From Alphaproteobacteria bacterium (GTDB lineage Bacteria; Pseudomonadota; Alphaproteobacteria; Elsterales; Elsteraceae), in assembly GCA_013298565.1 (NCBI GenBank), contig JAAFIC010000026.1:1-38485 (forward strand): 38,485 nucleotides of DNA, in the 5' to 3' direction. This document shows positions 1 through 38,485 of this stretch, piece by piece. The notes beneath the pieces were generated by a model. That model was not told the origin of the DNA, did not search any database, and saw nothing but the letters and a program-made list of their open reading frames with translations. The translations under genes and the position numbers were made by a program. Positions within the stretch are counted from its first letter, which is position 1. Every line of letters starts with the position of its first letter.

Positions 1-813
1 CATCCTTTGGCGCGGGCGATTATCGCGGCAGCAGCGCAGGAAGGCTTGAGCCTCCCCACCGTTACGGGCGTTACCGCTTATCCGGGGCAAGGGGTGCGGG
101 GAGAGGTTGCGGGCGCTCCGGTTCTGCTCGGAACCGAAGCGTTTTTGGCCGACAATGGCGTTTTGGTGCAGGCGTTTTCGGCAGAAGCCTCGGCGCTCAG
201 TCTTCAGGCAAAAAGCGTGTTGTTTATCGCGTATGGGGGCCGTCTTGCTGGCGTGATCGCCGTGGCCGATCCCGTGAAGCCAGGGGCGAAGGCAGCGCTG
301 GCGGCGTTGCGCGCGCAAGGGTTGATCCTTGCGATGATCACTGGCGACCGCGACACAACCGCCCGCGCGATTGCAGCAGATTTGGGTATTGATGAGGTCA
401 TCGCAGGCGTGTTGCCCACGGGCAAGCTGGCGGCGCTGCACAGTCTCCGCGCGGCGCATGGCCCTGTGTTGTTCGTGGGGGACGGGATCAATGACGCCCC
501 AGCGTTGGCGGAAGCCGATGTGGGCCTTGCACTTGGCACGGGTACGGATATTGCTATCGACGCCGCCGATATGGTGTTGATGGGCGGGGCGTTGTCGGGG
601 GTTTCTGCCGCGTTATCGCTTGCGCGGGCGACCCTGCGGACGATCCGCCAGAACCTGTTTTGGGCTTTTGCCTATAACGTCGCGCTCCTGCCGCTCGCTG
701 CCGTGGGCTATCTCTCGCCAATGCTGGCCGCTGGGGCCATGGCGGGATCGAGCTTGTTTGTTTTGGGGAATGCGCTGCGGTTGCGCCGCTTTCGGGGGGA
801 GGGCGTGTTATGA
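1..813 (+). CDS. copA: Copper-type P1B ATPase, C-terminal part (5' end outside window)
   Basis: The frame is open from base 1 and begins with HPLARAI, the nucleotide-binding HP motif of P1B ATPases, so the start lies upstream of the window. Then come the P-domain MITGDRD motif (about residue 115), the hinge motif GDGINDAPAL (about residue 160) and GTGTDIAIDAADMVL. The last two membrane helices follow, with NLFWAFAYN leading into the second-last helix as in CopA-type pumps. The family exports Cu(I) (or Ag) from the cytoplasm at the cost of ATP. The ion-binding CPC motif and the N-terminal metal domains are not visible here, so substrate is inferred from the C-terminal motifs and from the overlapping CueR-type regulator. 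The stop overlaps the start of that regulator by 4 bases (ATGA), which indicates translational coupling. Confidence 0.93.
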   Translation, partial: HPLARAIIAAAAQEGLSLPTVTGVTAYPGQGVRGEVAGAPVLLGTEAFLADNGVLVQAFSAEASALSLQAKSVLFIAYGGRLAGVIAVADPVKPGAKAALAALRAQGLILAMITGDRDTTARAIAADLGIDEVIAGVLPTGKLAALHSLRAAHGPVLFVGDGINDAPALAEADVGLALGTGTDIAIDAADMVLMGGALSGVSAALSLARATLRTIRQNLFWAFAYNVALLPLAAVGYLSPMLAAGAMAGSSLFVLGNALRLRRFRGEGVL

Positions 814-1202
814 GGATTGGTCAGGCGGCATCGGCTACGGGCGTTTCCGCCAAAATGATCCGTTATTACGAAAGCATCGGCCTGCTCCCGCCAATGGGCC
901 GCACCGAGGCGGGCTATCGGGTCTATGGCCCTTTAGATTTGCACAGTTTACGCTTCATTCGCCGCGCGCGCGATTTGGGGTTTAGCATCGAGACGATCAC
1001 CGAGCTTCTGGCCCTCTGGCGCGACCGCTCCCGCCACAGCGCCGACGTAAAACGCTTGGCGGAGGCGCAGATTGCGATGCTTCAGGCAAAAATAGAGGCG
1101 TTGCAAAGCATGGTCGGAACCCTGTCGCACCTCGCCCACGGCTGTCACGGCGACGGTCGCCCGGACTGCCCGATCTTGGAGGATCTTGCTGCGGGTTCGT
1201 AA
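810..1202 (+). CDS. cueR: MerR-family copper-responsive regulator (CueR/HmrR type)
   Basis: This is a 130-residue MerR protein. It has an N-terminal winged helix (MRIGQAASATGVSAKMIRYY, then YESIGLL), a dimerisation helix at about 75-105, and a C-terminal metal loop. Cysteines fall at positions 112 and 120 (C-x7-C), the same positions and spacing as the Cu(I)-binding pair of E. coli CueR. Family members sit on promoters with a long 19-bp spacer, bend the DNA and activate the copper ATPase gene when Cu(I) binds. Here the gene is translationally coupled to the ATPase (ATGA overlap), so the pump and its sensor are probably made from one transcript. The operator would lie upstream of the pump, outside this window. 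Specificity for Cu, Ag or Au cannot be separated by sequence alone. Confidence 0.93.
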   Translation: MRIGQAASATGVSAKMIRYYESIGLLPPMGRTEAGYRVYGPLDLHSLRFIRRARDLGFSIETITELLALWRDRSRHSADVKRLAEAQIAMLQAKIEALQSMVGTLSHLAHGCHGDGRPDCPILEDLAAGS

Positions 1203-1220
1203 AAGTGCTACAAAAACCCC

Positions 1221-1628
1221 ATGTTTACGTGGGATGAAGGCAAGCGCCAGAGCAACATCGCAAAGCACGGTGTGGACTTTGAGCTTGATGGAGACAGGGT
1301 TATGACAGCTAAAAAAGCCCCTTCTATTGCCTCTCTGAGCGATGAAGAAGATGCGGCGATTACGGCAGCGGCCCTTCTGGATGCCGATAATCCACCGCTG
1401 ACCGATGCTGAACTTGCGCGCCTCTGCCCACTGGCCGAGGCGCTCCCCGGCATCGCGGCGGCGCTTGCCAATCGCCCTGGGCGTCCGCGTAAGGAGGCCC
1501 CGAAGGTCGCCCTTTCCTTACGGCTCGACCCGGACCTTGTGGCGGCGATGCGGACCTCCGGGCGGGGTTGGCAAGCGCGGGTGAATGCCACTCTGCGCCA
1601 AACTTATGGGTTGGATCGAAGCGATTAG
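1221..1628 (+). CDS. brnA: BrnT remnant fused in frame to BrnA-type antitoxin
   Basis: Residues 1 to about 22 (MFTWDEGKRQSN, then IAKHGVDFEL) match the start of BrnT, a ribonuclease toxin of about 90 residues. The remainder is a BrnA-type antitoxin: it starts at an internal ATG at 1302 (MTAKKAPSIAS), has the linker GRPRKEAPKV, and ends in the ribbon-helix-helix (VALSLRLDPDLVAAMR, then GRGWQARVNATLRQ). About 70 residues of toxin have apparently been deleted, joining the toxin start to the antitoxin without a stop. GGAGACAGGG lies just before the ATG at 1302, so a normal-sized 108-residue antitoxin could still be made. The RHH domain looks intact and probably still represses the local promoter. 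It converges on the ABC exporter gene, 15 bases away. The family assignment is by recognition of motifs only. Confidence 0.8.
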   Translation: MFTWDEGKRQSNIAKHGVDFELDGDRVMTAKKAPSIASLSDEEDAAITAAALLDADNPPLTDAELARLCPLAEALPGIAAALANRPGRPRKEAPKVALSLRLDPDLVAAMRTSGRGWQARVNATLRQTYGLDRSD

Positions 1629-1643
1629 ATTACACCCTCGGCC

Positions 1644-3341
1644 TCACCCGGTTTCCTCCGAATGGTCGATCAGGCCAACGCCCTTGCGGATTTCGATTCG
1701 CCTTTCAAACGTGTCCGAAACGCTGCGGCGGTGGGAGATGAGCAGCAAGGTCTGGCCGCGCCATATCTGCCGCAACCCTGCCGTCACCGCGTGTTCGGAC
1801 GGCTCATCGAGCGAGTTCAAGGCTTCGTCCAGCAGCAGAATCGGCGCGTCGCTGAGGAGCGCGCGGGCGAGGGCAAGGCGCTGGCCTTCCCCCTGGCTGA
1901 ACGGCTCGCCCCGCGCGCCCATGCGGGTGGCAAGCCCCTGCGGCGCAGCAGCAATGCGCCCGGCAAGCCCGCAGGCCGTGAGAAGTTCCTCCCACTGCGC
2001 CTCGCTTAAGTCGCGCCCCAAGCTGATATTCTCCGCGACCGTGCCGGGGAAGAACACGCCGGTGGAGCGGTGCAGCATAAACAGCCGCTTGCGGTCGGCA
2101 AGGCTCACCGTGTCGAGCGGGCGACCGTCTAGCAGAAGGCGGCCTTCGGTAGGGGTTTGCACCCCCAACAGCAGCGCGAAGAGTGTGGATTTTCCCGAAC
2201 CACTTTCGCCGAACAGCGCCACCTGTTCCCCTGCCTGCACTGTGAGGGTGACGTTTCGCATCAGCCATTTGCCCTCTGCATCTTGCAGGCCAAGGTTTTC
2301 GAGCGTGAGGGTTTTGAACGTGGCAGGCGCAGGTGGGTGGGCGGTAGGCGGCGCTTCGGCCCCCAAGGTGAGGGCAAGGCGCTCGTAAGCGTTGCGCCCA
2401 TCAATCAACAGCGGTGCGGCCTCCCCAATCTTGGCAAGGCACGGGAAGACGAGCGCGGCGTAGTAGAGAAAAATCAGCACGGTCGCCAGCGTCTTCGGCT
2501 CAGTCTCGCGTTCCAAGAACAGCATGACCAAGCAGGCAGCAGACGCGAGGGCGACGAACAGGTCAATCGCCGCGAAATACAGCGTTTGCCGGTGCCATAG
2601 CAGCAGCCCGCGCTGGTTCATGGCTCTCACAAGCGTCAGCGTGCGCCGAAAGAACCAGCCGCGCGCAACGCCGAAGCGCAAATCCAGGCTGCGCTGCTGT
2701 AAGCCGGTGATCCAGGTAAGGAAATTCTCCTGGTTCTTCATCTGCGCGAGAAAAGCCAGCTTGCGCCAGCGGGCGTAAACGACGATCAGCGCCGATAGCA
2801 GCAGAATTTCGATCAGCAGCACTAACCCCAGGGGCGGGTGCAGCAGCGTGAGCATGCTGATCATCAGCACCAGTTGCACGAGGGCGAGACTTGCGCCAAT
2901 CACCACGTCCTTAATCAGCCGCTGAACGGTTTCAACGTCGCCGGTCGCGGCGGCCACCACGCGCCCAACGCCAAGATCGGCAATCTCCTGGGCGGGGCCG
3001 CGCAGCAGGTGGCGGGCGATTCGGGCGCGCAGCGCGCGGATAAGCCGTTCGGAAAGGCGGGTGGATGCCGTTTCTTCCGACACCCGCACACCGAACACAG
3101 TGAACTCTAGCGCGGCAACAGCCAGCATAAACATCATCAGAATGCTCAGGCTGGGCAGCCATTCGTGAGCGGTGATGATCCAGGCGGGAATCGGGTCGGG
3201 CGGCAGTAGAATTTGCAAGGGCAGTGGGCGGAGCACGACCAGCAAGGTTTGAACGGTCGCGAGCACTAGGCAGGCCGTCAGCCGCCGCCGATAGGCCGGG
3301 TCGGTCTGCGTGAGAAGGCGGTCGATGGCAGCGAGGCTCAT
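1644..3341 (-). CDS. ABC exporter, fused membrane and ATP-binding domains
   Basis: This is a 565-residue type I ABC exporter half-transporter. About six membrane helices occupy the first 330 residues. The nucleotide-binding domain follows, with Walker A GESGSGKST (about 377-385), a signature around 490, Walker B ILLLDEALNSLD (about 509-520) and the switch histidine in LISHR. The signature reads FSQGEGQRLALARAL in place of the usual LSGGQ form, and the D-loop region is ALNSLD in place of ATSALD, so the NBD is slightly divergent. The ATG at 3341 is preferred to one 25 codons upstream because the protein then begins directly with the cytosolic helix MSLAAIDRLL. The longer form would extend almost to the divergent ccmA start. 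Substrate is unknown. Overall shape recalls CydC/CydD thiol exporters, but nothing seen proves it. Confidence 0.85.
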   Translation of the reverse strand: MSLAAIDRLLTQTDPAYRRRLTACLVLATVQTLLVVLRPLPLQILLPPDPIPAWIITAHEWLPSLSILMMFMLAVAALEFTVFGVRVSEETASTRLSERLIRALRARIARHLLRGPAQEIADLGVGRVVAAATGDVETVQRLIKDVVIGASLALVQLVLMISMLTLLHPPLGLVLLIEILLLSALIVVYARWRKLAFLAQMKNQENFLTWITGLQQRSLDLRFGVARGWFFRRTLTLVRAMNQRGLLLWHRQTLYFAAIDLFVALASAACLVMLFLERETEPKTLATVLIFLYYAALVFPCLAKIGEAAPLLIDGRNAYERLALTLGAEAPPTAHPPAPATFKTLTLENLGLQDAEGKWLMRNVTLTVQAGEQVALFGESGSGKSTLFALLLGVQTPTEGRLLLDGRPLDTVSLADRKRLFMLHRSTGVFFPGTVAENISLGRDLSEAQWEELLTACGLAGRIAAAPQGLATRMGARGEPFSQGEGQRLALARALLSDAPILLLDEALNSLDEPSEHAVTAGLRQIWRGQTLLLISHRRSVSDTFERRIEIRKGVGLIDHSEETG

Positions 3342-3431
3342 GGCGGGTCCATTACGGTATTGAGTAGAAATCCTGAAAACTCTGCCTTTATGCGGTTGCG
3401 GCGTGCCCGCGCGCAAGCCACTCTGTTGTTC

Positions 3432-4109
3432 ATGAACGCCCCCGCCGAACCGCTATGGTCCGATACGCTCACCTGCCGACGTGGCGGGCGGCGCGTGTTT
3501 ACCGATCTTGCCTTTCGGGTCGCGCCGGGGGAGGCGTTGATCGTGACCGGACCAAACGGGGCCGGAAAATCTAGCCTGCTGCGGCTGCTGGCGGGGTTAG
3601 GGCAACCAGCGGAAGGCGCGATTTACTGGGGTAGAGCCAATATTGCCGATGATCCCGTGAGCCACCGCGCTCGTACCGCCTACCTGGGGCATCTCGACGC
3701 TATTAAACCGCGCGCCACTGTGGCCGATCATCTGGCGCTAGCCGCAACCCTCGCCGGGACCGACGCGGGCAACGTGCCCGCTGTGGCCGAGCGTATCGGC
3801 TTGAGCGGCTTGCTGGCGCGGCCTGGGCGATTGCTTTCTGCCGGGCAACGCCGCCGCGTCGGCTTAGGGCGCTTGCTGCTGTCGGGCGCAACCCTATGGT
3901 TGCTGGACGAGCCGACGAATGCGCTGGATACTGCGGGTCAAACCCTGCTGGTAGGGCTGTTGCGCGCGCATTTGGCGGGCGGTGGAATGATCGTCGCGGC
4001 CACCCATCAGGCGCTGGACCTTGCGGGGCGCAAGTTGGTTCTCCCTGGTTTCGTTTCGCCAGAAACCATAAAAGTGAACAGCGTTATTGCCACACTCGAA
4101 AATTCTTGA
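3432..4109 (+). CDS. ccmA: CcmA-like haem exporter ATPase, orphan, with foreign-looking tail
   Basis: This is a 225-residue ABC ATPase of the cytochrome c maturation type. It has Walker A GPNGAGKSS (about 40-48), the CcmA-like stretch LGHLDAIKPRATVADHL, signature LSAGQRRRVGLGRLL (about 135) and Walker B LWLLDEPTNALD (about 154-165). CcmA works with CcmB, and in the CcmABCD complex it releases holo-CcmE for haem delivery. The ATG at 3432 gives the family-like N-terminus; an in-frame start 24 codons upstream would add an arginine-rich tail. Two oddities stand out. No ccmB or ccmC follows, and the next gene is a chemoreceptor. The last 20 or so residues after LAGRKLVLPG are atypical and lie where the DNA becomes AT-rich. 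The gene may have lost its original 3' neighbourhood. Function without a local CcmB is uncertain. Confidence 0.8.
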   Translation: MNAPAEPLWSDTLTCRRGGRRVFTDLAFRVAPGEALIVTGPNGAGKSSLLRLLAGLGQPAEGAIYWGRANIADDPVSHRARTAYLGHLDAIKPRATVADHLALAATLAGTDAGNVPAVAERIGLSGLLARPGRLLSAGQRRRVGLGRLLLSGATLWLLDEPTNALDTAGQTLLVGLLRAHLAGGGMIVAATHQALDLAGRKLVLPGFVSPETIKVNSVIATLENS

Positions 4110-4201
4110 AACTTTTTCTGAAAATTAACCATATTTTATTTGTTGTGTAGCTTTATTACCATTATGTCTTACGGTTATCAGAATGAGTAGGGTTGGCTAT
4201 C

Positions 4202-6304
4202 ATGTGGTCTTTCAATAATATCAGCATTCGCAAGCTCATGCTCATCATCTTCCTGCTTCCGTCGCTAACCATGTTGGGCTTTGCGGGAGTGGTGGTTGTT
4301 GAAAAGCGGCGCGTAGCGACCAACCTCGAAGTATTCGAGGTAATGGCCCGATTGAGCGTCTCCTACAGTATGCTCGTTCACGAGCTTCAAAAGGAGCGTG
4401 GTATATCCAGCGTGTTTGTGAGCAGTGGTGGCAAAAATTTTCCTGATGAACTCAAGTACCAACGCACGGCAACCGATACCGCCAGAGTTACTTTCGAGAT
4501 TGCTTCTAAAAATTTAATCGTTCCTAACAACGTAAAATTCTTGAAACTGAGCGCACAAGCGACTGAAAAAGTAGCGTTGCTAGAAGATCAGCGCAGAAAA
4601 ATTGATGCTATGGCAATAAATTCTAGCCAAATCGTGATGTATTTTACTGACACGATTACGCAATTATTGAGTGTCATCCCCGTGATGAGTGATTTCTCTG
4701 ATGACTCTGTCTTATCACTGAATTTACAAGGTTATATTGCTCTCACGCGGGCCAAAGAACAAGCGGGGCAAGAGCGGGCTGCCGGTAGGGCCGGTATTTC
4801 TGCGGGTAAGCTCGATCTTGCTCTATTCAAGCGGCTTCAAAGCGCTGGGGCAGAGCAGAATGCTTACCTAAATGTCTTTTTCTCGCTGGTTGATGATGAC
4901 TTGCGCGGCATATTCGAGCGGACGGTAGTGGGTACACCTGTTGCCGACGTTGAGCGGATGCGCCAGATTGCCATTGATAGTTATACCTCCGGCACAGTCG
5001 GCACGCTCACCGGTGTAGAGTGGTTCAACGCTGCAACAGCGCGCATGGATCTGTTTCATAAAGTTGAACTTATTGTTGGCGAGCGGCTGATTGCTCAATC
5101 AACAGCAAAACGGCTCAACGCCGAGCGCGTGTTGTTGCTCGATATTAGTGTTGCTGGGTTAGCGATTTTAATAGCGGCTGCCGCTGCCTTGATGATTGCA
5201 CGTTCGATTTCGCGCAGTTTGCTCGGCCTGTCGGCAACGATGACGAAACTCGCGAGTGGCGATCTGTTGGTGACTGTGCGCGGCGACACGCGCCGCAACG
5301 AAGTGGGCGTGATGGCCCGCGCGGTGCAAGTGTTCAAGAATAACGCGATTGAAGTGGCAGAACGCCGCTCCCTTCAAGAGAAAGAGCGCGCCCAAGCGGA
5401 GCAAGAAAAGCGCCGCGCCTTGCTGGATATGGCAGAAACCGTGGAGCGCGAAACGGCAAGCGTGGTCGCGCAGGTAACGGGCGGCGTTGGGATTATGCAG
5501 GCCGACTCGGTGAAAATGGCGCAATCCGCCGAAGCGGTCAGCAACAATGCACAGAATGTCGCAGTGGCCTCGCAACGCGCCCTCACGAACGCTCATGCCG
5601 TGGTGGGTGCGGCGGAACAGTTGGATGCGTCGATCCGCGAGATCGGCGTGAACGTCGTCAGGTCCAGCACCATCACGTCTCAAGCCGTTACAAAAGGCCA
5701 GCAGGTTCAGGTCAGCATCCGGTCGTTATCCGATGCGGTGGCCCGTATCGGCGATGTTGTGAGTATGATCCAGCAGGTCGCCAGCCAGACTAATCTGCTT
5801 GCGCTCAACGCCACAATCGAGGCGGCGCGGGCCGGCGATGCGGGCAAGGGTTTCGCGGTGGTGGCTCAGGAGGTGAAAGCGCTGGCGAACCAAACGGCGC
5901 GATCAACCGAAGAAATCACCCGCCAGATTGCCGAGATTCAAACCGCAACCGACAGCGCCGTCGGCTCGGTCTCGGAAATCGGCCACACGATTGGCGAGAT
6001 CAGCAGCATTGGCGGTGCCATCGCCGCCGCTATCGAAGAACAATCGGCAGCGACGCAGGAAATCACCCGCAACATCCGCGAAACCAGCGATGCCGCTCAG
6101 GAAGTCGCTCGGAGGATTGCCGAAGTCTCGAAGGAGGCGGAAGCAAACGGCGGCCAATCGGCGGCATTGCGTGTCCAGACCGATGCTTTATCGTCTAGCG
6201 TCAGTGGGTTACAGGAAATGCTGGTGCATGTTGTGCGGACTTCTGTTGAAGAAGCCAACCGCCGTAGCCCCACCCGTGTAGCGACCAATATGGTTGCCGC
6301 ATAG
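4202..6304 (+). CDS. Methyl-accepting chemotaxis protein with NIT sensor domain
   Basis: This is a 700-residue chemoreceptor. Order: first membrane helix (about 11-32), a periplasmic helical domain with [18 protein letters not shown] and [11 protein letters not shown] that matches the NIT (nitrate/nitrite-sensing) family, a second membrane helix (about 310-333), HAMP (about 334-386), and the signalling domain with hairpin tip [19 protein letters not shown] (about 528-547). Family knowledge suggests it senses nitrate, nitrite or a similar anion and controls CheA. The ligand is inferred. The ATG at 4202 is preferred to TTG at 4193 because GTAGGG at 4187-4192 then lies at a usable distance. The sensor half is clearly richer in A+T than the signalling half, which suggests a mosaic origin. 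No che genes are nearby, so it must feed a remote chemotaxis cluster. Confidence 0.9.
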
Positions 6305-6386
6305 GACGAACACGATACCCCTTGGCCTTGCCCGCGTGCTCGGTGTAGGGTCAGGCCCGATTGACGTTATTCGGACGATAGCCTCC

Positions 6387-7220
6387 ATGCGCCGCCTGTT
6401 TCTGCCCGTTCTGCTGGTTCTGCCGCTGGCTCTTGCCGGTTGCTCGTCGTTGGGATCGAAGGATGAAGATCCGAACATCTACGTCGAAGCGCCTGTGGAA
6501 AAGCTCTATAACGACGCGATGGACGCGATGCTGGCGGAGAAATATGAAGCCGCCGGTCGCCAGTTCGATGAAGTTGAGCGCCAGCACCCCTATTCCGTCT
6601 GGGCCACCAAAGCGCAGCTCATGTCTGGCTACACGATGTATCTGCGGGATCGGTTCGACGATGCGATCATCGCGATGGAGCGGTTTATTCAGCTTCATCC
6701 CAGCAGCCGCGATACGCCCTACGCCTATTACGTCAAAGCTATTAGTTACTACGCTCAAATCGCCGATGTAACGCGCGACCAAAGCCTGACCGAAAAGGCA
6801 ATGGAATCGCTGAACGAAGTAGTGCGCCGCTATCCCGATACCGGCTATGCCCGCGATGCCCGCGTTAAGATCGACCTGACCCGCGACCATATGGCGGGCA
6901 AGGAAATGGAAATCGGGCGTTTTTACTTGCGGACGGAACAATATACGGCGGCAATCAATCGGTTCCGCCGCGTTGTCGATCAATATCAAACCACCACGCA
7001 CGTACCGGAAGCCCTCCTACGCTTAACCGAAATCTATCTGGCCCTGGGGCTGAAGGACGAAGCGCAGGCAACAGCGGCAGTCTTGGGGCATAATTACCCT
7101 GGCTCGGACTGGTACGCCGAATCTTACGGGATGGTGACGGGCGGCAAGCGCCCGATGCAAAGTGGCGGCGGTCGTGGTTGGTTCGGGCGGCAGCTCGATA
7201 CCGTCACGAACTTTTTTTAG
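6387..7220 (+). CDS. bamD: Outer membrane assembly lipoprotein BamD (ComL)
   Basis: This is a 277-residue lipoprotein. The signal peptide MRRLFLPVLLVLPLALAGC ends in the lipobox LAGC. TPR-type repeats follow, with family-typical stretches such as YNDAMDAMLAEKYEAAGRQF, ERQHPYSVWATKAQLMSGY, IQLHPSSRDTPYAYYVKA and RDHMAGKEMEIGRFYLR. BamD is anchored to the inner leaflet of the outer membrane. It recruits BamA and recognises the beta-signal of outer membrane protein clients. The ATG at 6387 is chosen because it starts the signal peptide exactly; the longer frame beginning at 6294 would bury it. recN follows 6 bases after the stop, a pairing common in alphaproteobacteria. Length and motifs are normal. 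Confidence 0.96.
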   Translation: MRRLFLPVLLVLPLALAGCSSLGSKDEDPNIYVEAPVEKLYNDAMDAMLAEKYEAAGRQFDEVERQHPYSVWATKAQLMSGYTMYLRDRFDDAIIAMERFIQLHPSSRDTPYAYYVKAISYYAQIADVTRDQSLTEKAMESLNEVVRRYPDTGYARDARVKIDLTRDHMAGKEMEIGRFYLRTEQYTAAINRFRRVVDQYQTTTHVPEALLRLTEIYLALGLKDEAQATAAVLGHNYPGSDWYAESYGMVTGGKRPMQSGGGRGWFGRQLDTVTNFF

Positions 7221-7226
7221 CCCTCG

Positions 7227-8912
7227 ATGCTCACTCGCCTCGGCATCCGCGATGTGGTGCTGATCGACCGGCTCGATCTCGATGTTGCGTCGGGCCTTTC
7301 AGTGTTGACTGGGGAAACCGGCGCGGGGAAATCAATCTTGCTCGATGCCCTCGGCCTCGCCTTGGGCGCGCGGGCCGATAGCAGCCTTATCCGTCATGGG
7401 GCCGGGCCTGCGATTGTAACGGCAGAATTCGAGCTTCCCGAGGGCCACCCGGCCTGGGCGCTGTTGCGCGAACAGGGGATCGACACCGAAGACGGGCAAA
7501 TTCTGCTCCGCCGCACGCTTGGCCTAGATGGGCGCGGGCGGGCCAGCGTCAACGATCAATCGGTTAGCGTCGGTTTCTTACGCAGCCTCGGCGCGGCCTT
7601 GGTGGAAATCCAGGGCCAGTTCGACCAGCACGCACTAATGGACCCGGCTAATCACCGCGCTATTCTCGATCAGTTCGGCGGGTTGCTCGATAGCGTCGGC
7701 GGCGTTCGTGCGGCTTATCGGCTGTGGCAAGCGGCGCGCGGGGCGCGCGGGGCGGCGGAATCGGCGCTGGAGCGGGCGCGGGCGCAGGAAGAATACCTCC
7801 GGCATGTCGTCGCCGAGCTTCAGCAGTTAGCCCCCGAACCGGGGGAGGAGACTGAGCTTGCTGACCGTAGAGCGCGCCTGCAAAATCGCGCCAAACTACT
7901 CTCTACCTTGCAGTCGGCTTTGAATGATCTTGCGGGCGAAAATGGCGCGGAAAACCGCCTGCTCGCCGCCTCCCGCACGCTCTCCCGCGCGCCTGGGAAC
8001 GATCCGGCGATTGATACGATCATCACGGCCCTGGAACGGTCCAGCACCGAGCTTGCCGACGCCACCGATGGGCTGGAGCGGTTAATGCGCGCCGATGGCT
8101 GGTCCGAAGGCGAGTTGGAGCGCATCGAAGATCGGCTGTTCGCCTTGCGCGCCGCCGCTCGCAAGCATCAGGTGAGCGCCGCCGATTTGCCCGGTCTTGC
8201 CGAAAAGCTCAAGGCCGATCTCACGGCGCTCGATGCTGGCGAGGGGCAGTTGAAGGCGCTGCTGGCGGAAGAGCGGCTAACCCGCGCCGCCTATCTTGAA
8301 GCGGCAACCACCCTCAGCGCCTGCCGTCAGGAAGCGGCGGGACGCCTTGCCGTTGCGGTCACGAGCGAGTTGGTTCCCCTTAAGCTCGACAAAGCTCGGA
8401 TTACCGTTGAAGTCGCCCCCCAGCCGGAAGCGGCTTGGGGGCCGGAAGGGCGCGATAAAATCGCCTTCCTTATCGCCACCAACCCCGGCGCGGCCCCTGG
8501 CCCGCTGGCGAAAGTGGCCTCGGGCGGCGAACTCTCACGCTTCCTGTTGGCCCTCAAAGTCGTGCTTGCCGGCACTTCCCCTGTGCCGACCCTCGTGTTC
8601 GATGAGGTCGATAGCGGTATCGGCGGCGCGGTGGCAGCGGCGGTGGGCGAACGCCTAAAGCGCCTCGGCGATCACCTGCAAGTGCTGGTCATCACGCACA
8701 GCCCGCAAGTGGCGGCTTTGGGCGCGCACCATTGGCGCGTTCAGAAAAAACAAACGAGCGCCGACACGCGCGTGACCACCAGCATCGACCTGTTGCCGCT
8801 GCCCGCGCGCCGGGAGGAAATCGCGCGAATGCTGTCGGGTGCCGACATCACCAACGAAGCCCGCGCGGCGGCGGATCGGTTGTTGGGGTTCTCTTTTGGA
8901 AAGCTGGCTTAG
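7227..8912 (+). CDS. recN: DNA repair ATPase RecN
   Basis: This is a 561-residue SMC-like protein. The N-terminus is LTRLGIRDVVLIDRLDLDV, Walker A is GETGAGKS (about residue 30), and GQFDQHALMDP is typical of RecN. A long coiled coil occupies the middle. Then come the signature VASGGELSRFLLALKVVL (about 430), Walker B PTLVFDEVDSGIGG (about 456-470) and the switch ITHSPQVAALG. RecN binds DNA ends and holds sister DNA together during double-strand break repair with RecA. All catalytic motifs are present and the length is normal. It starts 6 bases after bamD, so the two are probably co-transcribed. The last codons abut the broken end of a parE toxin on the opposite strand, and the two stop codons overlap, yet the RecN C-terminus itself looks complete. 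Confidence 0.96.
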   Translation: MLTRLGIRDVVLIDRLDLDVASGLSVLTGETGAGKSILLDALGLALGARADSSLIRHGAGPAIVTAEFELPEGHPAWALLREQGIDTEDGQILLRRTLGLDGRGRASVNDQSVSVGFLRSLGAALVEIQGQFDQHALMDPANHRAILDQFGGLLDSVGGVRAAYRLWQAARGARGAAESALERARAQEEYLRHVVAELQQLAPEPGEETELADRRARLQNRAKLLSTLQSALNDLAGENGAENRLLAASRTLSRAPGNDPAIDTIITALERSSTELADATDGLERLMRADGWSEGELERIEDRLFALRAAARKHQVSAADLPGLAEKLKADLTALDAGEGQLKALLAEERLTRAAYLEAATTLSACRQEAAGRLAVAVTSELVPLKLDKARITVEVAPQPEAAWGPEGRDKIAFLIATNPGAAPGPLAKVASGGELSRFLLALKVVLAGTSPVPTLVFDEVDSGIGGAVAAAVGERLKRLGDHLQVLVITHSPQVAALGAHHWRVQKKQTSADTRVTTSIDLLPLPARREEIARMLSGADITNEARAAADRLLGFSFGKLA

Positions 8913-8989
8913 AGTTCGCGCGCAATATCCACGTAGATTTTCTTGATGTCGAGGCGCGCCTTTGGCGACCAAACGAGTTTAGCGGCCAT
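8909..8989 (-). pseudogene. parE: parE toxin, 26-residue N-terminal remnant
   Basis: The ATG at 8989 overlaps the end of the parD frame by 11 bases, the usual parDE arrangement. It opens a frame reading [20 protein letters not shown] and a few more residues before TAA at 8909-8911. ParE toxins start this way (a beta strand followed by SPxAxxDI and the first helix) but run to about 95-100 residues. Here about three quarters of the protein is missing, and the frame ends exactly at the 3' end of recN. The remaining piece lacks the core sheet and C-terminal residues needed for gyrase poisoning, so it should be inactive. A deletion that joined the toxin to the recN 3' end explains the layout. Confidence 0.82.
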
Positions 8990-9260
8990 ACGAACGGCCC
9001 GTCTTTGCCTCCTCACGGGCTTCCGCCAGAACTTCGTCAAAATCGACGGTCGTGGGTTCTCCGCTAGCCTTGCCCTCAGCCCAAAGCTTCCGCAGATGCT
9101 CAATATCGCTCTTGCGAGTCTGCCACTTTGCAGACCAATCACGCAAAGCTTCGCGCACGACCTCGCTGCCGCTGGCGTAAGCGCCGCTCTGCACAGCATC
9201 ACGGATAAGCTCCGCTTGCTGGGGTGTCATCGCAACACTCACTTTCTCGACGTTAGCCAT
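8979..9260 (-). CDS. parD: ParD-type ribbon-helix-helix antitoxin, orphaned
   Basis: This is a 93-residue antitoxin. The N-terminal ribbon-helix-helix reads [20 protein letters not shown], then [18 protein letters not shown] charged, flexible C-terminal half follows that would wrap ParE. ParD dimers bind and neutralise ParE and repress their own promoter. The ATG at 9260 is preceded by GGAGGTG at a good distance, which decides the start over longer in-frame options. The frame is intact although the toxin behind it is truncated to 26 residues. It may now act only as a DNA-binding repressor or as an anti-addiction protein against a related ParE elsewhere in the genome. Confidence 0.88.
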
Positions 9261-9360
9261 GAGGCACCTCCATCTGCGTATGGTGGTAAAGATTACTACC
9301 AAGCCGACGCCCTGCCAAGGATTTCGAGCGGGCTTCGTGGCAGGGTGAGAGGGGTCGTAA

Positions 9361-11556
<2,196 letters not shown>

Positions 11557-11587
11557 AATGGTGGGTGGATCAAACGGGAGAGACTGA

Positions 11588-11929
11588 ATGGCGCTGCAAG
11601 GCGGGCAAGTGACCCTGACCGGCCTCGATGCGGGTATCTATGTCGTTACCCCAAACGGCGCGTTCGAGTTGATCCACGCCTATGACGAGGGCGACTATCA
11701 CCTGTCGGATATAGTCGATTATTTCGAGTTGGGCGAAGTTTTGGAAGAAGACGGCGCGCCGGGTCTCGAACTCGATGCCCGCGAAATAAAGCAGTTGGGG
11801 CGCATGGCTAAGGAATACGCCAGCGATCACCCGCCCGAGTTTATTGCTATGTGCCGAAATATGGTGAAGGCCGCCCTAGATTTTGCCGCAGAGGAAGACG
11901 TGATTTGTTTCTACGAGAATTTTATCTGA
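11588..11929 (+). CDS. Hypothetical acidic protein, 113 residues
   Basis: I do not recognise this family. The ATG at 11588 has a good ribosome binding site (GGGAG, 8 bases upstream) and lies 31 bases after ligA on the same strand, so it may be co-transcribed. The protein is acidic, has no signal peptide and no membrane helix. It starts with a short beta-rich part (GGQVTLTGLDAGIYVVTPNG, then AFELIHAY) and continues into helices containing LDAREIKQLGRMAKEYA and CRNMVKAALDFAAEEDV. Codon use resembles the neighbouring genes, which favours a real coding sequence. No catalytic motif could be picked out. Confidence 0.7.
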   Translation: MALQGGQVTLTGLDAGIYVVTPNGAFELIHAYDEGDYHLSDIVDYFELGEVLEEDGAPGLELDAREIKQLGRMAKEYASDHPPEFIAMCRNMVKAALDFAAEEDVICFYENFI

Positions 11930-11995
11930 AACGTCTCAGGCTGTTTTTTTCCAATTAAGGTATAGCTTAAGCCCGACACGAGAGCGGGAGTGGGC

Positions 11996-12466
11996 ATGTC
12001 CGATCAATTCACCGATGAAGACCAGCGCCGTTTGGCCGAGTTGCGCCGCAAGCGCCCCTCCGCTGAAACTAAGCCACCACCGCAAACGCTGGGAGACCGC
12101 ATTTCCGATCATGTGGCGATGACGGTGGGTTCCTGGCGGTTCATTATCATTCAGTCGGTGCTTCTCAGCATCTGGATTGTCTTAAACGCGACAGCCTTCA
12201 TTTTTCACTGGGATCCGTACCCGTTTATTTTACTGAACCTTATTCTGTCGTTCCAGGCGGCCTATACTGCGCCGATCATCATGATGAGCCAAAACCGCCA
12301 AGCCGAAGTGGACCGCCGCAACGCCGCCTACGACTACGCCGTGAACGTAAGGGCCGAGCTTGAAATCGAACTCCTACACGCCAAAATAGACGCGCTCCGA
12401 GAACAAGAAATCGCGCGCTTGACGAAGATTATCGAGAGTATGGCGGAGCAGTTGGGGGAGAAATAG
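11996..12466 (+). CDS. DUF1003 inner-membrane protein
   Basis: This 156-residue protein matches DUF1003: ADHVAMTVGSWRFI-like motif (here SDHVAMTVGSWRFIIIQS), a first membrane helix (about 52-72), WDPYPFILLNLILSFQAAYT as the second helix, then APIIMMSQNRQAEVDRRNA, and a cytosolic coiled-coil tail (about 120-155). Function of the family is not established. The ATG at 11996 is preferred to GTG at 11990 because GGGAG at 11986-11990 then serves as ribosome binding site. It lies about 65 bases after the unknown acidic gene, separated by a short T-rich stretch. It could be a separate unit. Confidence 0.88.
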   Translation: MSDQFTDEDQRRLAELRRKRPSAETKPPPQTLGDRISDHVAMTVGSWRFIIIQSVLLSIWIVLNATAFIFHWDPYPFILLNLILSFQAAYTAPIIMMSQNRQAEVDRRNAAYDYAVNVRAELEIELLHAKIDALREQEIARLTKIIESMAEQLGEK

Positions 12467-12471
12467 AGTGG

Positions 12472-12801
12472 CTATATCTGTCCTGTATCCAGATCTTCAA
12501 ATCGCCTAATTGTGACAACGTGATCTGGAAAACGCGCCGTTATTTCTAATTCACCCCCCATTGCCTCGACAAAGCGGCGTAACGTGCTGACGTACATATC
12601 GGTCCGTCGTTCGAGTTTAGCCACAGAGGCTTGGCCAATTTTCAAGATTTGAGCAATTTCTTCTTGTGACAGTTGGCGCGCTCGGCGCAACTCCGTAAGA
12701 TTCATATCTTGCTCAAGCTGATCCGCCGCCGCCGCTGCGGCTGCTTGGGCTGCGGGTGACAGACGCGCCCGTAGGGTTTGAAATGAATGTCTGCCCGTCA
12801 T
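12472..12801 (-). CDS. higA: XRE-family antitoxin of HigBA-type module
   Basis: This is a 109-residue antitoxin with an alanine-rich helical N-terminus and a lambda-repressor-type helix-turn-helix: LTELRRARQLSQEEIAQILK, then IGQASVAKLERRTDMYVSTL, followed by RRFVEAMGGELEITARFP. The protein should bind the toxin and repress the module promoter. Its start overlaps the toxin stop by 4 bases (ATGA), with toxin first and antitoxin second as in HigBA systems. Both frames are complete. This makes it the only apparently functional module among the four in the first 16 kb. Confidence 0.9.
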   Translation of the reverse strand: MTGRHSFQTLRARLSPAAQAAAAAAADQLEQDMNLTELRRARQLSQEEIAQILKIGQASVAKLERRTDMYVSTLRRFVEAMGGELEITARFPDHVVTIRRFEDLDTGQI

Positions 12802-13157
12802 TGGTTATCATCCTTCGCAAGTTCGGCGAGGTGAGTGTCGTAAAGCGCATCTGCCAGCGGAATCATACGTTCATAAAAGCGTTTGTCGCCGGTCTTATCG
12901 CCCCCGATGAGCAGAATCGCTGTACGCCGAGGATCGAAGGCATAAAATACGCGCAAGGGTTTTCCGCCCCGTTGTACCCTAAGCTCCCGCAGATGGGGAT
13001 GACGGGAACCACTGATGCCGCTTGAGTAGGGGAAAGGTAAGCTAGGCCCACGCCGCTCCAAGAGCCTAACATGGGCATCAAGACTTACCTGATCCGCTTC
13101 CAGAAGCGTGTCCCACCAAGCGCCGAACTCGTTCGTATATTCGACAGGCCATATCAT
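12798..13157 (-). CDS. higB: HigB-type (RelE superfamily, Gp49-like) toxin
   Basis: This 119-residue toxin carries family hallmarks: YTNEFGAWWDTLLEADQ near the N-terminus, VRLLERRGPSLPFPYSSGI, then GSRHPHLRELRVQRGGKPLR, VFYAFDPRRTAILLIGGDKT and GDKRFYERMIPLADALYDTH. Proteins of this type cleave ribosome-bound mRNA. The ATG at 13157 begins at MIWPVEYTNEF, which matches the normal length; an in-frame start 12 codons upstream has no support. The gene runs into its antitoxin with an ATGA overlap. The frame is intact, unlike the other chromosomal toxins in this window. Confidence 0.9.
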   Translation of the reverse strand: MIWPVEYTNEFGAWWDTLLEADQVSLDAHVRLLERRGPSLPFPYSSGISGSRHPHLRELRVQRGGKPLRVFYAFDPRRTAILLIGGDKTGDKRFYERMIPLADALYDTHLAELAKDDNQ

Positions 13158-13200
13158 TCTAGAGACTATATTCCCTGGAGAGCATAAAAACAAGCAGGCT

Positions 13201-13234
13201 TACCGGAGGAACGCCTACCGCCGCTCCTCCGGTA
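13201..13234 (-). terminator. Inverted repeat at the 3' end of the folB-SDR unit
   Basis: TACCGGAGGA at 13201-13210 is the exact reverse complement of TCCTCCGGTA at 13225-13234, giving a 10-bp stem with a 14-base loop. It overlaps the last codons of the SDR gene. On the minus strand it is followed by AGCCTGCTTGTTTTTATG, so it could end the esterase-folB-SDR transcript before the higBA promoter. The T-run is not immediate, so efficient termination is uncertain. Confidence 0.45.
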
Positions 13235-14003
13235 AATCCTCCAGCCGCCCGCCGAGGTCGAAAAATACGTCGCGCGTCCGGCCCATCAGGCTTTCGCCGC
13301 CGTCCACGGTGATGGTTTGGCCGGTGAAGCTGGGGGTATCGAGAATAAAGCGGCAGGCGCGGGCAAGGTCGGCCACACTGCTGCCGCAGCCCAAGGGGGT
13401 CGCTTTATGGGCGGTAGCGAAGCTGGCATCGGTCTGGCGGCCCGAAATCAGCGTGAGACCGGGGGAGACCGCGCCGACGCGAATGCGCGGGGCAAGCTGC
13501 ATCGCCAGCATCCGCATCAGCCCCTTCAGGCCGACTTTGCCGAGCGTATAGCTGAGAAAATCCGGGTTTAGATTATCGACCTTTTGATCGAGAATCGCGA
13601 TAATCACGCCGCTCTCAATATCCCGTTGCCGAGCGAAATCGCGCGACAAAAACGCCGGAGCGGCGAGGTTAACCCGCTGGTGGGCCTCGAATAAGTCCCA
13701 GTCGAGCGAGTTGAGGTGATCGAACTCAAACAGCGAGGCATTATGGATCAGCCCATCCACAGGCCCTGCCAGCGCGCGGGCGCGGGGCAGGAGGGCTTCA
13801 ATCCCGTCGCGGGTGGCAAGGTCAGCCTGAACCGACCAAGCTGTGCCGCCCTGGGTTTCGATCTGGTTCACCACATCTGCCGCCTCGGCTTCCGACTGGT
13901 TATAGTGAACAATGATGCGATGCCCGGCAGCCGCCAAATCCAGCGCCAACCCCGCGCCGACGCGCTTGGCAGCCCCGGTAATCAGGATCGTGCGCGCGCT
14001 CAT
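13215..14003 (-). CDS. SDR oxidoreductase resembling pteridine reductase / FolM
   Basis: This is a 262-residue short-chain dehydrogenase. The nucleotide-binding motif is TGAAKRVGAG; TGxxxRxG is the form seen in PTR1-type pteridine reductases, where the arginine helps bind NADPH. NAS follows (here IHNASLFEF), then the catalytic YxxxK in SYTLGKVGLKG, PGLT after the active site, and GQTITVDGG near the end. It overlaps the folB stop-start by 4 bases, so it is translationally coupled to a pterin enzyme. Reduction of dihydropterin or dihydrofolate-type substrates is therefore a sensible inference (FolM-like). A general SDR role cannot be excluded. The C-terminus (DVFFDLGGRLEDLPEERR) runs through an inverted repeat. 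Confidence 0.82.
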   Translation of the reverse strand: MSARTILITGAAKRVGAGLALDLAAAGHRIIVHYNQSEAEAADVVNQIETQGGTAWSVQADLATRDGIEALLPRARALAGPVDGLIHNASLFEFDHLNSLDWDLFEAHQRVNLAAPAFLSRDFARQRDIESGVIIAILDQKVDNLNPDFLSYTLGKVGLKGLMRMLAMQLAPRIRVGAVSPGLTLISGRQTDASFATAHKATPLGCGSSVADLARACRFILDTPSFTGQTITVDGGESLMGRTRDVFFDLGGRLEDLPEERR

Positions 14004-14404
14004 GGGGCCACCGGCCTGCGGCGGTAAAGCTCGACACCGACCGCGTTAATCTCGTTGAAAATCCCCGTTTTCAGCACCGAAACCCGGCAGGCGGCGACGC
14101 GGGGTAGGGTGAAGCAGAGGCTCACCAACTCTTCAGCGAGGGTTTCCAGAAGCTCCGTATGGGGGCGGTTGGGCCACTCCTTTACCGCCGCGCGCACAGG
14201 ATCGTAATCCATAAACTCTGCGGTGGTTTCCGGGCGCGGCGAGGGCGCGAACAACTCGATGCTCACCAGCAGCGGGTTCGGCTTATCGGCAAACCGCTCC
14301 CACGGGTGCAGCCCCACGCGCGCTTCGGTGCGGATACCATCGAGCAGGATGCGGACGTAATCACGCTCGGCATCCCAGAGGCCAGAGGAGGAAATTTTGG
14401 TCAT
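14000..14404 (-). CDS. folB: Dihydroneopterin aldolase FolB
   Basis: This 134-residue protein matches FolB: RILLDGIRTEARVGLHPWER, then PLLVSIELF, FMDYDPVRAAVKEW, the catalytic-region ELLETLAEELVSLCF, and the ending VGVELYRRRP. FolB converts dihydroneopterin to 6-hydroxymethyl-dihydropterin and glycolaldehyde in folate synthesis. The N-terminus is extended by about 15 residues relative to the compact enzyme. The gene sits between an esterase 31 bases upstream and an overlapping pteridine-reductase-like SDR downstream. This order points to a small pterin unit. folP and folK are not visible in the window. Confidence 0.9.
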   Translation of the reverse strand: MTKISSSGLWDAERDYVRILLDGIRTEARVGLHPWERFADKPNPLLVSIELFAPSPRPETTAEFMDYDPVRAAVKEWPNRPHTELLETLAEELVSLCFTLPRVAACRVSVLKTGIFNEINAVGVELYRRRPVAP

Positions 14405-14435
14405 GGCAAAATTCTAAGCCGCGTGCCCGATAAGT

Positions 14436-15122
14436 CTAGCCCTCACCGGAGAGGCATTTCTGAAGAAAGCGCTGCCCGGCGGCTAGGCCCGCATCGTCAA
14501 TCGAATGCCCCATGTGCGCGCAGGTGAGGCTTTCCACCGCAACCCCCGCCGCGTTTAGCGCCGTTTCGGCGCGGGCGAGGCTGGCGTACGGCACGACAGT
14601 ATCGGCATCGCCATGCACCAACAGAACGGGTGGCTTTGCCGTCATTTCTGCCTGAAGGCTCGGCGGGTCCATCAACAGGCCGGAAAACCCCAGCACGCCC
14701 GCAACGGGCGCGGCGCGGCGCAGGGCCACGTGCAGCGCCATCATCGTGCCTTGGGAGAAACCGACGAGGGCGAGCTTATGGGCGGGCAGGCTGAAGCGTT
14801 CTAGAATATCGTCGATCAGCGCGTTCAGCGTCGGGGCAACCTCATCGGCTCCGGCGCGGCGCAAGCCATCGGCCAGCGGTGCCCCCGCCATAACTTCGCG
14901 CAAGGAAAACCATTGGTAGCCCATCGAGGACATTTCGCAGACGAACGGCGCATCCGGCCCAATGAACACGGCGTTCGGCAGCGCATCGGCCCAATACGGA
15001 ACAAGCCCCAGCAGATCAGCCCCGTTGGAGCCATAGCCGTGCAGCAACAGAACAACCTGCGTGGGTTCGCTCCCGGCCTTCGGGCCGATCATCTGAATAT
15101 TGGTAAAACGCCCATCGGTCAT
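14436..15122 (-). CDS. Alpha/beta hydrolase, carboxylesterase (YpfH/phospholipase type)
   Basis: This is a 228-residue serine hydrolase. The oxyanion region is LLLHGYGSNGADLL, the nucleophile elbow is GFSQGT (about residue 126-131), the acid is in LVHGDADTVVPY, and the catalytic histidine is in CAHMGHSID. These are the features of the carboxylesterase/phospholipase family that includes YpfH. The natural substrate is unknown; family enzymes cleave short acyl esters or lysophospholipids. The gene leads folB by 31 bases on the same strand, so the three genes probably form one transcript. The C-terminus is conventional. Confidence 0.9.
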   Translation of the reverse strand: MTDGRFTNIQMIGPKAGSEPTQVVLLLHGYGSNGADLLGLVPYWADALPNAVFIGPDAPFVCEMSSMGYQWFSLREVMAGAPLADGLRRAGADEVAPTLNALIDDILERFSLPAHKLALVGFSQGTMMALHVALRRAAPVAGVLGFSGLLMDPPSLQAEMTAKPPVLLVHGDADTVVPYASLARAETALNAAGVAVESLTCAHMGHSIDDAGLAAGQRFLQKCLSGEG

Positions 15123-15306
15123 CGTCGCTGTCCTTTGCAGAGATTCGCTGCGACGATACTCAGGGGCGGGCGGAAGGCCAAGGGTTAAGGTGCGGGGGAG
15201 CGTAGGGCTTTCAGGCCCGTTGATGATACCGCCCGTCCGAGCCGCAGCCGTTCCGGCCTTGCTTCATGGGTTAGGATCGCCTGCGCCGAGGCGCTATTCT
15301 CGCCTT

Positions 15307-15531
15307 TTACCGATCCCCTTCATCGGGTTCGTTGCCGACGCCTGCGCGCGCAAGAATTTCGAGCGCTTTGGCTGGATATGCGCGCTGAGTCCGTTCATTG
15401 AAATAGTTTTCTGCTCGGAAGGCTTCCGCAAGAGTATCCGTGATAACCTTGTAAACCGTAACACCCTTCAGTTTCGCAATGGCTTCGGCCTGTTCAATCA
15501 AAGCGGAATCTGTAATCTGAACTGCGTTCAT
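15307..15531 (-). CDS. Antitoxin partner of the broken PIN toxin
   Basis: This 74-residue protein begins MNAVQITDSALIEQAEAIAK, then LKGVTVYKVITDTLAEAF. That resembles small antitoxins paired with PIN-domain toxins. Its ATG overlaps the toxin's stop by 4 bases (ATGA). The frame is intact although the toxin contains a premature stop. Residues 1-40 probably form the DNA-binding or dimer part, and the charged tail would contact the toxin. The family is assigned mainly from context, so the label is tentative. Confidence 0.72.
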   Translation of the reverse strand: MNAVQITDSALIEQAEAIAKLKGVTVYKVITDTLAEAFRAENYFNERTQRAYPAKALEILARAGVGNEPDEGDR

Positions 15532-15959
15532 CGCATTATCTCCATTGCCTTGTGAAGCGCCTCGCTTGGTTTCAGAATTTGAATACCATATCTAAGCGCC
15601 CGGTCTTTGAAGTCGGCTATATTCTCTGTTATCAGGGCATCGGCCCCACCATTTACAGTAGTTTCCAAAACCATATCATCATTTGCGTCTTTGGTTGTCG
15701 GTCTAATTGAAAACCAGAGCGGCACTCTTTAGATGTACAGAATCATCGCATCCAGAATCTCAGTAACGTCATTCTGGGATAATCGAGCACGCGCAAGATG
15801 CTCCGGTCGGGTCATGACTGCCTCGTATTCTGCCATGAGCGGAACCGAGACCAACGGATTAAGCCGCCCCTGTAACACCAGTTTAAGGAGTTGCCGAGAT
15901 GGCCCGTTCGCACTGCGGAGTGCTGATACCAAGACGCAGGTATCTAGGACAAGCCTCAT
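15528..15959 (-). pseudogene. PIN-domain toxin with in-frame TAA stop
   Basis: The ATG at 15959 opens a PIN-type frame: MRLVLDTCVLVSALRSANGP, SRQLLKLVLQGRLNPLVSVP, LMAEYEAVMTRPEHLARARL. It stops at TAA (15731-15729). The same frame continues without any shift (RVPLWFSIRPTTKDANDDMV, LETTVNGGADALITENIADF, ending at 15528), giving the second half of the domain. Together the two halves make about 143 residues, a normal size for this toxin family, with the acidic metal-binding positions in both halves. A single nonsense change therefore splits an otherwise complete ribonuclease. The N-terminal fragment lacks part of the active site and should be inactive. GTG at 15725 could restart the second half, but a restart would lack the first catalytic aspartate. 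Confidence 0.85.
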
Positions 15960-15987
15960 GGCTGTTTTCCCTTGCCAGTAAGCCCCC

Positions 15988-16641
15988 TCACCCCTCAATC
16001 ACCACCGCGTCTCGATCCGTCCGGTGGCGATAGAGGTGCCAGAGGAAGTGGGCGGCGGCTCCTCGGTAGGGGGCGAAAGGCTCACCGCCGAGGCGGCGAG
16101 CTTTGCCGGTGGGGCGCTCCTCCCAACCGCGCAGGTGCCGCAAGGCTTCCATCACGGCAATATCGTCGGCGGGCCACAGGTCCGGGCGGCCTTGGGCGAA
16201 CAGGAGATAGACTTCTGCTGTCCACGCGCCGATGCCTTTGACGGCGACCAGATGGGCGATGGCCTCCTCGTCCGGCAGCGTGCCGAGGTCTTCCAATCGA
16301 ACGCTGCCGCTCTCGATAGCGTCGGCCAGTGCGCGGGCGTAGCGGATTTTTGCGCCGGAGAAGCCGCATCCGCGCAAACCCTCTTCGGAAGCCGCCAGAA
16401 TGCTGCGCGGCGTCACGTCCCCCACCAAAGCCTTCATCCGGTCGCGGATCGCGCGGGCGACGGTAACGGAGAGTTGCTGGCCGAGAATAACATCGAGCAG
16501 GGTTTCAAACCCCGGTGGCCATTGGCGCAGGGCGGGGGCACCGATGCGGGCGAACTCGCGGGCGATGTCGCTATCTTGCGCGGCCAGGGCTTCGAGGGCC
16601 TGGACCAAATCGGCATCACGGGTTAGGCGCGCTAGCAGCAT
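15988..16641 (-). CDS. alkA: DNA-3-methyladenine glycosylase II (AlkA/Mag type)
   Basis: This is a 217-residue HhH-GPD base-excision glycosylase. FETLLDVILGQQLSVTVARA is the family's helix around the base pocket. The helix-hairpin-helix is HLVAVKGIGAWTAEVYLLFA, and the catalytic aspartate is in LWPADDIAV. Enzymes of this kind remove alkylated purines such as 3-methyladenine. The short length fits the compact bacterial and yeast Mag form, which lacks the N-terminal beta domain of E. coli AlkA. It reads away from the divergent DUF4170 gene. Its stop lies 29 bases before the start of the broken PIN toxin on the same strand. Confidence 0.92.
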   Translation of the reverse strand: MLLARLTRDADLVQALEALAAQDSDIAREFARIGAPALRQWPPGFETLLDVILGQQLSVTVARAIRDRMKALVGDVTPRSILAASEEGLRGCGFSGAKIRYARALADAIESGSVRLEDLGTLPDEEAIAHLVAVKGIGAWTAEVYLLFAQGRPDLWPADDIAVMEALRHLRGWEERPTGKARRLGGEPFAPYRGAAAHFLWHLYRHRTDRDAVVIEG

Positions 16642-16777
16642 AGCTTGTTTCCCACTTGTTCTTTTTGTCTTTTTAGCAAATCCCGCCGGGTTTGTCCTCC
16701 CGCTTCTTGCTCCGAACTTCCGGCATCGCTAGGGTAGCGCCAGATTGAGGCGCTGCTGCACTGCGGGAGAGACACGA

Positions 16778-17173
16778 ATGCCGAGCCGTTATTGGGTTGT
16801 CGGGGGCCATTATACCGATACCGCCTTCACCGCCGTGGTCGCTGGAACCGAGGAGGAGCATATCGGCCCGTTCCCGTCCTACGACGAGGCGAAAGCCGCT
16901 TGGCAAACCAAGGCGTGGGCGACGGTGGATAACTGCAACTTCCGCTTCCGCATTATCGAAGAACCCGGCCCGAAGCGCCTTAAGCGCTACTGGGTGATTG
17001 GCGGCGATTATGTGGATACGGGCTTCCGCCAACTGATTGAGGGCGCGCAGGAAGAGCGGATTGGCCCGTTCGATACCTACGAAACGGCGCACGCTGCATG
17101 GCAGAAAGCCGCGTGGTCTACGGTCGATAGCTGCACCAAGCGCTTCCGGGTTGTTGAGGAAACGGTGGTGTAA
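16778..17173 (+). CDS. Tandem DUF4170 protein
   Basis: This 131-residue protein consists of two copies of one small domain. Copy 1 spans residues 4-62 (starting RYWVVGGHYTDTAF and ending RFRIIEE). Copy 2 spans 70-128 (starting RYWVIGGDYVDTGF and ending RFRVVEE). I count 34 identities in 59 aligned positions, about 58 percent. Shared features are YWVxGG, IGPF, AWQ and TVDxC. The domain matches DUF4170, usually a single-copy protein of about 70-80 residues in alphaproteobacteria, of unknown function. The ATG at 16778 has GGGAGAG upstream at good distance, so a start 11 codons earlier is not needed. No signal peptide or membrane helix is present. The gene is divergent from alkA and converges on the Kef gene. 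Confidence 0.85.
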   Translation: MPSRYWVVGGHYTDTAFTAVVAGTEEEHIGPFPSYDEAKAAWQTKAWATVDNCNFRFRIIEEPGPKRLKRYWVIGGDYVDTGFRQLIEGAQEERIGPFDTYETAHAAWQKAAWSTVDSCTKRFRVVEETVV

Positions 17174-17181
17174 TAGGCTAT

Positions 17182-18981
17182 TTATCCCCGCTGCCCGTGC
17201 GGCGGGGTATCGTTTTCAAACAGATCGTTCAACTCGCGGATCGCCTCTTGCGAGGTTTGAATAAGTTTAGCTTCGTCTTGAAACACCGCGAACTGCCGCT
17301 CGATCATGGCTTCGTCGTGATTGCGGAAGGTGTTGACCGAGCGTTCGGCCTCGGACGGGGTGAGGCCGAGCGTTACCAACACCCGCTCGCTCATGACTAG
17401 GGAGGAGTAAAACGCCTCCCGTAGAATGTTTTCGGCGGGCAGCCCGGCCTGCATGAGCAAATGCACATGGTGGCGGTTGCGGGCACGGGCATAGAGCGTG
17501 ACGTGGGGAAATTGGCTACGGACTTCCGACACTAGCCGCTTGGCGGCCTCGATATCATCAAACGCAATCACGACGATGCGCGCCTTTTCTACGCCCGCCA
17601 CGCGCAAAAGCTCTAAGCGCGTTGGATCGCCGTAATAGACCTTACTGCCGAAGCGCCGAACGAAATCCACCTGCGTGGCGTTGGTCTCCAGCGCGGTGAA
17701 GGCAATCCGCCGCATCCGCAGCACGCGGGCGATAATCTGGCCGAAACGCCCGAACCCGCAGATGATAACCTCCGGCGACTCTTCGGCAATCGCATCGAAA
17801 TCGCGCGAGGGTTTCGTGTCGGCCAGCCAGGGCATAATCCAGCGTTCGTGCGCCCCGAACAGCAGCGGCGTTAGCATCATCGAGAGGGTGATGATGAGCG
17901 AAAACTCCGCAGCCTCCGCTGGCAGCATCACTTTGTCAGCCACGGCCTGCTGAAACAGCACGAAGCCGAACTCCCCGCCTTGGGCCAAGGCGAGGCCGGT
18001 TTGGCGCGCGGTGGCCGATTTGCGCCGGGTCGCGCGCAGCAACCCATAGATCACGGCGGCCTTAATCGCCATCAGCCCCAAAATCAGCCCGGTCAGGCGT
18101 AGCGGCGCGGCTGCAAGCAGATCAAGCCGCAACCCCATACCAATCGCGATGAAGAACAGGCCGAGCAGAAGGCCCTTGAATGGCTCAAGATCGACCTGCA
18201 ATTCGTGGCGATATTCGCTGTCGGCCAGCAGCACCCCTGCGATGAACGCCCCAAGCGACATCGACAGGCCAGCAGCGCTCACCAGGGCGGCGGTTCCCAC
18301 AACGACCAACAGGGCGGTCGCGATGAAGATTTCTTGCGCGCGGGAGGCGGCGACCATTTTGAAAATAGGCCGGATCAAAAACCGCCCACCGAAGAACACC
18401 AGCACTAAGGCCAGTACCGCTTCCCCCACTGCCCGCCACGGATCAGTCGAGGCACTCGCGCCGCCATCAGCGGCCAGCAGCGGCAGCAGAGCGACCAGCG
18501 GGATGATGGCAAGGTCTTGAAACAGCAGAATGGCGAAACCGTCGCGCCCGGTCTGCGTTGGCAATAGGTCGCGCTCGGCCAGCATCGGCAGCACGAAGGC
18601 GGTGGAGGAGAGCGCGAGGCCGAAGCTGCCAATGAGGGCGATGGGCAGGCTAAGTCCCAGGCCCCAAACGCCGATTCCGGTCAGCAGCGCCGCCGTTACC
18701 ACCACTTGCAACCCGCCAATGCCAAACACAGCGCGGCGCATGACCCACAGGCGCGAGGGCTTCAACTCTAACCCGATAAGGAACAGCAGCATGACCACGC
18801 CGAACTCGGACACATGCAGGATCGCGTCCACATCCGTCACGAGGCTCAAGGCCGCCGGGCCGATAACGATCCCTGCTGCAAGATAGCCAAGGACGGACCC
18901 CAACCCGGCGCGTTTCGCTAACGGCACTGCGATCACTGCCGCACTGAGCAAAATTACAATCGTCAGCAAATCGCCCATCAC
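17182..18981 (-). CDS. kefB: Kef-type monovalent cation:proton antiporter (CPA2) with TrkA-N domain
   Basis: This is a 599-residue antiporter. About 12 membrane helices fill residues 1-385, beginning [20 protein letters not shown] and [13 protein letters not shown], a hallmark of KefB/KefC, with the transport-site [16 protein letters not shown] TrkA-N (RCK) domain follows with [19 protein letters not shown] (about 405). The family exchanges K+ for H+, and Kef proteins are gated by glutathione adducts and NAD(H). The start is either GTG at 18981 or ATG at 18978; both overlap the ubiE stop, which implies coupled translation with ubiE. The C-terminal tail ends in an acidic stretch. Glutathione gating is inferred from the family and cannot be read directly. 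Confidence 0.9.
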
Positions 18982-19751
18982 AGCTTCCAGCCGCTGTGAA
19001 TAGCGGCGATACCCCCGGATAGGTTGCGATGTTCTACCCGTTCGAATCCGCTGGTTTGCATCCGCACTGCAAGGTCTGCCTGGGTTGGAAAACGGCGAAT
19101 GCTTTCAACGAGGTACTTATAGGACTCGCGGTCCTTGGCGATCAGCGCGCCCAATTCGGGCAATAGTTTGAAGGAATAAAGATCGTAGATTTTATCCAGT
19201 CCCGGCAAAATGACGTGGCTGAACTCCAGGCAAAAAAACCGCCCGCCAGGCCGCAGCACGCGGAAGGCTTCGGCCAAGGCTTGATCTATATGGGTGACGT
19301 TCCGTAGCCCGAACGCAATTGTGTAGGTATCCACACTGCTATCCGGCACGGGCAGATGCTGCGCGTCGGCAACGAGATAGGAGAGGCCCGACGAAAGCCC
19401 GCGATCCAGCGCCCGGTCGCGCCCGACGGAAACCATCTTCTCGTTAATATCGGCAATCGTTACCCGTGCGCCGGGGGCGCGTTGCAGAATGCGAAAGGCG
19501 ATGTCGCCCGTGCCGCCCGCGACATCAAGGTAGGTGCGCCCGGCGCGCGGGGCCACCCAATCGACCAAGGCGGCTTTCCACAGCCGATGCACGCCAAGGC
19601 TCATGGCGTCGTTCATCACGTCGTAGCTGGGGGCGACGCTATCGAAGACATCGCGGACCATTCCGGCTTTTTGAGCAGGATCGACCGGGCGGAAGCCGAA
19701 CCAACCGGCTTCCCGGTCGGCGCTGGGGGGTGGGGGGGCGCTGTTCATCAT
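18978..19751 (-). CDS. ubiE: Ubiquinone/menaquinone C-methyltransferase UbiE
   Basis: This is a 257-residue class I SAM-dependent methyltransferase. The N-terminal [20 protein letters not shown], then [22 protein letters not shown], is the UbiE signature, followed by motif [30 protein letters not shown], and [20 protein letters not shown]. The C-terminal [14 protein letters not shown] completes the family. UbiE methylates the ring of demethylmenaquinone and of the ubiquinone precursor. The gene is followed by a coupled Kef antiporter rather than the more familiar ubiB. It faces the HNH gene divergently across 231 bases. Confidence 0.96.
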
Positions 19752-19924
19752 AGAGTTACTTTAGAGTGAACTTCGTCCCGAGGGAACCTGTGCGCTCGCG
19801 AAACAGGGTTTTCCCCAGAGAGCGTTTTACCCAGTGTGAATTTTTCGTGCCAAAGATCGAAAGCACGGGGGCTGGGGTTGTCAGCGTAAGACGGATAGGA
19901 TACCTACCTTGGGGCAGGCATAAC

Positions 19925-19953
19925 GGTTCTGCCTGAACCCTTGGCAAGGGTTC
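19925..19953 (+). promoter_or_regulatory. Two mutually exclusive hairpins upstream of the HNH gene
   Basis: GGTTC (19925-19929) can pair with GAACC (19935-19939). GAACCCTTG (19935-19943) can instead pair with CAAGGGTTC (19945-19953) around one central base. The two stems share 19935-19939, so only one can form at a time in RNA. They lie 30 bases before the HNH start. The long perfect palindrome could equally be a protein operator. No T-run follows. Confidence 0.45.
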
Positions 19954-19982
19954 CCCTCTGGTCGTTTCGGGGGTATCTGCGA

Positions 19983-20540
19983 ATGTCTCATGTACATTGT
20001 CCCGCTTTGGTTTTGAATGCTGATTTTAGGCCGCTCAGTTACTTCCCTTTATCGCTCTGGTCATGGCAAGAGTCGGTAAAGGCGGTGTTTCTGGACAGGG
20101 TTAATATCATCTCGGAATATGATACGACGATCCGAAGTCCTAGTTTTGAAATGAAGTTGCCGTCGGTTATTGCCTTAAAAGATTACGTGCATACATCGCG
20201 CCGCCCGGCCTTTACCCGGTTCAATGTTTTTCTCCGCGATGCCTTTAGCTGCCAATATTGCGGCGATCAATTCCCCACGCACGAGCTTACCTTCGATCAC
20301 GTTATCCCGCGTTCGCGCGGTGGCCGCACGTCGTGGGAGAATGTTGTCACGGCATGTTCGTGCTGTAATTTACGCAAAGGCAGCCATCTGCCGCGCGAAA
20401 TTCGCATGTTCCCGCTAGAGCCTGCCCAAGAGCCTTCAACGCATTTTCTACAAGAGCGTGGCCGCCGCTTTCCGCCAAACTTTCTGCACGAAAGCTGGCG
20501 CGATTATCTCTATTGGGATAGCGAGTTGGATGTTGGTTAA
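19983..20540 (+). CDS. HNH endonuclease-family protein
   Basis: This 185-residue protein has the McrA-like HNH fold. FSCQYCGDQF provides the first zinc cysteine pair, LTFDHVIPRSRGGRTSWENV contains the catalytic DHVIPRS, and ACSCCNLRKG supplies the second pair. The N-terminus CPALVLNADFRPLSYFPLSL, then WSWQESVKAVFLDRV, marks a conserved chromosomal HNH family of alphaproteobacteria and cyanobacteria, of unestablished cellular role. The ATG at 19983 is chosen because conservation begins there; an upstream TTG would add 14 residues through a palindrome. It converges with the serine hydrolase gene, and the two stops share the bases TTAA (20537-20540). Confidence 0.9.
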   Translation: MSHVHCPALVLNADFRPLSYFPLSLWSWQESVKAVFLDRVNIISEYDTTIRSPSFEMKLPSVIALKDYVHTSRRPAFTRFNVFLRDAFSCQYCGDQFPTHELTFDHVIPRSRGGRTSWENVVTACSCCNLRKGSHLPREIRMFPLEPAQEPSTHFLQERGRRFPPNFLHESWRDYLYWDSELDVG

Positions 20541-21562
20541 GCGCAGATTCCTTGGATTAAATTCCCGATCCGCTGGCGGAACTGGTGGAATTTCCGCACG
20601 TCTGTATGCCGCGTTGGGTGAACCCGGTTAGCCAGCAGCGCCCAGGTAATGCCCCGTTCGAGATCAACCCAGACGCCGGTGCCAGTAAAACCGGTATGGC
20701 CGATGGTCTTGGCCGAACACAGCCCGCCGCCAGACCAGTTCGAGTGCCGAATTTGCCAGCCCAGCGCGCGCGTGTCGGTTTGCGGCTCCATCATCACCCG
20801 GCGCGCGGCAGGGGGCAGGATAGAAGGGGGCATTATAGCGCCGAAGGTCAGCGCTTCTGCCCGGTCCAACACCGCCTCTAGCGTGCCGAACAGCCCTGCG
20901 TGCCCGGCGATCCCGCCCAGGGCAGCGGCGTTTTCGTCGTGAACCTCGCCCTTTATCATACGGCCCCGCCATTGGCAGGCTTCGGTCGCAACCGACAGGG
21001 CAGAGCCGGGCGAGACGGTGAAACCCGCTGCCGCCGCAAGATCGGCCAGGCTCTGCCCCGCCAGGCGCGTAACGATGATGCCGAGCAAGATGAAGTTAAT
21101 GTCGGAATAAACAGTGTCGCCAAACGCCCAATCCTTCTGCATCACCAGCGCGGTTAGGCGATCCGCGCTATCGCCCCAGGTGTAGATTGGCTCGACGGCA
21201 GGCAGGCCGCTGGTATGGGTGAGGCATTGGCGCAGGGTAACGCCGCGCACGCGGTGGTTGGGGTCATACTGGTGCAAATCGGGCAGGTGCGTGCTGAGGG
21301 AATCATCGAGATCCAAGCGGCCTGCCGCCGCGAGCGCCAGAATTGCAGGCACCGTTAGCAGCACTTTCGTCAGGCTGGCGAGATCGAAAGCGTGCGCTGG
21401 CGTTAGCGCTTCCGCCTCCGGTACGCGCTGGGCGAGACCGAGGCTGGCGGAAAAGTGCAGCCCGTCTTGCGTCCGCACGCCCAGGGCAATTCCGGGGGCA
21501 AGGCCGGTGGCGAGCGCCTCTTCAAGCGCGGCAGTGAGGGGGGCGAAGCGGGGATCGGTCAT
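20537..21562 (-). CDS. Serine hydrolase, class C beta-lactamase/esterase fold
   Basis: This is a 341-residue penicillin-binding-type hydrolase without an evident signal peptide. The nucleophile motif is SxxK in ASLTKVLLT. The second motif is YSD (in DTVYSDINFILLG), where YxN is the classic form. The third is HTGFTGT, matching the H/K-T-G box. HTSGLP is also typical. No export signal suggests a cytosolic esterase or amidase. It begins 6 bases after the anmK stop, so it belongs to the same transcript. A role in processing muropeptides or another ester near peptidoglycan recycling is plausible but inferred only from this linkage. Confidence 0.88.
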   Translation of the reverse strand: MTDPRFAPLTAALEEALATGLAPGIALGVRTQDGLHFSASLGLAQRVPEAEALTPAHAFDLASLTKVLLTVPAILALAAAGRLDLDDSLSTHLPDLHQYDPNHRVRGVTLRQCLTHTSGLPAVEPIYTWGDSADRLTALVMQKDWAFGDTVYSDINFILLGIIVTRLAGQSLADLAAAAGFTVSPGSALSVATEACQWRGRMIKGEVHDENAAALGGIAGHAGLFGTLEAVLDRAEALTFGAIMPPSILPPAARRVMMEPQTDTRALGWQIRHSNWSGGGLCSAKTIGHTGFTGTGVWVDLERGITWALLANRVHPTRHTDVRKFHQFRQRIGNLIQGICA

Positions 21563-21568
21563 TGCGGT

Positions 21569-22645
21569 TCAACTTACTTTGTGCGGGAGATGCAGAACCC
21601 CGCCGCTTACAGGATAGGCCGTGCCGGTGGTGCCGGGAAGGCTTAAGGCGCGGCCTTGCACGGACCGAATGGCGAGAAACCCAAACGCCTGCGCCTCCAG
21701 CGCATCCCCATCCCAGCCCAAGGTTTCGACCGGGGCGACGGGGGCGGCGACTGCCGCCGCGATCCGCCTCATCAGGTGCACGTTCAGCCGCCCGCCGCCC
21801 GTCACCAGCCAGCGGGTTGGCCGGGTTGGCAGATGCTGTAAAGCTGCCGCGAGGCTTTGGGCCGTGAACTCGGTCAGCGTGGCCGCGCCATCGGCGGCAG
21901 ATAGCCCGTCAACAGCAGCGCGGTGCCAGCCGTTGCGATCCAAGGATTTCGGCGGCGGGGCCGCGAAATAGGGGTGATCCAGCAACCGCGCTAGGGCGGG
22001 AGCATTTATCTGGCCGCGTGCCGCCAAGCGCCCACCCTCGTCCCAGGCTTGATTGGTGTGCTGCGTCACCCAATCGTCGATCAAGGCATTGCCGGGGCCA
22101 GTATCGAAGGCCAGCAGGCGCGCGCCGTCGATATACGTGAGATTGCCGACGCCGCCGAGGTTGAGCACGACCAACGGCTGCGGCAAACCTTGCGCGAGCG
22201 CTGCGTGGAACAGCGGCACCAGCGGCGCACCTTGCCCGCCTGCGGCTAAATCGGCATCGCGAAAGCGGTTGACCACGGGCAGCCCGAGGGCGGTTGCCAG
22301 CAACCCACCATCGCCCACCTGCCGAGTGTAACCCCGCTCGGGCCGATGCAGCACGGTTTGACCGTGAAAGCCGATAACATCGGGGCGCTGCCCGGTTTGC
22401 GACAGCAGCGCCGTCACCGCTTCAGCGTTAAGATTGGTCAGCCGCGCTTCAAGCGCCGTCAACGGGTCGTGCTCCGCGCGGGCAGGATCATGAACCAGCG
22501 CCCGCAAGGCTTCCCGCACATCGGCAGGATAGGGCAGGGTCAACGCCGTGCCGAAGCCGGTAATGCGCGTGCCATCGCTTTCAATCCAGGCGGCATCTAC
22601 ACCATCAAGGGCGGTACCGCTCATCAACCCAATGGCTCGGATCAT
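21569..22645 (-). CDS. anmK: Anhydro-N-acetylmuramic acid kinase AnmK
   Basis: This is a 358-residue sugar kinase of the ASKHA fold. IGLMSGTALDGVDAAWIESD starts the family. Then come VIGFHGQTVLHRP, PLVVLNLGGVGNLTYIDG, LLAFDTGPGNALIDDWV and WLVTGGGRLNVHLMRRI, ending in a C-terminal GWDGDALEAQAFGFLAIRS. AnmK opens the anhydro ring of recycled anhMurNAc and phosphorylates it to MurNAc-6-phosphate. All nucleotide-binding motifs are present. It is followed after 6 bases by a serine hydrolase gene. The start at 22645 sits only about 15 bases from A-rich tandem repeats that belong to the terminator region of the upstream gene. Confidence 0.96.
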   Translation of the reverse strand: MIRAIGLMSGTALDGVDAAWIESDGTRITGFGTALTLPYPADVREALRALVHDPARAEHDPLTALEARLTNLNAEAVTALLSQTGQRPDVIGFHGQTVLHRPERGYTRQVGDGGLLATALGLPVVNRFRDADLAAGGQGAPLVPLFHAALAQGLPQPLVVLNLGGVGNLTYIDGARLLAFDTGPGNALIDDWVTQHTNQAWDEGGRLAARGQINAPALARLLDHPYFAAPPPKSLDRNGWHRAAVDGLSAADGAATLTEFTAQSLAAALQHLPTRPTRWLVTGGGRLNVHLMRRIAAAVAAPVAPVETLGWDGDALEAQAFGFLAIRSVQGRALSLPGTTGTAYPVSGGVLHLPHKVS

Positions 22646-22659
22646 CGGTTTTTCTCAAG

Positions 22660-22718
22660 AAAAAAGCCTGGCCTCAAAAAGCCCGGCCAAAAAAAGCCTG
22701 CCCAAAAAAAAGCCCGGC
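22660..22718. repeat. Four degenerate tandem units of A-run plus GCCYGSCC
   Basis: Units begin at 22660, 22676, 22689 and 22704. Each is a run of five to eight A bases followed by GCCTGGCC, GCCCGGCC, GCCTGCCC or GCCCGGC. Unit length is 13-16 bases. The last unit forms one arm and the U-tract of the terminator next to it. The series looks like duplicated, partly decayed copies of a terminator arm. Confidence 0.6.
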
Positions 22719-22738
22719 AGAGCTAACTCTGCCGGGCT
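22704..22738 (-). terminator. Rho-independent terminator of the solute-binding protein gene
   Basis: On the minus strand AGCCCGGCAGAG and CTCTGCCGGGCT form a perfect 12-bp stem with a TTAG loop (22711-22738), followed by eight Ts. It lies 26 bases after the stop of the solute-binding protein gene and ahead of anmK, so it insulates the two minus-strand units. Confidence 0.92.
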
Positions 22739-22763
22739 TCATCAGAAGGATAATCCCGAAAGA

Positions 22764-23872
22764 TTACATTTCCGAATAATTGCCGTTCTTCCAGACGTAC
22801 CAGACGTACTTGGAAACAGTCAAATCGCCCTTCGCGTCAAAGGCAACTTCGCCGATAACGGTTTGGAACTTGTTAGCTTTCATCGCCTTCGCCACATCGT
22901 CCTTCTTCAAGGACTTGGCAAGGTTAGCGGCCTGTGCCCACACTTCTACGCCCGAGTAGGACAGCAGAGTATAGCCTTCAGGATCGTAACCCGTTGCTTT
23001 GAACTGATCGACAACCTTGGCGGCGGTCGGGAACTTGCGGGGATCGGGATCGAACGTCATCATAACGCCTTCACCAGCAGCGCCCGTGATCGACCAGAAT
23101 TCCTTCGACACGATACCATCGCCCGACAGGAACGCAGCCTTCAGGCCCTGATCGCGCGACTGGCGCACGAGCAGACCGGCTTCGTTATGCAGACCACCGA
23201 AGTAGATTGCATCGACGTTCGCCGACTTCATTTTGGAGACGAGGGCCGTAAAGTCCTTATCGCCAGTGGTCACGCCTTCATAAATAACTTCCGTTAGGCC
23301 AGCGGCATTCATTGCCTTCTTGGTTTCATCGGCAAGGCCCTTCCCGTAGGAGGTCTTGTCGTGAATGACGGCGATCTTCTTGCCAGCAAAATTCTTGGCG
23401 AGATATTGGCCGGCAACCGTACCCTGCTGGTCATCGCGACCGCAGACGCGGAACACGTTGCCAAACTTGGCCTTATCCGTCAGCGCCGGATTGGTCGAGG
23501 CCGGAGTGATCTGAATGATCCCTTCTTCACCATACACGTCCGATGCCGGGATCGAGACGGAGGAGTTGAAGTGACCCAGAACGAAAGACACCTTTTTGGT
23601 GGCGAACTGGTTGGCAACGGCAACGCCTTGCTTCGGGTCCGACGCATCGTCGCCGCGAATTCAACCTTTACTTGACGACCAAGCACACCGCCAGCGGCGT
23701 TAATGTTCTTAACGGCCATTTCGGCGCCCTTCTTCAGTTGCTCACCGAAGCTGGCATTGGGGCCAGTGAAGGGACCGGCAACGCCGATCGTAATGTCTTG
23801 TGCAAACGCAGCGCCGGTCACGGTCGCGGCAAAAGCCGCCGCAGCGACGGTCAAACCAAACTTCTTCATCAT
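22764..23872 (-). pseudogene. Branched-chain amino-acid ABC solute-binding protein, one-base frameshift
   Basis: The gene starts at ATG 23872 with GGGGGA upstream and a signal peptide ([20 protein letters not shown], cleaved near AFA-QD), then [20 protein letters not shown] and GRQVKVEF. At about 23657 the frame breaks. The following bases encode [20 protein letters not shown] in another frame, which then continues intact through [20 protein letters not shown] to the end at 22764. Adding one C after GAATTC restores E-F-R-G-D-D, the sequence expected for a LivJ/LivK-like protein, and the total becomes 369 residues. Either a real single-base deletion inactivates a periplasmic amino-acid receptor or the base is a sequence error. 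No liv permease or ATPase genes are adjacent. Confidence 0.88.
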
Positions 23873-24113
23873 CCGAGTTAGTCCCCCTGTTTGGGTTGAT
23901 ACGCCCGGCTTGGTCTCTGACGGACCTTCGGCACGAACGACTGAACGCGATCCTGCCCCACTCTTTCAAGAAAGGCAATTTCGTATAATTGCTTAATCGA
24001 GAATAATTGGAGGTTATATGTCTTGATTTTAACAGGACGCGCTAAGGATTACGCCGCACCGTATAATTTGGCAATAATCTTGCGCGCGCGCCGGGCGGGG
24101 CGCTCGGGAAGAC

Positions 24114-25700
24114 CTATCCCTGCTCGGCAATCACCCCGAGAAACGCCGTCACGATTTCCGGGTCGAAATGCACACCGGCGCGCACCTTGATCCAATCAAT
24201 CGCTTCCTCCCGCGACCAGGCTTCCTTGTAAGGGCGTTTCGAGGTAAGGGCATCGAACACATCGGCCACGGCGACAATGCGGGCGGAAAGCGGGATTTCC
24301 TTACCCGTTAGACCGCGCGGATAGCCGGTGCCGTTCCATTTTTCGTGATGCCCCAGCGCGATTTCGGCACCGATGGACAGGAACGTGCGCCCGCGCAAGC
24401 GGCGGCTGGCGGCCAGTAAAATTTCCGCCCCCAGCGTGGCATGGCGGCGCATGGTCAGCCATTCGGTTTCGTCCAAACTCCCCGCTTTAAGGAGAATATT
24501 GTCGGGCACGCCGACCTTGCCGACATCGTGCAGAATCGAGGCGAGGCCGATTTTCTTTATCAGCACATCGTCTAGCTCACCCAGGGCAAAACCCCGGCGG
24601 TCCATTTCCGCGATGATCTTATTGGTCAGCGTTTCCACCCGGTACAAATGATCGCCCGTGGTGGGGTCTTTGAATTCGGCGAGGCTGGCCAGGGCGAACA
24701 CGGTTGCCTCTTGCGCCAGCGACAAATGTTCCTGCAACAGCACATTGTCGTAAGCAATCGCGGCTTTAGCGCAGAATAGATCGACCAGGCGGTGATCGAG
24801 CGGCGAGAGCGGGCGCGTGGCTTCGATAAAGGCAACCGAGCGCACGTCGCCGCTGGCTTTGAAGAACACGGCGCAATGATCGTCGAGATATTGGTTAGAG
24901 CCGCGCGCAAAAGCCGAAACGATGTCGTGGACGATGGCGGGGTGCGGAATTTCGGCCAAACGCTTGCCCGCCAAATCGGCAAACCGCCCAGCAGCCGCGC
25001 GCACGACGGCAGTAGGATCGGACCCCGGCAACTCATCGCCTGCGGTGCAGAGAATAGAGCCACCTTCAGCATCGAGCAGCGCATTGATCTGGTCGAGAAT
25101 CCCGGCCAGGAACGCATCGGTCGAGCGCAACTCGAATAGGCTGGTCGAGGCTTCGAGAACCCTTTCGAGACCCTTGCGCCCCTGTTCGATGGCGACGAGA
25201 TCGCGGTAGCTCCGCAGCGCGGCCACGATCGTGGTGAACAGTTTCTGCGCGGTTAGCTCCGCCTTCGACTTATAATCGTTGATGTCATAGTCAACGATCA
25301 CCTGTTGCTCCGGGGCCATGCCGGGCTGGCCGGTACGCAGGACGATGCGAACATTCTCGTTGCCCAAATCCTGCCGGATTTGCCGCACGAGAGTGAGACC
25401 CGCGTCATCGGTTTCCATCACGACGTCAAGCAAAATGACGGCTATATCGCGGGTCTTATCTAAAATCTGCCAGGCTTCGCTACCGGAAAACGCCGAAATG
25501 ATTTCCAGCGACCGGCCCTCGAAGGTGAAATCGCCTAACACCATGCGGGTAACGCGATGCACGTCCGGCTCGTCGTCCACGACCAACATTCGCCAGGGTT
25601 GGGCGGCGCGGGCGCGTTTGTGTGCGAGATCGGGGGCGTCGTCGGCAAATAACAGCTCGTCGTCTAACAGCTCGTCGGGGTTGAGATCGGCGGGAACCAT
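24114..25700 (-). CDS. Response regulator with DUF3369 and HD-GYP phosphodiesterase domains
   Basis: This is a 528-residue protein. The receiver domain (about 36-165) has the acidic pair in VVDDEPD, phospho-acceptor Asp92 in ILLDVVME and lysine in DYKSK. A DUF3369 middle domain (about 170-335) follows. The HD-GYP domain (about 340-525) has GDHLYRVETLT, the metal pair HDVGKVGVPDN (about residue 390), HHEKWNGTGYPRGL and the late ADVFDALTSKRPYKE. The motifs for cyclic di-GMP hydrolysis are complete. The start overlaps the stop of the upstream histidine kinase by one base (TAATG), so the two form a coupled two-component pair. The output probably lowers cyclic di-GMP. The signal is unknown. Confidence 0.94.
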   Translation of the reverse strand: MVPADLNPDELLDDELLFADDAPDLAHKRARAAQPWRMLVVDDEPDVHRVTRMVLGDFTFEGRSLEIISAFSGSEAWQILDKTRDIAVILLDVVMETDDAGLTLVRQIRQDLGNENVRIVLRTGQPGMAPEQQVIVDYDINDYKSKAELTAQKLFTTIVAALRSYRDLVAIEQGRKGLERVLEASTSLFELRSTDAFLAGILDQINALLDAEGGSILCTAGDELPGSDPTAVVRAAAGRFADLAGKRLAEIPHPAIVHDIVSAFARGSNQYLDDHCAVFFKASGDVRSVAFIEATRPLSPLDHRLVDLFCAKAAIAYDNVLLQEHLSLAQEATVFALASLAEFKDPTTGDHLYRVETLTNKIIAEMDRRGFALGELDDVLIKKIGLASILHDVGKVGVPDNILLKAGSLDETEWLTMRRHATLGAEILLAASRRLRGRTFLSIGAEIALGHHEKWNGTGYPRGLTGKEIPLSARIVAVADVFDALTSKRPYKEAWSREEAIDWIKVRAGVHFDPEIVTAFLGVIAEQG

Positions 25701-27031
25701 TAGGCGCTTCCTTCCACGGAAAGTATCGTCGGCGCGGGTGGGGATAGGGTTGGCCCTGGGGCCGTATCGGCGCTTCTATCACCCAGCATCCGGTCGGGCG
25801 CGGTCAGCGGTAGAATCAGTGTAAAGGCGGTTCCCATATCGACAGCACTAGTGCAGCCAATCCGGCCCCCTAGGGTTTGCGTGACAATATTATAGACTAA
25901 ATGCAGCCCTAAGCCCGTACCGCCTTGCCCGCGTTTCGTGGTGAAGAACGGATCGAAGATACGGGGCAGGTGAGAGGGCGGAATGCCCGATCCATCATCC
26001 TTAATCCCGATAACAATGTTGGTGCCTTTTTTTTCCACGGCAATCTCCACCACGCCTTCGGGGCGGCTGTCATCGTAGGCGTGCGTAAGGGCATTCAGCA
26101 GCAGATTGGTGATGACTTGGCCAAGCGGGCCAGGAAAACTATCCATCTCGGCATCGGCAAGGCAGCGAAACTGCACCTTTTGCGGGGCTTTTCGCAGGCG
26201 CGGGCTGAGGCTTGAAATTAAATCCTCGATCAATTGCCCGGCGCGGAAGGTGCGGCGCACGGCACTGGTTTGATCGGCGGCGACCTGCTTGAAGCTCTGG
26301 ACAAGCTCTGCCGCGCGGCCAAGGTTGGCGGTGATGATTTCCGCGCCTTCTGCTACCGTGCCGAGAAACCCGGTCAGGTCCGAGCGCTTAAGACCACCCG
26401 AGTCCGCTAATTTCTGGAAACTCGTGCTGCGCTCGGTCAAGTGTGTGGCTGCGGTTAGGCCAATGCCGAGCGGCGTATTGATTTCATGGGCGATCCCTGC
26501 AACCAACTGCCCGAGGGAGGCGAATTTCTCCGCCTGAACCAAATCGCCTTGCGCCGCGCGCAGAAAGGATAGCGTGGACTCGAACTGTTCCAGCGTGCCG
26601 CGCAGCAGATCAATCCCCGGCACGAAGCCGGAGTAGTGGCCGGTCCCGCGATTGACGGTAATCACCCCATAGGTCAGCGCGTGGGGATAGCGCTCTGCCA
26701 CCATACGGCTGACGGTTTCGAGCGGCATGTCGTCGGGCAAGACCAGCGGGCGCGGGTCCATCGCTGTGCCAACGAACTCTTGCAAGTTGGAACGCGCCGC
26801 CGAACGGGAGAGCAGGCCAATCGGTTTGCGCGCCAACACGACGGGGAGCGCCCAAACATCCGGCAACCCATCGAACATTAGCACCGCTGCCGGGCAACTC
26901 AGTTTAGGCGAGAGACCCTCAAGGGTTCGGGCAACGCGATCCAAACACCACGTATCGGCCAGGGATGCGGGGGTAGCGGCAGCGTTATCTGCCAGGGCCG
27001 AGGGAAGGGTCGAGGGAAGGGGAGCACTCAT
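25700..27031 (-). CDS. Sensor histidine kinase, cytosolic
   Basis: This is a 443-residue kinase without clear membrane helices. Residues 40-135 resemble a CBS-like sensory region (PDVWALPVVLARKPIGLLSR, FVGTAMDPRPLVLPDDMPLE). The phospho-acceptor is His182 in LVAGIAHEINTPLG. The ATPase domain has NLLLNALTHAYDD, KDDGSGIPPSHLPRIFDPFF and GTGLGLHLVYNIV. The HEINTP form places it with the HisKA kinases whose partners are often DUF3369/HD-GYP regulators. It is directly coupled to such a regulator by a TAATG overlap. It should autophosphorylate and pass phosphate to Asp92 of that partner. The input is inferred to be cytoplasmic. Confidence 0.93.
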   Translation of the reverse strand: MSAPLPSTLPSALADNAAATPASLADTWCLDRVARTLEGLSPKLSCPAAVLMFDGLPDVWALPVVLARKPIGLLSRSAARSNLQEFVGTAMDPRPLVLPDDMPLETVSRMVAERYPHALTYGVITVNRGTGHYSGFVPGIDLLRGTLEQFESTLSFLRAAQGDLVQAEKFASLGQLVAGIAHEINTPLGIGLTAATHLTERSTSFQKLADSGGLKRSDLTGFLGTVAEGAEIITANLGRAAELVQSFKQVAADQTSAVRRTFRAGQLIEDLISSLSPRLRKAPQKVQFRCLADAEMDSFPGPLGQVITNLLLNALTHAYDDSRPEGVVEIAVEKKGTNIVIGIKDDGSGIPPSHLPRIFDPFFTTKRGQGGTGLGLHLVYNIVTQTLGGRIGCTSAVDMGTAFTLILPLTAPDRMLGDRSADTAPGPTLSPPAPTILSVEGSA

Positions 27032-27103
27032 AGGATTAACCTAAAATGCGAATCGTGACGAATTGGTGATGATCGCCCGTGCTTCACACGCCCCTCCCTG
27101 ATG

Positions 27104-27922
27104 TTAGTGTGCGAAAAACACCGGAATTTTAGCGTTATTGAGGATATGAACCGTAGCACCCCCAAAGATCATCTGCCGCAATCGGCTTTGTGTATAGGCC
27201 CCTTTGATCATTAGATCGCAGCCTAGGCGCTGGGCTTCGTCAAGCCACACCGCGCCTGCATTTTTATCCCCGACCTGCATGTGAGCGTAGGTAGCACGCA
27301 GGTCGTGCTTTTCGAGATAGGCGGCCACGTCCCGCGCGCTGGGGCCAGTGACCATGCCGCTATCGACAGAGATGATGTGGATTTCCTCGGCTTTATGCAG
27401 CAGCGGTAGGGCCGAGGCGATTGTGCGCGCGGTTTCGGACGATCCGTTCCAGGCAATCAGCACGCGCGTGCCATTGGTCTCTGGCAGGGTTGGCGGGGCC
27501 ATGATAATGGGGCGGCCCGTTTCAAACAAAGCCGCTTCCAGCATAATTTCAGGCTCTGCCGAACCGCCTACGTCTGGGCGGGCGAGCACGGCGATATCGT
27601 AAAGCCGTCCTGCCGAAGCAATTGCGTCTGCCGAAGGGCCTTGCGCTTCCATCCAGTCGGCAGAAGTATTTTCAGTGCCGATGTGCAGATCGAATAGGTT
27701 CTTCAGCTTAGTCAGCCTTGCTGTCCCGTCTTGCTGCAAACGGTCGAGATATTCTTGACTCAGCGCAAGGCCAAAGTCCCCGGAGGGCACGAAGCTCTCA
27801 AACGCAGGGCGAATGGCGAGGCCGGTCACGCGCCCCTCGAAACGCCGGGCGAGGCGGGTGGCCAGGGCCAACACGGGGCCAGCGGTTTGTTCCGCCCATA
27901 AAATTGCCAGAATTGCGCGCAT
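27104..27922 (-). CDS. Universal stress protein with two Usp domains
   Basis: This 272-residue protein has two UspA-type halves. The N-terminal half (about 1-145) is degenerate. The C-terminal half (about 150-272) ends in KGAYTQSRLRQMIFGGATVH, then ILNNAKIPVFFAH, the GxxG-x9-G(S/T)-like ATP site of Usp proteins. The start codon has a strong ribosome binding site, AAGGAGAG. Usp proteins bind ATP or other small ligands and support survival under stress; no specific role can be assigned. It lies divergent to mreB across a 314-base gap and does not appear to belong to the histidine kinase unit downstream. Confidence 0.92.
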   Translation of the reverse strand: MRAILAILWAEQTAGPVLALATRLARRFEGRVTGLAIRPAFESFVPSGDFGLALSQEYLDRLQQDGTARLTKLKNLFDLHIGTENTSADWMEAQGPSADAIASAGRLYDIAVLARPDVGGSAEPEIMLEAALFETGRPIIMAPPTLPETNGTRVLIAWNGSSETARTIASALPLLHKAEEIHIISVDSGMVTGPSARDVAAYLEKHDLRATYAHMQVGDKNAGAVWLDEAQRLGCDLMIKGAYTQSRLRQMIFGGATVHILNNAKIPVFFAH

Positions 27923-29277
<1,355 letters not shown>

Positions 29278-29362
29278 TCGCGTATAGTCTTTTTTAAGGC
29301 TTCGTCAGGAAAGAGGATCGGGACGGAATGTCGGCTCGGCCCAGGGGAATGGACTATCAAAG

Positions 29363-29383
29363 CCGCTCTGAAGTTCAGAGCGG
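29363..29383 (+). promoter_or_regulatory. Perfect 10-bp hairpin between mreB and mreC
   Basis: CCGCTCTGAA and TTCAGAGCGG pair completely around a single central base, and a flanking wobble pair can extend the stem. It lies in the 127-base gap after mreB, 21 bases before the mreC ATG. No T-run follows, so it is not a standard terminator. It could protect the mreB 3' end, attenuate read-through, or be a protein-binding palindrome. Confidence 0.55.
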
Positions 29384-29404
29384 TTCTGCTTGGGTGCCTG
29401 TCCG

Positions 29405-30301
29405 ATGAAGCCCCGTGTTGGTTCCGTTTCTCGCCTGGCGGCCCCACTCAGGGCTGCGCTAAACCGTTTCGCATTTGCATCCTTAATTGGGGCCTGCTTC
29501 TTGCTGCTGGTAATTCAGCGCGCGGAAATTCAGGTGCTGGAGCGTTTGCGGGTCGCCACGGTCGATTTCTTTGCGCCTGCCGTCGATCTTCTGAGCAGTC
29601 CTGTTGCCCGTGTGTCCGCAATGGCCGAGGATTTGCGCGCTGTCTTCACACTTCGGGACGAAAATTTGCTGCTGAAGGCCGAAGTAGAGCGCTTGCGCCA
29701 GTGGCGTGATGTTGCCCAACGGCTCGATGTCGAAAACCGCTCCCTCCGCACGTTGGTCAATTACGCTCCGCCGCCAGGGGGGCGGCAAATCACGGGGCGG
29801 GTAGTAGCCGATGCAGGCGGGGCCTATGTTCGTAATCTGCTTCTCGCCGTCGGCTCGTCTCAAGGTGTGGTGCGGGGGTTGGCCGCCGTTTCTGGTGAGG
29901 GCTTTATTGGCCGCGTCACCGATGTTGGCGAGCGCACGACGCGCGTGCTCTTAATCACCGACTTGAACAGTAAAATTCCGGTAGCGGTCGGCACGCGCGG
30001 CGAGCGCGCTGTGCTGGCAGGCGACAATAGCGCCTTGCCCCGTCTGCTCTACCTCACTCAGGAAAACACGATCGCGCCCGGCGATCTGGTGCTGACCTCC
30101 GGTCACGGTGGCTTGTTGCCGCCGGGTTTGCCCATCGGCGTGGTCGAAACCGTGTCGGAGCGGGGGGTAACAGTGCGGCCCCTGGCCGACTGGCAGCGCA
30201 TTGATCATGTGCGCCTGCTTGACTATGGCTTAACTCAATCATCCACCGGGGATTTGCCCGCTTCGGCCCCGCCCCCTCGGATCGTTACGACACCGCGATG
30301 A
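29405..30301 (+). CDS. mreC: Rod-shape-determining protein MreC
   Basis: This is a 298-residue bitopic protein. A positive N-terminus is followed by one membrane helix (FAFASLIGACFLLLVIQ, about 24-42), a coiled coil (about 70-110, ENLLLKAEVERLRQWRDVAQ) and the beta-barrel periplasmic part (GRVVADAGGAYVRNLLLAVG, VLLITDLNSKIPVAV, TIAPGDLVLTSGHGGLLPPG). MreC links MreB and MreD to PBP2 and activates it. The ATG at 29405 is favoured over TTG at 29390. A proline-rich tail (ASAPPPR) ends the protein. Its stop overlaps the mreD start by 4 bases. Confidence 0.95.
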   Translation: MKPRVGSVSRLAAPLRAALNRFAFASLIGACFLLLVIQRAEIQVLERLRVATVDFFAPAVDLLSSPVARVSAMAEDLRAVFTLRDENLLLKAEVERLRQWRDVAQRLDVENRSLRTLVNYAPPPGGRQITGRVVADAGGAYVRNLLLAVGSSQGVVRGLAAVSGEGFIGRVTDVGERTTRVLLITDLNSKIPVAVGTRGERAVLAGDNSALPRLLYLTQENTIAPGDLVLTSGHGGLLPPGLPIGVVETVSERGVTVRPLADWQRIDHVRLLDYGLTQSSTGDLPASAPPPRIVTTPR

Positions 30302-30813
30302 TTTTGCCCAGCCTGGCCCGTGCCTGGAGTGCCTTCGGGAAGGTCACGCCGGTTCTGATGGTCTTTGTCTTTGCGTTACTTTCCGTTGCGCCGCTACGGA
30401 TGCCTGATGGTTTGACCGTCATGCCATTTTTATCTTTGATGGCGGTGTATTATTGGACGATTTATCGGCCTGACCTGATGCCGCCTGCGCTTATTTTTCT
30501 GATTGGGGCCGTGCAGGATATTGTAAGCGGGGCCTATCTGGGGCTAACACCACTGCTTTTGTTGGGGGCCTATTCCTTCGCATTGTCGCAGCGACGCTTG
30601 TTTCTGGGAAAACCGTTTGCGCTGGCTTGGGGTGGGTTCTTTCTAGTGGTGTTAGCAACAACCGTTGTGACGTGGATCATCGTTTCGTTGATCGCCCGCA
30701 CGCCGGTGCCACTGCTGCAACCGGCGTTGCAGTTTGCGACGACGCTGCTGTTGTTTCCGCTGGTGGTGTGGCTGTTCATCCGCACCCATCGGCGCTTACT
30801 ACCGGGGCAATAG
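30298..30813 (+). CDS. mreD: Rod-shape-determining protein MreD
   Basis: This 171-residue integral membrane protein has about five to six helices. PDGLTVMPFLSLMAVYYWTI, then YRPDLMPPALIFLIGAVQDI and VSGAYLGLTPLLLLGAYSFA, match the MreD family, including the conserved YRPDL-type stretch and the GAxxDI element. MreD partners MreC in the Rod complex. It starts within the mreC stop (ATGA overlap) and is followed after 3 bases by mrdA, so translation is tightly coupled through this part of the operon. Length is normal. Confidence 0.94.
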   Translation: MILPSLARAWSAFGKVTPVLMVFVFALLSVAPLRMPDGLTVMPFLSLMAVYYWTIYRPDLMPPALIFLIGAVQDIVSGAYLGLTPLLLLGAYSFALSQRRLFLGKPFALAWGGFFLVVLATTVVTWIIVSLIARTPVPLLQPALQFATTLLLFPLVVWLFIRTHRRLLPGQ

Positions 30814-30816
30814 AGC

Positions 30817-32706
30817 ATGGGACGGCGGCAACGAGATCAAGATCGCGAACGGTTGTTCACTCGGCGGGCGTTGCTGCTGGGCGCGGCGCAGGCGTGCTTG
30901 TTCGGAGGGTTGGGCGCGCGGCTATACTATCTTCAGGTCATCGAGGCCGAGAAATACGCGACGCTGGCCGAGGATAACCGTATGAACATGCGGCTACTGG
31001 TGCCGCCGCGCGGGCGTATTCTGGATCGGTTCGGCGAGGTTTTGGCCACCAGCCGCTTGAACTACCGGGTTGTGCTGGTCCGCGAGCAGGCCCCCAATGT
31101 TGAGGCAACAATTGATGCTATCGCCCGGCTGATTACAGTGGGGGAGGCGGATCGACGCCGGGTTTTGCGCGACGTGCGCCGCAAGCGTGCCTTCGTGCCC
31201 GTTATGGTGCGCGAGGACTTAAGTTGGGAGGAAGTGGCGCGGCTGGAGGTCAATGCCCCAGATTTGCCGGGCGTTTCCATCGACGTTGGTCAAAGCCGGC
31301 TCTATCCGCACACCGAGGCCGTTGGGCATATTCTGGGGTACGTCGGCATTGTGTCCGAGGTTGATCTCAAGAGCGGTACGGGCGACCCGCTGTTGGAACT
31401 ACCCGATTTTCGCATCGGCAAGAATGGCGTGGAAAAGATCCACGATCAGGCCTTGCGCGGGGTTGCCGGGGCCAGCCAGATCGAAGTGAACGCGGTTGGG
31501 CGTGTTATCCGCGAGCTGAACCGCGACGATGGTCGGCCGGGCCGCGACGTGGAACTCACGATTGATATTCACCTGCAAGCGTTTGTGCGGGAGCGCGTTG
31601 GCGAGGAAAGCACGGCGGCGGTGGTGATGGACTGTCGGAATGGCGAAATCTTGTCGCTCGTCTCGGCCCCGGCTTTCGATCCGAATATGTTTTCGGCAGG
31701 ATTGAAGGCAAGCGACTGGGAGGAGTTGCAGGCGCACCCCAAAACGCCCCTCACCAATAAGGCCGTCTCCGGTCAATATGCGCCTGGATCGACCTTTAAG
31801 ATGGTAACGGCGTTGGCGGCGCTGGAAGCGGGCGTTATCACGGCCAACCAGACGATCCACTGTCCGGGCCATTACGAGCTTGGTGAACGGCGTTTCCACT
31901 GCTGGAAATATAAGGGCGGCCACGGGGCCATGAATATGGCCGAAGCCCTCATGCAGTCCTGTGATGTGTTTTTCTACGAAATCGCGCGGCGCATCGGCAT
32001 TGATAAGATTTCCGATATGGCGCAACGGCTGGGCATCGGCAGTCTTTTAGGAATCGAATTACCGGGCGAGCGCTCGGGCCTCGCGCCAACCCGCGCCTGG
32101 TATCAGCGCCGCCGCGCCGCCAGTTGGCCGCAGGGGGAAACGGTGAATGCGGCCATCGGTCAGGGCATGATCCTGGCAACGCCGCTGCAACTGGCAACGA
32201 TGACGGCGCGTCTCGCGTCGGGCCTGGCAATTTCGCCGCACCTGACCCGAACGATTGGCGGGCGTGTGCCACTTGATCGTGCCCACGCAGCCCCGCCCTC
32301 CCTCGGCATTAACCCGCAGCATTTGGCGCTTGTGCAGCGCGGCATGGCGATGGTTACGAATGAGCAACGGGGAACGGGTTATAAGGCGCGTATTACTGAA
32401 CCCGGTTTGGAAATGGCGGGCAAAAGCGGCACCGCTCAGGTGCGGATCATTAGTAAGGCCGAACGCGATACCGGTGTTAAAAAGAACGAAGACCTGCCGT
32501 GGCGGTTTCGCGACCACGCGCTGTTCGTTGGCTTTGCGCCGCTCGTCAACCCGCGCTTCGCCTGTGCCGTCGTGGTGGAGCATGGCGGCGGCGGTAGCAG
32601 CGTTGCCGGGCCGATGGTGCGCGATATTCTGCTGGAAACCCAGAAGCGTGACGCGCTCAAGCGTGTTGCTGGATGCCTCACCTGCGGCGGGGAGCATCGG
32701 GGATGA
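30817..32706 (+). CDS. mrdA: Penicillin-binding protein 2 (MrdA), peptidoglycan transpeptidase
   Basis: This is a 629-residue class B PBP. A cytosolic RRQRDQDRERLFTRRALLLG leads into one membrane helix (about 22-42). The pedestal domain begins LVPPRGRILDRFGEVLATSR. The transpeptidase domain has the nucleophile SxxK in GSTFKMV (Ser325, Lys328), the second motif SCD in MQSCDVFFYEIA, and KSGT in MAGKSGTAQVR. It crosslinks new lateral-wall peptidoglycan with RodA as glycosyltransferase. It starts 3 bases after mreD, and the rodA ATG overlaps its stop by 4 bases. All catalytic motifs are intact. The C-terminus carries two close cysteines (CLTCGG), a modest oddity. Confidence 0.96.
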   Translation: MGRRQRDQDRERLFTRRALLLGAAQACLFGGLGARLYYLQVIEAEKYATLAEDNRMNMRLLVPPRGRILDRFGEVLATSRLNYRVVLVREQAPNVEATIDAIARLITVGEADRRRVLRDVRRKRAFVPVMVREDLSWEEVARLEVNAPDLPGVSIDVGQSRLYPHTEAVGHILGYVGIVSEVDLKSGTGDPLLELPDFRIGKNGVEKIHDQALRGVAGASQIEVNAVGRVIRELNRDDGRPGRDVELTIDIHLQAFVRERVGEESTAAVVMDCRNGEILSLVSAPAFDPNMFSAGLKASDWEELQAHPKTPLTNKAVSGQYAPGSTFKMVTALAALEAGVITANQTIHCPGHYELGERRFHCWKYKGGHGAMNMAEALMQSCDVFFYEIARRIGIDKISDMAQRLGIGSLLGIELPGERSGLAPTRAWYQRRRAASWPQGETVNAAIGQGMILATPLQLATMTARLASGLAISPHLTRTIGGRVPLDRAHAAPPSLGINPQHLALVQRGMAMVTNEQRGTGYKARITEPGLEMAGKSGTAQVRIISKAERDTGVKKNEDLPWRFRDHALFVGFAPLVNPRFACAVVVEHGGGGSSVAGPMVRDILLETQKRDALKRVAGCLTCGGEHRG

Positions 32707-33848
32707 GCTTTGGCCTCAACCGTCACGAGCTTTCGCTCGGCCAAAAACTGTGGCAGGTGAACTGGGGCATTGTGCTGATTTTAACCGCCCTCGCCTGCAT
32801 TGGTTTTGCCATGCTCTATTCGGCGGCGGGCGGTGCGATGGAGCCGTGGGCACAACGGCAGATGCTACGCTTCGCCTTGGGCTTTTGCATCATGATCGTG
32901 GTTGCCGTCATTGATATTCGCTTCTGGATGCGCTGGGCCTATGTGCTTTACGCCGGAACGCTGGTGATGCTGGTGGCGGTGGAGCTACAAGGGCGCGTGG
33001 GCATGGGGGCGCAGCGGTGGCTGGATTTCGGCTTCGTGCAGCTTCAGCCGTCTGAATTGATGAAGATTATGCTGGTGCTTGTGCTGGCCAAGCATTTCCA
33101 CAGTATTCCCTTGGAACGCATGGGTAGAATTTCGGCTTGGGGACCGCCAGCGCTTCTGTTGGCCGTGCCTGTTGCCTTGGTGGCGAAACAGCCCGATCTC
33201 GGCACGTCGCTCATGCTCATCATGGGTTCGGCGGCGGTGGCGTTTGCGGCAGGGATGCGCTGGTGGAAGTTTGCGCTTGCTATCATCGGCGCGGCGGCGG
33301 CGGCTCCGGTGGCATGGAATTTTCTGCGAGATTACCAAAAGGAACGCATTTTAACCTTTATGGATCCCAGCCGCGACCCCTTGGGTGCGGGCTATCACAT
33401 CACTCAATCCAAAATCGCCCTCGGTTCAGGCGGTCTTACTGGCAAAGGCTTTCTGCTGGGTACGCAAAGCCATTTGAATTTTCTGCCCGAAAAACAGACT
33501 GATTTTATCTACACGATGTTCGCCGAAGAGTTTGGCATGGTGGGCGCGATGACATTGTTGGCATTATATGCGCTGCTTATTCTGTACGGCTTTGCCATCG
33601 CCCTGCGCGCTTCTACTCAGTTTGGGCGGCTGGTGGCGGTGGGGATTGTCACGCATCTGTTTCTATCCGTTTTCATTAACTGCGCTATGGTGATGGGGAT
33701 GATTCCGGCGAAGGGCGTGCCGCTACCGATGATCTCCTACGGCGGCTCATCAATGCTGGTAACGATGCTTGGTTTCGGTTTACTCATGATGGTCTGGGTG
33801 CACCGAGACACTCAGTTCAGCCGGGGCGGCCTGCAAGACAGCGATTAA
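32703..33848 (+). CDS. rodA: SEDS peptidoglycan glycosyltransferase RodA
   Basis: This is a 381-residue membrane protein with about ten helices. Family features include AQRWLDFGFVQLQPSELMKI, VAKQPDLGTSLMLIMGSAA, DPSRDPLGAGYHITQSKIAL, GSGGLTGKGFLLGTQSHLNF, LPEKQTDFIYTMFAEEFGMV and PAKGVPLPMISYGGSSML. RodA polymerises glycan strands together with PBP2. The ATG at 32703 overlaps the mrdA stop (ATGA), which supports this start over one 30 bases upstream. It closes the elongasome operon; a clear terminator follows at 33864. Confidence 0.96.
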   Translation: MSFGLNRHELSLGQKLWQVNWGIVLILTALACIGFAMLYSAAGGAMEPWAQRQMLRFALGFCIMIVVAVIDIRFWMRWAYVLYAGTLVMLVAVELQGRVGMGAQRWLDFGFVQLQPSELMKIMLVLVLAKHFHSIPLERMGRISAWGPPALLLAVPVALVAKQPDLGTSLMLIMGSAAVAFAAGMRWWKFALAIIGAAAAAPVAWNFLRDYQKERILTFMDPSRDPLGAGYHITQSKIALGSGGLTGKGFLLGTQSHLNFLPEKQTDFIYTMFAEEFGMVGAMTLLALYALLILYGFAIALRASTQFGRLVAVGIVTHLFLSVFINCAMVMGMIPAKGVPLPMISYGGSSMLVTMLGFGLLMMVWVHRDTQFSRGGLQDSD

Positions 33849-33863
33849 CGTCGTGAGGAACCA

Positions 33864-33883
33864 GCGGGAATCCCGCCTTTTTT
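33864..33883 (+). terminator. Intrinsic terminator after rodA
   Basis: GCGGG and CCCGC pair around AAT (33864-33876), followed by C and six Ts. It lies 16 bases after the rodA stop and ahead of the tRNA gene, so it ends the mreB-rodA operon. Confidence 0.8.
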
Positions 33884-33929
33884 CCCCTTGCCGTGCTCCC
33901 GTTCCGTCGCTATACAAACCAACTCGGAT

Positions 33930-34005
<76 letters not shown>

Positions 34006-34008
34006 TCC

Positions 34009-34044
34009 AAAAACCCCGTTAAGTCAACGACTTAGCGGGGTTTT
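34009..34044 (+). terminator. Intrinsic terminator after tRNA-Lys
   Basis: AAAACCCCGTTAAGTC pairs with GACTTAGCGGGGTTTT around an AAC loop, with one T-G wobble, and is followed by TTTTGCTTTT. The symmetric A and T runs make it usable on both strands. It marks the end of clearly chromosomal sequence before the integrated element. Confidence 0.92.
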
Positions 34045-34261
34045 GCTTTTGGGGTTTGTACACGTCAGAAAAGCCATGTACGGCCTGTGTACGAATCTAG
34101 GGGACAGGTCAGGAGAGGACACGAGCGACAATTTCGCAGAATTCCTGCGGACCCCACTGGACATACTAGGCCATGCATATTAACTTCAACGAATAGCCGA
34201 CTTCTGATTTACGCGCGCCCGGCAACCGGGGCCTTTGGCGAATTCCGGCACCTTTTTTCAA

Positions 34262-34278
34262 CCCGCTGAATAGGCGGG
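34262..34278 (+). promoter_or_regulatory. Small hairpin overlapping the ribosome binding site of the HTH gene
   Basis: CCCGC (34262-34266) can pair with GCGGG (34274-34278) around a 7-base loop. The second arm overlaps the ribosome binding site GGGGAGAGG (34276-34284) of the gene starting at 34291. A run of six Ts lies just upstream (34253-34258). The stem is short, so translational masking is only a possibility. Confidence 0.35.
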
Positions 34279-34290
34279 GAGAGGTGTCAC

Positions 34291-34545
34291 ATGCCAGAAA
34301 TCTCCACATCCACAACAATTTCCGCCGATTCGTTGGGTTTGGTCAGTGTCGATGACGCTGCCTCGCTGCTCAGCATCACGCCCAGAACGCTTCGCCGCTG
34401 GAGGCAACAGCGGGTCGGCCCACGTTGCGTATTTGTTGGGAGACAGGTCCGCTACCGACTCACAGAGCTTCAAGCCTGGACCCAGCGCGCCGAGGGTTAC
34501 ACGCGCGAAAGCCATTCCCGCCCCTCTTCTAAGAAGGGGGCATAA
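34291..34545 (+). CDS. AlpA/excisionase-type helix-turn-helix protein
   Basis: This 84-residue protein contains a MerR-like HTH_17 domain at about 16-68: LVSVDDAASLLSITPRTLRR, WRQQRVGPRCVFVGRQVRYR, LTELQAW. This is the form found in AlpA regulators and excisionases of integrated elements. A strong ribosome binding site, GGGGAGAGG, supports the ATG at 34291. It is the first gene after the tRNA and stands 4 bases before a RepA-like helicase gene on the same strand, so it probably controls the replication or excision functions of the element. The basic serine-rich tail (SRPSSKKGA) is unstructured. Which of the two roles applies cannot be decided from sequence alone. Confidence 0.85.
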   Translation: MPEISTSTTISADSLGLVSVDDAASLLSITPRTLRRWRQQRVGPRCVFVGRQVRYRLTELQAWTQRAEGYTRESHSRPSSKKGA

Positions 34546-34549
34546 CGAG

Positions 34550-35902
34550 ATGTCCGACCACATCTTCGATTGGGATTCGCAGCCCTCTGACAAAATCGCC
34601 GCGATGGTGGCCCATGCCGCAGCCTTTCCCGATCCTGACGTCGATACCGTCGATCCGCGCGAGCAGGAAGCCACTGCCGCTGCTCTTGGACGGCAGCAGA
34701 CGCGGAATCGGTCCAAGACCGGATTGCTTTCGCCTTTCAGCAGGGAAGAGAAACCCAAACGGCTTACAGCATGGGCTGATCCCGAGGAAGGAATCGTGTC
34801 GCAGCAGGACATCCGAGCCGCTTGCGAGGCTGGTTATCGAGGCGATAAATTGCCTGACTACGACTTCATTTTGCCAGGGGGAGTTGCCGGCGATGTCGGT
34901 GTCATCGCCGGGGGCGGGAATCTCGGAAAATCCTGGATGGCGATTCAGATGTCGATTTCCCTTGCTTGCGGCATCGATATCTTTGGCTTGTTTTCCGGCG
35001 TTCCAACCGACGCTGGCTGGACCCTAAAGCGCCGCAAAGTGGCCTATATCAGCCTCGAAGACAATGCAGATACGGCTACCCGCCGACTGCATTCGATCTT
35101 TGCATTCCTTCTCAAAAGCAAGGACAAGCCGCAGTTCTCAAATATCGACATCAAGAAAACGATCACACTGATCGAGGAAAATTTCCACATCGTCGATATG
35201 TCGGGGAAGGGAGAGAAAGCCTACGTTTCCGCCGATGGAATGACGCCAGAAGACCGAGATGAAATCGTTAATCTCATCTCAGATCGATTCGTTGGATTCG
35301 ATCTAATCATTTTCGATACGTTGCGGCGCTCTAACTCGCACGACGAAAACGATAACGTTGGTGCGAACAGGACGTTAAGTCAGTTTGACCAAATCGCAGC
35401 GAATCTTAAATGCATGATTCTGGTTCTTACGCACGTCACCAAAGAGGCCAGCTTCAACGGCGATACTCAAATCGAAGTTGTTCGCGGCAGTGGTGTATGG
35501 TCCTGCAATACTAGATACGGGTGTGTAATGGCCCCGGTCGGCCAACAGAAGGATAAGGGCGGAAAGAGGGTGCGGGTCGATGAATATCTGCGTCGCCATT
35601 TCGTCCGGCTAGCGATTCCGAAGGCAAATAAAATTGCCCCGATCAACGAAATTTGGCTTCATCGGTCTTCGAGCGGTGTGCTGTACCGCACCGACATTGA
35701 TGTCGATGCGGCGATATTGATGTCGATGAGCAACCCAGACTTGACCTTTCTCAACGAGGATTCGATCCGCACAGCCCTGGAGATCGCGGGCAAAGGTAAG
35801 GGACGACCTCAAGCATCGGCCAGCAGCGAGAAACCCTTCGATATGACACCGGGTAGGCCGAGATCGAAGAAGCCTGCTGCGGCATCCAGCAGGAGGGCAT
35901 GA
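34550..35902 (+). CDS. repA: RepA-like hexameric helicase (AAA_25 family) of plasmid type
   Basis: This is a 450-residue RecA-fold ATPase. After an N-terminal acidic extension (about 1-105), the core begins DYDFILPGGVAGDVGVIAGG, with Walker A GGGNLGKSW, then YISLEDNADTATRRLHSIFA, Walker B FDLIIFDTLRRSNSHDENDN, and LVLTHVTKEA. These are features of the RSF1010 RepA family, which unwinds plasmid DNA at the origin. The tail is basic and proline-rich (GRPRSKKPAAASSRRA). The ATG at 34550 lies 4 bases after the HTH stop. Its stop overlaps the next gene's start region. A RepA-RepC pair is the core of IncQ-type replication. The extension at the N-terminus is longer than in RSF1010 RepA. Confidence 0.85.
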   Translation: MSDHIFDWDSQPSDKIAAMVAHAAAFPDPDVDTVDPREQEATAAALGRQQTRNRSKTGLLSPFSREEKPKRLTAWADPEEGIVSQQDIRAACEAGYRGDKLPDYDFILPGGVAGDVGVIAGGGNLGKSWMAIQMSISLACGIDIFGLFSGVPTDAGWTLKRRKVAYISLEDNADTATRRLHSIFAFLLKSKDKPQFSNIDIKKTITLIEENFHIVDMSGKGEKAYVSADGMTPEDRDEIVNLISDRFVGFDLIIFDTLRRSNSHDENDNVGANRTLSQFDQIAANLKCMILVLTHVTKEASFNGDTQIEVVRGSGVWSCNTRYGCVMAPVGQQKDKGGKRVRVDEYLRRHFVRLAIPKANKIAPINEIWLHRSSSGVLYRTDIDVDAAILMSMSNPDLTFLNEDSIRTALEIAGKGKGRPQASASSEKPFDMTPGRPRSKKPAAASSRRA

Positions 35903-35904
35903 CC

Positions 35905-36816
35905 ATGCGCCCCATGCGACAGAACCGCGAGCCGCAGATTGCCAAGCTCGACCGACCTGTTGCCCTCTCACCCCTGTTCCAGATGGGACAGGGGAAGGAG
36001 GTCAGGTATCGCACGGAATTCACTTACGACGGCGATCCCGTCGAGGTAGAGATAACGAGCCGAACTAACCTTGGTGCGACGGAACAAGATGTTCTGCTTG
36101 CCATCGAGTCAGTTGCAAGCCGAAGAGGCTTCCGGTTGGAAGACGGCGGCAAGATAGCAATCGAGGCGACTGCTGCCGAAATTCTTCGAGCCCTGGATGA
36201 CCGGCATGAGGGCGGTAAAGAGTTTGCCCGAATCAGGGAGGCAATCGAGCGACTTGCATCCGTGACGGTTCGGATCGAGAAAAAACAATCATCAGGACGG
36301 TATAAGCCCGTCTCAATAGACAATTTGATATCTCTGACGGGCGATCAAGACGGAAAACTTGTGATACGCATCCATCCGATATTCAGCCACATCATCAAAG
36401 GAGGAAGCGGATATATCCAAATAGATCTTCAAGAAAGGATGCGTCTTGATTCAACAGGTCGAATCTTGCACGCCGTAGTGTGCTCAACGATCAACCGTGG
36501 ATCGACCGGCAGAATGTTGATTGGGAGCCTTTGTGAGCGAACATGGGGTGATCCCCGCCCCCTCGCACGTCGGAAGGAGGCCATGAACCGCTTCTTCGAC
36601 GAGATTGAAAAGATGGGGTGGACGGCGACCGTCGAGAGGCCTGAGGGACGGAAAGCATCGTCAGGAGACCCGGTTCTGTTCGTCCGACCTGCTGCCCCGA
36701 CCGTCCAAAGCCCTCCCCGGCCTGCTGCCCGACGATCCAAGCCGACACCGAATGAGCAGATTAACGCCGTTCCTGTTCCTCCTGACGACATAGAGAACGA
36801 ACCATGTCCATTCTGA
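35905..36816 (+). CDS. repC: RepC-like replication initiator of IncQ type
   Basis: This 303-residue protein has the layout of IncQ RepC, which binds origin iterons. It has VRYRTEFTYDGDPVEVEITS near the start, TNLGATEQDVLLAIESVA, then GKLVIRIHPIFSHIIKGGSG, YIQIDLQERMRLDSTGRILH, RGSTGRMLIGSLCERTWGDP and RKEAMNRFFDEIEKMGWTAT. The spacing and winged-helix pattern correspond to RepC of RSF1010 as I remember it; no alignment was run. The ATG at 35905 is chosen because AGGAGG ends 8 bases before it, while an ATG at 35899 overlaps the repA stop but is too close to that site. The C-terminal 40 residues are proline-rich. Iteron-like repeats follow the gene within 65 bases. Confidence 0.8.
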   Translation: MRPMRQNREPQIAKLDRPVALSPLFQMGQGKEVRYRTEFTYDGDPVEVEITSRTNLGATEQDVLLAIESVASRRGFRLEDGGKIAIEATAAEILRALDDRHEGGKEFARIREAIERLASVTVRIEKKQSSGRYKPVSIDNLISLTGDQDGKLVIRIHPIFSHIIKGGSGYIQIDLQERMRLDSTGRILHAVVCSTINRGSTGRMLIGSLCERTWGDPRPLARRKEAMNRFFDEIEKMGWTATVERPEGRKASSGDPVLFVRPAAPTVQSPPRPAARRSKPTPNEQINAVPVPPDDIENEPCPF

Positions 36817-36877
36817 TGATGTCACGAGTGAACAAAACGTGCATATATAATATAAATTATTGAAATCATTTATATAG

Positions 36878-36914
36878 TACCGGGACTTTTGCATCGTTTA
36901 CCGGGATTTTTGCA
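36878..36914 (+). repeat. Pair of iteron-like direct repeats, 21-bp period
   Basis: TACCGGGACTTTTGCA (36878-36893) recurs as TACCGGGATTTTTGCA (36899-36914), identical at 15 of 16 positions. The starts are 21 bases apart, two helical turns, the usual spacing of initiator-binding iterons. They begin 62 bases after the RepC-like gene. Only two copies are present, fewer than in RSF1010. They could be a minimal initiator site or an operator for rep control. Confidence 0.7.
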
Positions 36915-36979
36915 CAAATCGTCGAAATAGCGACGCAATACCAATGATTTAGCGGCCTATCTAATATCTAAAGATATCA

Positions 36980-37007
36980 GCCCCCCTGGCCTTTGGGCCA
37001 GGGGGGC
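36980..37007. repeat. Perfect GC-rich hairpin in the oriV-like region
   Basis: GCCCCCCTGGCC (36980-36991) pairs exactly with GGCCAGGGGGGC (36996-37007) around TTTG. Neither strand has a T-run after it, which argues against a terminator. In IncQ plasmids, hairpins next to the iterons serve as single-strand initiation sites for primase; the same role is possible here but unproven. Confidence 0.6.
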
Positions 37008-37198
37008 GCGTGGGGGATTTCGTCGAAAAGGAGAGGGTCCATCCAAGAAAACATAGCAAAGAACGGAGATCTCGCCAGGATCGACGATATATCGTATTTT
37101 ACCTAAATCAGTTCCATCGATCCCGTCGATCTTCCCCGGCGATCCAGACCAGGGGGGCAGGAGCCACCCCACTTCGACGACCCCGCCCCAAGGCCCTC

Positions 37199-37269
37199 CA
37201 GGGCCGTGCTGTGATCCCTGAAGCGGGTATCCCTGGCCTCGCATCGACGACCACGCCACGCCCCATTTA
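37199..37269 (+). repeat. Direct repeat, left copy, flanking the higBA-type pair
   Basis: The segment starts CAGGGCCGTGCTGTGATCCC and contains TGAAGC, then GGCCTCGCATCGACGACCAC and GCCACGCCCC, ending TTTAAAC. A similar segment occurs at 37939 after the antitoxin. The two share long blocks with scattered differences and one insertion of about 15 bases in the right copy. They bracket the toxin-antitoxin genes. Confidence 0.7.
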
Positions 37270-37321
37270 AACACTATCTTCCTTTCCCTTTGGTCTCGTA
37301 TCCTGTAAGCTACAATCCAAT

Positions 37322-37618
37322 ATGCCAGATATCCGCAAGACCACCGACTATAAGGATTGGTTCGCCAGCCTGCATGATGAGCGCGCAAGAGCACGGATCA
37401 ACACCCGTATCTATCGGCTTCAGCATGGTAATCCTGGTGATGCGGAGCCTGTTGGCGAAGGCGTGTCGGAACTGCGGATCGATTATGGCCCTGGGTATCG
37501 AGTCTACTACAAGGCCCAAGGGCGCAGCATCGTCATCCTCCTGTGTGGCGGCGATAAGAGCACCCAGACAGCAGATATCACGCACGCGAAGAGGTTGGCA
37601 CGGAACATCAAGGAGTAA
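37322..37618 (+). CDS. higB: HigB/RelE-type toxin
   Basis: This 98-residue toxin of the RelE/ParE superfamily (addiction module killer type) has IRKTTDYKDWFASLHDERAR at the start, RIYRLQHGNPGDAEPVGEGV, then SELRIDYGPGYRVYYKAQGR and a late VILLCGGDKSTQTADITHAK. The conserved ELRIxxGPGYRVYY and GGDKxTQxxDIxxA blocks are intact. The family typically cleaves translated mRNA. It stands first, 5 bases ahead of its antitoxin, in the plasmid-like element. It probably stabilises that element. It is not closely related to the other HigB-type toxin at 12.8-13.2 kb, which is of the Gp49-like branch. Confidence 0.93.
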   Translation: MPDIRKTTDYKDWFASLHDERARARINTRIYRLQHGNPGDAEPVGEGVSELRIDYGPGYRVYYKAQGRSIVILLCGGDKSTQTADITHAKRLARNIKE

Positions 37619-37623
37619 CGGCC

Positions 37624-37932
37624 ATGACGATTGATACCACTCCCGTCGACACCACTCCCTGGGATGTGACGGAGTACCTCGGCAGCGAGGAAGCCATAGC
37701 CCACTTCCTCGAAGCGATCCTGGAAGAGAACGATCCATCCCTGTTGGCCGCTGCCCTGGGCGACATCGCCAAGGCACGAGGGATGACCCAAATAGCGCGC
37801 GATGCAGGGCTATCCAGAGAGAGCCTCTACAAGGCCCTCAGCAAGGACGGGAATCCGGAGCTTGGGACCGTCATGCGCGTAATGAAGGTCATGGGGTTGA
37901 GGCTGTCGGCATTGCCGGTGAAGGCTGCTTGA
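37624..37932 (+). CDS. higA: HigA-type antitoxin
   Basis: This 102-residue antitoxin matches the addiction-module antidote family: WDVTEYLGSEEAIAHFLEAI, EENDPSLLAAALGDIAKARG, then the helix-turn-helix MTQIARDAGLSRESLYKALS and GNPELGTVMRVMKVMGLRLS. It should bind the preceding toxin and repress the operon. The ATG at 37624 lies 5 bases after the toxin stop. Both partners look complete. A direct repeat that also stands upstream of the toxin begins 6 bases after the antitoxin stop. Confidence 0.94.
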   Translation: MTIDTTPVDTTPWDVTEYLGSEEAIAHFLEAILEENDPSLLAAALGDIAKARGMTQIARDAGLSRESLYKALSKDGNPELGTVMRVMKVMGLRLSALPVKAA

Positions 37933-37938
37933 AGCGCG

Positions 37939-38026
37939 CAGGGACGGTGCTCAGACCCCTGAAGCCTCGTTCCGCCGCAAACACCCCCTGGCCCCGCATC
38001 GACGACTATGCCACGCCCGTTAAAAC
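37939..38026 (+). repeat. Direct repeat, right copy, flanking the higBA-type pair
   Basis: The segment starts CAGGGACGGTGCTCAGACCC with CTGAAGC, continues through GGCCCCGCATCGACGACTAT and GCCACGCCC, and ends GTTAAAAC. It corresponds to the left copy at 37199-37269 with a few substitutions and an extra block between the two conserved halves. Together the two copies frame a unit of about 830 bases that contains only the toxin and antitoxin. Confidence 0.7.
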
Positions 38027-38120
38027 GGGCATCCAGGCACTCTCGGAACTCGATAAAATAGAAGCCCGGCTACAACCACCGGGCTTCCAATGTATTCAAA
38101 ACATGCATATAATATACATC

Positions 38121-38485
38121 CTATAATCTCTGCACATGCCTCATCATCAATTCACAGAATTTCTCTGCATTTTTTAACTGCGCTCTATGGCTGTTGACCC
38201 GGATTGATTGCATCCGTCGAATTTGCGATATAAAATATCGATCCTTATTCTCATCAATCATATCAGAATAATTGATCTTTTCCAACAACAACTCAGATAA
38301 CCACCCCACCCCTCGGATCGACGATAGGTAGTATCTAATGATGCTATGAACAGTTTTGTCTTGCACTATCTTGCGATTGATAGAGCTTCTGACAATAGCC
38401 ATCCCCATGAATTCATGATGAAATGCCCCCTTCCGCATCGGCGGCAACCAGAAGTCGCCTTCATTGCTATTAATATCTTTGAGAG
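38121..38485 (-). CDS. Hypothetical protein, C-terminal part (5' end outside window)
   Basis: The frame is open to the window edge: codons upstream of the first possible start (TTG near 38447, ATG near 38438) still read LKDINSNEGDFWLPPMRKGA without a stop. The start is therefore probably outside. About 121 residues are visible. They are helical and basic, with FHHEFMGMAIVRSSINRKIV, IIRYYLSSIRGVGWLSELLL and FISQIRRMQSIRVNSHRAQL. I do not recognise the family. Its DNA is distinctly richer in A+T than the chromosomal genes of this window, in keeping with an acquired element. No signal peptide or catalytic motif can be seen in this part. Confidence 0.6.
   Translation of the reverse strand, partial: LKDINSNEGDFWLPPMRKGAFHHEFMGMAIVRSSINRKIVQDKTVHSIIRYYLSSIRGVGWLSELLLEKINYSDMIDENKDRYFISQIRRMQSIRVNSHRAQLKNAEKFCELMMRHVQRL

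Follow-up and report, generated by a model that had tools for sequence, protein, structure and literature searches.

A probable replication origin beside divergent repA-repC genes in an element integrated in a tRNA-Lys gene

In an alphaproteobacterial contig, overlapping repA and repC genes are followed by a short non-coding stretch that combines an AT-rich tract, a pair of direct repeats and a GC-rich hairpin. Is this stretch a replication origin (oriV) and, if so, does it belong to the IncQ type, as proposed in the initial annotation? The window analyzed here, that is, the whole stretch of 38,485 nucleotides, is a complete contig (C46) that ends inside an integrated element. This setting was missed by the initial annotation: the element resides in a tRNA-Lys gene, and its parts follow one another in the order tRNA-Lys, TGTAC repeats, AlpA/excisionase-like gene, repA, repC, candidate origin, toxin-antitoxin pair. 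The features are the following:

33930-34005, plus strand: tRNA-Lys(CTT), detected by ARAGORN; the 3' half (∼33960-34005) serves as the element's left attachment site
34057-34093, plus strand: three TGTAC-core repeats, probable integrase arm sites
34291-34545, plus strand: AlpA/excisionase-like HTH protein (Pfam HTH_17, E 1.4e-10; the excisionase model scores below the cut-off)
34550-35902, plus strand: RepA, RSF1010-type replicative helicase (AAA_25, E 6.8e-22; PDB 1g8y, E 2.9e-20)
35899-36816, plus strand: RepC, predicted IncQ-type iteron-binding initiator (PF06504, E 6.7e-16)
36838-36877, no strand assigned: AT-rich tract (33/40 A+T), candidate DNA unwinding element
36878-36893, plus strand: iteron 1, TACCGGGACTTTTGCA, from sequence reading and repeat searches
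36899-36914, plus strand: iteron 2, TACCGGGATTTTTGCA, starting 21 bp after the start of iteron 1
36965-36976, plus strand: 12-mer TATCTAAAGATA, identical to the center of a palindrome in related origins
36980-37007, no strand assigned: GC hairpin with a perfect 12-bp stem and a 4-nt loop, candidate strand-initiation site
37322-37932, plus strand: toxin-antitoxin pair of the HI1419/HI1420 type (TIGR02683, E 7.6e-39; TIGR02684, E 3.7e-36)

The att repeats that flank the element within the tRNA gene are both present: the 3' half of the tRNA (33960-34005) matches the other end of the element, C73:666-711, over 46 bp (91% identity), with attR on contig C73. The TGTAC repeats, which are probably arm sites judging by their position and by the Arm-DNA-bind domain of the integrase, are matched near that end as well (C73:494-534). 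A tyrosine integrase gene adjoins att on the minus strand (C73:2-472; Arm-DNA-bind_3, E 7.9e-18, and a SAM-like domain); it starts near the element end and encodes the N-terminus, and the catalytic part runs off the contig. The element is split by a contig gap between the window end (38485) and C73:1, and the unassembled part includes at least the remainder of the integrase gene; none of the nine integrase hits was seen to supply this part at the start of another contig. The toxin-antitoxin pair is a probable stabilizer of the element. No RepC is found in the family's eight other genomes, which include two from the same genus; the element is therefore sporadic.

The presence of an initiator gene next to the candidate origin, as put forward in the initial annotation, is borne out by the protein comparisons. 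RepC scores 58.7 bits against the Pfam RepC family (cut-off 22.8), and RepA matches the structure of RSF1010 RepA (PDB 1g8y), with the Walker A (GGGNLGKS) and Walker B (LIIFDT) motifs intact in the alignment. The two genes overlap by 4 bp (35899-35902), the helicase gene of the RSF1010 type directly preceding repC. The AlphaFold2 model of RepC (mean pLDDT 70.8) contains two winged-helix domains in tandem and matches domains 2-3 of RctB (Foldseek E 8.5e-10; VIA Z 14.7), iteron-bound RepE (VIA Z 12) and iteron-bound Pi (11.7); because of these structural matches of the model, RepC is very likely an iteron-binding initiator. In sequence comparisons, RepC is a deep branch of the IncQ initiator family: it shares 22-30% identity with 25 relatives whose mean identity to each other is 55-70%, a gap that is partly a product of the search, in which these relatives were picked via a conserved peptide. 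The closest relative is only ∼30% identical, and none is near enough to show conservation of the repeats; searches with peptide patterns detected no close relatives of RepC in GTDB contigs or viral contigs, and there was no RepC in phage records.

The three parts of the candidate origin are located where the initial annotation placed them, as verified by reading the sequence. The 33/40 A+T content of the tract at 36838-36877 (35/40 in the 40-mer that starts at 36840) is reached at a single further spot of the scanned 38.5-kb contig, 4099-4102, making the tract one of the two AT-richest spots of the contig. The two 16-mers share the form TACCGGGA[C/T]TTTTGCA (36878-36914), with 15 of the 16 bases identical and one differing, a start-to-start distance of 21 bp and the first copy beginning 61 bp past the repC stop. 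There is no third iteron in the 21-bp register, where the best candidate, with 7 mismatches, lies within the hairpin, and no further copy with fewer than 3 mismatches was found elsewhere in the element. The initial annotation had named a scattering of the 16-mer over the genome, without any link to rep genes, as a refuting result. This is not the case: the exact 16-mer occurs at two sites in the 3.02-Mb genome, both of them here (two more sites have 2 mismatches), and a search of 384 further genomes from this class did not find it. Single copies of the 16-mer in 17 viral contigs, none of them paired, were taken as chance matches.

For statistical support, the 505-bp non-coding stretch 36817-37321 was shuffled 1000 times with its dinucleotide composition preserved. 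None of the shuffles gave a tandem pair of 16-mers identical in at least 15 of 16 positions, and none gave a perfect stem of at least 12 bp, with the caveat that a comparable tandem pair is present in the window also inside the repA coding sequence (35692-35728) and that a longer perfect hairpin exists elsewhere in the window (22710-22739). No DnaA boxes were found near the candidate origin, and, in Rfam, the tRNA alone scored above the gathering score.

The hairpin itself, GCCCCCCTGGCC-TTTG-GGCCAGGGGGGC, with 12 perfect pairs and a loop of 4 nt, has a DNA folding energy of -18.3 kcal/mol (z -4.1). It is located 164 bp past the repC stop and could accordingly be placed to serve as a transcription terminator or an mRNA-end structure of the repA-repC operon, an explanation that concerns the hairpin only, is compatible with an origin and appears quite possible, if not favored. 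A terminator scan reports the hairpin for the minus strand, where the T-run is weak, whereas on the repC strand, no T-run follows it. Of 53 related origins, 19 have a strong hairpin no more than 350 bp from repC, without a single conserved type, a recurrence that does not decide between the two roles.

The repeats, too, allow another interpretation, namely that the 16-mers are an operator bound by RepC or some other regulator of the element, for which two sites are enough, the real origin being elsewhere, for example, in the unassembled middle of the element, which is cut by the contig gap between the window end and C73:1, or among the TCGWCGA motifs downstream. This 7-mer constitutes a second significant motif family, with 5 copies in 36817-37321 compared with 0.066 expected. 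Nevertheless, an operator with a distant origin seems distinctly improbable: there is no sigma-70-like promoter hit at the repeats, the pair lies downstream of repC, in the same place as the iterons of array-bearing relatives, and the TCGWCGA sites are irregularly spaced and occur in both orientations. Two more copies of the 7-mer follow by 38324, for an overall range of 36919-38324, and the stretch that bears the hairpin is flanked by two copies.

The candidate origin was compared with the origins of related modules. The comparison set consisted of 80 RepC relatives from named genomes, distant ones retrieved by an alignment-based scan, and several IncQ plasmids; the array statistics cover the 46 distinct repA-repC cases that have an iteron array. 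In these 46 modules, the iterons mostly lie at or adjoin the repC end, and for this reason, an origin at the locus examined here is the expected reading. The number of iterons is three in 27 of the modules, four in 16 and two in 3, the two-copy cases apparently being undercounted (L070 and L076 contain three units by eye, and L068 is cut by the search boundary), so the observation in the initial annotation that two iterons are fewer than usual is correct, relatives carrying three to four. The iteron period is 22 bp in 41 modules, 21 bp in four and 20 bp in one. The claim that the parts are arranged in an IncQ-like order fails: the iterons come first and the AT-rich maximum lies past the first of them in 45 of the 46 relatives, whereas in the window, the AT tract precedes the iterons. 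Nor do related elements contain the same repeats in the strict sense. Iteron arrays are indeed present at the repC end, but a matrix built from the iterons of the relatives (129 sites from 40 origins) gives no score to the window repeats on either strand, a miss that may be expectable at such a protein distance; with the matrix silent on both strands, the notion that these repeats are IncQ iterons on the opposite strand is unsupported as well. The window agrees with the relatives in the position and kind of the repeats and differs from them in copy number, order and sequence.

Other shared elements are discernible in these origins. A conserved 30-bp element near ATCCATCCAAGATTNTCCAAAGATNATCCA is present in 41 of 50 RepC-linked origins (L038-L117 and L024-L028), ∼60-85 bp past the start of the last iteron where this was measured, and no published description of such an element beyond the iterons was found. 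In 41 of 50 related origins, a palindrome near GATTATCTAAAGATAATC is situated past the iterons. The 12-mer TATCTAAAGATA at 36965 is identical to the center of such a palindrome, but matrix scans do not single out the site, and it is a weak lead only. Among the layouts closest to that of the window is the one in the distantly related L063 (Gammaproteobacteria NORP350), where three 21-bp iterons follow repC at a distance of 242 bp and a gene similar to alpA is located close by.

In IncQ replication as described, the RepB' primase acts at ssiA and ssiB (PMC6925257). No such primase, alone or fused to MobA, was seen in the window, and PF16793 is not detected in the 3.02-Mb assembly, in which the middle of the element is unassembled. 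The failure to find one is not fatal for the origin reading because, of the 54 related loci that are at least 9 kb long, 53 similarly have no RepB' primase within 5 kb and because a primase-free fragment from Sulfitobacter indolifex replicates. This fragment of 2579 bp comprises repA, repC and 634 bp downstream, with no primase gene (PMC9025767); its primers are located at 16217 and 1504, spanning the start of the record, and it contains four 22-bp iterons, the first one 72 bp after repC. The least probable of the alternatives, that the module is a decaying remnant in which an IncQ-like origin lost iterons and the primase after integration and no longer replicates, would fit the two iterons instead of three or four, the lack of RepB' in the assembly and the state of the neighboring C73 element, where only pieces of phage genes are left beside a fragment of an integrase. 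Against it, no stop or frameshift interrupts repA or repC, the toxin-antitoxin genes or the integrase fragment of the element itself, and primase-less modules are the rule among the relatives, one of them shown to replicate.

How, then, does this locus relate to characterized systems? IncQ plasmids (RSF1010; IncQ-1 to IncQ-3, for example, pHP18, pCHE-A and Komagataeibacter pGXY040) share with the window the overlapping repA and repC, the directly repeated iterons of 20-22 bp, the AT-rich stretch and, in several cases, a hairpin. The window differs in having two iterons rather than three or more, with an unrelated sequence, in the placement of the AT tract between repC and the iterons, as opposed to the IncQ order (repC, iterons, GC-rich, AT-rich, palindromes), in the lack of a detectable RepB' primase and in its integration in a tRNA gene. 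The conserved 15-bp element reported for IncQ origins, CTGCGCCTAGTGGAG (PMC7557826), has no match in the window with up to 3 mismatches. Because this element is absent and no RepB' primase was found, the hairpin is unproven as an IncQ single-strand initiation site. The proposal of an IncQ-type oriV thus survives in part: RepA and RepC, together with the iterons at the repC end in the 46 relatives, speak for it, and the order of the parts and the 15-mer against it. Since the number of iterons, the order and the 15-mer were all tested and do not agree, classifying the locus as an IncQ origin would be wrong; it departs from the canonical IncQ oriV, yet most likely works like one.

The RepQ plasmid pDSM14862_g of S. 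indolifex (Alphaproteobacteria), whose replicating fragment holds no primase gene, shares repA-repC and the iterons with the window, at 72 bp past the stop compared with 61 bp, but is a plasmid with a RepA that is ∼30% identical and with four 22-bp iterons of another sequence, the AT-rich maximum lying beyond them. ICERspD18B of Rheinheimera sp. D18 and 28 loci that share its origin sequence are similar to the window in encoding an integrase, AlpA, RepA and RepC, in the location of the iterons at the repC end, in the lack of a RepB' primase within 5 kb and in being chromosomal. They differ from the window in having three 22-bp iterons overlapping repC, a RepC that is ∼23% identical, a guaA target site and conjugation genes (the last two according to PMC7775301). 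The repC end and the iteron region are identical over 220 bp in 29 loci (within L079-L110), each from another genome and probably including that of Rheinheimera sp. D18, a sequence identity that points to the recent wide spread of one integrated element.

Similar in arrangement is Salmonella genomic island 1 (SGI1). This integrated island has an oriV of its own, in which, as in the window, rep is followed by an AT-rich stretch and then by 16-bp repeats; the AT-rich stretch lies beside four such repeats, ∼50 bp after rep, and the island is kept as a plasmid-like form of 4-8 copies when a helper is present (PMC7826253). SGI1 replicates only with a helper and, unlike the window, has four repeats, DnaA boxes and a RepA of the Rep_3/IncN type, that is, another initiator family. 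According to a supposition by the authors of that study, the cell is harmed if the initiator is active when the origin is still chromosomal (PMC7826253). Origins with two iterons are known elsewhere, in ColE2/ColE3 (PMC4980987).

We consider it likely that 36838-37007 is a cryptic oriV of a small element integrated in tRNA-Lys, which probably works only after excision; put more generally, this is probably the oriV of a divergent RepA/RepC integrative element that is, or recently was, functional. From the family, the fold and the position, we infer that RepC, produced from the operon immediately preceding the region, would bind the iteron pair, whose members, at a spacing of 21 bp, would be two helix turns apart on one face of the DNA, and would then melt the adjoining AT-rich tract. 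The RepA helicase would load at the melted tract and unwind the DNA, an activity established for RSF1010 RepA. Once exposed, the hairpin may assist in priming or positioning strand synthesis, and the primase might be supplied by the host or be encoded in the unsequenced middle part of the element, both suggestions being speculative. The integrase and Xis would excise the element, yielding a transient plasmid form in which the origin probably works, by analogy with SGI1, where it is active after excision. What speaks against an origin is the presence of only two iterons, the AT tract on the opposite side, the failure of both the iteron matrix and the 15-mer to match and the lack of a detected primase. 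A stronger version would be a deep-branching RepA/RepC system that needs no more than two iterons, has its unwinding element on the repC side and starts strand synthesis at a single GC hairpin with host priming, in a replicating, primase-free module of ∼2.5 kb with its origin core turned around relative to IncQ; we regard this version as unlikely.

The kind of origin is already known, but this one is unusually small and rearranged. If the two iterons and this hairpin suffice, few iteron origins with a self-encoded helicase would be smaller, and RepA/RepC initiation would be shown to tolerate origin parts in another order. Primase-less repA-repC modules with iterons were found in chromosomal contigs of dozens of genera; integrated elements that could replicate as plasmids look common, and strand priming in them is a testable question.

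Several observations bear on the history of the element. The toxin-antitoxin operon is bracketed by a 33-bp direct repeat (37231-37263 and 37986-38018, 91% identical) that occurs nowhere else in the genome, which points to insertion of the pair as a single unit. In the T-stem of the tRNA, CAAGG/CCTTG in the window compared with GTAGG/CCTAC in the displaced half represents a paired change, and the displaced half (C73:666-711) is identical, in 46 of 46 positions, to the tRNA in a genus mate; apparently, the element swapped the 3' half of the tRNA for its own version. Directly behind the element, C73 (L012:720-5304) contains an integrase fragment, a phage portal protein and a further copy of the tRNA end, and this second stretch is a tandem element, probably decayed, in the same tRNA site.
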